Below are positions 1 to 64,000 of a stretch of DNA of 64,000 nucleotides, piece after piece (position 1 is the first letter of the stretch; the number at the start of each line of letters is the position of its first letter). Made by a program: the position numbers and the translations under genes. This DNA is from Clostridia bacterium (lineage in GTDB: Bacteria; Bacillota; Clostridia; Christensenellales; Aristaeellaceae), in assembly GCA_017447185.1 (NCBI GenBank), contig JAFSOC010000041.1, positions 1 to 64,000 on the forward strand, in the 5' to 3' direction. Under the pieces are notes generated by a model that saw nothing but the letters and a program-made list of their open reading frames with translations, was not told where the DNA came from and did no database searches.

Positions 1-145
1 CGTTGAAATGGTTATGCCTGGCGACAACATCGACATGGAAATCACCCTGATCACCCCCATCGCTATGGAGCAGGGACTGCGCTTCGCTATCCGCGAAGGC
101 GGCCGTACCGTTGGTTCCGGCGTTGTGGCGAAGGTCATTGAGTAA
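1..145 (+). CDS. tuf: Elongation factor Tu, C-terminal end (partial)
   Basis: The frame open at base 2 encodes the last 47 residues of EF-Tu, with the domain 3 signatures [26 protein letters not shown] and the terminal VVAKVIE. EF-Tu delivers aminoacyl-tRNA to the ribosome as a GTP complex. The gene is cut only by the window edge. It is followed 21 bases later by rpmG, giving the tuf-rpmG-secE-nusG order common in Clostridia. The family call is essentially certain from the carboxy-terminal signature, although the GTPase domain lies outside the window. Confidence 0.97.
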
Positions 146-166
146 TCAAGTCAGGAGGGATCCCTA

Positions 167-328
167 ATGGCGAATGCCGCACGTAACAAGGTTTGCCTGG
201 CTTGCACTGAATGCAAACAGCGCAACTACAACAACATGAAGAACAAGAAAAACACCCCGGATCGCATTGAGCTCATGAAGTACTGCCCCTTCTGCAAGAA
301 GCACACGACTCATCGCGAGACCAAGTGA
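167..328 (+). CDS. rpmG: 50S ribosomal protein L33
   Basis: This 53-residue basic protein has two zinc-binding pairs, CLAC (with a further Cys four residues on) and CPFC, and the typical ending [10 protein letters not shown]. That makes it the four-cysteine, zinc-binding L33 form. The ATG follows AGGAGGGA at good spacing. It lies between tuf and secE, its usual place in Firmicutes, and is probably cotranscribed with them. L33 sits near the E site of the large subunit. Zinc-containing L33 is often paired with a zinc-free paralogue elsewhere in the genome, which cannot be checked here. Confidence 0.96.
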
Positions 329-364
329 TCCAACATCAATTGATGCTGTGAGGATGTGAAAAAG

Positions 365-643
365 ATGTCTGAAGAAAAGAAGGCGGCTGCGCAGACCGAA
401 AAGGCTGCGAAGAAGTCCGGAGAAGGAAAACTGAGCAAGATCATCGCCTGGTTTGCCAAGCTCCCGCAGAGGATCTCCAAGCCCTTCAAAAACATGTACT
501 ACGAGCTGAAGAAGGTTACGTGGCCGAGCAAGCATAAGCTCATCACGTACTCCATCATCGTGCTGCTGTTCATGCTGTTCATGGGTGTTGTGATTGGTCT
601 GCTGGACATGGGCGCGAGCGCTCTGATCAAACTGCTCATGTAA
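365..643 (+). CDS. secE: Preprotein translocase subunit SecE
   Basis: This 92-residue protein has a charged Ala/Lys/Glu-rich amino end, the SecE signature YYELKKVTWPSKHKL at about residues 45-60, and one carboxy-terminal membrane helix. SecE clamps the SecY channel in the plasma membrane. The frame stays open back to a GTG at 356, but GAGG at 350-353 leaves only two bases to that GTG and eleven to the ATG at 365, so the ATG was chosen. NusG follows 16 bases downstream, the classical secE-nusG pair. Confidence 0.94.
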   Translation: MSEEKKAAAQTEKAAKKSGEGKLSKIIAWFAKLPQRISKPFKNMYYELKKVTWPSKHKLITYSIIVLLFMLFMGVVIGLLDMGASALIKLLM

Positions 644-659
644 TCCAAGGAGAAAAGAC

Positions 660-1196
660 ATGGCTGAAAACAAGAAAGAGGCCTGCTGGTATGTGGTACA
701 TACCTACTCGGGCTACGAGAACAAGGTAAAGGACACGCTGGAGAAGTCCGTCGAGAACAACGGCATGCAGGATCTGATCCTTGAGGTTCGGGTTCCCATG
801 GAAGAGGTTGTCGAGATCCGGAACGGAAAGCGCGTCAAGAGCACCCGTAAGGTCTATCCCGGTTATGTGCTGGTGCACATGATCGAGACCAGCGAAAGCT
901 GGTACGTCGTGCGGAATACCCGCGGCGTGACAGGCTTCGTGGGCCCTGACTCCAAGCCGGTTCCGCTGACGCAGGAAGAGGTCGACATGATGCTCAATAC
1001 AGAAGCAAGCAGCGTCGACTTCGGATTCGCGATCGGCGAGAACGTCCGGATTCTGTCCGGTCCTCTGGAAAATTTCAGCGGTGTGGTTGAAGACGTCGAT
1101 ACCGTACGCGGCAAGCTCACGGTCAAGGTGCAGATGTTCCTTGGCCGGGAGATGCCCGTCGAAGTCGATCTCGACCAGGTCGAAAAGGAAAAGTAA
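660..1196 (+). CDS. nusG: Transcription termination/antitermination protein NusG
   Basis: This is a 178-residue protein of normal NusG length. The amino-terminal NGN domain (about 1-115) contains WYVVHTYSGYENKV and VYPGYVLVHM. The carboxy-terminal KOW domain (about 125-178) contains GENVRILSGPLENFSG. NusG binds the clamp of RNA polymerase and links it to Rho or the ribosome. The ATG is preceded by AAGGAGA. It lies 16 bases after secE and 80 bases before rplK, and the interval to rplK holds an L1-type leader motif, so rplK-rplA may be controlled separately from secE-nusG. Confidence 0.97.
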   Translation: MAENKKEACWYVVHTYSGYENKVKDTLEKSVENNGMQDLILEVRVPMEEVVEIRNGKRVKSTRKVYPGYVLVHMIETSESWYVVRNTRGVTGFVGPDSKPVPLTQEEVDMMLNTEASSVDFGFAIGENVRILSGPLENFSGVVEDVDTVRGKLTVKVQMFLGREMPVEVDLDQVEKEK

Positions 1197-1218
1197 GCAT
1201 CTCTCCATCCGGAGGGAC

Positions 1219-1251
1219 GTGGGAGGAAGCGTAAAGCTTCCGCTCTACCAC
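1219..1251 (+). promoter_or_regulatory. Ribosomal protein L1 mRNA-binding leader motif, copy 1 (before rplK)
   Basis: The RNA folds into an outer stem GUGG (1219-1222) with CCAC (1248-1251), an asymmetric internal loop of GA on the 5' side and GCUCUA on the 3' side, and an inner 6-bp stem GGAAGC/GCUUCC (1225-1230 with 1236-1241) capped by GUAAA. This matches the known L1-binding architecture of 23S rRNA and of rplKA leaders, through which free L1 represses translation. It ends 25 bases before the rplK start. The structure is read directly from sequence; L1 binding is inferred. Confidence 0.75.
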
Positions 1252-1276
1252 AATTCATTATGGAGGTGCCAATCAA

Positions 1277-1702
1277 ATGGCAAAGAAAGTATCGGCTTAC
1301 ATCAAGCTGCAGGTTCCTGCAGGCAAAGCAACACCCGCTCCGCCTATCGGTCCCGCTCTGGGCCAGCATGGCGTGAACATTCCCGGATTCTGCAAGGAAT
1401 TCAATGACCGTACGGCCAAGGAAAACGGCCTGATCATCCCCGTGGTGATTACCGTTTACACCGACCGGACCTTCACCTTCATCACCAAGACGCCTCCGGC
1501 GCCCGTGCTGATCAAGAAGGCGCTGAATCTGCAGAAGGCCAGCGGCCGCCCCAACAAGGAAAAGGTTGGCAAGCTGACAAAAGAGCAGGTCCGCAGTATC
1601 GCTGAGACCAAGATGCCCGACCTGAATGCCGGCAGCATCGAAGCCGCCATGAGCATGGTGGCCGGTACCGCCCGCAGCATGGGTGTTACTGTCGAAGAAT
1701 AA
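1277..1702 (+). CDS. rplK: 50S ribosomal protein L11
   Basis: This 141-residue protein has full L11 length. It shows the amino-terminal signature [20 protein letters not shown] and [13 protein letters not shown], and the rRNA-binding carboxy domain with KIPDLN-like KMPDLNAGS and [13 protein letters not shown]11 forms the GTPase-associated centre and is needed for RelA-type stringent signalling. The ATG follows GGAGGTGCC. An L1 leader motif lies just upstream, and rplA follows 83 bases downstream across a second copy of that motif. Confidence 0.98.
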
Positions 1703-1739
1703 TTGCGAAACTGCAACCGGGGCTAAGCCCCCTATAAGA

Positions 1740-1770
1740 TGTGGGAGGACACAGAGCCGCTAATACCACA
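1740..1770 (+). promoter_or_regulatory. Ribosomal protein L1 mRNA-binding leader motif, copy 2 (between rplK and rplA)
   Basis: The same core occurs a second time: UGUGGGAGG at 1740-1748 and CCGCUAAUACCACA at 1757-1770. The outer stem UGUGG/CCACA is one pair longer than in copy 1, the GA and GCUAAUA internal loop is retained, and the inner stem is weak (only GG/CC clear). It ends 15 bases before the rplA start and overlaps the approach to its AGGAGG site, so L1 binding here would be positioned to block its own initiation directly. Function is inferred from the motif and position. Confidence 0.7.
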
Positions 1771-1785
1771 CAGGAGGAAATAAGA

Positions 1786-2475
1786 ATGAAACACGGTAAG
1801 AAATATTCCGACAGCCTGAAGCTGATCGACCATCTGAAACAGTATGATCCCGAAGAGGCCGTTGATCTGGTTGTGCAGACCGGCAAGGCCAAGTTTGATG
1901 AAACCGTCGAGATCTCCGTCCGCCTGGGCGTTGACCCCCGGCACGCTGACCAGCAGGTCCGCGGCGCTGTGGTTCTGCCCCATGGTACCGGCCGGACCAT
2001 CCGCGTGCTGGTTATCGCCAAGGGCGACAAGGCCAAGGAAGCGGAAGAGGCCGGTGCGGACTATGTCGGCGCTGAAGAAATGATCCAGAAGATCCAGCAG
2101 GAGAACTGGTTCGAATTCGACGTCTGCGTTGCCACCCCTGATATGATGGGTATGGTCGGCCGCATCGGCCGTGTGCTGGGCCCGAAGGGCCTGATGCCGA
2201 ACCCGAAGAGCGGTACCGTCACCATGGATATCGCCCGGGCCGTCAACGACATCAAAGCCGGTAAAGTGGAGTACCGTCTGGACAAGACCGCTATCATCCA
2301 CTGCCCGATCGGCAAGGTTTCCTTCGGCAAGGAAAAGCTGCAGGAGAACCTGAACGTTCTGATGGAAGCCATCAACAAGGCGAAGCCCGCCGCAGCCAAG
2401 GGCACCTACATGAAGAGTGTATATCTCTCCAGCACCATGGGACCCTCCGTGCGCGTGAACCCGCTGAAGTTCTGA
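1786..2475 (+). CDS. rplA: 50S ribosomal protein L1
   Basis: This 229-residue protein has normal L1 length and the L1 signatures [40 protein letters not shown] and NPKSGTVT. L1 binds the mobile L1 stalk of 23S rRNA and in many bacteria represses its own operon. The frame is open upstream to 1741, but the ATG at 1786 follows AGGAGGAAATAAGA and gives the conserved start. It is the last gene before a strong terminator; rplJ and rplL do not follow in this window. Confidence 0.98.
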
Positions 2476-2489
2476 TGAGTTAAAAAGGA

Positions 2490-2518
2490 GACCGGATCTG
2501 AAAAGATCCGGTCTTTTT
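2490..2518 (+). terminator. Rho-independent terminator after rplA
   Basis: A perfect 9-bp stem, GACCGGATC (2490-2498) with GATCCGGTC (2505-2513), has a TGAAAA loop and is followed by five T. It lies 14 bases after the rplA stop and closes the ribosomal protein operon. Confidence 0.92.
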
Positions 2519-2541
2519 CATGCCTTCAGAGGAAGCGGTTC

Positions 2542-4185
2542 TTACTCTGTGAAATGCGGATAGCCAAAGGTATTGGGGCCGATAAGTTCTTCCAGGAAGG
2601 TCCAGGGGAAGGGATTTCCGCTGACGTCCAGGATATCCGGGTGGAAGACCATGGAACCGTCCGCTTCATGAGTGAAGAGGTCTCCTGCCGTGACAAACTC
2701 CAGCTCCTGATCGGCGCAGCCTGTGTATTGCAGCTCTATGGTCCAGGCATGCAGCTCCCCTTCGTATTCTTCCAGTTCGGGATATTTCTGTTTCAGCGTA
2801 ACGAGCTTAAAGTGGCTGGGCTCAGACTCCCGGAGGCCGCAGAAGAAAAGGCCGATTTTTGACATGGTCATCATTGTCATCTGGCCTTTGACGCTGATCC
2901 AGGTATCCGCATACACATCATCCTGCAGGATACTGCGGCTGAGGCAAATTGAATCTGAAAGACGGTTGTTATTAAACTGCGCCTGAAAATGGATCAAGCC
3001 GGTTGGATCATTTCCGAACCTGTAGTAGATCCAGGATACGCTCCCGTCCGGATATACATTTGCGGAAAGATCGTGACAGGAAGCTGTTTTTGCGGTGTAA
3101 GGCGGATAATCCGCCAGATCCAGAATCCTGTACACATTGGTGGTGCCGGGTTCCAGGCGGGCGGGGTTCAGCTTCAGCCTGTACAACAGGCTGAAATCCT
3201 GCATTTTCCCGTTTACCTCAATGTCCTCGAAAACCGTCACAATCACATGATGTTTTTCCGGATCCTGCAGCTGGAAACGGGCTTCGCAGCGTGATCTGAT
3301 TTTGTCGTCGCTGTGGGAATTGTATTCGCCATAGACGGTGGAAGGATTCATGTAGTTGTCACATTCAACGATAAAGATATTCTGGATATCCCTGTCGGTT
3401 TTAATATACAGGACATTGTCGGTGAGCTCAACGGTTTCAATCCCAGCAAGCTGGGGTATTTCCGTTGCCGGGATCCAGCCTTTTCCGGACAGGCTGAGGT
3501 TCTGAAGCGGTTCAGGAAGGGGAAGGTTTTTGAAATTTTCAAAAGCGTTTTTTACATCCTTCGGCAGATTCATGGAGATGGATCCGGAGATTTCCGCTTC
3601 CACGGGAACGCCGGAGCCCAGGGCGCGGCACTTTACGGTATAAGCGGTGCCGATGGGGCAGTCGCGGGCAACGGTGAGCCTTCCTTTCGCATCCAGGGAG
3701 ATCAGGCCGTCTCCCCCCTCCAGGGACCATTCCACCTGCTTGTTGGGGGCATTTTTCGGCTCGAGGGCGGCAGTGAAGGTGACTTTTCCTCCGGGGACAG
3801 GGCTTCCATTGGAGGAAAGAGTCAGCCCGGTGACCGGCTCCAGGACTTTTACGGCCAGGTCCAGCTTCTTTTTACCGACGGTAACGGTCAGGGCGGTTTT
3901 TCCGGCGGAGACAGGCAGCACACGGAGCGCAGCCCCCTGCAGTTCAGCGGAGCAGATGCCTTCCTTCTTTACCGTGAGTTCCATTCCCTCCAGGGACGCG
4001 TCCTCCGGATCGGCAGCCAGGTTCACAACGGCAGGATCAACCTGATTGGTATACAGAACAATTTCCTTCACATCCGCAGTGATCTTCTTCAGCTGGACGG
4101 CCGGTTCAGCGGCGGAGAAGGAGAAAAGGGCACTGCAGAGCAGCAGGACAAAAACGAAAAAGGCACCTATCCGTCTGTGCAACAT
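2542..4185 (-). CDS. Secreted protein with bacterial Ig-like domains
   Basis: This 547-residue protein has a clear signal peptide (basic MLHRRIG, hydrophobic stretch, SFSAAEP cleavage region). Residues about 30-195 look like two divergent Big_2/BacI-type Ig-like modules, with VTGLTLSSNGSPV, LEPKNAPNKQVEWS and LISLDAKGRLTV. The remaining 340 residues are rich in aromatic and acidic residues and were not recognised. The ATG at 4185 follows CCGGAGGAATCAGAT; the frame is open to 4590 but that extension has no site and opposes the next gene. It is divergent from the SNF2 helicase. It is related in style to the Ig-repeat protein at 61641. Likely extracellular, function unknown. Confidence 0.8.
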   Translation of the reverse strand: MLHRRIGAFFVFVLLLCSALFSFSAAEPAVQLKKITADVKEIVLYTNQVDPAVVNLAADPEDASLEGMELTVKKEGICSAELQGAALRVLPVSAGKTALTVTVGKKKLDLAVKVLEPVTGLTLSSNGSPVPGGKVTFTAALEPKNAPNKQVEWSLEGGDGLISLDAKGRLTVARDCPIGTAYTVKCRALGSGVPVEAEISGSISMNLPKDVKNAFENFKNLPLPEPLQNLSLSGKGWIPATEIPQLAGIETVELTDNVLYIKTDRDIQNIFIVECDNYMNPSTVYGEYNSHSDDKIRSRCEARFQLQDPEKHHVIVTVFEDIEVNGKMQDFSLLYRLKLNPARLEPGTTNVYRILDLADYPPYTAKTASCHDLSANVYPDGSVSWIYYRFGNDPTGLIHFQAQFNNNRLSDSICLSRSILQDDVYADTWISVKGQMTMMTMSKIGLFFCGLRESEPSHFKLVTLKQKYPELEEYEGELHAWTIELQYTGCADQELEFVTAGDLFTHEADGSMVFHPDILDVSGNPFPWTFLEELIGPNTFGYPHFTE

Positions 4186-4352
4186 ATCTGATTCCTCCGG
4201 GGATGTTTTTTTATATTGTAAATCTTTCCCGTCTGTTTTGTCCAGCAGGGGGGACGCAGCGGGCAGATAATCCACAGAAGTACTAAGATCTGTAGAAAAA
4301 AAGACAGCAGAAAGCAAAAATACACAAGGAAAAAGAAGGAAGGGAGGAGAAG

Positions 4353-4358
4353 TATAAT
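4353..4358 (+). promoter_or_regulatory. Candidate -10 box for the SNF2 helicase gene
   Basis: TATAAT lies 41 bases before the helicase ATG inside the 214-base divergent gap (4186-4399). No good -35 box is present 17 bases upstream; that stretch is an A/G-rich run. It is therefore a weak promoter call. Confidence 0.4.
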
Positions 4359-4399
4359 AGGTTGGCGCTGTTTGCAGGACGGACGAACAGGAGAGAAGC

Positions 4400-7300
4400 A
4401 TGAAACTGAATCCTTTGCGGATGGAAGAGTCGGCCGGGGAAGAGGAATACGCGGCCGGGAGGGAACTGGAAGAAGCAGGCCGGGTGAAGGTCGCAGAGCA
4501 GGGACCGGGACGGGTGAAGTATACCGTGGCGGGGCAGCCGCCGTATACCGTCCAGATCGAGCAGGATCTGACAGCCCGGTGCGACTGCAAAACCTATGAG
4601 ACGGCAGGATGCTGCCGCCATATCGTTGCGGCATGGCTGGAAGCGGAGCGCGCGAAGATTCCTGAGAGCATGCTGCAGAAGACGGCGCCGAAGCACGGAG
4701 AAGAACTGACCGCCCTGATCCTGCGGGAAATGCCGGCGGAAGCGAATGTACGCATCGAAGTGACCCTGGCGCTGCCGCAGGAGAAGCGGCACCGCACCCA
4801 GGTGCAGGCCGGCCTGCGCATCGGGACGGAGAAACTGTATGTGATCAAGGACCCGCAGGCTTTCCTGCTGGCGATGGAAGACGGACAGTCCATGACCTTT
4901 GGCAAGGATTTCATTTACGAACCGGGCTGGATGCATTTCTCCGAGGATGACGAGCGGGTACTGGCACTGGTGCGGAAGGTGCTATCCATCCGGAGCAACG
5001 AGAGCCTGGCGCCCGGCGGGCGGATGATCGTGCTGCCGGATCCGTTTGTAAAGGAACTGCTGGAGAACATCGGGGAGACACCGCTGCGGATCATGGATTC
5101 CCAGGGAAAGATTATCCGGTGCAGGCAGGTGCGCACGGCACGGCTGCCGCTGCAGTTCAGCCTGAACCTGGGCCCCCGGGGCCTGAACGCCGGAGCGAGG
5201 ATGCCGGCGGATTTCACACCGCTGACCAGGGACTGCGCCTGGGCGATGACCGGCGGCCGGCTGATTGAAACAGAACCGAAGCAGCGCGAGCTGATCCGGA
5301 TGATCTGGGAAAACCAGTATGAAGGCCGGTGCCTGTTCCACTATCCGCTGGAGGAGACGGACCGGGTGATCAGCGAGGTGCTGCCGTACCTGAAGATCCG
5401 CGGCGCGGTGGAAATCGGCAACGACCTGCGGAGCCGCCTGGTGCGACTGCCGCTGAAAACCCAGGTATACCTGGACCGGGACGGAAAGAGCGTGACCGGT
5501 TCCGTGGTGTTCCGTTACGGTGAAATTGAACTGAATCCCTTTGCCCCGGAGGAAAAGAAGATTGCCCTGGGAAAGGATGAAAAACTGCTGCTGCGGGACG
5601 CGGAAGGAGAGCATACCGTACTGGATATCCTGGCAAACGCTGGATTCCGGGTACAGAAGGAACATATCCGCCTGAGCGGGAGCGACCCGGTATTTGACTT
5701 CGTCAGCGAAGGCGTGAAGAAGCTGCAGGAGCACTGCGAGGTATTCCTGAGCCGCGATTTCAAGCGGATCCTGCCGCGGCGGTCCACGCTGAGCGGCAGC
5801 ATGCGCATGAACGGCGACAAGCTGGAACTGATGCTGGAGAAGGACGGGGAACCGCTGGACGAGATCCTCGAGCTGATGGAAGCCCTGAGCCGCCGGCGGC
5901 GGTATTTCCGGCTGAAGAACGGGGATTTCCTGGACCTGACTGCACTGGCAGAATGGCAGGAGCTGGCGGCCGGCATCGTGGAAGCAGCGCAGCGGGACGG
6001 CAGCGAAACCGGCCGGGATGTGCTGGAACTTCGGGCCTACCGGGCCTGGTACCTGAACAGCATGCTGGAGAACAGCAATATTCCCATCGAAGTGGATGAA
6101 AGCGTAAAGAAGGTATCCGAGAGCCTGACGGAGGGCAGCGAAAACGTGACAGTGCCGCCGCTGGCACCGGGCTTGAGCCTGCGGGGATACCAGAAGCGCG
6201 GATTCGACTGGATGTATACCCTGGACCGGATGCGCATGGGCGGCATCCTGGCGGACGATATGGGCCTGGGCAAGACGGTGCAGGTCATCGCGCTGCTGCA
6301 GACGGCGCGGGAAGCCGGGCGGACCAGCCTGGTGGTGGCACCCACCTCCCTGACCTACAACTGGCTGAGCGAGATCCGGCGGTTTGCGCCGGAACTGAGC
6401 GCGGTGATCCTGAACGGGACGGCGGCGCAGCGGGCCACCATGATCCGGCATATCGCAGAGCACGGGGACGTGGACGTGGCGATTACCAGCTATCCGCTGA
6501 TCCGCCGGGACGCGGAGCTGTTGAAGGAAATCCGGTTCCGTTTCCTGATCCTGGACGAAGCGCAGAATATCAAGAACGCGGGCAGCGTGGCAGCCCAGGC
6601 AGCCAAGCAGCTGCAGGGCGACACCCGGTTTGCGCTGACGGGCACTCCGATGGAGAACGGCGTGGGCGAGCTGTGGAGCATCTTTGACTTCGTGCTGCCG
6701 GGCTACCTGCCGGGATACAATACCTTCCTGCGCCGGTACCAGGACGGGGAGAACGCGGCGGATCTGCTGCGACGGATCCGGCCGTTCCTGACGCGGCGGC
6801 TGAAGCAGGAAGTGCTGGAAGAGCTGCCGGACAAGATGGAGATCACCATGAAGGCGCAGATGACGCCGGAACAGGAACGCATCTACCGGGCGGCGCTGGA
6901 ACGGCTGCGGCCGAAGATCAGCGAGCTGCTGGAGGAAAAAGGTGTGGACCGCAGCCGGATGGAAGTGCTGAGCGCTATCACGGAACTGCGGGAAATCTGC
7001 TGCCACCCGTCACTGGTGATGAACGAATACCGGGGCGGAAGCGGCAAGGAGGACCTGCTGCTGGAAATCCTGCCGGAAATGATCGGCGGCGGGCGGCGGA
7101 TCCTGCTGTTCAGCCAGTTTACCCGGATGCTGAAAATGCTGCGGACGCGGCTGGAGGAAAGCGGATTCTCCACACTGTACCTGGACGGAGACACGCCGGC
7201 GGACGAACGGCTGCAGCTGGCGGAACGGTTCAACGGCGGCGAAGCGCAGATTTTCCTGATCAGCCTGCGGGCCGGCGGATACGGACTGAACCTGACAGGT

Positions 7301-7549
7301 GCAGACCTGGTGATTCACTATGACCCGTGGTGGAACCCGGCGACGGAAGACCAGGCCACCGACCGGGCGCACCGGATCGGCCAGCAGAAAAAGGTGCAGG
7401 TGATCCGGCTGGTAACGGGCGAGAGCATCGAAGAACAGGTGGTCGAGCTCGGCGGGCGGAAAAAGGCGCTGTTTGAGCGGCTGATTACCCCCGGGGAATC
7501 GGGCGTCAGCGCGCTTACCGAGCAAGAAATCCGGGCGCTGTTCAGCTGA
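4400..7549 (+). CDS. SNF2-family DEAD/DEAH-like helicase with SWIM zinc finger
   Basis: This 1049-residue protein begins with a SWIM zinc finger at about residues 60-80 (CDCKTYETAGCCRH, the CxCxnCxH pattern). A large bacterial SNF2-associated region follows. The ATPase core runs from about 590 to 1049: motif I DDMGLGKT (about 619), motif II DEAQ (about 719), motif III LTGTPMEN, motif V GGYGLNLTGADLVI and motif VI ATDRAHRIGQ. All catalytic motifs are intact, so ATP-driven translocation on DNA is expected. The biological target is unknown; free-standing SNF2 proteins of this kind are common in Clostridia and no restriction or defence gene is adjacent. The ATG follows AGGAGAGAAGC. Codon use is strongly G/C-ending, like its downstream neighbours. 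Confidence 0.93.
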   Translation: MKLNPLRMEESAGEEEYAAGRELEEAGRVKVAEQGPGRVKYTVAGQPPYTVQIEQDLTARCDCKTYETAGCCRHIVAAWLEAERAKIPESMLQKTAPKHGEELTALILREMPAEANVRIEVTLALPQEKRHRTQVQAGLRIGTEKLYVIKDPQAFLLAMEDGQSMTFGKDFIYEPGWMHFSEDDERVLALVRKVLSIRSNESLAPGGRMIVLPDPFVKELLENIGETPLRIMDSQGKIIRCRQVRTARLPLQFSLNLGPRGLNAGARMPADFTPLTRDCAWAMTGGRLIETEPKQRELIRMIWENQYEGRCLFHYPLEETDRVISEVLPYLKIRGAVEIGNDLRSRLVRLPLKTQVYLDRDGKSVTGSVVFRYGEIELNPFAPEEKKIALGKDEKLLLRDAEGEHTVLDILANAGFRVQKEHIRLSGSDPVFDFVSEGVKKLQEHCEVFLSRDFKRILPRRSTLSGSMRMNGDKLELMLEKDGEPLDEILELMEALSRRRRYFRLKNGDFLDLTALAEWQELAAGIVEAAQRDGSETGRDVLELRAYRAWYLNSMLENSNIPIEVDESVKKVSESLTEGSENVTVPPLAPGLSLRGYQKRGFDWMYTLDRMRMGGILADDMGLGKTVQVIALLQTAREAGRTSLVVAPTSLTYNWLSEIRRFAPELSAVILNGTAAQRATMIRHIAEHGDVDVAITSYPLIRRDAELLKEIRFRFLILDEAQNIKNAGSVAAQAAKQLQGDTRFALTGTPMENGVGELWSIFDFVLPGYLPGYNTFLRRYQDGENAADLLRRIRPFLTRRLKQEVLEELPDKMEITMKAQMTPEQERIYRAALERLRPKISELLEEKGVDRSRMEVLSAITELREICCHPSLVMNEYRGGSGKEDLLLEILPEMIGGGRRILLFSQFTRMLKMLRTRLEESGFSTLYLDGDTPADERLQLAERFNGGEAQIFLISLRAGGYGLNLTGADLVIHYDPWWNPATEDQATDRAHRIGQQKKVQVIRLVTGESIEEQVVELGGRKKALFERLITPGESGVSALTEQEIRALFS

Positions 7550-7557
7550 CCGCGGAT

Positions 7558-7586
7558 TTGCAGACACTGAAAGATTATGGTATAAT
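7558..7586 (+). promoter_or_regulatory. Promoter of the CotH-DUF4956-VTC operon
   Basis: TTGCAG (7558-7563), a 17-base spacer, and a perfect TATAAT (7581-7586). It starts 9 bases after the helicase stop and 42 bases separate the -10 box from the next ATG. This is the only good promoter seen before the six-gene run ending at 16118. Confidence 0.8.
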
Positions 7587-7627
7587 CTTCAAGTTGGTTG
7601 TTAGCTAAATTGAAAGGAGGGAAGCCG

Positions 7628-10600
7628 ATGGACAGACAGGACAATGGATACCAGCCCCAGGGACGCCGTTCGGCTTCCCGGGCCACAAAGCTCCGGCGCA
7701 GGAAGCAGCGGATGAACCTGCTGTTGCTGGCAGGCGCCATCGCGGCCATTCTCTGGCTGGTGTTTGTGCTGCCGGTATGGCTGGGCATGCCGTCTCCGTT
7801 CACGGAGCTGAGCCGTGCCGCGAAGACCATCGGCACCGACTCCGGCAATGTGGAAAGCGAACACGCGCTGTCCACCGGATACGAGGGACTCAAGATCAGC
7901 GAGATCATGAGTTCCAACCAATCTTCCGTCACGGACGAGACCGGCGGATATCCGGACTGGATCGAGATCTGGAACGATTCCAACCATGAAGTGAACCTGA
8001 AGGGCCTGGGCCTGAGCGACGACGGAACCAGCGTCAAATTCCTGTTCCCGGCGGTTACGCTGGAAGCGCAGGGCCGCGTGGTCGTCTTCTGCGACAACAG
8101 GAACCAGGCTGTCACCAATATGCCTTTCCATGCAAAATTCAAGTTGAGCAGTCTGGGCGAGACGGTCTACCTGTATGACCCGAACGCCTACCTGATTGAC
8201 AGCTGCAAATATCCGATCATGGCCAGCGACGACAGCTGGTCCCTGACGGCGGACGGATTCAAGAGCGTCACCTGGTTCAGCCCATGGTTCGAGAACACCG
8301 AGGAAGGCCACCGGAAGTACCGGGAAAGCATCACCGTATCGGACGGCTCCGTGCTGATCAACGAGGTGATGGCGGATCCGCTGACCGGCCTCCGGGACGA
8401 CGAGGATGAGCTGGTGGACTGGATTGAGCTGTACAATACGACGGACCGGGATATCCAGCTGAACATGTACGCCCTGAGCGACAATGAAAAACGGCCGCTG
8501 AAATGGCGGTTCCCGGACGGCGCGGTGATCCCGGCGCACGGATACTACCTGGTGATGTGCAGCGGGAAAGACCGGGCGGATACGAAGATGAACGGTGTGT
8601 ATCACACCAACTTCCGCATCAGCGCGGAGAACGAGACGATCATCCTGTGCGACAGCCAGGGCCACGTGATGGACCGCGTGATGATCGACAACCTGCCGCA
8701 GGATTGCAGCTGGGGCCGGAATGAGAACAACCAGATGCAGGTTTTCCAGACGCCGACGCCGACGCTGCCGAACAATGTGAGCGGATTCAACCAGATGGAC
8801 ATGAACCTGCGCGCCATGAACAAAACCGGCGTATGGATCAGCGAGGTCATGGCCAGCAACCATTCCGTGGACACCTACAACGGCGCCGCGCGGACGGACT
8901 GGATTGAACTATACAACTCCACTACAGCGACGGTGGACCTTTCCGGCTGGGGCCTGAGCGACAACCTCAGCCGTGGGCGTAAATGGCAGTTCCCGCAGGG
9001 GACGACCATCGGCCCGGGAGAATACAAGGTGATCCTGTGCGACAAGGATACCGCAAAGAATTCCGCCGCGCAGCCGCACACGAATTTCAAGATCAGCCGG
9101 CTGCAACAGGAAATCATTACCCTGACGGATCCGACGGGACGCGTGCTGGACAAGGTGATCCTCCCGGAACTGAAGACAGACGTATCCTACGGCCGGACCC
9201 TCGGAATGGGCGGGCTTTTTTATTATGATTCGCCGACACCATTCAAGCAGAACGGAACCGGATTCACCGGATATGCGGAAAAACCGCAGTTCAGCATCGC
9301 ACCGGGGCAGTATTCCTCCTCGCAGTATGTAGAGATCTCCATTCCGGAAGGAACGCAGGTTTTCTACACCGTGGACGGATCCACCCCGACCCAGAGCAGC
9401 ACCGCCTACAACGGCGAGCGGCTGGAGCTGAACTTCACCACAGTGATCCGGGCACGGGCCTTCGGCACCGGGCTGATGAAGCCCAGCGACACGATCACGG
9501 GAACCTACTTCATCAACGCGTTCCACGCTCTGCCGCTGGTGTCCATCGTGACGGACCCGAAGAACCTGTGGGACAAGGACTACGGTATGCTGACCATCGG
9601 CGACAACGCGATCCGCGAAGCCGGCAAGCTGCCCTTCAAGAACACGGTGTACCGGAAGGTCAAGGACCAGGGCATCAAGTATGAATGCTCGATCGAAATC
9701 TATGACGACGCCGGGGAGCTGCTGATGAGCCAGAACGGCGAGGTGGGCCTGATGGGCGACTTCTCGCTGGATATGCCGCAGAAGAGCTTCAAGTTCCGGG
9801 CGAGGAGCCTGTACGGCAGCAAGACCTTTAACGCGAAGCTGTTCCCGGACCGCGACTACACGGAATACAAGGGATTCGTGCTGCGCAACAGCGGCAACGA
9901 CTGCATGTGGACGCGGCTGCAGGACGGATTCCAGCAGCACCTGATGGACCTGTGCAGGGACAAGCTGTCGGAGATCACGGACGCGTGGGTTGCGCACCAG
10001 GCATGGAAGCCCTACGCCGTCTACCTGAACGGCCAGTACTGGGGCCACATGAACCTTCGTGAACGCACGGATAAATACATGATCGCCCAGTTCGAAGGCA
10101 TGACCCTAGATGAAGCGGACCAGATTGACCTGCTGCAGGGCAGCGGCAGCGTCAAGAGCGGCAGCAACAAGGCATTCAAGGCGATGCTGAAGAAGATCAA
10201 GGCCGGGGAGCCCGCGAAGAACGCGGAGGACCTGCAATACATCCTGGACAACGTGGATGTGGACAACCTGTTCATGTACTTGGGCTTTGAAATGTTCTTC
10301 GGCAACAGCGATATCGGTAACACCCGCTTCTACAATACGAACCAGCCGGGAAGCAAGTGGAAATGGGTGCTGTACGACGTGGACTACGGCTTGTACAACT
10401 CCAAGTTCAACAGCCCCTGGAGCTACACGAAATCCACCGGTATGGGCCAGAAGAACATCAACAATACGATCTTCCTGAAGCTGCTGAGCGTGCCGGAATA
10501 CAAGGACCGGTACCTGACGATCTACGGAACGATCTTCAAGAAACTGACCACCGATTTCATGATCCAGACGCTGAACGACATGGTCAAGATCATCGAACCG

Positions 10601-10846
10601 GAAATGATGGTCCACTGGACCCGCTGGGGACAGGAAAACGACAAGATGGTTATCGCGGAAGTGCCGACTACGATCGACGGCGCCTACCGCTACTGGGAGA
10701 AGCGCGTGGAGCGCCTGCGGAACGTATGCCGGCTGCGGCCGACCCGCCTGTGGGAGTTCACCCAGGACGCCTTCAACCTGACCAACGCCGAAATGGAAAA
10801 ATACTTCGGGCCGAAGCCGGAAATGCCGCCGGACGCGATCCCGTAA
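7628..10846 (+). CDS. Membrane-anchored lamin-tail / CotH-kinase family protein
   Basis: This 1072-residue protein starts with a basic cytoplasmic tail and one membrane helix (about 37-60), placing the rest outside. Three lamin-tail-like modules start near residues 87, 241 and 401 (KISEIMSSNQ, LINEVMADPL, WISEVMASNH). A chitobiase-type Ig module follows at about 550-625 (QVFYTVDGSTPT). The CotH kinase domain runs from about 634 (LPLVSIVTDPKNLWD) and keeps NGQYWGHMNLRERTDKY and the metal-binding WVLYDVDYG. CotH in Bacillus is an atypical kinase that phosphorylates spore coat proteins; here the substrate is probably a surface protein. The ATG at 7628 follows AAGGAGGGAA. It heads an operon with DUF4956 and VTC genes, a recurrent association. 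Confidence 0.9.
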   Translation: MDRQDNGYQPQGRRSASRATKLRRRKQRMNLLLLAGAIAAILWLVFVLPVWLGMPSPFTELSRAAKTIGTDSGNVESEHALSTGYEGLKISEIMSSNQSSVTDETGGYPDWIEIWNDSNHEVNLKGLGLSDDGTSVKFLFPAVTLEAQGRVVVFCDNRNQAVTNMPFHAKFKLSSLGETVYLYDPNAYLIDSCKYPIMASDDSWSLTADGFKSVTWFSPWFENTEEGHRKYRESITVSDGSVLINEVMADPLTGLRDDEDELVDWIELYNTTDRDIQLNMYALSDNEKRPLKWRFPDGAVIPAHGYYLVMCSGKDRADTKMNGVYHTNFRISAENETIILCDSQGHVMDRVMIDNLPQDCSWGRNENNQMQVFQTPTPTLPNNVSGFNQMDMNLRAMNKTGVWISEVMASNHSVDTYNGAARTDWIELYNSTTATVDLSGWGLSDNLSRGRKWQFPQGTTIGPGEYKVILCDKDTAKNSAAQPHTNFKISRLQQEIITLTDPTGRVLDKVILPELKTDVSYGRTLGMGGLFYYDSPTPFKQNGTGFTGYAEKPQFSIAPGQYSSSQYVEISIPEGTQVFYTVDGSTPTQSSTAYNGERLELNFTTVIRARAFGTGLMKPSDTITGTYFINAFHALPLVSIVTDPKNLWDKDYGMLTIGDNAIREAGKLPFKNTVYRKVKDQGIKYECSIEIYDDAGELLMSQNGEVGLMGDFSLDMPQKSFKFRARSLYGSKTFNAKLFPDRDYTEYKGFVLRNSGNDCMWTRLQDGFQQHLMDLCRDKLSEITDAWVAHQAWKPYAVYLNGQYWGHMNLRERTDKYMIAQFEGMTLDEADQIDLLQGSGSVKSGSNKAFKAMLKKIKAGEPAKNAEDLQYILDNVDVDNLFMYLGFEMFFGNSDIGNTRFYNTNQPGSKWKWVLYDVDYGLYNSKFNSPWSYTKSTGMGQKNINNTIFLKLLSVPEYKDRYLTIYGTIFKKLTTDFMIQTLNDMVKIIEPEMMVHWTRWGQENDKMVIAEVPTTIDGAYRYWEKRVERLRNVCRLRPTRLWEFTQDAFNLTNAEMEKYFGPKPEMPPDAIP

Positions 10847-10892
10847 CAAAGAAACCGGTTATCCAGACGCACAAACATAGGAGGGAACCGAC

Positions 10893-11603
10893 ATGTTTAT
10901 CTCAACCGCACTCGCATCCGGAGCCAGCTCCCTGGTCAAGAACGACTCCAGCCTGAGCTCCTACTTCCTCAGCCAGTTTGAAAACCTGACGCCGTGGAAG
11001 ATCGTAATCGGCCTGGCCGCCGGCGCGCTGGTGGGCCTGATCATCGCCTTTGTGTACAAGCGCTGCTACCGCGGCGTGCTGTACAGCCCGACCTTCGCCA
11101 TGACGCTGATGATGCTGACGCTGATCACCACGCCGGTGGTTATGTGTATCAAGAGCGACATCGCCCTGAGTATGGGTATGGTCGGCGCACTGAGTATTGT
11201 GCGTTTCCGTACGGCCGTGAAGGATCCGATGGATACGGCCTACATGTTCTGGGCACTGACGATGGGCATATTGCTCGGCGCAGAGTTGTTTGTGCACGCC
11301 CTGGCCGTGGTGCTGGGTATCAGCATTATCCTGTTCGTGATGACGTTTGTGCGGTTCCGGAATCCGAACGCCTACCTGCTGGTGGTGCATTATGACGACT
11401 ATGCCGAGCAGGAGATCACCCAGCTGCTGCGCCGCACGGTGAAACAGCGGAAACTGCGCAGCAAGACCGTGACCCGCTCCGGAGCGGAAATGACCGTGGA
11501 AGTGCGGCTGGACAGCAAGCAGGACCTGGTGAGTGCCGTGCTGAACATCGAAGGTGTGCACGATGCCACGCTGGTATCCTGCCAGACGGAAGCGGGACAG
11601 TGA
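10893..11603 (+). CDS. DUF4956 family membrane protein
   Basis: This 236-residue protein has about four membrane helices in residues 30-155 and the DUF4956 hallmark LSIVRFRTAVKDP. A soluble tail of about 70 residues follows, of mixed alpha/beta character, ending LNIEGVHDATLVSC, which resembles an ACT-like regulatory fold. DUF4956 proteins have no assigned activity but are often encoded next to VTC polymerases and CotH kinases, as here. The ATG follows GGAGGGAACCGAC. The VTC gene starts 51 bases downstream. A role as membrane partner of the polymerase is an inference from context only. Confidence 0.88.
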   Translation: MFISTALASGASSLVKNDSSLSSYFLSQFENLTPWKIVIGLAAGALVGLIIAFVYKRCYRGVLYSPTFAMTLMMLTLITTPVVMCIKSDIALSMGMVGALSIVRFRTAVKDPMDTAYMFWALTMGILLGAELFVHALAVVLGISIILFVMTFVRFRNPNAYLLVVHYDDYAEQEITQLLRRTVKQRKLRSKTVTRSGAEMTVEVRLDSKQDLVSAVLNIEGVHDATLVSCQTEAGQ

Positions 11604-11653
11604 TTTGGTTTTTAGTTGTTAGTTTTTAGAAAATAAGGAAAGGGGGAACGCAG

Positions 11654-12367
11654 ATGAACATGAATACGCTGCCTTTGCGGCATGAACTGAAGTACTTCAT
11701 CAACGAGCGGCAGTATTTTGTTCTTTCCGGTATCCTGGACGCTGTGCTCTCCCGCGATCCCAACGGGGACGAATACAACGAATACCATATCCGGTCGCTG
11801 TACTTCGACACGATCTTCAACAACGCGCTGTACGACAAACTGAACGGCGTGCAGAACCGTGACAAGTACCGGATCCGGATTTACAACTTCAGCGACAAGG
11901 TGATCAAGCTGGAGTGCAAGACCAAGGTGGGTACGCTGATCTCCAAGCGGAGCCTGACGATTCCGAAACTGCTGTGCGAACAGCTGATGGCCGGCGACCC
12001 GGCCGGGCTGGAAACCACGCGCAGCGGCCTGCTGAACGATATGTACCGGGAGATGACCGTGAACCTGCTGCGGCCGGTGGTGCTGGTGGACTATGTGCGG
12101 GAAGCCTACCTGCATCCCGCGGAGGAAGTCCGCATCACCTTTGACAAGCAGCTGCGCAGCGGCCTGTACAGCAAGGAACTTTTTGATCCCTACGTACCGA
12201 CGATTCCGCCTTTCGATGACAACGTGATTATCCTGGAAGTCAAATACAACCACGCGCTGCCCACCTATATCCGGGACCTGCTGAGCGAATACTGCCAGGG
12301 GGCGCAGCCGAGCGCCATCAGCAAATACACCTGGTGCAGGCGCTTTGAGGGAATGGGAGAGGAATAA
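11654..12367 (+). CDS. VTC-domain polyphosphate polymerase family protein
   Basis: This 237-residue protein matches the VTC/CYTH-like tunnel fold: amino-terminal RHELKYFI, then IRSLYFDTIF, DKYRIRIYNF, KLECKTKVG, ISKRSLTI and LEVKYNHALP. The alternating basic and acidic residues are those that line the polyphosphate tunnel in yeast Vtc4, which makes polyphosphate from ATP. It has no membrane helix, so the DUF4956 neighbour may hold it at the membrane. Its ATG follows GGAAAGGGGG and the next gene starts 3 bases after its stop, so translation is probably coupled. The actual polymer product is unproven. Confidence 0.88.
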   Translation: MNMNTLPLRHELKYFINERQYFVLSGILDAVLSRDPNGDEYNEYHIRSLYFDTIFNNALYDKLNGVQNRDKYRIRIYNFSDKVIKLECKTKVGTLISKRSLTIPKLLCEQLMAGDPAGLETTRSGLLNDMYREMTVNLLRPVVLVDYVREAYLHPAEEVRITFDKQLRSGLYSKELFDPYVPTIPPFDDNVIILEVKYNHALPTYIRDLLSEYCQGAQPSAISKYTWCRRFEGMGEE

Positions 12368-12370
12368 GCC

Positions 12371-13528
12371 ATGACCGCAAAGCGGAGAACCACCGGAAAA
12401 CTTGCGGCAGCGGCGCTGGTCCTGCTGCTGGCGCTCTCATTCAGCGCGCAGGCGACGGCGGAGAAAGTGATTACGCTGACCTTTGCCGGAGACTGTGTGA
12501 TCGGAAGCGAAGAGCGGAACCACGCGCTGCCGGAATCCTTCGACAGCGCGGCAGAGAAAAACGGATACGATTATTTTTTTGCGAATTTCCGGGACCTGTT
12601 TGCGGCGGATGACTGCACGGTGGTGAACCTGCTGGGCGTGCTGGCCGACACAAACGACGGCGCGATGAAATCCCGGCCGGCCCGTTTCCGCGGGGCGGAG
12701 GAATACGTGAAGATCCTGCAGGCGGGATCGGTGGAAGCTGTTTCGCTGAGCAACAACCACACCAGGGACTATTCCCAGCGGGGACTGGAGAACACCCAGC
12801 ACGTGCTTACGGAAGCCGGGATCGGCTGGACCAGCGAACGGGATTTCTGGATTTTTGAAAAGGACGGAATCCGGATTGCCTTCGTTTCCATCGACTACGG
12901 CGCCTACCAGCGGAGCAGGGACAAGATCCGCTCTGCGCTGCAGACCCTGCGGGACAGCGGCGAAATCAACGCCACGGTGTACCTGATCCACGAAGGAAGG
13001 GAATACCTGCCTACCCACCAGCGGCGGCAGGAGGAATTTGGCGCATACGCGGTGCAGCAGGCCGGGGCGGACCTGGTGATCATGCACCAGGCGCATGTGC
13101 TGCAGGGAATCCGGATCCTGGAGAACCGGGGCATTTTCTATTCCCTGGGGAATTTCGTTTACGGCGGGGACACCACCGTACGGAAGGAAAAGAACGCGGA
13201 CACCAACCTGACCATGGTGGTGCAGGCACGGCTGTACTTCACGGAGGACGGCGCCTGCAAGGGAAGGCAGATTACCCTGTATCCGGCCTGGTCCAGCGGG
13301 ACGGATCCGGAGAACAATTACCAGCCCTGCCGCATGACCGCGAAAGAGGCGGGGGCCGTGCTTGCGGCCGTGCAGGCGGATACGGATTTCCAGCTGCCGG
13401 AAATCCGGACGGATGAAAAGGGATTTGCCTACGTGAAACTGGATTTCCAGGAAGAGGCATCCAAAGCATATTACCCGGAGGACGGACCGGAACCGCCGGC
13501 GCCGCAGCCGGGCCGGGACAGCAGATAA
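12371..13528 (+). CDS. Secreted CapA/PgsA-family metallophosphatase-like protein
   Basis: This 385-residue protein has a signal peptide (about 1-31, ending AQATA before EK). CapA-type motifs are LTFAGDCVIGSE at about 36, SLSNNHTRDYSQRG near 130, LIHEGREY near 203 and GADLVIMHQAHVLQGI near 233, with FYSLGNFVYGG after. The family has a calcineurin-like fold and was named from poly-gamma-glutamate capsule export. The usual HWG.EY is here HEGREY. No CapB or CapC gene is present, so capsule synthesis is not implied. Its start lies 3 bases after the VTC stop. The carboxy end is a proline-rich tail. Confidence 0.85.
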   Translation: MTAKRRTTGKLAAAALVLLLALSFSAQATAEKVITLTFAGDCVIGSEERNHALPESFDSAAEKNGYDYFFANFRDLFAADDCTVVNLLGVLADTNDGAMKSRPARFRGAEEYVKILQAGSVEAVSLSNNHTRDYSQRGLENTQHVLTEAGIGWTSERDFWIFEKDGIRIAFVSIDYGAYQRSRDKIRSALQTLRDSGEINATVYLIHEGREYLPTHQRRQEEFGAYAVQQAGADLVIMHQAHVLQGIRILENRGIFYSLGNFVYGGDTTVRKEKNADTNLTMVVQARLYFTEDGACKGRQITLYPAWSSGTDPENNYQPCRMTAKEAGAVLAAVQADTDFQLPEIRTDEKGFAYVKLDFQEEASKAYYPEDGPEPPAPQPGRDSR

Positions 13529-13557
13529 CCCCGTGAGGGAAATGGAGGAACAGAGAC

Positions 13558-15450
13558 ATGGAAGCATTGATTCCGAAATGGCACCGGGAGCTGGAACTGT
13601 TCAGCGCGATCAAACCGCTGCTGATTCTGGAAGGGAATATCACGGACCAGTACCGTTTTCCGGTGGACGGTTCCGTGCGACAGGACGAGATTATTTCGCT
13701 GAGCCGTTATCTGCAGGCGTATTTCTCGGACGAGGGATATGACCAGGTGATTTTCTACAGCAACCTGCTGGGCTTCGTAAGCCCGTTTGATCCGAGCATG
13801 CTGGAGCGCTACGCGGCATTGACCGGGTCGGAGATCAAGAACGGCGCGATCCCGGCGGAATTCAAGGGCAACGGCGCGGAGACAGCGCCTAATGTGATCC
13901 GCCGCGCCATGAGCCAGCAGCAGGCGGCCACCGTCACCGTGATGGAGATGGCGAGCCACTATATCACCACGCCCGAGCGCATGGACCAGCAGGATGTGAA
14001 CAGCTTCAATATCCTGATGCAGAGCGCCCTGAGCGCTTCCTGGGTGCGTACGGCCCACGGGAAGAAGCAGAACCTGCTGATCCTGCTGGTGAACAAGCTG
14101 AACGACCTGCCGGCATGGTTCTACCTGAACAATCCGGTATGCAAGATCCTGCAGCTGGAAGCGCCGGACCGGGAAGAGCGCAAGCGTATGATGACCGGGA
14201 CGAACTTCGCCTCCTTCTTCTCCGGCACGGTATACCGCCGCGACATGCCGTATTACACGGAGCATGAGGATGAGCTGGAACGGATTAAGGAGAAATTCGT
14301 CGGCCTGACGGAAGGCATGACCTTTACGGAACTGGACGAGATGCGCATGCTGTGCAAGCGGGAGGAAATGCCGATCCGCGACCTGTGCAAGGTGGTGGAC
14401 CTGTACAAGTACGGCATCAAGGAAAACCCCTGGAGCACGCTGAGCGTCAAGAGCCTGAAGACCGCGAAGACGGACTTCGAGAAGCGGATCAAGGGCCAGG
14501 ATACGGCGCTGGAGCGCACGCTGGACGTGGTCAAGCGCGCGGTTACCGGCATGAACGGCCTGAATTCCTCCTCCACGGGCAAACCGAAGGGCGTGCTGTT
14601 CTTCGCGGGCCCGACGGGTACCGGCAAGACCGAGACCGCCAAGGCGCTGGCGGAGAAACTCTTCGGCGATGAGAGTACCTGCATCCGGTTCGACATGAGC
14701 GAATACGGACAGAGCCACTCGGACCAGAAGCTGATGGGCGCACCTCCCGGATATGTGGGTTACGAAGCGGGCGGACAGCTGACAAACGCCGTGAAGAAGA
14801 ATCCCTTCTGTATCCTGTTATTTGATGAAATCGAGAAAGCCCATTCCACGATCCTGGACAAGTTCCTGCAGATCCTGGAAGATGGCCGGATGACGGACGG
14901 ACAGGGGAATACGGTGTATTTCTCCGAAACGATCATCATCTTCACCAGCAACCTGGGCATCTACGTGAAGGACGCCTTCGGAAACCGGGAACCGAACGTA
15001 ACCATGGACATGGAATACAGCGAAGTGCAGGCCCGGGTCCGTTCGGCGATCGAGGACTACTTCAAGCTGGAACTGGGCCGGCCGGAGATCCTGAACCGGA
15101 TTGGCGAGAATATTGTTGTCTTCGACTATATCCGCAAGGAAGCGGCAGACCTTATCCTGAAGAGCCAGGTCAACAAGATCACCGCCAAGCTGCGGGAGCA
15201 GAAGAACATCGAAATTTCCATCGAAGACTTTGCCTACAAGAGCCTGGAGGAAGCAGCGACCTTCGACCTGTCCAACGGCGGCCGGGGCATCGGCAACCAG
15301 GTGGAAAGCCTGGTCATCAACCCGCTGAGCCGGTGGCTGTTTGACCATGAGATCACGGAGAACGCGAAGATCGTGATTGAAGGATTCGAGACGGCGGCCA
15401 ATCCGCCGAGCATCCGCTGCCGCATTGAGGAAGGAGGGAAGGAGGCATGA
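13558..15450 (+). CDS. ClpB-like AAA+ ATPase with degenerate first AAA module
   Basis: This 630-residue protein has a carboxy-terminal AAA_2 module like ClpB D2: Walker A GPTGTGKT at about 350, Walker B LLFDEIEKAH at about 420, EDGRMTDGQGN, TSNLG and the arginine-finger region RPEILNRIGEN, then a ClpB D2-small-like end. Residues 1-270 look like a second AAA fold that has lost the P-loop: LLILEGNITDQY stands where a Walker A should be, and VTVMEMASHY where a Walker B is expected. The ClpB N domain and middle coiled coil are absent. A remodelling role for the operon's membrane proteins is inferred. Its stop overlaps the next gene's ATG by four bases (ATGA). Confidence 0.85.
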   Translation: MEALIPKWHRELELFSAIKPLLILEGNITDQYRFPVDGSVRQDEIISLSRYLQAYFSDEGYDQVIFYSNLLGFVSPFDPSMLERYAALTGSEIKNGAIPAEFKGNGAETAPNVIRRAMSQQQAATVTVMEMASHYITTPERMDQQDVNSFNILMQSALSASWVRTAHGKKQNLLILLVNKLNDLPAWFYLNNPVCKILQLEAPDREERKRMMTGTNFASFFSGTVYRRDMPYYTEHEDELERIKEKFVGLTEGMTFTELDEMRMLCKREEMPIRDLCKVVDLYKYGIKENPWSTLSVKSLKTAKTDFEKRIKGQDTALERTLDVVKRAVTGMNGLNSSSTGKPKGVLFFAGPTGTGKTETAKALAEKLFGDESTCIRFDMSEYGQSHSDQKLMGAPPGYVGYEAGGQLTNAVKKNPFCILLFDEIEKAHSTILDKFLQILEDGRMTDGQGNTVYFSETIIIFTSNLGIYVKDAFGNREPNVTMDMEYSEVQARVRSAIEDYFKLELGRPEILNRIGENIVVFDYIRKEAADLILKSQVNKITAKLREQKNIEISIEDFAYKSLEEAATFDLSNGGRGIGNQVESLVINPLSRWLFDHEITENAKIVIEGFETAANPPSIRCRIEEGGKEA

Positions 15451-16118
15451 GCGAAAACAACAATAACAACAATAACAATACCGGCCGTCCTTCCGAAACC
15501 GAAGAACTGCTGAAAAAGATGCGCGCCATCGCCTCGGACCTGTGGCGCGAGTCGCCGAACGTTTCGGCGGAACCGAAGCCGAAGGCGGAAAAACCGGCCC
15601 GCGTGGTGGTGAAACGCCCGGAAATCGGTATCGACAACCTGTGGATGACCGCGGATGAGACGATTGACTGGACGGATGCGCTGGCGCACGAATATCCTAC
15701 GGACGGGCTGACGAACCTGCGGCTGTGGGCGTTTTACCACAACCAGGCGGAGGCCGTGCTCGCCGGGGACACCAAGGCCTACGCGGAGGTGCTGAAAAAG
15801 GCGAACCCGCTGGGAGAACTGACCGCCTTCGCAGACGGAATCAGCATGCGGGCGCCCGGCGGAGACCGGGTGGAAGCCCAGTTTAAATGCAAAAAGGAAT
15901 ACCTGGACGCAGACGGGAAGAAATACCTGAGCGCCATGGGCGTGCGGATCGCCCGGGACCTGCTGGCCTGCCTGCCCGTGAGCGAAGTAGGCGTGAAGGC
16001 CGTACTGGAGGACAACACCGTCATGGAGGTTACCTATCGCCGCGAAGCGCTGCTGCACCGGAACTTCAGTTTCCTGGATCCGGTGAAGCTGACGGAGGAA
16101 TGTGGCGCGAAATACTGA
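15447..16118 (+). CDS. Conserved operon-end protein of unknown function, poly-Asn start
   Basis: I do not recognise this 223-residue soluble protein. It opens MSEN followed by seven more Asn encoded by mixed AAC/AAT codons, then a Lys/Pro/Glu-rich linker (about 45-60). The body (about 65-215) looks folded, with AFYHNQAEAVLAGD, a helical segment ARDLLACLPVSEVGVKA and a beta-rich end. There is no signal peptide or membrane helix. Its ATG overlaps the ATPase stop (ATGA) behind GGAAGGAGG, so it is translationally coupled and may be an adaptor or substrate for that ATPase. That is inference from position only. Confidence 0.75.
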   Translation: MSENNNNNNNNTGRPSETEELLKKMRAIASDLWRESPNVSAEPKPKAEKPARVVVKRPEIGIDNLWMTADETIDWTDALAHEYPTDGLTNLRLWAFYHNQAEAVLAGDTKAYAEVLKKANPLGELTAFADGISMRAPGGDRVEAQFKCKKEYLDADGKKYLSAMGVRIARDLLACLPVSEVGVKAVLEDNTVMEVTYRREALLHRNFSFLDPVKLTEECGAKY

Positions 16119-16133
16119 CCGGAAGCATAAAAG

Positions 16134-16163
16134 AACCGCCTGTCCCGATGGGGGCAGGCGGTT
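16134..16163. terminator. Bidirectional terminator between the CotH operon and the glycosidase gene
   Basis: AACCGCCTG (16134-16142) pairs with CAGGCGGTT (16155-16163), and the loop adds a CCC/GGG extension. TTTCTG follows on the plus strand and TTCTTTTAT on the minus strand. It sits between two converging genes. Confidence 0.85.
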
Positions 16164-16181
16164 TCTGTACCATTCTGCTTT

Positions 16182-17231
16182 TTACTTTTCAGCGGTGGCG
16201 AAGTACACCAGGTCCCACAGATCCCGGCCCTGGGCGCGGCTCTTCAGGTTCACCTTGCCGTTGTTGCCGGCACCGGGGAAGTAGAGGACGGAGGAAACGC
16301 CGCCATCCAGGTTGTAGGCGAACTGTACACCCTTGGAAACCAGGTAATCCGCGAACTCCGGCATGGACAGGCCGCGGTTGCCGCCGATCTGGCCGGCGCT
16401 GGCAGCGATCAGGTAATGCAGCGGCCCGATCTGGCATAGGGCGATGCGCTGGGCGTCCTTCAGGGCGCGCATATCCATCCAGCTGCCGCCGAGGGCGGGC
16501 TCCCGGTCAACACCCTGGTAATCATAGATGGCTTCGCCGTTTTCCACGAGGATCGGACCGAAGGAGAAGATATCCATGACCTTTTTGCCTTCGAAGGTGT
16601 AGGGATCGTCCAGGTCGCCGGGCTCAGCGGCGTGGATGCCGTGGAAATCACCCCAGGCATCCACAATCAGGAGGTCCATCTTATACTTTCCCTTTTCATC
16701 CAGGGCGCTCTTGATCAGCTTGCCCTGGCGGAAGACCACACCGAAACCGTTCTTTTCGTTCCGGCTGTTGGCACCCCAGGAATCGCCGTCCACGGCGACC
16801 ACGGCGTTCAGCCGCTTTGCCAGGGTGACGATTTTGCCGGCACGCTTGGTGCTGACGAAATCGAAATTGTCATCAAAGGAAGCGGTACGCAGTTGGGAAG
16901 GATCGGAGATCGTAACATCCGCCACCCAGATGTCGGTGTGGGTCCAGCTGCCGTCCGGCCCCTTGTAAACGTCAGTATAGACGGTGGCACGGATGGTGCT
17001 GTCCTCATAGGTGTGCACCGAGTTGCCGTTGGCATCCTTCGTCTGGGAGAAGGCGGAGTTCTTCAACGCCGGGCCGGGCGTAAAGTCAATGGGCAGGGCA
17101 TAGTTCGGCAGATCCGGAACATCCTCGACCTCCACCGTTTCCGCCATCACAGCGGCGGGAACCAGCAGGAGCGCGAGCAGCGCTGCGATCAGGCGTACAG
17201 ACAGACGGTTTCCTTTGAAATGCTTCATCAC
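16182..17231 (-). CDS. Secreted phosphodiester glycosidase (NAGPA-like) family protein
   Basis: This 349-residue protein has a signal peptide (about 1-31, ending AVMA). The NAGPA/DUF2233-type domain shows VVAVDGDSW near residue 145, GFGVVFRQGK, FSFGPILVENG and the family hallmark NLDGGVSSVLYFPG near 310. The mammalian enzyme removes N-acetylglucosamine from a phosphodiester; bacterial members act on exopolysaccharide or wall glycan phosphodiesters. A teichoic-acid-like or exopolysaccharide substrate is plausible. Two ATGs are in tandem (17231 and 17228) behind AAGGAG at somewhat long spacing. It has its own consensus promoter. Confidence 0.85.
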   Translation of the reverse strand: MMKHFKGNRLSVRLIAALLALLLVPAAVMAETVEVEDVPDLPNYALPIDFTPGPALKNSAFSQTKDANGNSVHTYEDSTIRATVYTDVYKGPDGSWTHTDIWVADVTISDPSQLRTASFDDNFDFVSTKRAGKIVTLAKRLNAVVAVDGDSWGANSRNEKNGFGVVFRQGKLIKSALDEKGKYKMDLLIVDAWGDFHGIHAAEPGDLDDPYTFEGKKVMDIFSFGPILVENGEAIYDYQGVDREPALGGSWMDMRALKDAQRIALCQIGPLHYLIAASAGQIGGNRGLSMPEFADYLVSKGVQFAYNLDGGVSSVLYFPGAGNNGKVNLKSRAQGRDLWDLVYFATAEK

Positions 17232-17288
17232 TGGACATACTCCTTATTCAGTCATTATGGGCTGTTTTTTGTTGTAAGGGGTTAATTC

Positions 17289-17318
17289 ATTATAGAAAAA
17301 ACTCCTTCTGCTTGTCAA
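17289..17318 (-). promoter_or_regulatory. Consensus promoter of the phosphodiester glycosidase gene
   Basis: On the minus strand a perfect TTGACA (17318-17313), an 18-base spacer and a perfect TATAAT (17294-17289) lie between the P-type ATPase stop and the glycosidase start. The 5' untranslated region is about 50 bases. Confidence 0.88.
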
Positions 17319-17323
17319 ACGAA

Positions 17324-19747
17324 TCAGGCGCCCTTTTTCTTCCGAACCGGGATGGGCATTTCGTCCCAGTGCTTCTTTTTGAGGAAGGCAGCGGTGCCCA
17401 GCACGATGGCCGCACCCAGGGCGCAGAGGATGGCTACGGCGGCAAAGGCTTTGCCATCCAGCGGCACGAGTTCGAAGATCTTTCCGGTAACCAGCACCGC
17501 CAGTACGAAGAGCACGGCCATGGCAACCAGCAGGATCGTCCGGTTCCGGTTCAGGGGCATGCAGGTGCGCAGCAGCACGAGGAAGCCGACAAACCAGGCT
17601 ACCATCGTTGCGACGGTGCTGCACATTTCCTTGCTCCAGCCGAACTGCACCATGATCATCGCCAGCGCGGCGCACAGGGTGACCGCCACGCCGCCGGGCA
17701 GGGCCCGCATCAGCACCGTCCGCAGGAAGCTGCCGCGGATTCGCTCATGGCAGGGCTCCAACGCCAGGAAGAAGCCGGGAATGCCCACCGTGAGGCCGGA
17801 AACAAGGGTCAGATGAATCGGATGGAAGGGGTAGGACGCGGGCAGCAGCAGCGTCAGGATGCTGAGGAAGAGGCTGAAGAGCGTCTTGGTCAGGAACAGG
17901 CTGGCAGCCCGTGTAATATTGTTGATCACGCGGCGCCCTTCCAGCACAATCTCCGGCATGACGCTGAAATCGGAATCCAGCAGCGTCAGCTGCGCGGCGT
18001 GGCGGGCTGCGTCCGCACCGCCGGCCATGGCGATGGAGCAGTCCGCCGACTTCAGGGCGGGGATATCGTTCACGCCGTCGCCGGTCATGGCCACGTTATG
18101 GCCTTTCTCCTTCAGAGCGGCGACAAGTTCCTTTTTCTGCACCGGTGATACGCGGCCGAAAACGGTATAGCGTTCGCAGGCATCCGCGATGGCTTCCGGC
18201 GTATCCAGCGTGCGGGCATCCACCACCCGGTCCCAGCCTTCCAGGCCGGCATCACGGGCGATAACGGAAACTGTGTGCGGATTGTCACCGGAGATGACCT
18301 TGCATTCAACGCCCTGCTCCCGGAAGTACTGCAGGGTCTGCTGCGCGCCGGGGCGGATCTTGTCCGTCAGGGCGATGAGGCCGATGATCTCTGTAACCGG
18401 CGGCAGGTTTTCCGCGGAGACGATGCCCCGGGCACCGGCCAGCACAAGGATGCGCTTGCCTTCCGCGGCGAGGGATTCAATGCGGGAACGAAGCGCCGGG
18501 GGACAGTTATCGCCCAGCACATATTCCGGCGCGCCGAAGATCAGCGCAGTGCCGTCCGCAAAGGTGGCGGCGGATTTCTTGCGCTCCGAGGAGAAGGGAA
18601 GTACCGCTTTGGGCTTTTCCGTTCCGGGAGTGATCGAGGCGCGGAGGGTATCGAGGGTGGGACTGTGCTCGTCAAACACACCGAGGAAGCGGCTGATTGC
18701 CTGGCGCGTTTCATCCTCGGTGCGGTCCACCCCTTCGATCAGGGAGAGTTCCATTTCGCCGCTGGTGATGGTGCCGGTCTTGTCCAGGCAGAGGACATCG
18801 GCACGGGCGAGAGTCTCGATGCCGGCCAGCTCCTGCACCAGGGTGTGCCGGCTGCCGAGCTTGATGACACCGACGGCCATGGCAATGCTGGTGAGCAGGA
18901 TCAGCCCTTCCGGAATCATACCGATCATCGCAGCGACGGAATCCGGTACGGCGGTTTTTGCCAGTTCGACAAAGGGCAGGGGACTGGCGGTGAACCACTG
19001 GTTGAGGATGACCTGCTTCAGGAAGAGCAGAAGGCCGAGGGGCACCAGCAGCATCGTATCAAACTTGATCAGGCGGTTCAGTTCCTCCATCAGGCGGGAA
19101 CCGGGACGCGCGGTTTTCTTCGCTTCCTTGTTCAGGCGGCCGATATAGCTTTCATTGGCAACATAGACGAGCTGCGCCGTCATTTTGCCTTCCACCACGT
19201 AGGAACCGGAATACAGCCAGCTGTTGACCTGCTTCGGCACGGGGTCGCTTTCGCCGGTCAGCAGGGATTCCATGGCGGCGCCTTCGCCGGAAGTGATGAT
19301 GGCATCGGCCACAATCTGGTCCCCGGCGCGGAACACAGCAAGGTCGCCCTGCACCGTCTGCTCCGGCTTGAGGACGATTTCCTTCCCGCCGCGCAGTACG
19401 TGCACATCCGGCGCGTTCAGCAGCTGAAGTTCCTTAATCGTCTTCTGCGCGCGGTATTCCTGGATGGTACCGATCAGGATATTCGCGATGATGATCGCGA
19501 TGAACAGCATGTTCCGGTAGCTTCCGACCAGCAGCAGGCAGAAGGCCAGGCCGAAGTTCAGGAAGTTGAAGAAAGTGAAAATATTGTCAAAGAGAATCTT
19601 TTTCAGGGACTTTCCCTGGTCGTTATCGATAATATTGCCGCGGCCGGCGCGCATGCGCTCGTCTGCCTCTTCCGGAGTCAGTCCGCCTTCATCGGTGTAG
19701 GTAAAGTCTTCCGGCCACTGATCCGGCAGTTTCAGCTCGTTTTCCAT
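17324..19747 (-). CDS. P-type cation-transporting ATPase (CtpE-like)
   Basis: This 807-residue P-type ATPase has the TGESDPV actuator motif near residue 160, the phosphorylation motif DKTGTIT near 326, the hinge TGDGVNDIPALK, and about ten membrane helices. The membrane-4 motif is MIPEGLILLTS, as in CtpE-type ATPases, which points to calcium or a similar divalent cation rather than heavy metals (no CPC motif, no heavy-metal binding domain). The ATG at 19747 follows CGGAGGACCCG. The frame stays open upstream through the divergent exporter gene, but that extension is antisense to a real gene and is not coding. Ion identity is unproven. Confidence 0.92.
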   Translation of the reverse strand: MENELKLPDQWPEDFTYTDEGGLTPEEADERMRAGRGNIIDNDQGKSLKKILFDNIFTFFNFLNFGLAFCLLLVGSYRNMLFIAIIIANILIGTIQEYRAQKTIKELQLLNAPDVHVLRGGKEIVLKPEQTVQGDLAVFRAGDQIVADAIITSGEGAAMESLLTGESDPVPKQVNSWLYSGSYVVEGKMTAQLVYVANESYIGRLNKEAKKTARPGSRLMEELNRLIKFDTMLLVPLGLLLFLKQVILNQWFTASPLPFVELAKTAVPDSVAAMIGMIPEGLILLTSIAMAVGVIKLGSRHTLVQELAGIETLARADVLCLDKTGTITSGEMELSLIEGVDRTEDETRQAISRFLGVFDEHSPTLDTLRASITPGTEKPKAVLPFSSERKKSAATFADGTALIFGAPEYVLGDNCPPALRSRIESLAAEGKRILVLAGARGIVSAENLPPVTEIIGLIALTDKIRPGAQQTLQYFREQGVECKVISGDNPHTVSVIARDAGLEGWDRVVDARTLDTPEAIADACERYTVFGRVSPVQKKELVAALKEKGHNVAMTGDGVNDIPALKSADCSIAMAGGADAARHAAQLTLLDSDFSVMPEIVLEGRRVINNITRAASLFLTKTLFSLFLSILTLLLPASYPFHPIHLTLVSGLTVGIPGFFLALEPCHERIRGSFLRTVLMRALPGGVAVTLCAALAMIMVQFGWSKEMCSTVATMVAWFVGFLVLLRTCMPLNRNRTILLVAMAVLFVLAVLVTGKIFELVPLDGKAFAAVAILCALGAAIVLGTAAFLKKKHWDEMPIPVRKKKGA

Positions 19748-19789
19748 TCGGGTCCTCCGATCAAAATCCGTGGATAAAGCATACAGTCC

Positions 19790-19818
19790 ATTATATACCG
19801 CGGGAGGCATTTTGAAAA
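19790..19818 (-). promoter_or_regulatory. Promoter of the P-type ATPase gene
   Basis: On the minus strand TTTTCA (19818-19813), a 17-base spacer and TATAAT (19795-19790). The -10 box is perfect and the -35 box is moderate. It is back to back with the exporter promoter starting at 19832. Confidence 0.65.
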
Positions 19819-19831
19819 GGTTTACAGGCGG

Positions 19832-19860
19832 TTGCCTTCCGCCGGAAAGCGTGATATGCT
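19832..19860 (+). promoter_or_regulatory. Candidate promoter of the ABC exporter gene
   Basis: TTGCCT (19832-19837), a 17-base spacer and TATGCT (19855-19860). It lies 34 bases before the chosen ATG at 19895, so starts further upstream in this frame would lie within or before the promoter. Confidence 0.55.
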
Positions 19861-19894
19861 GAAGCGGAAGGAAAAAGCAGAGGGGGCCGGGAAG

Positions 19895-21688
19895 ATGTCG
19901 CAACGGGGTGGCAGCAATTCCCCCGAAGAGGGTAAGAAACGCAGCGGAAAGGAAACAGCCGGCCTGGTCCGCCGCTTTATCCACTATTACAAACCGCATA
20001 AGAAGCTTTTCTTCATGGATATGGGCGCATCCGTGCTGGTGTCGCTGATCGGCGTCGTTTATCCGATCATCACCCGGACCATGCTGAACACACTGATCCC
20101 GGAGAAAAACTACCGGATGATTGTGATCCTCGGTGTGACGCTGCTGGCACTCTATTTTGCCAAGATGATGCTGAACTACTTTATCCAGTACAAGGGACAT
20201 ATGATGGGCGTTTACATGCAGGCACAGATGCGCAGCGACATGTTTGACCACCTGGAGAAGCTGCCCTACAGCTTCTATGACCATCATGAGACCGGGAAGA
20301 TCATGAGCCGCATGACAAACGACCTGTTCGATGTCAGCGAGCTGGCGCACCATGGCCCGGAGAATATTATCATCTCCGTCCTGAGCATTGTGATTTCCTT
20401 TACCTACCTGATGTCCATCAACGTCTGGCTGACGCTGATCATCTTCGCGTGCGTGCCGTTTCTCGTGGTCATCTCCTGGTCCCTGCGGAAGAAAATGCGC
20501 AAGGCCTTCCGGGATACCCGCAGCGCCATGGCCGATATCAACGCCAGCCTGGAGAACAGCATCAGCGGGATCCGGGTCACCAAGGCCTTCACCAACGCGG
20601 ACAAGGAAAGGGAAAAGTTTGAGGAAGGCAACCGGAAGTTCAAAATCGCCCGGAAGGATTCCTACAGCGCCATGGGCCGCTTCCACAGCGGCAACACCTT
20701 CGTTACGGATGTGTTCAACGTGGTCGTTCTGATCGCCGGCGGCTTCTTCCTTTACAACGGCCAGATCCAGTTCGGCGATTATTCTGCCTTTATCGTTTCC
20801 ATCAACATGTTCATCGGCCCGGTGATGACCCTGATCAATTTCATGGAAAGCTTTGAGAACGGGGTCACCGGTTTCGAACGCTTCTGTGAGATTATGGACG
20901 CGGAACCGGAACGGGATGCGGAATGCGCCGAACCGGCCGGACAGCTGGAAGGGCATATCGAATTCAGGGACGTCAGCTATGCCTATGACGACGACAAGCG
21001 GGTGCTGCGCCATGTGAGCCTGGATATCGGAAAGGGAAAGAAGTTCGCACTGGTCGGGCCTTCCGGCGGCGGCAAGACCACCATCTGCCACCTGATTCCG
21101 CATTTCTACGATGTGGTCAGCGGGGAAATCCTGCTGGACGGGCGGGAGATCCATACCCTGACGCTGGAGAGCCTGCGGAAGAACATCGGTATTGTGCAGC
21201 AGGATATCTACCTCTTCAACGATACCATGCGGGAGAATATCCGCTACGGCAAGCCGGACGCCACGGAGGAGGAAATCATCGAGGCGGCGAAGCGCGCCAA
21301 TATCCATGACTATATTATGACGCTGCCCTCCGGATACGATACGAACATCGGCGAGCGGGGCGTACGCCTCAGCGGCGGACAGAAGCAGCGGCTGAGCATT
21401 GCCCGGGTGTTCCTGAAGAACCCGCCGATCCTGATCCTGGACGAGGCCACCAGTGCCCTGGACAACACCACAGAGATCCTGATCCAGAACGCCCTGGATG
21501 AGCTGTGCGTCGGAAGGACCACCCTGGTGGTGGCCCACCGGCTGAGCACGATCAAGAACGCGGACGAGATTGCCGTCGTGGATGACGGGCGGATTATTGA
21601 GCAGGGGAGCCATGAGGAGCTGATCCGCCAGGACGGCGTATACCGCAAGCTTTACGACCTGCAATTCCGGGATCAGGACACGCTGTAA
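19895..21688 (+). CDS. ABC exporter half-transporter (fused permease and ATPase)
   Basis: This 597-residue protein has a six-helix exporter domain (about 30-330) and an ATP-binding domain (about 350-595). Walker A is GPSGGGKTT near 388, the Q-loop follows, the signature is LSGGQKQR near 492 and Walker B is ILILDEATSALD near 513, with the H-switch in VVAHRLST. It has the architecture of MsbA/LmrA/BmrA-type multidrug or lipid exporters and would work as a homodimer, since no second half-transporter is adjacent. Substrate is unknown. The frame extends upstream to 19832, but the promoter position and the start region AGAGGGGGCCGGGAAG favour the ATG at 19895. Confidence 0.92.
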   Translation: MSQRGGSNSPEEGKKRSGKETAGLVRRFIHYYKPHKKLFFMDMGASVLVSLIGVVYPIITRTMLNTLIPEKNYRMIVILGVTLLALYFAKMMLNYFIQYKGHMMGVYMQAQMRSDMFDHLEKLPYSFYDHHETGKIMSRMTNDLFDVSELAHHGPENIIISVLSIVISFTYLMSINVWLTLIIFACVPFLVVISWSLRKKMRKAFRDTRSAMADINASLENSISGIRVTKAFTNADKEREKFEEGNRKFKIARKDSYSAMGRFHSGNTFVTDVFNVVVLIAGGFFLYNGQIQFGDYSAFIVSINMFIGPVMTLINFMESFENGVTGFERFCEIMDAEPERDAECAEPAGQLEGHIEFRDVSYAYDDDKRVLRHVSLDIGKGKKFALVGPSGGGKTTICHLIPHFYDVVSGEILLDGREIHTLTLESLRKNIGIVQQDIYLFNDTMRENIRYGKPDATEEEIIEAAKRANIHDYIMTLPSGYDTNIGERGVRLSGGQKQRLSIARVFLKNPPILILDEATSALDNTTEILIQNALDELCVGRTTLVVAHRLSTIKNADEIAVVDDGRIIEQGSHEELIRQDGVYRKLYDLQFRDQDTL

Positions 21689-21696
21689 AAAAGTGC

Positions 21697-21725
21697 TTGC
21701 TTTTTCATAACCGATATGATAATAT
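21697..21725 (+). promoter_or_regulatory. Candidate promoter of the tRNA-Thr gene
   Basis: TTGCTT (21697-21702), a 17-base spacer and TAATAT (21720-21725) lie just after the exporter stop. Overlapping TATGAT and GATAAT boxes make the exact -10 uncertain. No protein gene follows on this strand for 1.7 kb, so the promoter serves the tRNA. Confidence 0.55.
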
Positions 21726-21730
21726 ACGTT

Positions 21731-21748
21731 CGTTGTCGAAAGACAACG
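21731..21748 (+). other. GAAA-capped hairpin in the tRNA-Thr 5' leader
   Basis: CGTTGTC (21731-21737) pairs perfectly with GACAACG (21742-21748) around a GAAA tetraloop. It ends one base before the mature tRNA, so the precursor transcript carries a stable hairpin right at the RNase P site. Confidence 0.7.
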
Positions 21749-21749
21749 C

Positions 21750-21825
<76 letters not shown>

Positions 21826-21939
21826 TGAACTCTGAAGGACGTTGTATCAATGGCTTTCGGGGTTTTTTTGTTGCCGTTTTTGAGGCGACCGTCCTTTTGT
21901 GTTTTCGGGCTGCTTCGGGGTTCCCCGGCGAAGGCCCGG

Positions 21940-23169
21940 TCATGCATTGGCTGCCAGGTATTCCTGCATTCTCTGGAATACCTTTTTTGTAAAGGCTACC
22001 GCATCGACGACCGTCCTGGGGCCGGAAACGATGTCGCCGGCGGCAAAGACGCCGGGGGTATCCGTCTCGCCCCATTCGTTTACATCCAGCAGTCCCCGCT
22101 GCGTCAGTTTGACGCCGGCGATCCGCATATCCGCGCCCGGTCCCTGGCCGATGGCGATGATGACGGAATCCGCCGGGACATCGAATATCTGCGAGTAATC
22201 CTCTTCAAAAGCGACGGTTCCGTCTTCTTTTTCCACGCGGTTCACATGTACACACCGCACGGCGTCCGGAAGAATGCGAACCGTCTGCGCATAGTGAATG
22301 AATTCAACGCCGTCGATCTCGGCCATTTCGATCTCATCGGAATTGGCTGTCATGTCGTTTTCGCCCATGTAATGCAGGATGGTAACATGCGCGTGGCTGC
22401 GGCGGATGGCCGTTCTCGCCGCGTCGATGGCCACATTGCCCGCCCCGACAATGGCAACCCGGTTTCCCAGCTTAAAGGCTTCGGGCGTTTTCAGATAGTC
22501 CACGGCAAAGTGAACGTGTCCCAGCGTTTCCCCGATCAGGCCCAGCTTCCGGGGTCTTCCGGTACCGGTTGAAATAAACACAGCCTTGTAGCCGTCCGGG
22601 AAGAGGTCCTCGATCATGATGTTGCTGCCGATTCTCGTATTCGGCCGCAGGCGCAGACCCAGGCGCAGCATGATGTCCTTATACAGGTCCAGAAGCTCCC
22701 GGTTCAGGCGGAACGGGGGGATCCCGTACCGCAGCACGCCGCCGATATTATCCTGGGCCTCAAACATGGTCACGTCATACCCGGACAGAAGCAAGAGGAG
22801 CGACATGGTGATTCCGGCGGGGCCGGAACCCGCAACCGCGACCTTGATCCCGTTTTTTTCGATCTCCGGAATCTCCGATGTCTCAAGATAAAATCTCGAA
22901 ATATATTCCTCAACACGGTAGAACTGTATCGGTTCTCCCTTTTTTCCCAGCACACAGTGGCCTGTGCAGTTCCTTTCATGGGGACATATGACGGAAGTCA
23001 CGGCGGAAAGAGGATTGTTCATAAAGAGAACTTCTCCTGCTTTTTTGATCTCCCCGTTCAGGAACAACTCCATCACCCTCGGCACATCCGTCGATACAGG
23101 ACAGTGCATGGAGCACTGGGCCTTTTTACATTTCAGACACTTTACCGCTTCCTGCTTGATTGACGACAT
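21940..23169 (-). CDS. GltD-like FAD/NAD(P) oxidoreductase with N-terminal iron-sulfur domain
   Basis: This 409-residue protein has a Cys-rich amino end of the dihydropyrimidine dehydrogenase/GltD type (CLKCKKAQCSMHCPV and CPHERNCTGHC), expected to hold two [4Fe-4S] clusters. An FAD-binding GSGPAG follows at about 117 and an NAD(P)-binding VGAGNVA at about 240. The end carries GVFAAGDIVSGPRTVVDA. Such subunits pass electrons from NAD(P)H to a partner, for example glutamate synthase GltB or ferredoxin in NfnB. No gltB or nfnA is adjacent, so the partner is unknown. The ATG follows AAGGAGGATGCTTTC. Confidence 0.88.
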   Translation of the reverse strand: MSSIKQEAVKCLKCKKAQCSMHCPVSTDVPRVMELFLNGEIKKAGEVLFMNNPLSAVTSVICPHERNCTGHCVLGKKGEPIQFYRVEEYISRFYLETSEIPEIEKNGIKVAVAGSGPAGITMSLLLLLSGYDVTMFEAQDNIGGVLRYGIPPFRLNRELLDLYKDIMLRLGLRLRPNTRIGSNIMIEDLFPDGYKAVFISTGTGRPRKLGLIGETLGHVHFAVDYLKTPEAFKLGNRVAIVGAGNVAIDAARTAIRRSHAHVTILHYMGENDMTANSDEIEMAEIDGVEFIHYAQTVRILPDAVRCVHVNRVEKEDGTVAFEEDYSQIFDVPADSVIIAIGQGPGADMRIAGVKLTQRGLLDVNEWGETDTPGVFAAGDIVSGPRTVVDAVAFTKKVFQRMQEYLAANA

Positions 23170-23485
23170 GAAAGCATCCTCCTTAGCTGTATTACACCCC
23201 GTTTCCAGGTTTTTCTATCCCAATATAAGCGTACAGTTTTATCTACGACACTGTCAAGGGGTGTTCCAGATTGTCAACCGGCACAAGGGAACAGTCCTCT
23301 GTATCTGCAGGTACATGACGCAATACAGCATCTGCAAAAGAAGAAAGAAACGCGAAGAGTGATATGGAGGAAATAAAAAAGGCATGTCTAACAAAGGATG
23401 TGGGGAGCCACAGATCTTTTTTCATCCTGCCTGATCGATTATAATGGATTACAACAGAAACCGAAGAGGGGGAGGGAATTCGCAT
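23170..23485. other. Intergenic region between divergent genes
   Basis: This 316-base gap holds no convincing gene. On the minus strand a perfect TTGACA (23258-23253) has only TACGCT at 18 bases, or TATATT at 24, so the oxidoreductase promoter is unclear. On the plus strand TATAAT occurs at 23440-23445 with a T-rich, non-consensus -35 region; it could drive the small membrane protein at 23486. Confidence 0.5.
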
Positions 23486-23890
23486 ATGGAATGGACGGCT
23501 GCATTGCAGGCTGCGCTGTGGGTATGGTTCCTCGGCTGTACGGTATCGTACAGGCTCGGGAAGAAATTCCTGGTGGAAGGTATGGGCGTCAAAAGCGCGG
23601 AGTTCATCATGCTCTGCGTTTATACAGCTGCCCTGGTGGCCTATTACTGTTTCCGTCCGGCAGGGAAGTGGATCCTGCTGGGGGTGCTGATCTTCTGGCT
23701 GGTTGTTGAGTTTTTCTGTCACTGGTATTTCACGATCTTCGGTGCCAGTGAACAAAAGCTGAAGGGATATAACGACTGCTTCCGGAACACATACCGGATT
23801 TTCCCGATGAGCGAAACGCGGCTGATTCCGGACCTGTATCATATTGTGCAGCATCTGCTGATCCTGGCGAATATCCTGGTGCTGATCTGA
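23486..23890 (+). CDS. Small integral membrane protein of unknown function
   Basis: This 134-residue protein has three or four hydrophobic helices (about 5-20, 38-58, 62-85 and 118-134). The amino end, MEWTAALQAALWVW, could be an uncleaved anchor. The middle contains the aromatic segment FFCHWYFTIFG. I do not recognise a family. The ATG at 23486 follows GGGGGAGGGAATTCGCAT; an in-frame ATG at 23444 lies next to the candidate -10 box and is less likely. It converges on an ACT-domain gene, with a shared hairpin between them. Confidence 0.7.
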   Translation: MEWTAALQAALWVWFLGCTVSYRLGKKFLVEGMGVKSAEFIMLCVYTAALVAYYCFRPAGKWILLGVLIFWLVVEFFCHWYFTIFGASEQKLKGYNDCFRNTYRIFPMSETRLIPDLYHIVQHLLILANILVLI

Positions 23891-23918
23891 AAAAAAGAAC
23901 CGGATTATACGATCCGGT
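23890..23918 (-). terminator. Terminator of the ACT-domain gene, overlapping its stop codon
   Basis: On the minus strand ACCGGAT (23918-23912) pairs with ATCCGGT (23905-23899), followed by TCTTTTTTT (complement of 23890-23898). The stop codon of the ACT gene (23907-23905) lies in the loop and start of the 3' arm. The plus strand has no T tract after the hairpin, so it is mainly a minus-strand terminator. Confidence 0.75.
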
Positions 23919-24270
23919 ATCCTTCCGCGGCCAGGATGTCCAGCGCCCGGTCAAAATTCTCTTCTTTTACAAGAATATAGTCCGTATTGAATGTGGAAAC
24001 GGCAAAAATTCCGATGCCCTGCGCTGCAAGGATGCCGGATATTCCGGACAGGATTCCCACCAGTGAAAAGTCCAGGACGCCCTGGATCCGGAATGCCTTC
24101 CATCCGTCCTCCCGTTCAGTGGTGCGGGCGGGGGTATCCTCCGTCCGGCAGACCAGGGACAGTTCCTCATCCGTTTTCCCGATGAAAAAAAATTCGGACG
24201 ATGTATTGATCTCCTCCCACGAGGCGACTTTGCACACGGTGAGGGAGTATGCCAGCTTTTTCAGTTCCAT
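23905..24270 (-). CDS. ACT-domain (CASTOR-like) regulatory protein
   Basis: This 121-residue protein resembles the paired ACT/CASTOR-like proteins: FFFIGKTDEELSLVC in the first half, then GWKAFRIQGVLDFSLVGILSGISGILAAQGIGIFAVSTFNTDYILVKEEN-like content (residues about 60-105), the ACT amino-acid-binding pattern with the conserved glycine loop after VLDFS. ACT modules bind small ligands, typically amino acids. It has no catalytic domain. The ATG follows CGGAGAAGTT and begins 15 bases after the GGDEF gene stop, so the two are probably cotranscribed, raising the possibility that an amino acid signal is linked to the cyclase. The ligand is unknown. Confidence 0.8.
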   Translation of the reverse strand: MELKKLAYSLTVCKVASWEEINTSSEFFFIGKTDEELSLVCRTEDTPARTTEREDGWKAFRIQGVLDFSLVGILSGISGILAAQGIGIFAVSTFNTDYILVKEENFDRALDILAAEGYRIV

Positions 24271-24285
24271 AACTTCTCCGGGCCC

Positions 24286-25677
24286 TTACCGGGATCTGCG
24301 ATCCGGATGCCTTTCATAATAAGCTTTTTTATCCGCGTACATTTCCTCGTCCGCGGCCCGCATGGCTGCGCGGATATCTTCGGTGCCGCGGATGACATGC
24401 ACACCGGTGGAGAAGGCCAGGCCTTCCACTGCGGCAGCCAGGTCATGGATCTGCTTCCGCTTCGCGGCGGCGGCTTCCTCGTCCATTCCTTCCGCAATGA
24501 TCATAAATTCATCGCCGCCGGCCCGGTAGACCTCGTAGTCCGGGAAAACCTCGTTCAGGATGGCGGCTGCCTTCTTCAGGACCCGGTCTCCCGCACTGTG
24601 GCCGTCCACATCGTTGACGCGCTTCAGCCCGTTCAGATCGCAGAAAATCACGGCGCAGGGCGTCTGCAGGGTGACCCGCCTGTTCCGGATATCATCCACG
24701 GCGGCATTCATGCTGTTGCGGTTCCGCACACCGGTCAGCATATCCATGGAGCTCATGACCTCCAGCCGCTGCAGCAGCTGGTAGTTGGCGATTTCAGCGG
24801 CCAGGAAGAAGGTGGTCAGCTCCAGGGTCTCCTTGATTTTGACGGTATTCTCCTCATTGAAATTATTGACCCACATGTAGCCCAGTGTCTTGCCGTTATA
24901 CTTCAGCGGGAACAGAACCACGCTCCGCACGCCGACGGCCGTCAGGGACCGGTGCCATACCGGATTGATTTCTTTGAGATGTTCCATGTCCTGCGGGTTC
25001 TGGATGATGACGCAGGTGCTGTCCCCAATGGTATCCTTCCAGGTTTCCGTCACATCGAAGAAACCATTCTCCGCCATCCTGTCAATGGTGGGCAGGCCGC
25101 TTCCCGGACGGATTGCTTCACCGATGCTCGTGCAGGTACGCTCAGCACTGTTTGTCAGCAGGATGCAGCAATGGTCGGAATCACAGATCTGCCGTACATC
25201 CTCGACGACCTCCTGCAGCGCTTCCCGCGTGCTGTCTGAGGCGCGGAGCTTGATACAGGTAGTCAGCACGGCCGCGGAGGTTTCCGCCGAAACATCTGCC
25301 CGCTGCCCGGAATCTGCCTCCGGCGTCACATTGTAGATATAGACACAGTAGCCGACGCCCTCCCGGTCTGACTGGAGCGGCAGCAGGAACATGTTCAGCC
25401 AGAGTCCCATCTGGGGCAGGGGAACATAACTGTGCATCGGCTGGCCGAGAATGGCACTGCGATAACAGAAATCCTCAAAATTACTGTTCTGGGGGAGATA
25501 CTGCTCATAGGGTGAATCCGGGATAAAGGGCCGACCCATTACCCGGAGCATTTCGTCACAGTGCGGCTTATTTCCCGCGGCGATGCGGATATTTCCGTAT
25601 CTCCCGTCGCCGTATGTTTCGACGGAGAGAATGCAGGCCGTGGTTTTATACGCAGAGAGTATCTGATCAAAATTCAT
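24286..25677 (-). CDS. GAF-GGDEF diguanylate cyclase family protein
   Basis: This 463-residue cytoplasmic protein has an amino-terminal PAS-like region (about 1-130), a GAF-like region (about 145-300, with SDHCCILLTNSAERTC) and a GGDEF domain (about 305-463). The domain holds FCDLNGLKRVNDVDGHSAGD and an intact AGGDEF near 390. The RxxD product-inhibition site is not present: the residues before GGDEF read FPDYEVYRA. Synthesis of cyclic di-GMP is predicted. The ATG at 25677 follows AAGGAGGATTCCTC; upstream in-frame ATGs lack a site. A TAGAAT box with an extended TGG element lies on the minus strand at 25742-25737 but lacks a good -35. Confidence 0.88.
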   Translation of the reverse strand: MNFDQILSAYKTTACILSVETYGDGRYGNIRIAAGNKPHCDEMLRVMGRPFIPDSPYEQYLPQNSNFEDFCYRSAILGQPMHSYVPLPQMGLWLNMFLLPLQSDREGVGYCVYIYNVTPEADSGQRADVSAETSAAVLTTCIKLRASDSTREALQEVVEDVRQICDSDHCCILLTNSAERTCTSIGEAIRPGSGLPTIDRMAENGFFDVTETWKDTIGDSTCVIIQNPQDMEHLKEINPVWHRSLTAVGVRSVVLFPLKYNGKTLGYMWVNNFNEENTVKIKETLELTTFFLAAEIANYQLLQRLEVMSSMDMLTGVRNRNSMNAAVDDIRNRRVTLQTPCAVIFCDLNGLKRVNDVDGHSAGDRVLKKAAAILNEVFPDYEVYRAGGDEFMIIAEGMDEEAAAAKRKQIHDLAAAVEGLAFSTGVHVIRGTEDIRAAMRAADEEMYADKKAYYERHPDRRSR

Positions 25678-25980
25678 GAGGAATCCTCCTTGTTCCGCTG
25701 CTTCGATTGTTTTTACAATGCTGATGATGAATGATTCTACCATAGCCCGGGGAAAAAGAAAACAAGAAAGAAAAGAGTGAGATGAAAGCGTCCTTTTCAA
25801 TTTGGGGTAGAAATTTCATCGGTTTTGCTTTATTATGATTGCAAATATTTTTACAAATCATTCCGTATCCCGGCTTTGATTCACAATTTCTTCAGTTCCG
25901 GATCTCCGGTACCCTCAAATTCCTGCAGAGGAGTGATTTATACGAAGGCGCCGTCGTCTGCTTCCGGCAATCCGACAAAA
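25678..25980. other. Divergent intergenic region upstream of two GGDEF genes
   Basis: This 303-base gap has an extended -10 (minus strand, TATGGTAGAAT ending at 25737) for the GAF-GGDEF gene. On the plus strand the permease-GGDEF frame is open from 25825, and AGAGGAG at 25927-25933 lies inside it, but no ATG, GTG or TTG sits at proper spacing after that site. A non-standard ATT (25936) or ACG (25942) start cannot be excluded. No other gene was seen. Confidence 0.45.
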
Positions 25981-28185
25981 ATGGAGCCCTACCTTTCGCC
26001 CCTTGCGGTGTGGGCACTGTCCATCGGCTCAGCCATCGGCTGGGGCTCACTTGTGGTTACCAGCAGTTCCTACCTTTCCCAGGCCGGCCCGCTGGGATCC
26101 ATCCTCGGCCTCCTGATCGGATTTGTCATGATGCTGATGGTGGCGAGCCATTACCATTTCCTGGCCAACCGCTATCCCGGCACCGGCGGCCTGTTCAACT
26201 ACGTCAAAGTCATCTTCGGGTACGACCGGGCCTTCCTTGTGGCCTGGTTCATGTTCCTGATCTATATCTCCATCTTCTGGGCCAACGCCACCAGTATTCC
26301 CCTGTTTGCCCGGTATTTCATGCAGGGCGTGTTCAAGTTCGGCTATCTCTACACCATCTTTGGTTATGACGTTTACCTGGGCGAGACACTTCTCACCCTT
26401 GCCGTCATTGGGCTGGTGGGCTGCCTGTGCATGAAGAGTAAAAAAGCCACTGCCCGTGCCATGGAAATCATGGCGCTGGTTTTCACTGCCGGTATCACGG
26501 CCTGCTTCGTCGTGGCCATGGTCCGGCACGGAGGCTCCGGTATGACCATGGATCCGGCCTTTATCCCGGACGCGAGCGCCTTCCGCCAGGTGATCCACAT
26601 CGCTTTCATCTCCCCCTGGGCATTCATCGGATTTGAAAGCGTGTCCCATTCCGCCGCGGAATACCGGTTCAAACACAGCAACCTGTTCCGGGTGCTGGTG
26701 ATTTCCCTGGTGGTTACGACAGCACTGTATATCTTTGTGATCCTGCTGAGCGTTTCCGCCTATCCGGAAGGATGCTCCAGCTGGCTGGATTATATCAGCC
26801 GACTGAACGAGTTTGAAGGAATCGAAGGGCTTCCGGCCTTCTACGCCGCGCAGCATTACCTTGGACCCGCCGGGATCTATATCCTGATGGCGTCCCTGCT
26901 GGCACTGGTGCTGACCAGCCTGGTAGGCATGCTGCGCACGGTCAGCCGCCTCTGCTACGCGGTGGCGCAGGAAGGCATTCTTTCGGAGCGCTTCACGAAA
27001 CTGAACAAGAAGCAGATCCCTGTCAATACGATCCTCCTGGTGATGCTGGTATCCCTGCCGATTCCTTTCCTGGGTCGCACAGCTATCGGCTGGATCGTGG
27101 ACACAACAACGATGGGTGCGACCATCCTCTATGGTGCAGCGTCCCTGGCGGTATTCAAGGCTTCCGGCCAGGAGGGCTGCAAGCGGAACCGTTTCATCAG
27201 CGGCATCTGTCTGATCATTATGGTGGTTTTCCTTGTCTACCTGCTTTTCCCGGGCATGTTCGCGGACCATACCATTGAGACGGAGACCTACATCCTGATG
27301 GCGGCATGGTCCATCCTCGGACTGTTCTTCTTCAACCGGGTGATCCGGAAGGACCATGCCAGGAAATTCGGCCGGGCCATCGTCGTCTGGATCGCGCTGC
27401 TGGCTTTTATTGTCGTGATGGCGATGACCTGGGCGGAGCGGCTGAACGAATCCAGGGAGAACGTCATTGTCAATGAGATTTCCGACTATATGGACGGCAC
27501 GGGGGACAGCAAAAACCTCGCCATGGAGAAGGAGGAGTTCCTGGAAATCGAACGGGAACGCCTCCACGACGCAAACAACACCAGCGTCCTGGTCATTGCA
27601 GGGCTCTACGGCCTGTCGCTGGTTGTGATGATGGTCAACTACCATTCCATGCACAAATGGGAGCAGAAAGCGCAGGAGGAACGGGATGAGGCCCGCACCG
27701 CGGCATTCACCGATCCAATGACCGGTGTCAAGAGCAAGCATGCCTTCGCTGTGCGGGAAGGCCAGATGGAGACGAAGATCGTCGAGGGGGAAATGGAGGC
27801 ATTCGGCATCATTGTCTGCGACGTGAACGGCCTGAAGCGGATCAACGATACCCTGGGCCACAAGGCCGGCGACGAATACATCTGCGCCGCCTGCAAGATG
27901 CTCTGCGAATATTTCAAACACAGCCCCGTATACCGAGTCGGCGGCGACGAGTTTGTGGTGCTGCTGGAGGGCCATGACTACGAGGAAAGGGCGGAAATCC
28001 TGAAGGATATCAATACAGCCATTGAAGGCAACATCGGCACGGACCGGGTGGTGGCTTCCCTGGGACTGGCGGTATACGATCCGGAGAAAGACCATTACTT
28101 CCATGAAGTATTCAAAAGAGCGGACGGCCTGATGTACGAACGCAAGCAACAGCTGAAATCCATGGGCGCTGTGACGAGGGACTGA
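25981..28185 (+). CDS. APC-family amino acid permease fused to a GGDEF domain
   Basis: This 734-residue protein begins with an amino acid/polyamine permease of the APC superfamily: helix 1 carries AIGWGS (the glycine-rich ligand loop), and about 12 helices fill residues 5-480. A further helix near 540-560 leads through a short coil to a GGDEF domain (about 575-734) with VCDVNGLKRINDTLGHKAGD and an intact VGGDEF near 655. FKHSPVYR replaces the RxxD inhibition site. The fusion suggests that amino acid binding or transport sets cyclic-di-GMP output. The ATG at 25981 is placed just before helix 1 but lacks a ribosome site; the true start may be upstream. Confidence 0.85.
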   Translation: MEPYLSPLAVWALSIGSAIGWGSLVVTSSSYLSQAGPLGSILGLLIGFVMMLMVASHYHFLANRYPGTGGLFNYVKVIFGYDRAFLVAWFMFLIYISIFWANATSIPLFARYFMQGVFKFGYLYTIFGYDVYLGETLLTLAVIGLVGCLCMKSKKATARAMEIMALVFTAGITACFVVAMVRHGGSGMTMDPAFIPDASAFRQVIHIAFISPWAFIGFESVSHSAAEYRFKHSNLFRVLVISLVVTTALYIFVILLSVSAYPEGCSSWLDYISRLNEFEGIEGLPAFYAAQHYLGPAGIYILMASLLALVLTSLVGMLRTVSRLCYAVAQEGILSERFTKLNKKQIPVNTILLVMLVSLPIPFLGRTAIGWIVDTTTMGATILYGAASLAVFKASGQEGCKRNRFISGICLIIMVVFLVYLLFPGMFADHTIETETYILMAAWSILGLFFFNRVIRKDHARKFGRAIVVWIALLAFIVVMAMTWAERLNESRENVIVNEISDYMDGTGDSKNLAMEKEEFLEIERERLHDANNTSVLVIAGLYGLSLVVMMVNYHSMHKWEQKAQEERDEARTAAFTDPMTGVKSKHAFAVREGQMETKIVEGEMEAFGIIVCDVNGLKRINDTLGHKAGDEYICAACKMLCEYFKHSPVYRVGGDEFVVLLEGHDYEERAEILKDINTAIEGNIGTDRVVASLGLAVYDPEKDHYFHEVFKRADGLMYERKQQLKSMGAVTRD

Positions 28186-28218
28186 TAAGTGAGCTGCGCA
28201 TGCGGAAAGTTTTTTTGT

Positions 28219-28247
28219 TTGATCCGGGCGGGATTTCCGGGTATAAT
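28219..28247 (+). promoter_or_regulatory. Promoter of the membrane GGDEF gene
   Basis: TTGATC (28219-28224), a 17-base spacer and a perfect TATAAT (28242-28247). The ATG lies 73 bases downstream of the -10 box. The tyrosine phosphatase gene follows in the same transcript. Confidence 0.75.
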
Positions 28248-28319
28248 AGAAAGGCAGAGAAGAATATTACAAAAGAATCCCGATAAGAGCAGGCAGGGAC
28301 ACCGGAAGGGGAGGATCGA

Positions 28320-29534
28320 ATGACATACACGGGGACAGCCCTTCTGGCAATGGTCGTTGAACTGATCGTGAATTACAATGTGATCCGGAATGCATACTAT
28401 CAGCGGGATCCCAGGGCGGCGAAAAGCTACCGCGGGCTGATCCTGAGCATGATGGCATTCTTTATTTTTGATGCTTTCTGGGGAGTGCTGTATGAAAAGC
28501 AGCTGCTCACACTGGTCTTTACGGACACAGTCATGTATTTCATCGCGATGGCCGCCACGGTATTCTTTACGACACAGTATGTGATCTGTTACCTGGGGGT
28601 ACAGAACGCGTTCACAAAGGTGCTGAAATATACCGGATGGGTGTTCATCGGATTTATGACGGTATCCCTGGTCCTGAATTTCTTCATCCAGGCCATGTTC
28701 TGGTTTGACGCGGCGGGAAACTATCATGCGGGACAATTCAGATATGTGGCGCTGGCGCTGCAGGTGCTGCTGTTCCTGTCCATTGCAGTGGCGGTGCTGA
28801 CGACGGGAGCACGGAAAGGCAGAAGCTCAAGACGCAGACACCTGGCGATCGGGATCTATGCGATCACGATGATGGTGATGGTCATCCTGCAGGTGATCTA
28901 TCCGCTGATGCCGATGTACAGCATCGGATGCCTGCTGGGAAGCTGTATCCTCCATACCTTTGTGGTGGAAGACCTGAAGGAAGACCGGCGCATGGAACTG
29001 GAAAAGCTGCTGCAGCGCGAGCGGGAGAGGGACCGTGAACTCGGCTCCGCCCGCCACCTTGCCTATACGGACCAGCTGACCGGCGTAAAGAATACCCACG
29101 CCTATGTGGAAGCAGAAGCGCAGCTGAACCGGCGCATCGCAGACGAGGAACTGCAGGAGCTGGGTGTGATTGTGTTTGACGTAAACAACCTGAAAAAGAC
29201 AAATGACAGCAAAGGCCATGAGGCAGGAGATCAGCTGATTGTGACAGCCTGCAGGATGATCTGCCGGCGGTTCAAACACAGCCCGGTTTTCCGGATTGGC
29301 GGGGATGAGTTTGTGGCGCTGCTGGAAGGGGAAGATTACCAGAACCGGGAGGAACTGCTTTCCGAGTTTGACCGCATCGCGGAAGTGAACCAGGAAAATG
29401 GAAAAGCCGTCGTGGCCAGCGGACTTGCGACATTCCGTCCCGGGGAAGACCATACCTATCGCAAGATTTTCGAACGTGCGGACCGGAGAATGTATGAACG
29501 CAAGGTTCTCCTGAAAGCCTCGGGCCCCGTTTAA
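28320..29534 (+). CDS. Membrane-bound GGDEF diguanylate cyclase family protein
   Basis: This 404-residue protein has seven or so membrane helices (about 1-225) of an unassigned sensor type, a short coiled linker rich in Arg/Glu (LLQRERERDRELGS), and a GGDEF domain (about 245-404) with VFDVNNLKKTNDSKGHEAGD and IGGDEF near 328. FKHSPVFR precedes the motif, as in the preceding permease fusion, so the two GGDEF domains are close paralogues with different sensors. The ATG follows GGAAGGGGAGGATCGA. It is followed 14 bases later by a tyrosine phosphatase gene. Confidence 0.88.
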   Translation: MTYTGTALLAMVVELIVNYNVIRNAYYQRDPRAAKSYRGLILSMMAFFIFDAFWGVLYEKQLLTLVFTDTVMYFIAMAATVFFTTQYVICYLGVQNAFTKVLKYTGWVFIGFMTVSLVLNFFIQAMFWFDAAGNYHAGQFRYVALALQVLLFLSIAVAVLTTGARKGRSSRRRHLAIGIYAITMMVMVILQVIYPLMPMYSIGCLLGSCILHTFVVEDLKEDRRMELEKLLQRERERDRELGSARHLAYTDQLTGVKNTHAYVEAEAQLNRRIADEELQELGVIVFDVNNLKKTNDSKGHEAGDQLIVTACRMICRRFKHSPVFRIGGDEFVALLEGEDYQNREELLSEFDRIAEVNQENGKAVVASGLATFRPGEDHTYRKIFERADRRMYERKVLLKASGPV

Positions 29535-29548
29535 AAAGGAGACAGAAT

Positions 29549-30358
29549 ATGCCACAACAGGAGATCATACTTCCCGGAGTTGCCAATGCACGGGAACTGG
29601 GCGGATATGTCATCGGTGAAAAGCATATCCGGAAAGGGCTGCTGATGCGCTCAGGAAAGCTGACGGACGCAACCCCGGAAGCACTGAATTCCCTGCAGGA
29701 AAAATACAGGGTGCAGACGGTTGTGGACCTCCGCATGACCGTGGAGCGCAACATGCATCCGGAACCGGAGGTCCCCGGCGCGGAGAACCTGCATCTTCCG
29801 CTGATGGAAATGGATGAATTCAAGGCCATCGGTCCCGAACTGCTGCAGGAATACGCGGACGGAAACCGGGAATCCCTGGCGCTTTTCAACGCCGCCTACA
29901 AAATCGGCATGTTCGATGAACAGCTTTATTCACGGGCGCTGCTGCCCGAATACGGGAAAAAAGCCTGGAAGGGCTTCTTCCGGGCGCTTCTGGCGCTGGA
30001 GGAGGACCGGGCCCTGCTATGGCACTGCGTGGATGGAAAAGACCGCGCGGGCTGCGCGGCCATGCTCCTGCTGTTTGCCCTGGGTGCGGACCGGGAAACT
30101 GTGCTCCGGGACTATATGCTGACCAATGAATTCATTCCTCCGAGGGAGTTCGGCGTGAAAGGGATGCTGCTGTTCCTCTGGCCGAAGGCAAAGGTGAAAG
30201 CGCTGCGCTTTGCGACAGGCACCGTGTTCGAAAGATACATGAATTCCGCCATCGATACGCTGAACCGGGAATATGGTTCCGTAACGGAATATCTCCGGCA
30301 GGAGATCGGGGTGGATGCAGCGGAACGGGAAGCGCTCCGCGCCAGATTCCTCGAATAA
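29549..30358 (+). CDS. Tyrosine-protein phosphatase (Y_phosphatase3 / LipA type)
   Basis: This 269-residue protein has the family layout ARELGGY near residue 14, LMRSGKL near 31, VVDLRM near 56 and the catalytic P-loop WHCVDGKDRAG near 153. The Cys-x5-Arg core is intact; the usual Thr after Arg is Ala. Members such as Mycobacterium MptpB and Listeria LipA remove phosphate from phosphotyrosine or phosphoinositides. There is no signal peptide, so it acts in the cytoplasm unless exported otherwise. The ATG follows AAAAAGGAGACAGAAT. Its link to the upstream GGDEF gene is by operon position only. Confidence 0.9.
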   Translation: MPQQEIILPGVANARELGGYVIGEKHIRKGLLMRSGKLTDATPEALNSLQEKYRVQTVVDLRMTVERNMHPEPEVPGAENLHLPLMEMDEFKAIGPELLQEYADGNRESLALFNAAYKIGMFDEQLYSRALLPEYGKKAWKGFFRALLALEEDRALLWHCVDGKDRAGCAAMLLLFALGADRETVLRDYMLTNEFIPPREFGVKGMLLFLWPKAKVKALRFATGTVFERYMNSAIDTLNREYGSVTEYLRQEIGVDAAEREALRARFLE

Positions 30359-30372
30359 AACGGAGCAGCAGC

Positions 30373-31707
30373 TTATTTCATCACAGCCATGCCGTAGGCA
30401 AAAAGCCTTTTCAGATCTGTCCAGGCCATGTTCCGGCCGCGGCCGCCCATGATGGCGGCGATCAGCGTGACACCGTTTTCCTGGTAGGCGCCCACGTAGC
30501 AGAAACCAGCGGATGAGGTATAGCCGCTTTTGACGCCTGCCGCGTGGGGAATATAATATTGGGAAGCGGGATTGAAAATCTCCCATTTCAGGGTGATGGG
30601 CAGGGCATCCCGCTTTTCTGTTGCCGGCAGGGTATATTTCAGGCAGGTAACAATTTCACGGAAGGGAGTAAGCGTCAGACCATAGCGGGCCGCTGTGACC
30701 AGGTCCCTCGCCGTTGTATAGTGTCCTTCCGCGGTGTAGCCGTGGGGATTGACGAAATGTGAATTCGTCATTCCCAGGTCCGCCGCGGTTTTATTCATTG
30801 CCCCGGCAAAAGCTTCCACGGAGCCGGAACAGAGCGCCGCCACGGCATTTGCCGCATCGTTGCCGGAACGGATGATCATACCGTAAAGCAGGTCCCGCAT
30901 GGCCATGGTTTCCCCGGGGGTCACCGGCACCAGCGTACTGTCCGCCGGCACATCCTTCGCGGCCTCGGGAATGACGACGGTTTCATCGGGATCGCACAGG
31001 GAAAGCGCGGTCAGGAGGGTCATGATTTTGGTGGTACTGGCCGGTTCCGCCGGCTCGTCCGCCGCTTTCTCCAGCAGGACTTCGCCGGTGACCGCGTTGA
31101 TCAGGCAGGCATTTTTCGCATAGAGACAGGTCCCTTTCAGGCTGCCGGGGTCCGTATCGTCAAAATAGATCGGTGCCTCATAGCCGTAAACGCTGAGATC
31201 GCTCATCAGCAGGGAATATTCGTCTGCGGACAGCTTCCCGTCCGGAGTGATCCGGTCCGGCGCCCGATCTGCCATCTGCTCTTCGAAGACGGCGACGGCG
31301 GCTTCCGTATTGGCACCGTAGCTGCCGTCCGCACTGTCATTCAGCAGGTTCAGGTGAACCAGCTTCTGCTGGGCCTCCCGCACCCGGGAACCCCAGCTTC
31401 CTTTTTGCAGAGTGCGCAGGAGATCGCCGTTTTCCTCCTCCAGGATCAGTTCGGCGGTCTTTGCGTCGGGCGTGCCGGTGGGGGATACGGAGAAACCGTG
31501 ATCCGCCAGGATGGCCTGGGCCAGCCGGATGGCGGCGGTGGTTTTATCCCCGAGAATTCCGTCCGCCGTGCCGATTTCATAGCCGAGGGACAGCAGGCGG
31601 GACTGCAGGGTTTTCAGATCGGTTTTTTCCGCGGCTGCCGGCAGGGAAAGCCAGAGCAGGCAGAGGGAGAGAAAGGCGCAGAGCAGTCGTCCGGGATGTA
31701 ATTTCAT
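30373..31707 (-). CDS. D-alanyl-D-alanine carboxypeptidase with two peptidoglycan-binding domains
   Basis: This 444-residue protein has a signal peptide (about 1-25, ending PAAAE), two PG_binding_1-like modules (about 28-90, with LQSRLLSLGYEIGTADG, and about 100-165), and a peptidase S11 domain (about 190-444). The catalytic motifs are present: SxxK as STTK, SxN as SGN, and KTG as KSG. These enzymes trim the terminal D-alanine of wall peptides. The S11 carboxy-terminal beta domain of DacA is absent. The ATG at 31707 follows CCGGAGGCGATTCCA; the much longer open frame upstream is not supported. It ends 15 bases from the converging phosphatase gene. Confidence 0.92.
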   Translation of the reverse strand: MKLHPGRLLCAFLSLCLLWLSLPAAAEKTDLKTLQSRLLSLGYEIGTADGILGDKTTAAIRLAQAILADHGFSVSPTGTPDAKTAELILEEENGDLLRTLQKGSWGSRVREAQQKLVHLNLLNDSADGSYGANTEAAVAVFEEQMADRAPDRITPDGKLSADEYSLLMSDLSVYGYEAPIYFDDTDPGSLKGTCLYAKNACLINAVTGEVLLEKAADEPAEPASTTKIMTLLTALSLCDPDETVVIPEAAKDVPADSTLVPVTPGETMAMRDLLYGMIIRSGNDAANAVAALCSGSVEAFAGAMNKTAADLGMTNSHFVNPHGYTAEGHYTTARDLVTAARYGLTLTPFREIVTCLKYTLPATEKRDALPITLKWEIFNPASQYYIPHAAGVKSGYTSSAGFCYVGAYQENGVTLIAAIMGGRGRNMAWTDLKRLFAYGMAVMK

Positions 31708-31729
31708 TGGAATCGCCTCCGGAATATAA

Positions 31730-31770
31730 ACGAATGGGAAGGAGATGTTCTTCCAATTCGTTCTTTTTTT
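31730..31770 (+). terminator. Terminator-like hairpin in the 5' region of the carboxypeptidase gene
   Basis: ACGAAT-G-GGAAG (31730-31741) pairs with CTTCC-A-ATTCGT (31750-31761) around GAGATGTT, followed by TCTTTTTTT (31762-31770). On the plus strand this is a good intrinsic terminator, yet the nearest plus-strand gene upstream ends 1.37 kb away, beyond the minus-strand carboxypeptidase. On the minus strand it would be a 5' leader hairpin. Confidence 0.6.
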
Positions 31771-31873
31771 AGGCGCCAAACAAAAACGAAAGGAGTTTTT
31801 TTGCGGAACAGGTTGACCTGCGGATGGTTTTCGGTTAAAATACCTTTGATCAGATTTGCCGTAAAACCAAATA

Positions 31874-31901
31874 TTGCACGCGGGAGATCTTGTTGTACAT
31901 T
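31874..31901 (+). promoter_or_regulatory. Weak candidate promoter of the SH3 protein gene
   Basis: TTGCAC (31874-31879), a 16-base spacer and TACATT (31896-31901). The -35 box is good and the -10 box is moderate. It lies 25 bases before the ATG. Confidence 0.35.
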
Positions 31902-31926
31902 TTAATGTAGAAAGGATGAAATCCAG

Positions 31927-32514
31927 ATGAAAAAGGTAATCAGTTTGGTTCTTGCCGCGATGCTGCTTGTGGTCTTCATGGCTGCGGCAGTGGCAGAAAG
32001 CCAGGGAACAACCATGTATGTCAAAACAGGTGACGGCGATGTGCTGCGGGTTCGTTCCAGCATGAGCACGAGAGACAAGAGCAACATCATCGGCTACCTG
32101 AAATACGGTCAGAAAGTCGTGATTTACGGCCAGAAAGACGGCTGGGCTATGATCGATTACGGTAACCGGACGGCGTATGTTATGTACCGCTTCCTGGTGA
32201 AGACCCAGCCCGGTCCCTTCGATCCCTCCAATCCCGGCACCACTGCTGATACCCGGGCCTTCTCCACGGTTGCACAGCTGAACACGCTGACCACGACTGC
32301 GAAGGCCGTTACGCCCTACACCGTGGTTGTGCGCCCCACCCGGGCCAGCGGCTGGGTTTACCTGCGGTGGTTCCCCAGCAGAGCCTCGAAGGAGATTGCA
32401 ATCTTCAACGGCTACCATGAAGTGACTGTTATCGCCGAGCTGAAAGACTGGTACCAGGTCAGCGATCCGGCGACCGGCGCGGTCGGCTATATCTACAAGA
32501 ACTACGTGCAGTAA
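31927..32514 (+). CDS. Secreted protein with two bacterial SH3 domains
   Basis: This 195-residue protein has a signal peptide (about 1-24, ending AAAVA before ES). The first SH3b-like module (about 28-90) contains VLRVRSSMSTRDKSNIIGYL and GWAMIDYGNRTAYV. The second (about 128-195) contains VVVRPTRASGWVYLRWFPS and DWYQVSDPATGAVGYIYKNY. A Pro/Thr/Ser linker separates them. SH3b modules bind wall peptides or other surface ligands. There is no enzyme domain. The next gene starts 25 bases on. Its second module closely matches the start of the fused protein at 63476, described there. Confidence 0.85.
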   Translation: MKKVISLVLAAMLLVVFMAAAVAESQGTTMYVKTGDGDVLRVRSSMSTRDKSNIIGYLKYGQKVVIYGQKDGWAMIDYGNRTAYVMYRFLVKTQPGPFDPSNPGTTADTRAFSTVAQLNTLTTTAKAVTPYTVVVRPTRASGWVYLRWFPSRASKEIAIFNGYHEVTVIAELKDWYQVSDPATGAVGYIYKNYVQ

Positions 32515-32538
32515 TCGGAAAAGAAGAATAGGAGATGA

Positions 32539-33108
32539 ATGAAAATGAAAAAGATCATAGCGCTGGTACTCAGCCTGATGATGGTCCTGTGCGCCTTCAG
32601 CGCGCTGGCTGAAGAAACAACCGTTGAAAAAACGGATATGGGCGTCCTGGATGTAAACGGAACTTTCAAAATCCAGAGCAAACTGCCGGAAGGCTACTCC
32701 TACGAGCCTGTGGAAGTATCAGACCTGAGCATGTTCGGACTTCTGACCGCCGGGGAAGACAAACCTGTCATCATGATGTCCATCGCATACAATGAGGAGT
32801 ACGCGGATGTGGAGCGGTTCAACGATCTGCCCGAAGAAGCCGTGGAACTGATCCGCGAATCCTTCAAGGAAGAAGATGAAGAAGCGACCTTTGAAGACCT
32901 GCAGACTGCTTACGGCACCCGTCTGCTGAAGGTTACCGATCCTGACTTTGTGGATATCTACACGATCTACAAGGGATATGAAATGGAATTCTACATCTTT
33001 ACTGTAGCCGAAGAAAGCATCACCGACGCGGATGTCAAGATGCTGGTAGACTTTATCAGCGATATGGACTTTGTCGCGCTGGTGGAAGAAGCCGTTGCTG
33101 CGGAATAA
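32539..33108 (+). CDS. Secreted protein of unknown function, paired with the SH3 protein
   Basis: This 189-residue acidic protein has a signal peptide (about 1-25, ending SALAE). The mature part begins with MGVLDVNGTFKIQSKLPEGY and ends in a helix-rich acidic region (ESITDADVKMLVDFISDMDF). The same opening, ALGVVDANGVFSLECALPEGY, follows the SH3 module in the protein starting at 63476, so it is a genuine domain found alone here and fused there. The fold resembles small secreted proteins that carry a lipocalin- or PsbP-like layout, but I cannot assign it. Starts at 32539 and 32545 are both possible behind AGGAG. A terminator follows. Confidence 0.75.
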   Translation: MKMKKIIALVLSLMMVLCAFSALAEETTVEKTDMGVLDVNGTFKIQSKLPEGYSYEPVEVSDLSMFGLLTAGEDKPVIMMSIAYNEEYADVERFNDLPEEAVELIRESFKEEDEEATFEDLQTAYGTRLLKVTDPDFVDIYTIYKGYEMEFYIFTVAEESITDADVKMLVDFISDMDFVALVEEAVAAE

Positions 33109-33129
33109 ATCCTGTTCAACTGTATCAGA

Positions 33130-33172
33130 AACTCCGGTATCCTGCTCTTTTGCAGGATACCGGAGTTTTTTT
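33130..33172 (+). terminator. Strong terminator after the SH3 gene pair
   Basis: A perfect 16-bp stem, AACTCCGGTATCCTGC (33130-33145) with its complement at 33152-33167, has a TCTTTT loop and ends in a run of seven or more T. Confidence 0.95.
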
Positions 33173-33215
33173 CAACCGGCAGGGGCACAAAAACACAGGG
33201 AAAAGCGTGCAGAAC

Positions 33216-33245
33216 TTGAAAAAGGCACGTTTTCTTTGATATAAT
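33216..33245 (+). promoter_or_regulatory. Promoter of the HD-GYP regulator / hybrid kinase operon
   Basis: TTGAAA (33216-33221), an 18-base spacer and a perfect TATAAT (33240-33245), 84 bases before the ATG at 33330. Confidence 0.75.
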
Positions 33246-33329
33246 TGTTCCATTCATTGAACAATGTTTCACACTTTGGATTCGCATTCATTTCCGGAAG
33301 ATCCGGCATAAGTCAGGAGACGGATAATT

Positions 33330-35141
33330 ATGGAAAAATGGGTCGTTGTCGTTGACGATGATATCGTTAATCTCAAAAGGACCGGTACCATTCTTTCCCA
33401 GAGCGGCATTCACGCTACGGCAGTGAAGTCCGGGAAGGCACTGCTGGAGTTCCTCCGGTCCAATACGCCGGACCTGATCCTGCTGGACGTGCTGATGCCG
33501 GAAGTGGACGGGATGGAAACGCTGCGCCGGCTCCGGGAAGAGAACGGCCCCGCGGCTGCCATTCCTGTGATGATGCTGACGGCAGACAACAGCCCGGACA
33601 CCCGGGAAGCCTGCCTGCGGCTGGGCGCGGAGGATTACCTGCTGAAGCCCTACGGCGCGGAGGAACTGCTCCGCCGGGTGCAGCAGGTCCTTGGCACGGA
33701 ACGGAAAGAAAAATACAGAACAACGGAACTGGGTGCCGTGGTATCCTTCCTGGAAAAACAGGATATCCCGACGGACAAGGTATGGATGGGCCGGGAAGTG
33801 CTGACCAACACCTACCGGTATATGCTCCGTTATATGGAGCGGTATCACGGAACGGCTTTCCAAGTGCTTTTTACCGTGGAGCCTTCACAGGAAGATCTGC
33901 CGGCGGAAGCACGGGCCCGGATCATGGACGCATTCCGGGAAAAACTGCAGGATCTGCTGCGTGGCAGCGACATCCTGATTGAGATCGGGGAGAACCGGTT
34001 TTTCCTGCTGCTGCCGGAAGCGCACGATTACGACATGGACCGGATTATCAGCCGGATCATGGAGATCTGGCACAGCTCGGAGGAAGGCAGGGAAGCGACC
34101 GTATTCTGCGAAACCAGCGAGATCCGGCCGGACAGCAGGTTGTCAGATCCGGAGACCGCCCGATACGAGATCGTGATCGTGGACGACGACCCGGTGAACC
34201 TGAAGCTTGCAGCGCGCTCCCTGGAAGGAAAGGAGTTCCGGGTGACACAGCTGGCCTCCGGGGAGGCGCTGCTGGATTATACGGAGAAAGGTGATCCGGA
34301 CCTGATCCTCCTGGATATCCTGATGCCGGGGATGGACGGGTTTGAAACCCTGACGCAGCTGCGGGAGATCCGCAGGGACAAGTGCGATATTCCCGTGATT
34401 TTCCTCACGGCGGACGATAACCGTGAAATGGAAATGCGCGGACTGAAGCTGGGTGCGACAGACTTTATCCGTAAGCCTTTCCTGCCGGAGATCCTGTCCC
34501 TGCGGGTGCGGCACGCGGTGGAGCTGGACCGCCTGCAGCGGAACCTTTCGGAGGAAGTGGACCGGATTGCGAAAGAAAACGCGTCGCTGAGCCTGCGGGT
34601 GGTTGAATCCCTGGCCCAGGCCATTGACGCGAAGGACGCCTACACAAACGGCCATTCCGGCCGGGTGGCGGAATACGCGAAACAGATTGCCGAACGGTAC
34701 GGATACAGCTTCCGGCGCCAGCGGGAAATTTATATGACAGGCCTCCTGCACGATGTGGGCAAGATCGGCATTCCGGACAACATTATCAACAAACCGGGAA
34801 AACTGACGCAGGAGGAATACGAAATCATCAAGACGCATCCTGTGATCGGCGAGCGGATCCTTCAGACCATCTGGGAGCGGCCGGAGCTGGCCATCGGCGC
34901 ACGGTGGCATCACGAACGGTACGACGGGAAAGGCTATCCGGACGGGCTGGCGGGAAACGAGATTCCTGAAATTGCCCGGATTATCGCAGTGGCGGACGCG
35001 TATGACGCGATGACCAGCCGCAGGAGCTACCGGGATGTGCTGCCCGGCGAGAAGGTTCGTTCCGAGCTGGAAAACGGAAAGGGAACGCAGTTTGATCCCG
35101 TCTTCGCGGAGATCATGCTGGCGATTATTGACGGAAAGTAA
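33330..35141 (+). CDS. REC-(degenerate GGDEF)-REC-HD-GYP response regulator
   Basis: This 603-residue cytoplasmic protein has two receiver domains: one at about 1-125 (VVVVDDD, phosphorylatable Asp in LILLDVLMP near 52) and one at about 278-400 (IVIVDDD, LILLDILMP near 330). Between them, residues about 150-265 look like a decayed GGDEF domain: DILIEIGENRFFLLLPEAHDYD replaces the usual GGDEF strand. The HD-GYP domain (about 430-603) is intact, with LLHDVGKIGIPD near 473 and HHERYDGKGYPDGL, and should hydrolyse cyclic di-GMP. The gene for a hybrid kinase follows 13 bases on and is the likely phosphate donor. The ATG follows AGGAGACGGATAATT. Confidence 0.9.
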   Translation: MEKWVVVVDDDIVNLKRTGTILSQSGIHATAVKSGKALLEFLRSNTPDLILLDVLMPEVDGMETLRRLREENGPAAAIPVMMLTADNSPDTREACLRLGAEDYLLKPYGAEELLRRVQQVLGTERKEKYRTTELGAVVSFLEKQDIPTDKVWMGREVLTNTYRYMLRYMERYHGTAFQVLFTVEPSQEDLPAEARARIMDAFREKLQDLLRGSDILIEIGENRFFLLLPEAHDYDMDRIISRIMEIWHSSEEGREATVFCETSEIRPDSRLSDPETARYEIVIVDDDPVNLKLAARSLEGKEFRVTQLASGEALLDYTEKGDPDLILLDILMPGMDGFETLTQLREIRRDKCDIPVIFLTADDNREMEMRGLKLGATDFIRKPFLPEILSLRVRHAVELDRLQRNLSEEVDRIAKENASLSLRVVESLAQAIDAKDAYTNGHSGRVAEYAKQIAERYGYSFRRQREIYMTGLLHDVGKIGIPDNIINKPGKLTQEEYEIIKTHPVIGERILQTIWERPELAIGARWHHERYDGKGYPDGLAGNEIPEIARIIAVADAYDAMTSRRSYRDVLPGEKVRSELENGKGTQFDPVFAEIMLAIIDGK

Positions 35142-35154
35142 TCAGGGAGTTTGT

Positions 35155-37467
35155 ATGAGGTGGAAACGATTCATCCGGGAGAGCCTGTTTTACGGCGGAC
35201 TGCATAAGGAAGACTTTGAACAGGTGCGGGAATCCGTGCTGGAACATAACCGGAGTTCGGCTGTCAGCTGGTCGCTGGTGGCCGGCGGGTTCTGGATTTA
35301 CAGCCTGATTATGTCCCTGAGTGATCCGGCCTATGCCAACTGCCGCGTGGCCTATGCCTTGGGGCTGATCTGTTGCATTATCACCCTGATCGGCTCATTC
35401 TTTTTCGCGCCCCGTTTTCGCAAACTGCGCTTTCCACTGATCCTCCTGTTTGACTTTGGATTTCTCAGCGCGAGTATCGGCATTGCGGTGTTCCAGCCGG
35501 ATGTGCGATCCATCACGATGTTCGTGGCTGTTATCATCGTTCCGATCTGCTTCATTGAACGCAGCGCCCTGATGATGGTGCTGCTGCCCCTGAACCTGGC
35601 GGCATATATCATTTTCGGACGGGCAAGGATCCAGCCGGATGTCTACTACTGGGGCCTGGGAAACCTGATTATCTTCTCCATCGCCGGATTCCTGGTGGGG
35701 CACGTGATCAACCGCTCCCGCTTTGAACGGTACGTTTACGCAGAGTCTGTGCGCAAACTGTCAAAACTGGAGATTGAAAAGGAAGCCGCCGACCGGGCCA
35801 ATGCGGCCAAAAGCGATTTCCTGGCCAATATGTCCCACGAGATCCGCACGCCGATCAACGCCATGCTGGGCATGAACGAGATGATCCTCCGGGAAAGCTC
35901 AGCGTCCGGGATGCCGGAGAAAGCGGCGAACCAGGCACTTTCCCGGGTATACGACTATTCCCGGAATATTGGCAGCGCCGGCCACAGCCTGCTTTCGATC
36001 GTCAACGATATTCTGGACTTTTCCCGGATCGAATCCGGCAAGATGCGGATTACGGTACACGAATACAGCCTCAGCTCCGTGCTGAACGATGTCTGCTCCA
36101 TGTGCGCCCTTCGCGCCGCGGAAAAGAAGCTGGATTTTGACGTCCGCGTGGACAGCAGCCTGCCGGACAGGCTGCGGGGAGATGACATCCGCCTGCGGCA
36201 GATTCTCAGCAATCTGCTGGGCAACGCTTTCAAATATACCAGCAAGGGAAGCATTATCCTCTCGGTCGGACAGGCCGCTGATTCCGGAACACCGCAGGAA
36301 GGAACGATCCGCCTCAGCATCGCTGTGGAGGATACGGGCATCGGTATCCGGGAAGAGGACATGGACAGGCTGTTCAACAAGTTTGAACGCGTAAACCTGA
36401 AGATGAACAGCACGGTGGAAGGCGCCGGCCTCGGCCTGGCGATCACCCACAACCTGCTGGAGATGATGGGCGGCAGCATCCGGGTGGAAAGTACCTACGG
36501 AATAGGATCCGTTTTCCGGGCGGAGCTGCCCCAGAAGGTGGTTTCCGACGCGCCCATCGGCGAATTCCACTGGCAGATATTTGACAGTGCAGCAGATCCC
36601 CGGACTGCTCTTCATGCTTCCTTCCGGGCGCCGGAAGCGCGTATCCTGATTGTGGATGATACCCGCATCAACCGGATGGTGACCGAAGGGCTGCTGAAGG
36701 AAACGGACATCCGGATGGATACAGCTGCCTGCGGACCGGACGCGATCCGCCTGGCGGAAGAGACCCTGTATGACCTGATCCTCATGGACCAGCGGATGCC
36801 TGAAATGGACGGTGTGGAAGCGCTCCGCAGGATCCGGCAGGGGAAGGGCCCCAACACACAGACACCGGTGATCTGTCTGACTGCAGACGCTGTGAACGGT
36901 GCGAGGGAGCATTATATCAGCGAGGGATTCACGGACTACCTGTCCAAACCGTTGAACGGCGAGGCACTGGAAAAAGCAGTGATGCAATATCTTCCGGCGG
37001 AAAAGATCCTGCCGGCGGAGGAAAGGGAAGAAAAAGAAAACGCTTCGGAGGAAGACGGCGAATACGCAGACCTGCAGGCAGCCGGAATCCAGGCGGCGGA
37101 AGGATTGGCCAACAGCCAGGGCAGCCATGACCTGTACGGGGAACTGCTGCGGGAATTTGCCCGGGACGCGGAAGAAAAAAGTGAAAGCCTGGAAAGCTGT
37201 TACAAAACGCAGGATTGGCGCAACTACACGGTGTATGTGCACGCATTGAAGAGCTCCGCGAGACTGATCGGCGCCATGGAACTCTCCGCCATGGCCCTGG
37301 AACTGGAACAGGCCGGAAAAACCGAAAACGCAACGGTGATCCGCTCCGGACATCCGGCAATGATGGATGAGTACAGGAGGATCGCCGGAGTGGTGCGAGC
37401 CTGGAACGGGGGAACAGATGACGGGGATGATGCGGAGATTCTGGATTTCCCCGTGGCTGGCAATTAA
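35155..37467 (+). CDS. Hybrid sensor histidine kinase with REC and Hpt domains
   Basis: This 770-residue protein has about six membrane helices (about 40-195), a HisKA domain with SHEIRTPINAMLG (His near 228), an HATPase domain (N box NLLGNAFKYT, G boxes DTGIGI and GAGLGLAI), a receiver domain (ILIVDDT, Asp in LILMDQRMPEMDG near 544) and a carboxy-terminal Hpt domain (VHALKSSAR, His near 697). This is a complete four-step phosphorelay on one chain, so a separate output regulator is expected; the REC-REC-HD-GYP gene immediately upstream is the obvious partner. The frame is open further upstream inside that gene, but the ATG at 35155 behind CAGGGAGTTTGT is the likely start. Confidence 0.92.
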   Translation: MRWKRFIRESLFYGGLHKEDFEQVRESVLEHNRSSAVSWSLVAGGFWIYSLIMSLSDPAYANCRVAYALGLICCIITLIGSFFFAPRFRKLRFPLILLFDFGFLSASIGIAVFQPDVRSITMFVAVIIVPICFIERSALMMVLLPLNLAAYIIFGRARIQPDVYYWGLGNLIIFSIAGFLVGHVINRSRFERYVYAESVRKLSKLEIEKEAADRANAAKSDFLANMSHEIRTPINAMLGMNEMILRESSASGMPEKAANQALSRVYDYSRNIGSAGHSLLSIVNDILDFSRIESGKMRITVHEYSLSSVLNDVCSMCALRAAEKKLDFDVRVDSSLPDRLRGDDIRLRQILSNLLGNAFKYTSKGSIILSVGQAADSGTPQEGTIRLSIAVEDTGIGIREEDMDRLFNKFERVNLKMNSTVEGAGLGLAITHNLLEMMGGSIRVESTYGIGSVFRAELPQKVVSDAPIGEFHWQIFDSAADPRTALHASFRAPEARILIVDDTRINRMVTEGLLKETDIRMDTAACGPDAIRLAEETLYDLILMDQRMPEMDGVEALRRIRQGKGPNTQTPVICLTADAVNGAREHYISEGFTDYLSKPLNGEALEKAVMQYLPAEKILPAEEREEKENASEEDGEYADLQAAGIQAAEGLANSQGSHDLYGELLREFARDAEEKSESLESCYKTQDWRNYTVYVHALKSSARLIGAMELSAMALELEQAGKTENATVIRSGHPAMMDEYRRIAGVVRAWNGGTDDGDDAEILDFPVAGN

Positions 37468-37484
37468 TCTGGTATGAAGAATAA

Positions 37485-37525
37485 ACAAAGAAGCAGAGAG
37501 AACGCTCTCTGCTTCTTTGTTTTTT
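37485..37525. terminator. Terminator after the hybrid kinase operon
   Basis: A 16-bp perfect stem, ACAAAGAAGCAGAGAG (37485-37500) with its complement (37505-37520), has an AACG loop and is followed by T5. On the minus strand the tail is TTTATTC, so it probably also ends the converging GGDEF-EAL gene. Confidence 0.93.
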
Positions 37526-37530
37526 GAGTT

Positions 37531-39258
37531 TCAGGCAATGAGCTTTTCGGCTTCTTCCGGGGGCATCGGGCGGCCCCAGATAAATCCCTGGATGAAATCG
37601 CAGCCGATATCCCGCAGGGTTTCCATCTGATCGCCTTCCTCCACGCCCTCGGCGATGACTTCCAGGTTCATGATATGACCGATGGAAATGATGGCGGCAA
37701 CATACTTCCTGGAGGAATCGGTGGCGTTCATCTGGTCGATAAAGGCTTTGTCAACCTTGAGCAAGTCCGCCGACATCCTGTTCAGGTAGCTGAGGGAGGA
37801 ATAGCCGGTGCCGAAATCGTCGATCGCGATCCGCAGGCCCATCTGCTTCAGCGCATCCAGGCATTTGAATGCGTTCTCCGCGGAATCGATCATGATGGAT
37901 TCGGTGATTTCGATCTCGACCTGATTCGCCGGGACTTTGCATTCCTCCAGAATGGATTTCACTTCGGCGATGAAGTTGTTCTTCATCATGTGCTGCACGG
38001 AGATGTTGACGCTGAGGGTGATGTCCGAGCCGCTCCTGCGCACCACATCCCCAAAGAAGGATGCCGCCTTCCGGAAGACGGCACTGTCAATCCTGCTGAC
38101 GAGGCCGGTCTTTTCCGCAACGGGAATGAATTCCCCGGGACTGATAAGCTTCCCGTCCTTATCCCTGATCCGGGCCAGGGCTTCAAACCCGCGGAGCTGA
38201 TGATCGATATTGAACTGGGGCTGCAGATGGTAAAAGACACGGTCCTCCTCCAGGGCGGAACGGATCTGCTGCTCGATTTCCAGCTCGTGCTCATAGGAAA
38301 GGAGATCCCGGGTGAAGCGGACGACGGTCCTTGCTCCGCCGGAACTTTTTGCCTTGTTCATGGCCACATCCGCATAGGTGATCAGACTGTCGTGGGTTGT
38401 GGCGTCCATGGGGTATTTCGCGTAGCCGAAGGAGGCCTGCAGATGGTAATCGACTTCGTTGACCGTCAGCGGCTTTTCAAGCTCGTCGCGGAAACGCCTG
38501 ATGGTCTGGTTTACTTCTTCCTCTTCGTTGTATCCCTGGATAAAGAGAACAAACTCGTCACCGCTGATCCGGCCGATCAGGGTCTCGGTGCCGGTTTCGC
38601 TCCCAACAACAGCCTTCCACCGCTCCGCCACAGCTTTCAGCACCTGGTCGCCGGCCGCGTGGCCCATCATATCGTTGATGCCTTTGAAGTTGTTCAGGTC
38701 AATGGAGACGAGGGCAAACTGATTCCGCTTGGCAATCAGCTGATCCAGGTAGACGCTGCAGGCAAACCTGTTTGGCAGGCCGGTGAGTGTATCCGTTACA
38801 GCCTGGTCGTGCAGCTTGCGCTGGGCTTCGCTGGAACGTTTCTGGTTCCTGTAGATCACCGTAATGGTGATGATGATCAGGATGTTGGAAAAGATACCGG
38901 GCAGCCCGGCGAGAACGGGGGCCCGGATGATGTTGACGATCTGCTGCGGGAACTGGAGGAGGGAGAGCGTCAGCGCCGTCCAGTAACCGAGCTTCCCATA
39001 GAACACCACCATGAAAATGAGGGAGATGCTCAGCAGGGAGGAAAGAACGCCGGTGCAGGAGGAGAAGGGCATCTTCTTGCCAAAGACATCGAACACCTTC
39101 TGTGACGAGCCTACAAACGGCATATAAACAGAAAAACCGATATACAACAGGATCAGCACCACGAACGTAACCTTCGATGAAGTTTTGCGCTCGCGGAAAT
39201 TGACCATTGTCCGGTTCAGGAAACTCATTTTATCGGAATTCGCGCCAGTCCTTCTCAT
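37531..39258 (-). CDS. Membrane GGDEF-EAL protein, predicted cyclic-di-GMP phosphodiesterase
   Basis: This 575-residue protein has about four to five membrane helices in residues 20-140, a GGDEF domain (about 150-320) whose signature is SGDEF, so the first Gly is lost, and an EAL domain (about 330-575). EAL motifs are intact: FEALAR near 358, SVNIS, EIEITES, DDFGTGYSSL, VDKAFI and EGVEE with QGFIWG. It should hydrolyse cyclic di-GMP; the GGDEF half may be an allosteric module. The ATG at 39258 follows AAAGAGATAATTGCTG; a TTG at 39264 is an alternative. A good promoter lies upstream. Confidence 0.9.
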   Translation of the reverse strand: MRRTGANSDKMSFLNRTMVNFRERKTSSKVTFVVLILLYIGFSVYMPFVGSSQKVFDVFGKKMPFSSCTGVLSSLLSISLIFMVVFYGKLGYWTALTLSLLQFPQQIVNIIRAPVLAGLPGIFSNILIIITITVIYRNQKRSSEAQRKLHDQAVTDTLTGLPNRFACSVYLDQLIAKRNQFALVSIDLNNFKGINDMMGHAAGDQVLKAVAERWKAVVGSETGTETLIGRISGDEFVLFIQGYNEEEEVNQTIRRFRDELEKPLTVNEVDYHLQASFGYAKYPMDATTHDSLITYADVAMNKAKSSGGARTVVRFTRDLLSYEHELEIEQQIRSALEEDRVFYHLQPQFNIDHQLRGFEALARIRDKDGKLISPGEFIPVAEKTGLVSRIDSAVFRKAASFFGDVVRRSGSDITLSVNISVQHMMKNNFIAEVKSILEECKVPANQVEIEITESIMIDSAENAFKCLDALKQMGLRIAIDDFGTGYSSLSYLNRMSADLLKVDKAFIDQMNATDSSRKYVAAIISIGHIMNLEVIAEGVEEGDQMETLRDIGCDFIQGFIWGRPMPPEEAEKLIA

Positions 39259-39302
39259 CAGCAATTATCTCTTTCTGCGGCCATGCCAGTGATGGTACAT
39301 TT

Positions 39303-39331
39303 ATTCTACCATTCAATTCCTGTTCATGCAA
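39303..39331 (-). promoter_or_regulatory. Promoter of the GGDEF-EAL gene
   Basis: On the minus strand TTGCAT (39331-39326), a 17-base spacer and TAGAAT (39308-39303), with a TGG extension before the -10 box. Confidence 0.75.
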
Positions 39332-39743
39332 CTATTTTATATGTACTTTTTTGAGCGCACAACAACGGATTTTGCACGAAAATCCGCCGTTTTAAGAACC
39401 GGGGCGAGGAGAAAACAGGAGCAGCCGAACAGCCTGCAAGGCACGAACAATGACATGAAATAAATGGAAACGAAACAAAAATGTAACCAAAAAAAAGAAA
39501 AAAGATTGAGAAGAAAGAAAAGAAATGGGAAAATTTAACAATTCCCGTATTCAGAGAAAGCGGAAATATGATAAAATTACGCGAAAAGTTGCATGAAGTA
39601 TCAAATGGTTACATTTGCAAGTTTCCGTAAATTGTCCGTAAAGGAGATTCCCCGGAGGGAAAAATGCCACCCGGTGAATCGTGTCCGTATACATAAACGG
39701 GGAATTCTGCCAGAACCCCCGAAAAAAAACAAGGAACAGAAAA
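39332..39743. other. Long AT-rich intergenic region with a stem-loop, purine tract and direct repeat
   Basis: No gene is seen in this stretch. It holds an 8-bp perfect hairpin, CGGATTTT (39366-39373) with AAAATCCG (39379-39386); a 45-base tract nearly free of pyrimidines (39489-39533, no C, three T); and a direct repeat CCGTAAA at 39625-39631 and 39636-39642, exactly 11 bases apart. It lies upstream of the secreted transglutaminase-like gene, for which no consensus promoter was found. Confidence 0.55.
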
Positions 39744-40760
39744 ATGATGAAGCAAAAAAAGACATCTTCCCCGGTGAAAACCCTCCTCTGCCTGGCGCTG
39801 GCGGCGGTTTTGCTGCTGGCGGGCACCTGTGTTCCGGCTTTCGGCGAATCCGGAGAGGGCAGGTATACCTTCAATCCCCATCTGTATGTTTCACTGATTG
39901 CGCAGGATGTTCCGCAGGAATACTGGGACGCCTTCCACAGCCTGTGCGATGCGCTGCGGGCGGGGGAGGCGGAATTCGCCTGTTCCAGCGAGGAAGCCTA
40001 CCGGTGGGCGATGGACGTTTCCACCTGGGCGGAGCTTTTCCCTGCGGCCTGCACAAAGATCAAACAGGCGGAAAGGAACGAGCCGGTTCCCTGGAAAAAC
40101 GGCACAGGCCGGATTGTTTACAGGATGCCCGCCGATGAATTTGCCGCGCGTGAGGCAGCATTTGAGGCGAAAGTGGAGGAAGTACTGAACACCGTGCTGG
40201 AGCCGGATGACAGCGCGTTTGAAAAGTGTCTGAAACTTTATCATTACATCTGTGAGCATTACACATACAACTACGATTTCCAGGAAACCATGCCGGACGG
40301 GGCAAACTACCTGGCGATCCTGGAAGGAAAGGGACAGTGCGTCCAGCTGGGCAGCGTTTACGCGTACTTTCTCCTCCAGGCCGGGGTGGAGGCTATGCAG
40401 GTTGGCTGCACCAATCCGCAGATCGCCCATGCCTGGACCTATTTCGTGATTGACGGCAAAGGATACCATTCCGATCCCACCTGGGCGCTCTACTCGCCGG
40501 AGGACGGGCAGGAACTATGCCTCTACTATTTCCTGATGAGTGACAGCCGCCGGGAGAACTCCGGCTGCGCGGTGGACGACCTGACGTCCCCGCTGCTTCC
40601 CCGGTACTGGTCCAAACTGTCCGCCTCAAAGTTTATTGCCGGGGAGGACGGATTGGCTTTCCCTGCAGTCAGCTTTTTCCTGCGGCTGGACGAAGCGGAC
40701 AGGACCGTCATCTACAGCGTGGAGGGAGAAGAACAATCTCTCCGCTACGCCGGGGAATGA
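39744..40760 (+). CDS. Secreted transglutaminase-like protein
   Basis: This 338-residue protein has a signal peptide (about 1-35, KQKK basic start, ending CVPAFGE). The transglutaminase-like core (about 150-250) has the catalytic triad: Cys in GKGQCVQLG near 199, His in IAHAWTYF near 230 and Asp in YHSDPTWAL near 244. The preceding LYHYICEHYTYNYDF is typical of the superfamily. Such secreted proteins act as proteases or cross-linking enzymes at the surface. Tandem ATGs are at 39744 and 39747 behind AAGGAACAG; the longer open frame from 39681 has no site. A weak inverted repeat, TTTTTTCCGG with CCGGAAAAAA, lies just after the stop. Confidence 0.85.
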   Translation: MMKQKKTSSPVKTLLCLALAAVLLLAGTCVPAFGESGEGRYTFNPHLYVSLIAQDVPQEYWDAFHSLCDALRAGEAEFACSSEEAYRWAMDVSTWAELFPAACTKIKQAERNEPVPWKNGTGRIVYRMPADEFAAREAAFEAKVEEVLNTVLEPDDSAFEKCLKLYHYICEHYTYNYDFQETMPDGANYLAILEGKGQCVQLGSVYAYFLLQAGVEAMQVGCTNPQIAHAWTYFVIDGKGYHSDPTWALYSPEDGQELCLYYFLMSDSRRENSGCAVDDLTSPLLPRYWSKLSASKFIAGEDGLAFPAVSFFLRLDEADRTVIYSVEGEEQSLRYAGE

Positions 40761-40879
40761 ACAGGTTTTTTCCGGCTTTCCGGTTTCATTCTCCGGAAAA
40801 AAATGATAGAATCCTGTAAAAAAGACAAAAAGAAAAAGTTCCGCTGACAGGCCGGACAGAAGAAAGAGGGCAACAATCC

Positions 40880-41080
40880 ATGGGCAAAGTCCAAAGACAG
40901 GCGACGCCGCAAGACCTCCAGAATGAATGGCTACGGAGGAAAAACGAACCCTGCGAGGATTGCGGAGAAGCCATGCTGGAATACGCGGAAGACGGGGACA
41001 TCTGCTTCCTGCAGTGCCCGAACTGCAAAGCGATCTATAATATCCGGTTTAAGGATATCGATTTCAGTTCCCCGAACTGA
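40880..41080 (+). CDS. Small zinc-ribbon protein
   Basis: This 66-residue protein has two Cys pairs, EPCEDCGEA and LQCPNCKAI, 20 residues apart, as in rubredoxin-type zinc ribbons. It is soluble, with no other domain. The ATG follows AGAAAGAGGGCAACAATCC, a moderate site. A TAGAAT box at 40807-40812 could be its -10, with a poor -35. Function unknown; nucleic-acid or protein binding is possible. Confidence 0.75.
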   Translation: MGKVQRQATPQDLQNEWLRRKNEPCEDCGEAMLEYAEDGDICFLQCPNCKAIYNIRFKDIDFSSPN

Positions 41081-41120
41081 TTGATCCTTCCGGAGGGTAT
41101 GCGGACGGGAGACCTTCGGA

Positions 41121-41149
41121 TTGCCTGCGGGACTGTTTTCTGATAAAAT
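41121..41149 (+). promoter_or_regulatory. Promoter of the PspC gene
   Basis: TTGCCT (41121-41126), a 17-base spacer and TAAAAT (41144-41149), 40 bases before the PspC ATG. It may also serve the amino acid ABC transporter genes, for which no separate promoter was found. Confidence 0.65.
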
Positions 41150-41188
41150 ATCACATTAAGAAGAACCGTTCTACAGGAGGAAATGCAG

Positions 41189-41359
41189 ATGGAAAAGAGG
41201 CTGCACAGAAGTAAGACGGATCGCTGGATTGCCGGCGTATGCGGTGGGCTGGCGGAGTATCTCGGAATCAGCTCCACACTGATCCGGGTGCTGGTGGTGC
41301 TGTCCGGTGTCGGTATTGTCGCATACCTGTTCTGCGCCGTGATTATGCCGGATGAATAA
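41189..41359 (+). CDS. PspC-domain small membrane protein
   Basis: This 56-residue protein is a minimal PspC domain: KRLHRSKTDRWIAGVCGGLAEYLG, written here as two parts (KRLHRSKTDR and WIAGVCGGLAEYLG), then one membrane helix, LIRVLVVLSGVGIVAYLF. PspC-family proteins take part in envelope-stress sensing in other bacteria. AGGAGG at 41175-41180 favours the ATG at 41189 over the in-frame ATG at 41183. It lies 52 bases before the transporter gene. Confidence 0.9.
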   Translation: MEKRLHRSKTDRWIAGVCGGLAEYLGISSTLIRVLVVLSGVGIVAYLFCAVIMPDE

Positions 41360-41411
41360 AGGTTCGCATGGGAAACGATTCAAGTATTGACAGCAGGAAG
41401 GGACGGCATTC

Positions 41412-43664
41412 ATGAAAAAATGGGTTTGCATGGTTTTGCTGCTCGCACTGGCACTGGCAGTGCTGACAGGCTGCAGCGCGCAGAAAACCGAATCCATCAC
41501 ATCGCTGGAACAACTTAATGCGCCGTCTATAAAGATCGGCGTGGTCTCCGACACGAATAACGACCTGATCGCGGCACGGAAGATGCCCCGGGCGACGGTC
41601 GTACACATGAAGGACGCCATTTCCGGCTATCTTGCTGTGAGCCAGGGGAAACTGGATGCATTTATCTCCAGCATCTCCCAGATTCAGACGGCGATCCGGA
41701 ACGGACAGAAAGGTATCCGCTACCTGGGTTCGCTGGAAGAGGGGTATTCTGTTGCCATCCCGGTTTCCGAAAAAACAAAAATCCCCAATCTGCTGGAAAA
41801 ACTGAACAGCTTTATCGATCAGATCAGGGCAGACGGAACGCTGCAGGATATGTACAACCGCTGGGTCAACCTGGGCGATTACACTATGCCGGATATTGAT
41901 GTTCCGGAAGAATCACCCATCGTACTGAAGGTCGGAACTGTCGGAAGCTCGATGCCTTTCAGCTTCTATGAGGGGACGGAACTGACCGGCCATGAAATCG
42001 AACTGGCGAGGCGTTTTGCTGCTTCGATCGGCGCGTCGCTGGAATACATGGTCTATGATTATGACGGGATTCTTGCGGGCCTGCAGAACGGCGATGTGGA
42101 CTGTATCATGGCGAATCTGTACGCTACGGACGAACGCAGGGAATTGGCCACATTTACCCAGGACCTTTATGTAGAGACGATGGGTGTCGCGGTCCGCGAT
42201 ACTGCGCAGGACAGGAAGGTGACGCGCACACTGGAGGACCTGGCAAACGCCACCATCGGCGTACAGACCGGATCGACCCACGACGTGGTGCTCCGCAGCA
42301 TCCTGCCCAATGCGAAATTGCTTTATTTCAACACGAATGCTGATATGCTTGCCGCCCTGAATGACGGGAAGATCGACGCATTTCCCGCCGCTGAACTGAT
42401 CCTGCGCCAGATGCGCGCGGAACATCCAAAGCTGCAGGCGCTGCCGGACTTCTCCCTGATGGCAGGCGACATCGGATTTGCCATGCCGAAGACGCCGGAA
42501 GGGGAGGCACTGCGTGACGAATTCAGCGCCTGGTTTAAGGAGATCAAAGCCAGCGGCGAGTTGGAGGAAATCCTGAAAAAGTGGACAGAAGGGCCGGAAA
42601 GCGGAAAGACCGTACTGGACTGGGCCACCCTGCCCGCGAATAACGGCGTGCTCCATATGGCGACAGAAGCCGCTTTCGCACCCTACGAATATATCCAGGA
42701 TGGGAAACTCGCCGGCATCGAGATCGATATGGCGGCCCGCTTCTGCCAGGCAAAAGGATACGGGCTGGAGATCACCGACATGACCTTCAGCAGCGTGCTG
42801 CCTTCCGTCAGCACAGGGAAATCTGATTTTGCCGCTTCCGGCATCATCATTACGGACGCGCGCAAGGAAAGCGTCAACATGACCGAACCCTATATGACGG
42901 AAAAAGCGCTCATGGTCGTCTATGACGGCGGCGCGACGGACGGCGGAGGCTTCTTTGACCGCCTGGGTGCCAGCTTCGAAAAGACCTTCATCCGGGAAGA
43001 CCGGTGGAAGCTGTTCGCGTCAGGTATCTTGACCACGCTCCTGATTACGGCATGCAGCATCGTGCTGGGTACGATCCTGGGCTTCGGTATCTATATGCTG
43101 TGCCGCAAGGGGAATAAAGCCGCCAACCTGCTCACACGCTTCTTTATATGGCTGGTGCAGGGCATGCCGGTGGTCGTGCTCCTGATGATTCTCTATTATG
43201 TTATTTTCGGCAATGTGGCCATCTCCGGCACGATCGTCGCGGTGGTCGGATTTACGCTGGTGTTCGCGGCGGGCGTGGTCAGCATGCTGAAGAGCGGTGT
43301 CGTGGCGGTCGATAAGGGACAGACTGAGGCGGCATATGCCCTGGGCTACACGGACCGCAAAGCCTTCTTCCGGATGATCCTGCCCCAGGCGCTGCCTCAC
43401 TTCTTCCCGGCGTTTAAGGGAGAAATCACCGCGCTGATCAAAGCCACGGCGGTAGTCGGCTATGTGGCTGTGCAGGACCTGACGAAGATCGCGGATATTA
43501 TCCGCAGCCGTACATATGACGCCTTCTTCCCCCTGATTGCCGTTGCCATCATCTATTTCATCCTGGCGGCGGTGCTGACCGCCATCGTCAACCGCCTCGG
43601 CAATTTCATCGATCCGCGCCGCAGGAAAGAGACGGACGTCCTGAAGGGGGTGAAAGGAAAATGA
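41412..43664 (+). CDS. Amino acid ABC transporter: lobe-permuted binding domains fused to permease
   Basis: This 750-residue lipoprotein-type chain (lipobox VLTGC, Cys21) carries SBP_bac_3-like sequence followed by a permease. Residues about 30-165 match the second lobe of such a domain (IKIGVVSDTNND, KLDAFISSISQI, MYNRWV). Residues about 173-400 form a complete two-lobe domain (SMPFSFYEGTELTGHEIELA, then IGVQTGSTHD and EEILKKW). Residues about 405-500 match only a first lobe (FAPYEYIQDGKLAGIEIDMA). The permease (about 530-740) has the HisM/GlnP EAA-like segment EAAYALGYTDRKAFF. It would import a polar amino acid together with the ATPase encoded next. The ATG follows AGGAAGGGACGGCATTC. Confidence 0.88.
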   Translation: MKKWVCMVLLLALALAVLTGCSAQKTESITSLEQLNAPSIKIGVVSDTNNDLIAARKMPRATVVHMKDAISGYLAVSQGKLDAFISSISQIQTAIRNGQKGIRYLGSLEEGYSVAIPVSEKTKIPNLLEKLNSFIDQIRADGTLQDMYNRWVNLGDYTMPDIDVPEESPIVLKVGTVGSSMPFSFYEGTELTGHEIELARRFAASIGASLEYMVYDYDGILAGLQNGDVDCIMANLYATDERRELATFTQDLYVETMGVAVRDTAQDRKVTRTLEDLANATIGVQTGSTHDVVLRSILPNAKLLYFNTNADMLAALNDGKIDAFPAAELILRQMRAEHPKLQALPDFSLMAGDIGFAMPKTPEGEALRDEFSAWFKEIKASGELEEILKKWTEGPESGKTVLDWATLPANNGVLHMATEAAFAPYEYIQDGKLAGIEIDMAARFCQAKGYGLEITDMTFSSVLPSVSTGKSDFAASGIIITDARKESVNMTEPYMTEKALMVVYDGGATDGGGFFDRLGASFEKTFIREDRWKLFASGILTTLLITACSIVLGTILGFGIYMLCRKGNKAANLLTRFFIWLVQGMPVVVLLMILYYVIFGNVAISGTIVAVVGFTLVFAAGVVSMLKSGVVAVDKGQTEAAYALGYTDRKAFFRMILPQALPHFFPAFKGEITALIKATAVVGYVAVQDLTKIADIIRSRTYDAFFPLIAVAIIYFILAAVLTAIVNRLGNFIDPRRRKETDVLKGVKGK

Positions 43665-44752
43665 TCGAGCTGATTCACCTGCAGAAGAAATATCAAAACG
43701 TCACTCCCCTGAAGGATGTGAACGCCAAAATCAACAACGGCGACGTGATTTCCATCATTGGTCCGTCCGGATCGGGCAAGAGCACGCTCCTGCGCTGCAT
43801 CAACATGCTGGAGCGGCCCACGGGCGGGCAGATCCTGCTGGACGGCGTGGACATCACCGCGTCGAAATATGATATCACCCAGGCCCGGCGCCGGATGGGA
43901 ATGGTATTCCAGTCCTTCAATCTTTTCGGCCACCTGACGGTGATCGAAAACCTGATGGTTCCGCCCATGGATATTCTGAAAAAATCCAGGCAGGAAGCCT
44001 ATGAAACCGGCGTAGCCCTGCTGAAGCGCGTCGGCCTGGCAGGACGGGAGCTGCTGTATCCAGAACAGCTCTCCGGCGGACTGAAGCAGCGGGTGGCCAT
44101 CGCGAGGACCCTCGCCATGGATCCGGACGTGATCCTGCTGGACGAGCCCACCAGCGCCCTGGATCCGACGATGATCGGGGAAGTGCAGGCGGTTATCCGC
44201 GACCTGACAAATACCGGAAAAACCATGATGATCGTGACCCATGAAATGCAGTTTGCCCGGGCGGTCTGCAACCGCGTGTTTTATATCGACCAGGGCGGCA
44301 TTTACGAGGAAGGCCCGCCGGAGCAGGTCTTTGACGATCCGAAGCTGGAGAGGACCCGGCAGTTTATCCGCCGCCTGAAGGTGCTGGAAGTCACCTTTGG
44401 AAATCCGGACTTTGACTATCCCGGCATCACGGCGGAGATCGACCGCTACTGCCAGACCAACGTCATTCCTGCCCGGCTCAAGTACCGCATCCGCCTTGCC
44501 TTTGAAGAACTGGTACAGCAGCTGTTGCGCGATATACTCGTGAAAATATCGATCAACATGATGGTGGAGTACTCGGAGAAAGAACAAACCGCCACCGTTA
44601 CAGTGCGGTACGGCGGCGATCGGTTTGACCCGTCAGTCGGGGATAATGAACTCTCCTACAACCTGCTGAAGGCCTCCGCCCAGGAACTGGAATACACATA
44701 CGACCCGGAGGCGGAAGAGTGCAATGAGGTGCGGGTCCTGTTCCGGGAGTAA
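43661..44752 (+). CDS. Amino acid ABC transporter ATPase with GHKL-like C-terminal domain
   Basis: This 363-residue protein has a GlnQ-type ATPase (about 1-240): Walker [10 protein letters not shown] near 34, signature LSGGLKQR near 138, Walker [14 protein letters not shown] near 158 and H-loop VTHEM. GlnQ normally ends near 245. Here a further 118 residues resemble an anti-sigma-type (SpoIIAB/RsbW) HATPase fold: [14 protein letters not shown] stands for the N box, with Asn replaced by Gln, and [12 protein letters not shown] for the G1 region. It may be a regulatory, possibly non-nucleotide-binding, tail. The ATG overlaps the permease stop by four bases, so the two subunits are coupled. Confidence 0.87.
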
Positions 44753-44755
44753 ACG

Positions 44756-45439
44756 TCAGTACATACCGAGGGCACGGGGCATGAATCCAAGGGTGAAATG
44801 GATCAGCACCGCGTCCCAGATGTTCCCGTTGCGCTCATAGAGGTAACCTGTCAGCATGCACAGGAGCCCCGCGGCAACCAGGTAATACAGCGGGTAGTTC
44901 ATATGCAGGATCGCGAAGAACAGTCCCGTCAGAATCACAGTAATATGTTTATTGTCCGTCGTGTTCGCACGGCGGATATTTTCCTGTATAAAGGCCTTGA
45001 TCATAATCTCCTGCACAATCACACTCAACGGATAGAACCACCGCCCGTGGACGTTCAGGTACAGCCCGAACCAGGGCCGCGCCGCGGCCTCCGGATCATG
45101 GGCGTTCATCCACAGCCGCACACCGACGATCGCCAGGACAATCCCGGCGGAAACGAGGACGGCCACGAGCATTTCCCGGCCGATCATCTTCCGGTCCCGG
45201 AACTTCAGCGCGGACCAGCGGACCTCCAGCGGCGTCTTCAGCCAGAAGAGGATGATCAGCAGGGCCATGAAGGGCATATAATATTTATTGATATCCGACG
45301 CGCTCCAGCCGGTTTCCCGCTCCGGCCAGATCAGGAACAGCGCCTTGGTGACGACAACCTCCAGGAACAGCGCAGAGAGCAGCAGCAGGAACAGGCTCGT
45401 GGTATGGTCCAGACCCTTCCACTGTTTCAGTTTCTTCAT
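44756..45439 (-). CDS. CPBP-family (CAAX protease-like) membrane protein
   Basis: This 227-residue protein has about six membrane helices and the CPBP/Abi layout in its second half: VQEIMIKAFIQENIRR, then FFAILHMNYPLYY and IHFTLGF. The histidines of motifs 2 and 3 are present, but the EExxxR motif 1 reads QEIMIK, so the paired glutamates and the Arg are not intact. It may be an inactive member or act as a scaffold. Its ATG lies 6 bases after the metallophosphoesterase stop, making it the last gene of a three-gene operon. It converges on the transporter ATPase with only three bases between them. Confidence 0.78.
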   Translation of the reverse strand: MKKLKQWKGLDHTTSLFLLLLSALFLEVVVTKALFLIWPERETGWSASDINKYYMPFMALLIILFWLKTPLEVRWSALKFRDRKMIGREMLVAVLVSAGIVLAIVGVRLWMNAHDPEAAARPWFGLYLNVHGRWFYPLSVIVQEIMIKAFIQENIRRANTTDNKHITVILTGLFFAILHMNYPLYYLVAAGLLCMLTGYLYERNGNIWDAVLIHFTLGFMPRALGMY

Positions 45440-45445
45440 GGCCAG

Positions 45446-46606
45446 CTACTCCTCCGTTCCGTTAAAATGCAGCTGGATACACACAACTTCACTTTCCGCC
45501 GGCCACTTGTAGTGGAAGCCCCAGGCGCCGACGCCCGAGGATGTGATGGCAGTCATATCCCCATAGGTCTTCAGGCCGTCCAGCATGTCATTTACAAGGC
45601 TGGTGCTGAAGAAATGGGGGATATTGAAACCATGGGTATGGCCGGCCATGACCAGGTCCACGCCCAGGGCCGCCATCTCGCGGAAATGCTTCGGCCGGTG
45701 CGTCAGCACGATGAGCGGTTTGTCCGGATCAGGCTGCAGGCGTGCATACAGGGTTTCAAAATCTTCAGCGCGGAGCTTCGGATCCAGGCAACCGATCAGC
45801 TGGATATCCTCCCCAAGGGTGACCATCTCATCGGCGAGCACTTTCACGCCGGCTTTCAGCACGGCGTCCTTCGCGCCGGGGACCCAGTCCTCCATCAGGC
45901 CGTCATGATTTCCGTAGACGTAATAGATGCCGTATTTCGGCTGCCTGATGGTCTGCAGCACCCATACAAAATTATCCGCGTCATTCTCCGCCGTGGTTTC
46001 ATCAAACAGATCGCCGCCAATCAGCAGCACGTCCGCGTTGCAGGCATTGATCTGCTCGACCAGATCATCATAGGTGTATTCATAGCAGCCGGAGCCGGCG
46101 TGGATATCCGAGACCAGGCAGATCCGCAGTCCGCTTTCGGCCGATTCGGCATGTACTTCCACATCGTAGGTGTTCAGTTTCAGGAAATCGATATTGAAAT
46201 ATCCCGCCAGGGCGATGCCGAAGGACAGCAGGATGAAGATCACCGTCTGATACCGCCGGTCGGAAATCCGCCGGTGGGTATTCTTCGGTCCGTGCCCCGT
46301 GCGCCGCAGGATGAACTGATAGGTCCGCGTGTAGATGATCCGGAAGAGGAAGAACATGGCCAGCAGCGTGGTGGAGACAAAGAAGAGGGTGGCGGTACGG
46401 CAGATTTCATGCCGGATATTCTCATAAGCGATATACCGGAAACGGGTGAACACGATTGTCAGCGCTACGGTGCCCACCAGATGCCACAGGGCCAGCAGCG
46501 TAACGAACAGCTTGTCCTTCCGCCAGGAAAGAGGATAATTCATGAAAACAAAAACGGAAATGAGGACAAAGCCAATCGCGGCCACCAGGAAGGCAACGGA
46601 ATTCAT
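45446..46606 (-). CDS. Membrane-anchored calcineurin-like metallophosphoesterase
   Basis: This 386-residue protein has four membrane helices (about 1-145) and a metallophosphoesterase domain (about 160-386) with all metal-binding motifs: VSDIHAGS (DxH), IGGDLFD (GD), YGNHDG (GNHD), THRP and AGHTHGFNIP. It resembles YkuE/YaeI-type enzymes, which in some bacteria act on lipid or nucleotide phosphates; the domain would face one side of the membrane close to its surface. The ATG overlaps the end of the upstream small membrane protein gene by four bases. Substrate unknown. Confidence 0.9.
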   Translation of the reverse strand: MNSVAFLVAAIGFVLISVFVFMNYPLSWRKDKLFVTLLALWHLVGTVALTIVFTRFRYIAYENIRHEICRTATLFFVSTTLLAMFFLFRIIYTRTYQFILRRTGHGPKNTHRRISDRRYQTVIFILLSFGIALAGYFNIDFLKLNTYDVEVHAESAESGLRICLVSDIHAGSGCYEYTYDDLVEQINACNADVLLIGGDLFDETTAENDADNFVWVLQTIRQPKYGIYYVYGNHDGLMEDWVPGAKDAVLKAGVKVLADEMVTLGEDIQLIGCLDPKLRAEDFETLYARLQPDPDKPLIVLTHRPKHFREMAALGVDLVMAGHTHGFNIPHFFSTSLVNDMLDGLKTYGDMTAITSSGVGAWGFHYKWPAESEVVCIQLHFNGTEE

Positions 46607-46866
46607 GCGGCTTCACCGCCCTTCCGCTTGGACGAGCGCTTCTTAAAGATCGCACGGAAAAGGCCGATGGCGATAAACCAGATGAGCGCGCCGAGACTGG
46701 CCGCAAGAAGGAGCCCGTGAATCACCAGGTACCACACCGGCGCAGCACCCTGCTGAATCAGCATCACAAAAAAGCCTCCGAGGAAAAGGGGAATCAGCAG
46801 CACGCCTGCGACGCACAGTGCATCCAGGGCCCGGGCGCGCCTTTTCCTGGTTGTCCTGTCTTCCAT
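46603..46866 (-). CDS. Small two-helix membrane protein
   Basis: This 87-residue protein has a basic amino end (EDRTTRKRRARA), two membrane helices (about 17-38 and 45-68) and a very basic tail (FKKRSSKRKGG). I do not recognise a family. The ATG at 46866 follows GGAAGGAAGATACAG; the open frame continues upstream over the divergent EamA gene but has no site. It is the first gene of the operon with the metallophosphoesterase and the CPBP protein, and its stop overlaps the next ATG. Confidence 0.75.
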   Translation of the reverse strand: MEDRTTRKRRARALDALCVAGVLLIPLFLGGFFVMLIQQGAAPVWYLVIHGLLLAASLGALIWFIAIGLFRAIFKKRSSKRKGGEAA

Positions 46867-46911
46867 CTGTATCTTCCTTCCGCCGGGTATGTTTTTCAGC
46901 ACCGACACGCA

Positions 46912-46940
46912 ATTATAGCATGGCCGGAGGGACAAATCCA
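46912..46940 (-). promoter_or_regulatory. Extended -10 promoter of the metallophosphoesterase operon
   Basis: On the minus strand TGC precedes a perfect TATAAT (46917-46912), an extended -10 element. The -35 region 17 bases upstream, TGGATT (46940-46935), is weak, as is common with extended -10 promoters. Confidence 0.7.
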
Positions 46941-46962
46941 TATTTTTCCCCTGTTTCCGGCC

Positions 46963-46990
46963 TTTACTTTCATCTGTTTCGTGATATGAT
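46963..46990 (+). promoter_or_regulatory. Promoter of the EamA transporter gene
   Basis: TTTACT (46963-46968), a 16-base spacer and TATGAT (46985-46990). The start codon at 47009 is only 18 bases after the -10 box, giving a very short leader. Confidence 0.5.
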
Positions 46991-47008
46991 GCACATCGGG
47001 GGACGGCT

Positions 47009-47902
47009 TTGTTGTTCCCGGATTCAGACGGAAAGGCGGGGAGGACCACGGAAAAAGAAAAAGGGCTGCGGCCCGGATCTGTGCTCTGCGTATTCCTGGC
47101 ATCCGTGGCGTTCAGCACCGGCGGGCTTTTCATCAAGATGGTTCCCTGGTCACCGCTGGCTATCAACGGAGCGCGGAACCTGATCGGCGCCATGGTGATC
47201 GGGATTTACCTGCTGATCCGGCATCACCGGATTGTGATCAGCCGGCAGGTGATCATCGGCGCCCTCTCCATGATCGGGGTGACCACGCTGTTTGCGATTG
47301 CCAACAAGCTGACCACCGCTGCCAACACGATTGTGCTGCAGTTTACCGCACCGGTTTTTGTGATCCTGCTGATGGCCCTGATCCATCACGTTCCGCCGAA
47401 AAGGCCGGATGTGGTGACCTGCATCCTGGTACTGGCCGGTGTCTGCCTCTTCTTCGTGGACGGAATCCGGGCCGGGAACTGGCTGGGGAACCTGCTGGCG
47501 CTGCTTTCCGGCGTCTGCTATGCGGGCGTGTTTATGATGAACACAGGGAAGGACGCGGACGCGCTGTCCTCCTGCTTCCTGGGACAGCTGACCGCCGGGA
47601 TCATCTTTTCCCCGCTGTGTGCTTTTGAAACAGATTTCTCGCTGCCCACCGTCCTGGCCGTGCTGGCCCTCGGAATCATCCAGGTGGGCGGAGCTTATAT
47701 CCTCTTTTCCGAAGGGATCCGGCATACGCCGGCGGTGTCCGCCAGCCTCATTGCGGGACTGGAGCCGATCCTGAATCCGACCTGGGTCGCGCTGTTTTAC
47801 GGGGAAACAGTTTCCACCCTGGCGCTGATCGGGGCCGCGATCGTGATTGTTGCAATCCTGGGATACAATATCCGGATGAGCCGGGGCAGCCGGCACGCTT
47901 AA
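47009..47902 (+). CDS. EamA/DMT-family transporter
   Basis: This 297-residue protein has ten predicted membrane helices in two EamA repeats (about 25-155 and 165-290), with FSTGGLFIK in helix 1 and the family pattern VFVILLMAL and LEPILNPTWVALFYGE. Members export amino acids or other small metabolites. No ATG lies before helix 1. TTG at 47009 follows CGGGGGACGGCT at proper spacing and gives a 25-residue charged amino tail, so a TTG start is proposed. Its stop codon overlaps that of the converging kinase gene (TTAA). Confidence 0.85.
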   Translation: MLFPDSDGKAGRTTEKEKGLRPGSVLCVFLASVAFSTGGLFIKMVPWSPLAINGARNLIGAMVIGIYLLIRHHRIVISRQVIIGALSMIGVTTLFAIANKLTTAANTIVLQFTAPVFVILLMALIHHVPPKRPDVVTCILVLAGVCLFFVDGIRAGNWLGNLLALLSGVCYAGVFMMNTGKDADALSSCFLGQLTAGIIFSPLCAFETDFSLPTVLAVLALGIIQVGGAYILFSEGIRHTPAVSASLIAGLEPILNPTWVALFYGETVSTLALIGAAIVIVAILGYNIRMSRGSRHA

Positions 47903-49161
47903 ACCACGATGGTCACAACGGTGCCGCCGCCTTCCCGGGCGGAAATATGCAGGGAACCGTTACACATGATCTTCAGCCGCTCCCGGATATTGTTGAGGGC
48001 AATATGGGGATCCGCATTATCGGAAGGACCGAATCCGGGACCGTTATCCTCCACGATGATCTCATTTCCGTGGGAGGATTTCCGGGTGCGGACCGTAATA
48101 TGCAGCGGATCCATATCCGGATCGACGCCGTGCTTGACCGCGTTCTCCACAATGGGCTGCAGCGTCAGCGGCGGAATCCGGAAGGATGTATACGGTGTAT
48201 CAAACTCCACGGACAGCTTGCCTTCGAAGCGGACCTGCTCCACGGCGAGATAGGCCCGTGTGTGCTCCATTTCTTCTGAGAATGCAACGGTGTCTTCCCG
48301 GGCAACCGCTGTGAAATTACTGCGCAGGTAGGAAGTGAAATCCAGAATGACCTGCTGCGCCTTGTCGCTGTCCTGCTTACAGAGATAATAGATACTGGTC
48401 ATGGTGTTGTAGATGAAATGGGGCCGCATCTGCAGTACCATGATGCTGTTACGCTGGCGGGTGTTTTCCTCCTTCTGGAGGAGGTACTGCTCAAACTGGT
48501 CCCGCAGGATGAAAATGAACATCAGCATGACAGCGGCAGAGGTGCCGATGACGATCATCAGCAACCCGTAGGCAAGGGACTGGAGCAGCATGCAGATCAG
48601 CGGAATCAGCAGATAGCTGGCAAAAGCCTGGCGCTGCCGCCGGGTGAACACCTTCCAGTTCCGGAAAAGCACAAAAATATTGACGGACATAAGGAGGATC
48701 GGCGGTACCAGCAGCACCGGATACAGGGGTTTGCGCTGATACACATTCTGACCGGTGATCACATAGAACTCCGGAACAAACAGATTGACAACCAGCAGGA
48801 TAAGGTAGACGCCCCACAGGAAGACCGCCAGGCGGAAGGAAAGGCTTTTCCGCCAGGGCTTTTTCAGACTGTACAGCAGATACAGGGTCATCAGGGGCAT
48901 CAGGAGCGATGACAGCAGGGATTCCCCAAAGACGGCGGCTGCGGAAAGCAGCCGGTACTGCGGCCCCAGGAAAAGCAGGGAAATCTGGGAAACCAGGTCG
49001 GAAACCGTATAGGCCAGAGCAATCGAAAAAACCGCCCGGAAAAACAGCCGGGCCCACCGGTCCAGATGGGTAACGGACCGGCTCATGAACAGCCCCAGCA
49101 GCGTCACGAGCATACCGCACACCGCAAAGGCAAAATTGACCATATCAATCCAGCTGATCAC
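47899..49161 (-). CDS. LytS/YehU-type sensor histidine kinase
   Basis: This 420-residue protein has six or more membrane helices (about 5-215), then the His_kinase family signature MRPHFIYNTM near 247, in which the His is the phosphorylated residue, and an HATPase domain (about 320-420) with PIVENAVKHG, VEDNGPGFG and GGGTVVTI. LytS-type kinases normally pair with LytTR regulators; here the partner encoded just upstream is an Xre-REC protein. A GTG at 49161 overlaps that gene's TGA (GTGA) and follows GGAG ten bases away; an ATG at 49143 is the alternative. Signal unknown. Confidence 0.9.
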   Translation of the reverse strand: MISWIDMVNFAFAVCGMLVTLLGLFMSRSVTHLDRWARLFFRAVFSIALAYTVSDLVSQISLLFLGPQYRLLSAAAVFGESLLSSLLMPLMTLYLLYSLKKPWRKSLSFRLAVFLWGVYLILLVVNLFVPEFYVITGQNVYQRKPLYPVLLVPPILLMSVNIFVLFRNWKVFTRRQRQAFASYLLIPLICMLLQSLAYGLLMIVIGTSAAVMLMFIFILRDQFEQYLLQKEENTRQRNSIMVLQMRPHFIYNTMTSIYYLCKQDSDKAQQVILDFTSYLRSNFTAVAREDTVAFSEEMEHTRAYLAVEQVRFEGKLSVEFDTPYTSFRIPPLTLQPIVENAVKHGVDPDMDPLHITVRTRKSSHGNEIIVEDNGPGFGPSDNADPHIALNNIRERLKIMCNGSLHISAREGGGTVVTIVV

Positions 49162-49754
49162 AGGGCATCCGCTCCTTTCAGCGGGTAGCGCAGCTTCAGC
49201 AGCTGTTTCCGCACGGCGTCGGCCGAGATGGGCTTGAGCAGGAAGCCGCAGGCGCCTGTATTCCACGCATCAAAAGAGTATTCAAGGTAGGAGGTCAGGA
49301 AGACCACGTTCGTGCGGGGGTTGATTTCAAGCAGCTGCCCGCAGAGTTCCAGCCCGCTGGTCCGGCCGATTTCCACATCCAGGAAAGCCAGCGCCACCGG
49401 ATGGGCCTTTGCGTAATCCAGCGCTTCCGCACAGCGGGTGAAACCGGTAATCACCGCGTCCGGAAAGACTTCCTGCAGAATGGGAAGCCCGCCCTGCAGA
49501 ATGATCCGTTCATCGTCCACCAGGATAATGCTGGACGCCAGGGCCTGATCCGCAATGGTGTTGAGCAACACGCCGGCATCCACGCCCAGGCAGGCGGAAA
49601 GGCGTGAAATCATTTCCGCATCCGGCAGGCGGCTGCCGTTTTCCCACCGGGCGACAGCAGGACGGGTGACAAACAGCAGATCCGCCAGCTGCTGCTGGGA
49701 CAATCCTCTTTCCGCCCGCAGGCGGCGCAGGTTTTCCGCAAATGATGGACGCAT
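49158..49754 (-). CDS. Response regulator with N-terminal Xre-type HTH and C-terminal receiver
   Basis: This 198-residue protein has an HTH_3 domain (about 4-60, with RGLSQQQLADLLFVTRPAVARWENG) followed by a receiver domain (about 76-198): ILVDDE, phosphorylatable Asp in LAFLDVEIG near 125, VVFLTSYLEY and the Lys in FLLKPIS. The order HTH then REC is reversed from most regulators, and Xre is an unusual output. The kinase gene follows with a four-base overlap. The ATG at 49754 follows AAGGAGCGGAAAAAG; an ATG further upstream lies inside the leader. A nearby 15-bp palindrome is a candidate operator. Confidence 0.9.
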   Translation of the reverse strand: MRPSFAENLRRLRAERGLSQQQLADLLFVTRPAVARWENGSRLPDAEMISRLSACLGVDAGVLLNTIADQALASSIILVDDERIILQGGLPILQEVFPDAVITGFTRCAEALDYAKAHPVALAFLDVEIGRTSGLELCGQLLEINPRTNVVFLTSYLEYSFDAWNTGACGFLLKPISADAVRKQLLKLRYPLKGADAL

Positions 49755-49787
49755 CTTTTTCCGCTCCTTACTGAACCATTCAGACTT

Positions 49788-49816
49788 ATCATAATGCATC
49801 TGATTTTATGAAGCAA
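49788..49816 (-). promoter_or_regulatory. Promoter of the Xre-REC / LytS-type operon
   Basis: On the minus strand TTGCTT (49816-49811), a 17-base spacer and TATGAT (49793-49788). The palindrome at 49819-49833 begins two bases beyond its -35 box. Confidence 0.75.
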
Positions 49817-49818
49817 TA

Positions 49819-49833
49819 GTCACAAAATGTGAC
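49819..49833. promoter_or_regulatory. 15-bp palindrome between divergent promoters, candidate operator
   Basis: GTCACA-AAA-TGTGAC is a perfect inverted repeat with a 3-base centre. It lies between the divergent promoters of the Xre-REC/kinase operon (-35 ends at 49816) and the GGDEF gene (-35 starts at 49850). Position suits an activator or repressor of both; the Xre-REC protein is the natural candidate ligand, by inference. Confidence 0.6.
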
Positions 49834-49849
49834 ACTCTGGAACGTTTGC

Positions 49850-49878
49850 TTGTTTTCGCACCGGTGTTCCTGTAAAAT
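49850..49878 (+). promoter_or_regulatory. Promoter of the GGDEF gene at 49949
   Basis: TTGTTT (49850-49855), a 17-base spacer and TAAAAT (49873-49878), 70 bases before the ATG. Confidence 0.65.
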
Positions 49879-49948
49879 CCATCCGTTATATTTTGCCCTG
49901 ACTGCACGCGGAAACGCAGCGCAGGAGCTGTGAACCGGAGATGGATGA

Positions 49949-51040
49949 ATGATCGCTGATATCGGAAAAGTCATCGGAGGAGAACATTACCTGGCATTGA
50001 TGCTGGTAGTGCTCTTTTCTGTCATCCTGATGAGCAGAAACATCCTGTCGGAGCGGGTACATCAGGGCAGCTTCTGGATCACCCTGCTGGTGTGTGTGCT
50101 GCTGGTGGGGCAGCATATTGTGGAAAGCGCTGCCGCGCTGGATCCCGCTCACAGAAACATCCGCCTGATCGCGGCGATCGCGGGATACGTGCTGCGGCCG
50201 GCAGCGGTTCTCGGCTTCCTGCTGGTCATCTGGCCCGCAAAAAAGCCCAAATGGTTCCTGTGGATTCCGGTGGCGCTCAACGGCCTGCTGTACTGTATAG
50301 CCCCGTTCCTGCCGCTCACCTTCGCGATTGACAATGATTACATCTTCCGGCCCGGCCCGCTGCATCCGGCCGCGTTTGCTGTCAGCATCGCTTACCTGAT
50401 CATGACCCTGGTGATGATTCACCTCCGGTTCAGGGATCGGCGCACGGGGGATATCTTCGTGGTTTACCTGAGCGCGGTCGGGTGCCTGGGCGCCATCGCG
50501 GTGGATATGCTGTTTGGCGGCGTCGCCATCATCTCCGCCATCCTGATCAGCAGCCTGATCTTTTACCTGTTCCTGCGGGCGCAGGATATGGACCGGGACC
50601 CGCTGACCCGTCTGTGGAACCGCCGGACCTTCTATGAAGACTGCAAAAAGTACAAAAACACGATCACGGCAGTAGCTTCCGTGGACATGAACGGCCTGAA
50701 AAAGATCAATGACGAACTGGGCCATGAAGCCGGGGACCGGGCACTGAAGACGCTCGGCCGGGGATTCATGAACATCATGGGGCGGAAAGCCCTTTCTTAC
50801 CGCACCGGCGGCGACGAGTTCATGATCCTTTTTATCCACTGCAGTGAGGAAGAAATCCAGCAGTCGCTGACCGCGTTCCTGGATGAAATCTGGCAGTCCG
50901 GCCTGTCGGTTTCCATCGGACTTGCCACCCATACCGAATGCGGGGATTCCCTGGAGCAGATGATCCGGGTCAGCGACCAGCGGATGTACGAGGAAAAGAG
51001 CCAGTATTACCAGCGCCATGACAGGAGACGGCGCAGATAA
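49949..51040 (+). CDS. Membrane-bound GGDEF diguanylate cyclase family protein
   Basis: This 363-residue protein has seven membrane helices (about 12-212) and a GGDEF domain (about 215-355) with VDMNGLKKINDELGHEAGD and an intact TGGDEF near 288. No RxxD site precedes the motif (MGRKALSYRT). A short Arg-rich tail ends the chain (DRRRRR). Diguanylate cyclase activity is predicted; the sensor region is unassigned. The ATG follows CGGAGATGGATGA. It shares a 194-base divergent control region with the Xre-REC/LytS-type genes. Confidence 0.87.
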   Translation: MIADIGKVIGGEHYLALMLVVLFSVILMSRNILSERVHQGSFWITLLVCVLLVGQHIVESAAALDPAHRNIRLIAAIAGYVLRPAAVLGFLLVIWPAKKPKWFLWIPVALNGLLYCIAPFLPLTFAIDNDYIFRPGPLHPAAFAVSIAYLIMTLVMIHLRFRDRRTGDIFVVYLSAVGCLGAIAVDMLFGGVAIISAILISSLIFYLFLRAQDMDRDPLTRLWNRRTFYEDCKKYKNTITAVASVDMNGLKKINDELGHEAGDRALKTLGRGFMNIMGRKALSYRTGGDEFMILFIHCSEEEIQQSLTAFLDEIWQSGLSVSIGLATHTECGDSLEQMIRVSDQRMYEEKSQYYQRHDRRRRR

Positions 51041-51045
51041 AAAGA

Positions 51046-51074
51046 TTGCGGATGCTCCTTTCAGATGATAAAAT
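51046..51074 (+). promoter_or_regulatory. Promoter of the SpoIIE-type phosphatase gene
   Basis: TTGCGG (51046-51051), a 17-base spacer and TAAAAT (51069-51074). It may also serve the downstream Dlt-like genes, since only 47 bases separate the phosphatase from the carrier-protein gene. Confidence 0.65.
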
Positions 51075-51145
51075 AATATATCGCTTTTCCTATTCTGCTG
51101 CATTCAGCAGATAAAGGAATGATTACAGGTAAAACAGGAGTTGCG

Positions 51146-53320
51146 ATGAAACAGTTTAAGCATTTTACCCTGGGTGGTATCCAACAGAAAATATTCAACC
51201 TGGTCATGATCATGCTGATCCTGGTCATGGCTGTTTTTTCCGTGGTGATTTACCATCAGATGAACTCCATCACAGCCCTGGTGGCTGACACGAATGACAG
51301 GCAAAAGGCATCTATCACGAGCACTTCGGAGCAGACCATGGGCGCCGTGGTTTCCCAGACGCTCAGCAGCAGCACGCAGATGCAGGCCCGGATCGCGGAC
51401 GACATGTTTTCGGACACCGCGGATGCCGTGAGCACCATCGGAGACTATACACGGATGCTCTTTGAGACACCGGAGCGCTACACAGCTCATGAGGTGAAAG
51501 GACCGGACGCTTCTACGGACGGAACCGCCACCGTTCAGATGCTGACCGAGGAAGGCGTGAACCTGGGCGATCCCGCCCTCACGGAGAAGCTCGCAATGAT
51601 CGGCAACCTGTCCGAAATGCTACAGTCGGTCTATGCCCATGCGGAGGTGGATTCCTGCTACATCGCCCTGCCGGAAGGGATTATGTTGCTGGTGGACAAT
51701 CACGCGTCCTCCAAGTTCGACGAAAAGGGAACGGTGGTTTCCATTCCGATCCACGAGCGGGAATGGTATAACGGAGCTGTCAGGACCGGCAAACTGTATT
51801 TCACGGATATTGTGTCGGATGTATTCACCGGACAGTACTGCGTGATGTGCTCGGTGCCGGTCTACGTGAAAGGCGAACTGGTCGCCGTTGCGGGAGCAGA
51901 CCTGTTCCTGGACAACATGCAGACGTATGTCACCGCCTCCGGGAGAGACAGCAGTTTTACCATGATTATCAACGATAACGGCCATGTTGTGTTTTCTCCC
52001 CGAACGGAAGGCATTTTCCAGGTAAAGGCCAACGGGGAAGCTGAAGACCTGCGGACGGTGGGCGGAGAAGCATTCTCTGCTTTCATCAGCGAAGCCCTGC
52101 AGCAGAACACAGAGGTGAAGCTGATTGAGGCGGAGGGCACAACCTGGTATATGACCGGATCGCCCATCGAAACCGTGGGCTGGACGGTTCTCAATCTGGT
52201 GGACAAGGCAATGGCGGATCAGCCGACCCTCCTGATGGAACAGCAGCATGAAACCATTCTCGCGGACGCGAAAAATGCTTTTGCTACAGAAATATCCCAT
52301 GCCCGCTCCACCATTACGGTGCTGCTGATCGGCGTGACGCTCCTGGCGCTGACCAGCGCGGCCCTCCTTGCCAGACGGATCGTGAAGCCACTGACGACCA
52401 TGACGAAGCGGATCGTCTCCCTCGGCAGGGAAGACCTGCAGTTCATGATGGAGGATACCTACCGCACCAGGGATGAAATCCAAGCACTGGCGGAAGCCTT
52501 TGCCACCCTGTCCGCGCGGACGCTACAGTATGTGGATCAGGTGCGGTCGGTTACCGCGGAGAAGGAGCGCATCGGCACGGAACTGGCCCTGGCCACCAAC
52601 ATCCAGGCGTCCATGCTTCCCCACATCTATCCGGCCTTCCCGGAACGGCTTGAATTCGATATCTATGCCAGCATGGATCCGGCCAAAGAGGTGGGCTGTG
52701 ACTTCTATGATTATTTCCTGATCGACGAAGACCACCTGTGCATCGTCATCGCGGACGTTTCCGGTAAAGGTGTTCCGGCGGCCCTGTTCATGATGGCGTC
52801 GAAGATCATCCTGCAGAGCACCGCGATGCTGGGTTGGTCCCCGGCGGAAATCCTGCAGAAGACCAACGCAGCGATCTGCTCCAACAATGAGGCGGAGATG
52901 TTTGTTACCGTATGGCTGGGCATCCTGGAGCTTACCACCGGAAAACTTACCGCCGCCAACGCGGGACACGAGTTCCCGGCGATCCGGTTCCCGGGGAAAC
53001 CCTTTGAACTGTTCAAGGACAAGCATGGGTTTGTTATCGGCGGCATGGAAAGCGTGAAGTACCGTCCATACGAAATCCAGCTGGAACCCGGCAGCAAGCT
53101 GTTCATCTACACAGACGGCGTACCGGAAGCAACCAGCGCTGAAAAGGAACTGTACGGAACGAACCGCATGATTGAAGCACTGAACCAGGATCCGGATGCT
53201 GCGCCCGAACAGGTGCTGAAGAATGTCCGTGCTTCCGTAGACGGCTTTGTGAAGGATGCGGAGCAGTTTGACGACCTGACCATGCTGTGTGTGGAATACA
53301 AGGGTCCGCAGAAGCAATAA
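51146..53320 (+). CDS. Cache-HAMP-SpoIIE (PP2C-type) serine phosphatase
   Basis: This 724-residue protein has a membrane helix (about 15-37), a large extracellular Cache-like sensor (about 40-380), a second helix (about 388-410), a HAMP domain (about 410-465), a coiled linker and a PP2C/SpoIIE domain (about 490-720). Metal-binding motifs are GCDFYDYF, IADVSGKGVPAAL, NAGHEFPA, YTDGVPEA and FDDLTML. Such proteins dephosphorylate RsbV/SpoIIAA-type anti-anti-sigma factors. No RsbV or RsbW gene is adjacent. The ATG at 51146 follows ACAGGAGTTGCG; an in-frame ATG at 51119 has a poorly spaced site. Confidence 0.92.
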   Translation: MKQFKHFTLGGIQQKIFNLVMIMLILVMAVFSVVIYHQMNSITALVADTNDRQKASITSTSEQTMGAVVSQTLSSSTQMQARIADDMFSDTADAVSTIGDYTRMLFETPERYTAHEVKGPDASTDGTATVQMLTEEGVNLGDPALTEKLAMIGNLSEMLQSVYAHAEVDSCYIALPEGIMLLVDNHASSKFDEKGTVVSIPIHEREWYNGAVRTGKLYFTDIVSDVFTGQYCVMCSVPVYVKGELVAVAGADLFLDNMQTYVTASGRDSSFTMIINDNGHVVFSPRTEGIFQVKANGEAEDLRTVGGEAFSAFISEALQQNTEVKLIEAEGTTWYMTGSPIETVGWTVLNLVDKAMADQPTLLMEQQHETILADAKNAFATEISHARSTITVLLIGVTLLALTSAALLARRIVKPLTTMTKRIVSLGREDLQFMMEDTYRTRDEIQALAEAFATLSARTLQYVDQVRSVTAEKERIGTELALATNIQASMLPHIYPAFPERLEFDIYASMDPAKEVGCDFYDYFLIDEDHLCIVIADVSGKGVPAALFMMASKIILQSTAMLGWSPAEILQKTNAAICSNNEAEMFVTVWLGILELTTGKLTAANAGHEFPAIRFPGKPFELFKDKHGFVIGGMESVKYRPYEIQLEPGSKLFIYTDGVPEATSAEKELYGTNRMIEALNQDPDAAPEQVLKNVRASVDGFVKDAEQFDDLTMLCVEYKGPQKQ

Positions 53321-53367
53321 CGGGCATGATCGGCTCCGGAAGCTGAGAAAGAAACGGAGGGTTTTCC

Positions 53368-53604
53368 TTGGATGAGATGAGCAGGCTGATCGCGGCACTG
53401 GAAGAGGTTCGCGACGACGTGGATTTTGCGGCGGAAGCGCATCTGGTGGAGGACGGTATCCTGGACTCGCTGGACCTGACACGGATCATCGCCTCCCTGG
53501 ATGAAGCGTTTGACATCCATATTCCCGCAGGGGAAATCGAACCCGAGAACTTTGACACCCTGGACGCCATGCTGGAAATGGTGCGCCGGTACCGGAAACC
53601 ATGA
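53368..53604 (+). CDS. Acyl/aminoacyl carrier protein (DltC-like), TTG start
   Basis: This 78-residue acidic protein is a carrier domain: LVEDGILDSLDLTRIIASLD, with the phosphopantetheine Ser at residue 34 in DSL, then FDIHIPAGEIEPENFDTLDAM. It resembles DltC in size and in its place beside an adenylating enzyme, MBOAT and SGNH protein. GGAGG at 53356-53360 lies seven bases before a TTG at 53368, whereas the ATG at 53377 is 16 bases away, so a TTG start is chosen. Its stop overlaps the next ATG (ATGA). Confidence 0.88.
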   Translation: MDEMSRLIAALEEVRDDVDFAAEAHLVEDGILDSLDLTRIIASLDEAFDIHIPAGEIEPENFDTLDAMLEMVRRYRKP

Positions 53605-55091
53605 GTACGAGAAATATCCTGGACTGGCTGGAGGAGGCTGTAGCTCTCGCCCCGGACGCTCCGGCGTATGAAATGCCGGGAAACGTTCTTTCCTGGGATG
53701 CGGTCTGCCGGAAAGCGCGCAGCGCGGGCACAGCGCTGGCCCGGCTGGCTCCGCGCCAGACGCCGGTCCTGATCCTGATGGACAAAACGCCGGAATGCGT
53801 CTGCGCCATGCTGGGCGCGGCGTATGCCGGCTGCTTCTATACACCGCTGGATTCCGGCATGCCGGAGGCGCGGATGAAACGGATCGCGGAGCGGCTGCAG
53901 CCTTCCGTGATCCTGTACGGGGACAAGTATGCCGGAGTGGCCGAACGGATTTCCGGCGAAGCAAAACTGCTGAATGCCGCGGACCTTCCGGAGGAAACGG
54001 ACCTGCCCCTGCTGGAGGGGCGCCGCGCCCGGCATATCGATACAGATCTTTTATATGTGCTCTTTACAAGCGGTTCCACGGGAACGCCGAAGGGCGTTTC
54101 CATCCAGCACCGCGCGGTGGTGGATTTCATTGAATGGGCATGTTCCGCATTGCGGCTGCCTTCCGGCGTCCGGTTCGGAAGCCAGGCACCCTTCTATTTT
54201 GACAATTCCGTGCTGGACTTGTACTGCACCATGCGGATGCAGGGAAGCCTCGTGCTGATTCCCCGGGGAGATTTCATGTTCCCGAAGCGCCTGCTGGCCC
54301 GGTTGCAGGAGGAGCGGATCGACACGATCTTCTGGGTGCCTTCCGCGCTGACGGCGCTGGCCCGGGCGGAAGTGCTGCAGCCCGGATGCCTGCCGGATAT
54401 GAAGCGCATCTTCTTCTGCGGGGAGACGATGCCCTGCGGGACGCTGAATGGCTGGAAGCAGGCGGTCCCCGGGGCGGACTATGTGAACATGTACGGTCCG
54501 ACGGAAATCACAGACGTGTGCAGCTGGTACCGGGTGGACCGGGACTTCGCGGATACGGACAGCCTGCCGATCGGATTTCCCTGCACCAATACGCGTATTG
54601 ACCTGATCGACGGCGAAATCTGCGTCAGCGGCACCTGCCTTTCCCCGGGATACTACAACGACCCGGAAAAGACCGCGGCCGCCTTCGTGCAGCACCCGCT
54701 GCGGCCGCAGATACCGGAGAAGATGTACCGGACCGGGGACCTGGGAGCATACAACGACCGGGGCGAACTGATGTTCCTCGGAAGGCGGGACAGCCAGATC
54801 AAACGCAGCGGATACAGGATCGAGCTGGGGGAGATCGAAAGCGCACTGCAGAATGCGGACGGCGTGGTGCTTTCCTGCTGCTACTTTGACGAAGGAAAAG
54901 AATGGATTGTGGCGGCCTATACCGGCGAGGCGGAGGAGACAGCCGTGAAGACGGCGCTGAAGGCTGCCCTGCCCAAATACATGCTGCCGGACCTGCTTCT
55001 GAAGCGGGAGACCCTGCCGCGTACCGGCAGCGGAAAGATAGACCGGAAAGTCCTCAGACAGGAGGCGGAAAGTGAGCATCTTATCCATTGA
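53601..55091 (+). CDS. DltA-like amino acid adenylating enzyme (AMP-binding)
   Basis: This 496-residue enzyme has the adenylation motifs: A3 LFTSGSTGTPKG near 155, A5 NMYGPTEITD near 295, A7/A8 YRTGDLGAYNDRGE with RDSQIKRSGYRIELGE, and A10 TGSGKIDRK with the catalytic Lys. It would activate an amino acid as its AMP ester and load it on the carrier protein encoded just before. DltA does this with D-alanine; the pocket cannot be read well enough to fix the amino acid. The carboxy end overlaps the next gene by 20 bases. Gene order is carrier, ligase, MBOAT, SGNH rather than dltABCD. Confidence 0.87.
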   Translation: MSTRNILDWLEEAVALAPDAPAYEMPGNVLSWDAVCRKARSAGTALARLAPRQTPVLILMDKTPECVCAMLGAAYAGCFYTPLDSGMPEARMKRIAERLQPSVILYGDKYAGVAERISGEAKLLNAADLPEETDLPLLEGRRARHIDTDLLYVLFTSGSTGTPKGVSIQHRAVVDFIEWACSALRLPSGVRFGSQAPFYFDNSVLDLYCTMRMQGSLVLIPRGDFMFPKRLLARLQEERIDTIFWVPSALTALARAEVLQPGCLPDMKRIFFCGETMPCGTLNGWKQAVPGADYVNMYGPTEITDVCSWYRVDRDFADTDSLPIGFPCTNTRIDLIDGEICVSGTCLSPGYYNDPEKTAAAFVQHPLRPQIPEKMYRTGDLGAYNDRGELMFLGRRDSQIKRSGYRIELGEIESALQNADGVVLSCCYFDEGKEWIVAAYTGEAEETAVKTALKAALPKYMLPDLLLKRETLPRTGSGKIDRKVLRQEAESEHLIH

Positions 55092-56520
55092 GTTTCTTCT
55101 GCTGGCGGCAGGGACGCTGATCGTCTATTACCTGCTGCCGCTGAAAATCCGGTGGATCGCGCTGCTTTGCGGCAGCGCTGCTTTCATATGCCTTTCCGGC
55201 TGGCATTCCGCCGCGCACCTGACGGCCGTCGCGCTGGTGATGTGGGGCGGGGGACTGCTGCTGCAGAAACACAGAAGCAGACTGCTGCTCTCCGGCCTGC
55301 TGGCGCTGGATCTCGGCGCCATGGCGTTCCTGAAGTATTATCCGGTTTTCTCCGGGGCGGACCTGCTCCTGCCCGTGGGCCTGAGCTATTTCACGTTCCA
55401 GAGCGCCGGATACCTGGTGGATGTATACCGCGGCAAGACGGAGCCGCAGCGGAATCCCCTGAAGGCCTGGCTGTTTGTCGGATACTTCCCGCAGCTGTCC
55501 CAGGGGCCCATTTCCACCTGGAAGGAACTGGGCGGGCAGCTGCTGACAGGCCACCGCCTGGAGCCGGAGAACATCGTTTCCGGTTTCCAGCTGGTGCTGT
55601 GGGGACTGTTCAAGAAAATGATCATTGCGGACCGGCTGGTGGCGACCACCGCCGCCGTACTGCAGGGCGGGGAGCTGCCGGGATGGCTGATCCTTTCCGG
55701 CACCATCCTGTATGCGATTCGGCTGTATCTGGATTTTTCCGGCGGAATGGATGTGGTGCGCGGATTTTCACGGATGGCAGGCATTGAACTGCCGGAGAAC
55801 TTCCGCCGGCCATTCTTTTCAAAAAGCGTGGCGGAATACTGGCGGCGGTGGCATATCACCCTGGGCGCCTGGTTCCGCAGCTACCTGCTGTATCCGCTGA
55901 CCACCAGCCACGCCGGCATCGCCCTGGGAAAAGCCGCTTCCCGGATTTTCGGCAAAAAGACCGGGCGGACGGTGCCGACAGCGCTGGCTACCCTGATCGT
56001 ATTCCTGCTGATCGGCATCTGGCATTCGGCGAACTGGAACGCGGTTATCTTCGGCGCATACTTCGGTGCGGTCATGGCTGTATCCACGCTGCTGGAGCAG
56101 TTCTGGAAATTCCTGCAAAAGCGGCTGAAGCTGCCAAAGGGCGGATGGATGACGCCGGTGCGCCTGCTGCGCACCTGGCTGCTGATCCTGATCGCACAGT
56201 ATTTCGCCTTTACGCCGGATCCTTCCACCGCCTTTTCACTGCTGGGCGGCACCTTCCGGAACTGGGATTTCTCCGGGTTCGCGGAACGGATGGGAGCGAT
56301 CATGACCGGGCAGGAATGGATCATCACCGGTGCGGGATGCATGATTGTCCTGATCGTTGACATCCTGTGCGAGCGGAAGAAGGATGTATGCGGCACCCTG
56401 GCGCGGACGCATTTCTGGATCCGCTGGCCGGTGCTGCTCCTGCTGATTCTGGCGATCGCCACCTTCGGCATCTACGGCGCGGGATACGACCCGGCAGCGT
56501 TCCTCTACACGCAGTTTTAA
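55072..56520 (+). CDS. MBOAT-family O-acyltransferase (DltB-like)
   Basis: This 482-residue protein has about eleven membrane helices and MBOAT motifs: FPQLSQGPI near 140, WRRWHITLGAWFRSYLLYPL near 260, and IGIWHSANWN near 318, with the catalytic His. DltB-type MBOATs hand the aminoacyl group from the carrier protein through the membrane. The start is GTG at 55072 behind AGGAGGCGGAAA, within the end of the ligase gene (20-base overlap). SGNH-type partner follows 22 bases downstream. Confidence 0.92.
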   Translation: MSILSIEFLLLAAGTLIVYYLLPLKIRWIALLCGSAAFICLSGWHSAAHLTAVALVMWGGGLLLQKHRSRLLLSGLLALDLGAMAFLKYYPVFSGADLLLPVGLSYFTFQSAGYLVDVYRGKTEPQRNPLKAWLFVGYFPQLSQGPISTWKELGGQLLTGHRLEPENIVSGFQLVLWGLFKKMIIADRLVATTAAVLQGGELPGWLILSGTILYAIRLYLDFSGGMDVVRGFSRMAGIELPENFRRPFFSKSVAEYWRRWHITLGAWFRSYLLYPLTTSHAGIALGKAASRIFGKKTGRTVPTALATLIVFLLIGIWHSANWNAVIFGAYFGAVMAVSTLLEQFWKFLQKRLKLPKGGWMTPVRLLRTWLLILIAQYFAFTPDPSTAFSLLGGTFRNWDFSGFAERMGAIMTGQEWIITGAGCMIVLIVDILCERKKDVCGTLARTHFWIRWPVLLLLILAIATFGIYGAGYDPAAFLYTQF

Positions 56521-56542
56521 ACCATCTGATCCGGAGGCAAAA

Positions 56543-57652
56543 ATGGAAGGAAGGGAAACAGCCCTGCAGGAGCAGGCGGCGCAGCAGAAGGCCAGGCGAA
56601 GGAAACTGGCCGGCTTTGGCGTGCGCGCAGTCTGCTTCACCGTGATCACGGCGCTCCTCCTGTCCTACGCCGGTTACGTTTTTACATCCAAGAGTGATTA
56701 CGGCATCTGCTCCATGATGACGTATTACCGCCAGAAGCCGGATACCGTGGACGTCCTGGTGGCCGGAACCTCCATGGTATACGCGGGCGTCAACACCAAC
56801 ATCCTCTGGAAGGAATACGGGATCGCCGCCTACAACCTGTGCACGGTGGAAGAGCCTTTCTGGATCGCATACCATACCCTGGAAGAAGCGCTGAAGACCC
56901 AGCATCCGAAGCTGATTCTGCTGGACGCAAAACCGGCCACGTATCCCGCAGACTATCAGAAACGCGGCCGCGTGATTCTGAACACTTTCGGCATCCGGGA
57001 TCTTCCGGTCCGGATCCGCGCAACCCTCGCCTCCGTCGAAAACCCGCGGGACGCCCTCGGGTATGTTCTCAAGCTGCCGGAGGTCCACAGCGCCTACAAA
57101 ACCCTGACCTGGAACGATTTTATCCTGCCGCCGGACAACGAGGGACGCGGTTCCACCTGGAAAGGCTTCAACGAAGCCGATAAGATTGACGGGCACAGGA
57201 CCTTCGACCTCAGCTTTATCGGAGCCAGGCTTCCGATCAACGCGCGCGAAGAGGAATACGTGCGGAAGATCTTTGAAATGACAAAAGAAAAGGGCATCCC
57301 GCTCATGCTGATCGGCATGCCGTGCCCCAACTATTTCCAGGATTATCTGTATTACAACACCCTCTGGTCCATCGCGGATGAATACGGGATCCCGTATATC
57401 AACTACAACCTGAAGAAGTACCAGATCGGCCTGGACTACCTGAAGGACTTCGCCGACTGGAACCACATGAATGTCAACGGCAGCGTGCTCTTCACCCGGA
57501 GGCTGGGGAAGGACCTGAAGGAAGCTTTTGACCTTCCGGACCGGCGGGGAGACCCGGCATACGATTCCTGGGAGGAATGCGCCGCAACCTGGAAGGAACA
57601 GTACCCGAACTTTATTTCCTCCGATCCGGAAGCGAACCCGCTGGGCTGGTAA
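56543..57652 (+). CDS. Membrane-anchored SGNH-hydrolase-like protein (DltD-like role)
   Basis: This 369-residue protein has a basic, helical amino tail, one membrane helix (about 30-55) and an extracellular SGNH-type domain. The nucleophile Ser is in VAGTSMVYAGV near 75 and the Asp/His pair in DWNHMNVNGS near 310. In Dlt and alginate acetylation systems such proteins complete the outer transfer step with the MBOAT partner. It ends inside the converging acyltransferase gene, with a 41-base overlap of the 3' ends. The ATG follows CCGGAGGCAAAA. Confidence 0.85.
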   Translation: MEGRETALQEQAAQQKARRRKLAGFGVRAVCFTVITALLLSYAGYVFTSKSDYGICSMMTYYRQKPDTVDVLVAGTSMVYAGVNTNILWKEYGIAAYNLCTVEEPFWIAYHTLEEALKTQHPKLILLDAKPATYPADYQKRGRVILNTFGIRDLPVRIRATLASVENPRDALGYVLKLPEVHSAYKTLTWNDFILPPDNEGRGSTWKGFNEADKIDGHRTFDLSFIGARLPINAREEEYVRKIFEMTKEKGIPLMLIGMPCPNYFQDYLYYNTLWSIADEYGIPYINYNLKKYQIGLDYLKDFADWNHMNVNGSVLFTRRLGKDLKEAFDLPDRRGDPAYDSWEECAATWKEQYPNFISSDPEANPLGW

Positions 57653-58826
57653 ACCGGCGCCGGACGGCCTGCACGAGGAAGCAGCAAAGCAGGGGCAGCC
57701 CCATGCCGGCAAGATAATACAGCAGGATCATCCGCGGGTTTCCGATGCTGCAGTAATACATAAAACCGCGGTACAGCACACCGGAGAAACCGGCCGCAAG
57801 TCCGCTGCCGGGATTCAGGGCGCGCAGGCGGTCCAGCAGCGTATTGAGCAGGAACCAGCAGAAGATGTGTGCCGCCATGATGTGTTTTGTGTTTCTGCCG
57901 ATAAAGACAACCAGGCGGCTTCGCCACGGCAGGGAGGCGAGGATGGCGCTGACGCGCAGCCACAGCATGATCCCGGTGATCCCGCCGATAAAATACATCG
58001 CTCCGGTTTTTCCCATGTTCCGCAGTCCGAACAGCCCGGGCGTCAGGCTGTCGCCGCCGCAGAGGAGGATCAGCAGGAACTGCGCGATGAAAACGATGGG
58101 GAAATACCAATAGCTTTTCAGCGTATCATGAGCTTCCAGGTGACGCCGGTACAGCGCGCCGGCCTGCAGGAAGAACAGCATGACCACCGAACGCAGGTAT
58201 ACCACGGCGGCTCCGGAAAGGGCCGCTGTTTCTTTCCAGTAAACCGCGCCGATTCCAGCCGCCAGGGTGAAGGCCAGCAGGGCGGTTTCCCGCTGCAGGC
58301 TGCGGCGGATCAGCCTCCGGAAAAAGGCGCGCAGGAGGGCGAAGTATATTTCCGCCAGAAACAGCGCCGGAAGGTACCAGTCCGCGACGGAGAAGGTCAC
58401 TGTATAAGGCGCGGTCCAGGGATTCAGAAGCCAGCGGGAAAGGGTAAAGGAAAAGCCGAAGGTGAATCCCCGCGTATGGAGCCATCCGTTGAGCAGCAGG
58501 GAAAGACCGGTATAAATGTAACAGGGAAGCAGGAGCTTCCTTGCTTTTTTTCCGGCGAAGCGGAGCAGCCCGGGCAGGAAATTACAGCCTTCCGGCAAAT
58601 CCGTAAAGAAATAGCCGGAGATGAACAGAAACAGCGCCAAATGGAAGGAGTAATACGGAAACCATTCCCCGAAGGTCAGAGGCCCCTTCGGGGCGGCGGT
58701 CATATCTCCCGTGAAGTTCATATGCCCGAGCACGACGAAGCTGATGGCCAGCGCGCTCAGGATCCGCATCCGGTAACCGGCGCTGTCCGCCCGCTCCGGA
58801 ACCGTGTTTATGCTGTTTTCACCCAT
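57612..58826 (-). CDS. Acyltransferase-3 family membrane protein
   Basis: This 404-residue protein has about ten membrane helices and the acyltransferase-3 pattern: RILSALAISFVVLGHMNF near 20, with the conserved His, and HLALFLFISGYFF near 63. The family moves acetyl or other acyl groups onto surface sugars and lipids. The ATG follows GGAAGGAGGTGCTGCGGT and lies 38 bases after the adenylating enzyme gene, so the two form an operon. It faces the Dlt-like genes and overlaps the SGNH gene by 41 bases. Confidence 0.85.
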   Translation of the reverse strand: MGENSINTVPERADSAGYRMRILSALAISFVVLGHMNFTGDMTAAPKGPLTFGEWFPYYSFHLALFLFISGYFFTDLPEGCNFLPGLLRFAGKKARKLLLPCYIYTGLSLLLNGWLHTRGFTFGFSFTLSRWLLNPWTAPYTVTFSVADWYLPALFLAEIYFALLRAFFRRLIRRSLQRETALLAFTLAAGIGAVYWKETAALSGAAVVYLRSVVMLFFLQAGALYRRHLEAHDTLKSYWYFPIVFIAQFLLILLCGGDSLTPGLFGLRNMGKTGAMYFIGGITGIMLWLRVSAILASLPWRSRLVVFIGRNTKHIMAAHIFCWFLLNTLLDRLRALNPGSGLAAGFSGVLYRGFMYYCSIGNPRMILLYYLAGMGLPLLCCFLVQAVRRRFTSPAGSLPDRRK

Positions 58827-58864
58827 ACCGCAGCACCTCCTTCCGGCCGCTTTTTCCGCAGGGA

Positions 58865-60406
58865 TCAGGTTTTCCTGTAATCCGGAATCATCCGGGCGAG
58901 CGCAAGACGGTCTGTTTTCCGGTTTGCGTTGTACGGCATTTCCTCCAGGCGGATCAGGTTTTCAGGAACCGCGTATTTCGGGAGCGATTTCATGAGCCTG
59001 GTCCGCAGCTCCTTCTCCGGAATGCTGCCGGTATAGAAGAAATACAGCTCCCCGTTTTCTGTTTCACGGTCCACGAGGCAGCAGCAGGTTCCCACATCCC
59101 CGGCGCCCATCGCCGTATATTCGACTTCGCCCAGTTCCATCCGGTAGCCCCTGTGCTTGATCATGGAATCCCTGCGTCCTACGACAACCAGCTGGCCGGC
59201 GTCATTCATAAAGCCTATATCGCCGGTGCGGAAAAACCGCTCTGCCCAGCCCTTCCGCAGGGGATCCGTGACCAGCGCTTCCCGCGTTCTTTCGGGATCG
59301 TTGTAATAACCGGAGAAGCGGAAAGCGGAATTGACATAGATCTCACCGGTGACCCCCTGCGGACATTCCTGCCCGTTCTCATTCGCGATGATTACATGCA
59401 CCAGCCGGTAGGGAGCGCCCGCGGGAATGATCTCATCCTCGCTGAAGTTTCCGGTGACCGGCCAGGTAGCGACGGTCAGCAGTTCGGTGCTGCCGTAGAA
59501 ATTCCAGAAACGGCCGTTGGGCGCTGCCTTTTCCCACATCCGCATCCGCTTCAGGTTGGTCCGCTCGCCGATGGGGAGAATGAATTTCAGATCCGGCAGG
59601 CAGCCGGGCTCCAGCACGCCCGCTTCCGCCACCGCGTTGAAACTGCTGGGCGTCATCAGCAGGGACTGAATCCGGTTTTCCCGCAGGAAGGAAATCATCC
59701 TGCCGGGGAAGGAGTGGATCCAGGAAGGCAGCAGGTAGGTTGTGCTGCCGGTTTTCAGCGGCAGGAAGACTTCGTGCACGCAGTTTGCGTAGAAGAAGGG
59801 AGACTGGTTGCCGAAAACCGTGTTTTCGTCAAAGGGATAGACGTTCACGGTGATTTCCGTATAGCGGATCAGATCCTGATGGGTGTGGACGGCGCCTTTC
59901 GGAACACCGGTCGACCCGCTGGTATACATGATGAAAAGAAGATCATACGCCGTGCTTTCCCTTCTGCGTTCAGAAAGGAAATCCTCATCCGCCGGCGCGT
60001 CCGTCAGCGCGGCATAATCCACAAACAGCCAGTCCGATCCCAGAATGTCCCGATGGATGCGGCCCTTCTCATCGCAGATCACGAGGGCGGGGCGGAGTTT
60101 TTCAAAGATCAGGCGGATTCGCTCCGTTGGCGCGGCCGGATCCAGCGGGATCCAGAAGCATCCCGCGTAAACGACGCCCATCGCTGCCTTCAGCTGGGAG
60201 ATGTGCCGCCCGTCCATCAGGAGAACAACCGGGGCTTTGCGCAGCCCGAAGGGCTTCAGCCCGCTGCCGACCCGCATGGCGGCATTCCGGTATTCCCGGA
60301 AAGTGACGGATTCCCGGTCATCCCGGTACGCAAGCTTGTCCGGGTATTTCTCCGCGGACTGTTCCAGGTACTGCAGGATATTTGTGACATCGTAGTACGC
60401 GTCCAT
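58865..60406 (-). CDS. Second amino acid/acyl adenylating enzyme (AMP-binding)
   Basis: This 513-residue enzyme has A3 MYTSGSTGVPKG near 165, A5 NFYGSTELLT near 305, A7/A8 FRTGDIGFMNDAGQ with RDSMIKHRGYRMELGE, and an A10 region reading NANRKTDRL in place of the usual GKIDR, with the Lys retained. It is clearly related to the ligase at 53601 but divergent. No carrier-protein gene accompanies it, so it may use the one at 53368. The ATG follows ATAGGAGAAGAATC, just 21 bases past a terminator hairpin, and no clear promoter of its own was seen. Confidence 0.85.
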   Translation of the reverse strand: MDAYYDVTNILQYLEQSAEKYPDKLAYRDDRESVTFREYRNAAMRVGSGLKPFGLRKAPVVLLMDGRHISQLKAAMGVVYAGCFWIPLDPAAPTERIRLIFEKLRPALVICDEKGRIHRDILGSDWLFVDYAALTDAPADEDFLSERRRESTAYDLLFIMYTSGSTGVPKGAVHTHQDLIRYTEITVNVYPFDENTVFGNQSPFFYANCVHEVFLPLKTGSTTYLLPSWIHSFPGRMISFLRENRIQSLLMTPSSFNAVAEAGVLEPGCLPDLKFILPIGERTNLKRMRMWEKAAPNGRFWNFYGSTELLTVATWPVTGNFSEDEIIPAGAPYRLVHVIIANENGQECPQGVTGEIYVNSAFRFSGYYNDPERTREALVTDPLRKGWAERFFRTGDIGFMNDAGQLVVVGRRDSMIKHRGYRMELGEVEYTAMGAGDVGTCCCLVDRETENGELYFFYTGSIPEKELRTRLMKSLPKYAVPENLIRLEEMPYNANRKTDRLALARMIPDYRKT

Positions 60407-60419
60407 GATTCTTCTCCTA

Positions 60420-60449
60420 TATAAAACAAACCCCTGTTTCCAGGGGTTT
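60420..60449 (-). terminator. Terminator after the acidic secreted protein gene
   Basis: On the minus strand AAACCCCTG pairs with CAGGGGTTT (60449-60428) around GAAA, followed by GTTTTATAT. It separates the gene at 61080-60472 from the adenylating enzyme, though read-through would reach the latter. Confidence 0.85.
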
Positions 60450-60471
60450 GCCGATAACGGGTGACGGTTTC

Positions 60472-61080
60472 TTATTTGGCGGCGGCCAGGATGAGGCCCA
60501 TTTCAACGGCTTCTTCGCCGGGAAGCACAGCGGTCAACAGAATACTGCCGTCTTCGAGCAGGGACAGCTTCACGTTGCCGCCTTCGACCACGGCGTTCAG
60601 AACGCCATCCGCGAATTCAGAAGAGGTAAAGGGGGTGACTTTCGCTTCGCCGTTTTCGTCAACAGTGGAAACGCCTTCCGCGGAGATGGTGAGGGAGGGC
60701 GTGGCAGCCGCTGCACCCATCATGACGGAGAGGTCGAACGCATAGCCGTTCATCACCATCTTGGTGACGGTGAAGGTGCCGTAGAACTTGTCAGCGCTGT
60801 CAGCGGGGACCGTCTTCACATCTTCCATCTTGGTGGCCCCAAGGGCTTTCATGGCAGCGTCCATATCGAGGCCCTGGCCTTCAGTACCTTCAGTACCTTC
60901 AGCGCTTTCGCCGCTTTCAGCAAACAGCTTGGACATGGCCTCGCTGCTGTCAGCGCTGCTCTCGCCGCTCTGGGCGCTCTCAGCACTCTGGGGAGCCGCT
61001 TCGGTCGTCTGCTCCGCGAAAGCGGAGAAGGCGAACACCATCATGCACAGAACCAGAACCAGGGAAAGAATCTTCTTCAT
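60472..61080 (-). CDS. Secreted protein with Ser/Glu-rich linker, function unknown
   Basis: This 202-residue protein has a signal peptide (about 1-22, ending SAFAE), a low-complexity Ser/Glu/Gly/Thr linker (about 23-68, with ESAEGTEGTEG) and a compact beta-rich domain (about 80-202) with FYGTFTVTKMVMNGYAFDL. The linker DNA has a 9-base tandem unit, GAAGGTACT, twice. The style matches the other secreted proteins in the window, but the fold is unassigned. The ATG at 61080 follows GGAGGAAACAGTT. Confidence 0.75.
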   Translation of the reverse strand: MKKILSLVLVLCMMVFAFSAFAEQTTEAAPQSAESAQSGESSADSSEAMSKLFAESGESAEGTEGTEGQGLDMDAAMKALGATKMEDVKTVPADSADKFYGTFTVTKMVMNGYAFDLSVMMGAAAATPSLTISAEGVSTVDENGEAKVTPFTSSEFADGVLNAVVEGGNVKLSLLEDGSILLTAVLPGEEAVEMGLILAAAK

Positions 61081-61155
61081 AACTGTTTCCTCCATACACA
61101 TTCATTCATTTTTCCGGCGAAAAGCACTGACGCGTCAACGCCGGTTAGTAAAGGA

Positions 61156-61185
61156 ATTATACCATAGGTAATTTCCTTTGGACAA
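61156..61185 (-). promoter_or_regulatory. Promoter of the Ser/Glu-rich secreted protein gene
   Basis: On the minus strand TTGTCC (61185-61180), an 18-base spacer and a perfect TATAAT (61161-61156). Confidence 0.7.
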
Positions 61186-61221
61186 GCCTTTTTTTCCGGA
61201 CATGTTCCCGGCTGCGTCCGG

Positions 61222-61404
61222 TCAGGACTGCGCGGATTTCTTCAGCTTCACAACTGTCGCGATGATGCGGATCAGCTCGATTGTGCCGATGCCGATCAGA
61301 ATGTAGTCCGCCCAGTCGAAGGACTTGAAAGCGAACAGGGAAACCCCAAGCAGGACAAGAGTAATGCCAAAGCTGATCAGCTGGTTTCTGAGGGACTCAT
61401 TCAT
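61222..61404 (-). CDS. Small two-helix membrane protein
   Basis: This 60-residue protein has two hydrophobic stretches (about 9-26 and 32-52) and a short basic tail (VKLKKSAQS). I do not recognise a family. The ATG at 61404 follows AAGGAAGTCTCTGTG. It has its own promoter, divergent from the Ig-repeat gene. Confidence 0.72.
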   Translation of the reverse strand: MNESLRNQLISFGITLVLLGVSLFAFKSFDWADYILIGIGTIELIRIIATVVKLKKSAQS

Positions 61405-61451
61405 CACAGAGACTTCCTTTCTGCCGTGCTTTCCGCACCGGACAGAAACAA

Positions 61452-61480
61452 AATATACCACCCGACCCGGCAAATGTCCA
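61452..61480 (-). promoter_or_regulatory. Promoter of the small membrane protein gene
   Basis: On the minus strand TGGACA (61480-61475), a 17-base spacer and TATATT (61457-61452). Both boxes match consensus at five of six positions. Confidence 0.7.
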
Positions 61481-61525
61481 GCAAAAAACAAGAAAAAGCG
61501 CCGCAACAAATGAGAAAAAAAATTC

Positions 61526-61554
61526 TTTCCTTTTTTCCGGTTTTCGAATATACT
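61526..61554 (+). promoter_or_regulatory. Candidate promoter of the Ig-repeat protein gene
   Basis: TTTCCT (61526-61531), a 17-base spacer and TATACT (61549-61554), 86 bases before the ATG. The -10 box is good; the -35 box is moderate. Confidence 0.5.
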
Positions 61555-61640
61555 GTTCCTGTAAAGCACAACATAAAATCATTTCTGTACGGCGATGTAT
61601 CCATGCTGCCGATACAGGAACCATAAAGGAGGTCAAGGGA

Positions 61641-63434
61641 ATGAAAAAAATCCTGGTTTCCCTGCTGGCACTGATGATGCTGTGCAGCTGCACAGCGGCG
61701 CTGGCAGAGGAGAGCGCAACGATTACATTGGACGTGACGCCCGTCAGCACACCTGACGACGCTTTTGTGCAGGCGCTGGGGCTGACAGCCCCGGAAGGCA
61801 CGGAGACGCTTCCGGTGGTCCTGGTCCGGACGAAAAAAGCCACAAAGCTGGCCGTTACGGTTCTTCCGAAAAATACGAAGAACAAGAAGGTAGATGTTAC
61901 CGTTGACAATGAAGACGTGGTCAAGGTCAAGGGAACGACCCTGCAGCCGATACAGGCGGGCCAGACGGTGATGACGGTTACCAGCAAGGCGGATCCTTCT
62001 GTATCCCAGAAGTACCGCGTGATCGTTTTCCAGCCCGTAACACGGCTGACTGTAACCGCTCCCGAAAAATCGGTCGCGGCAGGGAAGACACTTTCCCTGA
62101 CGCCCGTTTTCACGCCGGAAGACGCACAGCTGAAGACGGTGTCCTGGGCTTCTTCCAATGAAGGCATCGCGACGGTGGATGCGAACGGGACCGTGACCGG
62201 CGTCAAGAAGGGCAATGTCCGGATTACGGCGACGGCGAACGACGGAAGCGGTGTCCGCGCCAATATCAGCCTCAAGGTTACCCAGGGTGCTGAAGAGATC
62301 CAGCTGAATACAACAGAGCTTACCGTAGATGCCGGCGGCAAAGGTGCCGTCCTGAAGGCGACGGTACTGCCGAAAAATACAGACAACAAAAAGGTTTCCT
62401 GGACTTCATCCGATGAGACCATCGCGACCGTGAACGCGCAGGGACGCGTGACGGGCCTGGCGCTGGGCGACTGCGAAATCACCTGTACCAGCCAGGAGAA
62501 CGGCGAAGTGCAGGCCAAGGCGAAGGTTCATGTGCAGCAGCCGGTGACCAAAGTGACCTTCGGGGAAGTGCCGACGGTCTATACTGGCGAAACCGCCCAG
62601 CTGACCTGGACGACGGAGCCGGCCAATGCCAGCAATCCCGCCCTGACCTTCAAATCTGCCAACGAAAAGATCCTGACAGTGGACGCCAACGGCGTGGTTA
62701 CCGGCATCAAGGCCGGCAAGGCAAACGTGACCGCGGTGACCCAGGACGGATCCAACCGGAGGGCAAAGATCCAGATCAAAGTGCTCCAGCACGTGACCGG
62801 GGTCCATATGAAGCATAAAACAGCCTATATCGACCTGAAATCCTTCTCCACCGCCAGCGCAGTGCTGGAGCCGAAGGACGCTTCCAACCTCAACATGACC
62901 TGGGAAGTGGACGATCCTTCCATCGCCACTGTCAAACCGGCGAGGAACAGCAGCCGCGTGAACATCACCGGCGTCAGCAAGGGTGAGACGACGGTCCATG
63001 GCACGACGGAGGACGGCGGATTCAAAACATCCATCCTCGTCAAGGTCGGCAACTATTACGATGCGCTTTCGATCATTGACGCGCAGTATGACGCAGACCT
63101 CAATCTTTATATCCGCGTGAAAAATGTGAGCGACAATATCCCGGTCACCTCTGTTACGGCAAAGATCGAAATGTACGACAACAACCACAATCCTGTGCCT
63201 GTCAACAGCAAGAGCTTCGGAAGCAACACTGTCGAGGCAGTTTACAGGCAGCCTTTGGATCCCGGCCATTCGACCCAGGAGAACAAGTGGAAGATCAAGG
63301 ACTACAGTCCGAACAGCGCAACCTTCTACATGGATGTTACCATTACTGATTTCCAGATCGACGGCGACTGGATCAAGGCGATTCCGGAAAACCGCCAGAA
63401 AATGTTTGAATACTATCCGAATCTGAAGAAGTGA
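61641..63434 (+). CDS. Secreted multi-repeat bacterial Ig-like (Big_2) protein
   Basis: This 597-residue protein has a signal peptide (about 1-24, ending AALA before EE). It carries about five Ig-like Big_2 repeats through residue 470, each with a strand like VSWASSNEGIATVDANG and a VTGVKKGNVRITA-type close. The last 120 residues are a different, beta-rich domain (VKNVSDNIPVTSVTAKIEM, then FYMDVTITDFQID). The Cys near the cleavage site (LCSCTAALA) does not fit a lipobox well, so soluble secretion is more likely. The ATG follows AAAGGAGGTCAAGGGA. A surface adhesion or glycan-binding role is possible. The next gene starts 41 bases on, without a terminator between. Confidence 0.88.
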   Translation: MKKILVSLLALMMLCSCTAALAEESATITLDVTPVSTPDDAFVQALGLTAPEGTETLPVVLVRTKKATKLAVTVLPKNTKNKKVDVTVDNEDVVKVKGTTLQPIQAGQTVMTVTSKADPSVSQKYRVIVFQPVTRLTVTAPEKSVAAGKTLSLTPVFTPEDAQLKTVSWASSNEGIATVDANGTVTGVKKGNVRITATANDGSGVRANISLKVTQGAEEIQLNTTELTVDAGGKGAVLKATVLPKNTDNKKVSWTSSDETIATVNAQGRVTGLALGDCEITCTSQENGEVQAKAKVHVQQPVTKVTFGEVPTVYTGETAQLTWTTEPANASNPALTFKSANEKILTVDANGVVTGIKAGKANVTAVTQDGSNRRAKIQIKVLQHVTGVHMKHKTAYIDLKSFSTASAVLEPKDASNLNMTWEVDDPSIATVKPARNSSRVNITGVSKGETTVHGTTEDGGFKTSILVKVGNYYDALSIIDAQYDADLNLYIRVKNVSDNIPVTSVTAKIEMYDNNHNPVPVNSKSFGSNTVEAVYRQPLDPGHSTQENKWKIKDYSPNSATFYMDVTITDFQIDGDWIKAIPENRQKMFEYYPNLKK

Positions 63435-63475
63435 ACACCGGATGGTAAGGGATTATGTAAGGAGGAAACCATTAT

Positions 63476-64000
63476 ATGAAAAAACAATTCATTTCCCTGC
63501 TGCTGGTGGTGGCGATGATCTTCGCGGTGACTGTGCCGGCGGCTGCTGAGGAAGCTGTATCCCTTGATCCGTTCGAGGAGATTACGGCTGAATTCCTTCA
63601 GGCCAAGTATGTTGAGACTTATGACACTGCTGTCCGTCCTTCCCGTATTACCGGCTGGGCCGCCCTCCGCTGGGCTCCGAGCTACAGTGCACCGATTATC
63701 GAGACTTATTCCGCGGGGCAGCTCCTGACGGTCCTGCGGGAGACCCCCAACTGGCTGATGGTGCAAAACCTGGAGAGCGGGGATATTGGCTATATCAGCA
63801 AGCTTGACGTGGCGGATTCCAAAGAAATCGGAACGACATCCCCGATAGAACTGAGTGAGGCTGAAAGCGGAAAGACGGCCCTGGGCGTGGTTGATGCCAA
63901 CGGCGTTTTCAGCCTGGAGTGCGCGCTGCCGGAAGGATATTCCATCGCAACCGGCTATTCTTCCGGAGACCAGATGTATGCGGTCATCACCAGTGAGGAT
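63476..64000 (+). CDS. Secreted SH3-domain protein fused to a second domain (partial)
   Basis: The first 175 residues are in the window; the gene runs off the end. A signal peptide (about 1-24, ending PAAAE) is followed by an SH3b-like module (about 40-110: TAVRPSRITGWAALRWAPS, NWLMVQNLESGDIGYISK) and then a domain opening ALGVVDANGVFSLECALPEGY. These two parts match, in order, the second SH3 module of the protein at 31927 and the start of the mature protein at 32539. So the protein is a fusion of two domains that are adjacent separate genes elsewhere in this window. The ATG follows AAGGAGGAAACCATTAT. Confidence 0.85.
   Translation, partial: MKKQFISLLLVVAMIFAVTVPAAAEEAVSLDPFEEITAEFLQAKYVETYDTAVRPSRITGWAALRWAPSYSAPIIETYSAGQLLTVLRETPNWLMVQNLESGDIGYISKLDVADSKEIGTTSPIELSEAESGKTALGVVDANGVFSLECALPEGYSIATGYSSGDQMYAVITSED

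Follow-up and report, generated by a model that had tools for sequence, protein, structure and literature searches.

A known surface-associated gene trio joined by a separate unfoldase and partner module in the Aristaeella group of rumen bacteria

The window is the whole stretch of DNA that was analysed, 64,000 nucleotides of contig JAFSOC010000041.1 from a Clostridia bacterium of the Aristaeellaceae. All six open reading frames that the first-pass annotation had assigned to one operon are present, on the + strand, between positions 7628 and 16118 (Table 1). They are flanked by an SNF2 helicase gene on one side and a convergent phosphodiester-glycosidase gene on the other. Five of the six encoded proteins score above the Pfam cut-off in the families originally named, and the sixth, here called g6, has no match. 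The intergenic spacings along the six genes are 46, 50, 3, 29 and -4 bases, the last being an overlap of g6 with the end of the ATPase gene, which bears out the short gaps or overlaps reported between all genes.

Table 1. Features of the six-gene operon, with positions in the window
Feature	Position	Strand	Evidence
Promoter: TTTGCA, 18 nt, TATAAT preceded by TG	7557..7586	+	consensus match 10/12
CotH protein, 1072 aa	7628..10846	+	Pfam, hydropathy, start-codon check
DUF4956 membrane protein	10893..11603	+	Pfam 50 bits, hydropathy
VTC-domain protein, polyphosphate polymerase family, soluble	11654..12367	+	Pfam
Secreted CapA / PGA_cap protein, slot occupant	12371..13528	+	Pfam, hydropathy
Hsp100-type ATPase with an intact ClpB-type D2; its D1-like half has no P-loop	13558..15450	+	Pfam, motifs, model
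g6, a soluble protein with a low-complexity N-terminal part and a conserved alpha/beta domain at the C-terminus	15447..16118	+	profile and comparison
Terminator hairpin, between convergent genes	16132..16166		folding

The candidate promoter is not special by its score, as a consensus scan found 3 sites against 3.1 expected. The TTTGCA hexamer and the sequence TATGnTATAAT are nevertheless invariant across six aligned upstream regions, those of the window and of five close relatives hand-picked from 33 survey loci, which agrees with the single promoter placed ahead of the genes earlier. The terminator claimed for the end of the operon is likewise retained: the whole hairpin stretch folds at -32.5 kcal/mol (z -4.5), with none of 200 shuffles as good, although a terminator scan of the window listed none at this position. 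A start of the CotH gene at the TTG codon at 7598 was rejected in favour of the ATG behind AAAGGAGGG.

The CotH protein comprises an N-terminal membrane anchor, three Lamin-tail domains, a CHB_HEX_C_1/Fn3_assoc region and a C-terminal CotH domain, which scores 105.9 bits against a Pfam cut-off of 23.8. A single-sequence search with this protein against solved structures matched no chain. The DUF4956 protein has three strong hydrophobic segments by hydropathy, followed by a soluble C-terminal part, and its match to MgtC (13.9 bits) lies under the cut-off of that family. The VTC domain scores 126 bits against a cut-off of 23, and E11, K13, K71, R73, R75, E87, K89, K91, R149, R160, E195, K197 and K224 are invariant in 15 aligned sequences; these correspond to the charged tunnel residues of the polyphosphate polymerase family. 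The fourth protein gives a PGA_cap match of 133.6 bits. Hydropathy places a single anchor at the N-terminus of CotH and a signal-like segment at that of CapA, and none in VTC, the ATPase or g6. For this reason CotH and CapA are probably outward-facing, and VTC, the ATPase and g6 probably intracellular.

The ATPase matches AAA_2 with 166.5 bits and possesses the D2 ATPase motifs and an aromatic pore loop. Its D2 is intact in all 43 sequences compared, and in none of them was a P-loop found in the first half or, by pattern, the [LIV]G[FL] loop with which Clp ATPases dock to ClpP. Identification as the ClpB chaperone itself (equivalog) was rejected, the NCBIfam model TIGR03346 giving 261.5 bits against a cut-off of 1232.1. 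The first half is predicted by modelling to adopt a D1-like fold, with an rmsd of 8-14 A over two domains. No D1 match was obtained for this half from a Pfam search or from PDB profiles (best E 0.19), and hhalign against the D1 of ClpC from the same genome returned nothing, with a probability of 0.4% for a single-sequence template.

No Pfam or NCBIfam model matched g6, a structural search gave no confident match, and one PHROG was matched weakly (E 0.0024). Its C-terminal domain and the tail of a DUF4236 protein are related: the g6 profile matches the C-terminal half of such a protein (L191:9335-10357) with an E of 8.6e-38. Outside the window type and the sister type described below, a search of 297 genomes with the profile gave this DUF4236-protein tail, from one genome of the same family, as its sole match. 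A weak profile match on a Niallia plasmid is also a DUF4236 protein.

The ATPase was found in 33 of 37 genomes of the same genus, Aristaeella, with 81-97% identity, 30 of the copies being whole and three being fragments at contig ends. The genomes without a match (G016, G026, G030 and G032) are 54-87% complete. The last gene was found in 31 of the 37 and in none of 24 other-family genomes of the same draw. The surroundings of the ATPase were compared in 39 loci: the window, the 33 survey loci and five further contigs. Upstream lie VTC in 37, DUF4956 in 36 and CotH in 34, and downstream lies g6 in 36. Each missing neighbour sits at a contig end, except at L082, which is 3.2 kb from one. The ATPase module stands behind VTC in 37 of the 39 loci, and the remaining two run into contig ends. 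Since this order is kept throughout the genus, the linkage of the genes is not due to chance. The ATPase, DUF4956 and VTC diverge slowly, CotH at an intermediate rate, and g6 and CapA fast.

The position between VTC and the ATPase is a variable slot. In the 37 loci it contains CapA (17 loci), a PIG-L type deacetylase (5), a MucBP protein on the opposite strand (1) or nothing (14); the PIG-L assignment rests on Pfam for one copy, to which the remaining copies are 74-77% identical. The CapA proteins of the survey loci are 36-53% identical to that of the window. CapA, found in 17 of 37 loci, is therefore an exchangeable occupant and not core. Thus, the expectation that CapA, the ATPase and the last gene would all be conserved beside CotH-DUF4956-VTC holds for the latter two and fails for CapA. 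The operon is composed of two conserved modules, CotH-DUF4956-VTC and ATPase-g6, with a variable slot. Of this anatomy taken by itself, the genes, modules and slot, we are highly confident.

When named genomes were scanned with the N-terminal half of the ATPase, 79 loci were obtained, which were sorted by identity and neighbourhood into 34 window-type, 28 sister-type and 16 distant loci and one fragment. In the sister type, the ATPase and g6 are adjacent in 26 of 28 loci, and a contig end truncates each of the remaining two. CotH, DUF4956 and VTC were found near none of the 28 sister-type ATPases, about 10 kb upstream being covered in 18. A VTC gene is present elsewhere in all 22 sister genomes searched. 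At 17 of 19 such sites it is part of a CotH-DUF4956-VTC cluster, and it never adjoins the ATPase; the same SNF2 gene lies upstream at seven of the 19, and at L171 and L172 a PGA_cap-type protein is found upstream of VTC instead of the trio. An ATPase tree of 42 rows splits the window and sister types with a support of 99, whereas the matching VTC tree does so with a support of only 74. With distant copies included (43 rows), the window type receives a support of 72 and the sister type one of 89; L117, a row of the window type, is placed away from the others. The claim of a complete machine in the first-pass annotation was thus too strong and is supported in part: the operon combines the trio with an ATPase-g6 pair that forms a unit of its own in sister genomes.

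All 17 sampled genomes from the same family but outside the genus have a VTC relative (46-76% identical), and none has the ATPase; g6 was matched in one of the 17, and the trio is present in all three that were inspected. As the VTC relative occurs there without the ATPase, the trio looks older, and the ATPase is dispensable for it. By parsimony, the simplest history would be that the trio is old, that ATPase-g6 was gained later, and that in the lineage of the window this pair was then inserted behind VTC. Given how common VTC is in the family, finding it in every sister genome is weak evidence of a functional link and may reflect mere ancestry. The joining of ATPase-g6 to the trio is a stronger hint of such a link. 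The genes may instead be co-transcribed neighbours without a joint function, as the free turnover of the slot and the separate ATPase-g6 pairs of the sister genomes would allow. This we regard as improbable, as the linkage is kept genus-wide while CapA, PIG-L and MucBP come and go, and the spacing is tight wherever the slot is empty. One lineage ties the trio to an unfoldase-adaptor pair that its sister genomes keep apart, providing a concrete, testable partner for the trio. This comparison of split and joined forms occurs naturally, and Aristaeella lactis is a sequenced isolate relative.

In another explanation, ATPase-g6 would be a stray branch that derives from a system of the phospho-signalling or conflict type (Ser/Thr kinase, FHA, PP2C, 4Fe-4S, DUF4011), has moved into this operon and merely shares a promoter here. 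In 9 of the 16 distant loci the ATPase lies beside a gene for a 4Fe-4S single-cluster protein, an FHA protein, a Ser/Thr kinase or a PP2C protein, with DUF4011 also present in some of these neighbourhoods, and 7 of the 16 have none of these genes. An order-level draw outside the genus gave a distant copy in 5 of 291 genomes, and all four of these that were inspected have a 4Fe-4S gene nearby, together with a gene for a kinase or a DUF4011 protein. The A. lactis plasmid NZ_CP069422.1 (44,127 bases) carries a copy in a kinase-FHA-PP2C-4Fe-4S set, whose DUF4011 protein matches the PADLOC candidate PDC-S37 with 1308 bits. Plasmids of Rhizobium, Geminocystis, Caballeronia and Photobacterium likewise carry distant copies, the neighbours of the Rhizobium copy being a 4Fe-4S gene and a large gene with an AAA domain; none was found in phage records. 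This explanation fits less well with the g6 profile, which has no match in the distant loci or on the A. lactis plasmid, and with the high ATPase identity at one place across the genus, which suits a housekeeping gene better than a mobile one. Furthermore, PADLOC gave no match covering most of a protein in the window's operon; its models reach no further than the AAA core of the ATPase and leave the five other proteins untouched. On balance, a stray branch is a rather doubtful explanation, if one to be reckoned with. The ATPase also marks an Hsp100 subfamily, with a first half lacking a P-loop, that links kinase/FHA/PP2C loci with surface operons.

Among Gram-positive bacteria the trio occurs repeatedly, and the cases found in print are Pel loci. 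In the excerpted sources, genes for CotH, a poly-phosphate polymerase, DUF4956 and DUF4832 adjoin pelDEADAFG in streptococci and clostridia (PMC7112168), and VTC-domain and CotH genes lie near each other in a Clostridium perfringens locus (PMC2879425). For Streptococcus intermedius, the excerpt of PMC12345266 reports less Pel after deletion of the CotH gene SIR_1594 and more Pel after deletion of SIR_1592, with aggregation in sputum medium reduced by more than half in each. After deletion of the polymerase gene SIR_1593 there was still aggregation and Pel, and the synteny of SIR_1592-1594 was not found outside Pel loci, as far as the same excerpt goes (PMC12345266). There SIR_1592 is named MgtC-ACT (PMC12345266); we infer that it is the DUF4956 protein. 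Among the open-licence literature on DUF4956, on CotH/DUF4956/VTC domain pairs and on DUF4236, no title concerned a link between the ATPase and g6. In Aristaeella the trio exists mostly without Pel: PelG exceeds the cut-off in 2 of 37 genomes, nearly full length in G007 and partial in G028, two further genomes have matches under it, and the genome of the window (88.7% complete) has none.

Rumen bacteria of the Aristaeella group thus possess a known surface trio joined by a separate unfoldase and partner module, and this suggests that a motor remodels surface machinery. Our preferred reading, held tentatively as a whole chain, is an operon for surface-polymer modification with a recruited unfoldase-adaptor pair. 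The trio would modify or regulate a cell-surface polymer, with CotH acting outside as a kinase, DUF4956 embedded in the membrane and the VTC enzyme placed at its inner face. The last protein would serve as adaptor or substrate of the ATPase, which would pull on or unfold a member of the inner-face complex and so switch its assembly or activity. Both ATPase rings would grip protein, with ATP spent in D2 alone, and as it lacks a ClpP-type loop the ATPase would act by remodelling rather than degradation. In a bolder and unlikely version, ATPase-g6 would be a new Hsp100 subfamily derived from phospho-signalling loci, consisting of a gripping pseudo-ATPase ring, an active ring and a dedicated adaptor, and now acting as the energy-driven switch of an outward CotH phosphorylation and polyphosphate system.

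The first-pass annotation had speculated that polyphosphate made by VTC/DUF4956 at the inner face feeds or controls outward phosphorylation, with the ATPase assembling the system. At the sequence level, the match to the VTC family and the charged residues that are invariant in its alignment point in this direction. CotH kinases use ATP in vitro, which counts against it. Of 23 genomes of the genus that were searched, 20 have a PPK1-type match (all but G017, G018 and G021), so VTC is usually not the sole polyphosphate-type enzyme, and the genome of the window has both PPK1-type and Ppx-type matches. In favour of it, a soluble VTC protein with a membrane DUF4956 protein resembles a split form of the VTC complex of eukaryotes, in which synthesis is coupled to membrane translocation (PMC9911596). 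Given also the dispensability of SIR_1593 for aggregation and Pel noted above, we give this model little credence.

In comparison with known systems, the ATPase shares its D2 motifs and pore loop with the ClpB/ClpC Hsp100 unfoldases, and by model the whole two-ring fold; unlike these, it begins directly at D1, with a first half without P-loop and no ClpP-type loop. The ATPase of the A. lactis plasmid has the same two-part build and is 57% identical to that of the window, but CotH, DUF4956, VTC and g6 were not found in the plasmid set. With DUF4236-domain proteins g6 shares the C-terminal half and lacks the DUF4236 domain proper. The Gram-positive Pel loci, as excerpted in PMC7112168 and PMC12345266, contain the same three families, including a secreted CotH and a membrane protein with a soluble tail. 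The inner order here is CotH-DUF4956-VTC, and the SIR numbers suggest CotH-polymerase-membrane protein if numbering follows gene order (excerpt of PMC12345266). Unlike its Pel-locus relatives, the trio of the window precedes ATPase-g6, and in its CotH protein the Lamin-tail domains come first and the CotH domain lies at the C-terminal end.

The terminal hairpin of the operon is common to it and to the convergent gene for a NAGPA phosphodiester glycosidase, relatives of which were found close by several of the surveyed operons. The variable position between the VTC and ATPase genes, the CapA slot, is occupied in five loci (L073, L075, L079, L106 and L107) by a de-N-acetylase of the PIG-L type, whose N-terminus is signal-like.

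The genome of the window also encodes a second VTC-DUF4956 pair (locus L053), the second gene of which was assigned to DUF4956 by eye. Its VTC is 29% identical to the VTC of the window. A Cthe_2159 carbohydrate-binding protein is encoded upstream of the pair and a NAGPA phosphodiester glycosidase downstream, with a tyrosine-phosphatase-family protein in the vicinity. In two sister genomes (L171 and L172) VTC is preceded upstream by a PGA_cap-type protein, and CotH and DUF4956 were absent within the sequenced stretch examined around VTC.

Coordinates of the features discussed, including a protein related to g6, the last operon gene
Feature	Location	Strand	Remark
NAGPA phosphodiester-glycosidase gene	window 16182-17231	-	converges on operon
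Second VTC-DUF4956 pair	L053:5406-12849, contig C1		gene order reversed relative to operon
DUF4236 protein	L191:9335-10357		g6-like domain as C-terminal half

None of the searched-for partner genes were found with seven distant copies of the ATPase (L151, L152, L153, L154, L155, L157 and L161). Several of these seven bear Oscillospiraceae in the title.

The 44 kb A. lactis plasmid NZ_CP069422.1 (L167) carries a gene set encoding a kinase, FHA, 4Fe-4S, AAA and PP2C proteins and another kinase. Adjoining this set is a DUF4011 protein, with 1308 bits against the PADLOC candidate PDC-S37, and together they possibly constitute a mobile defence system.
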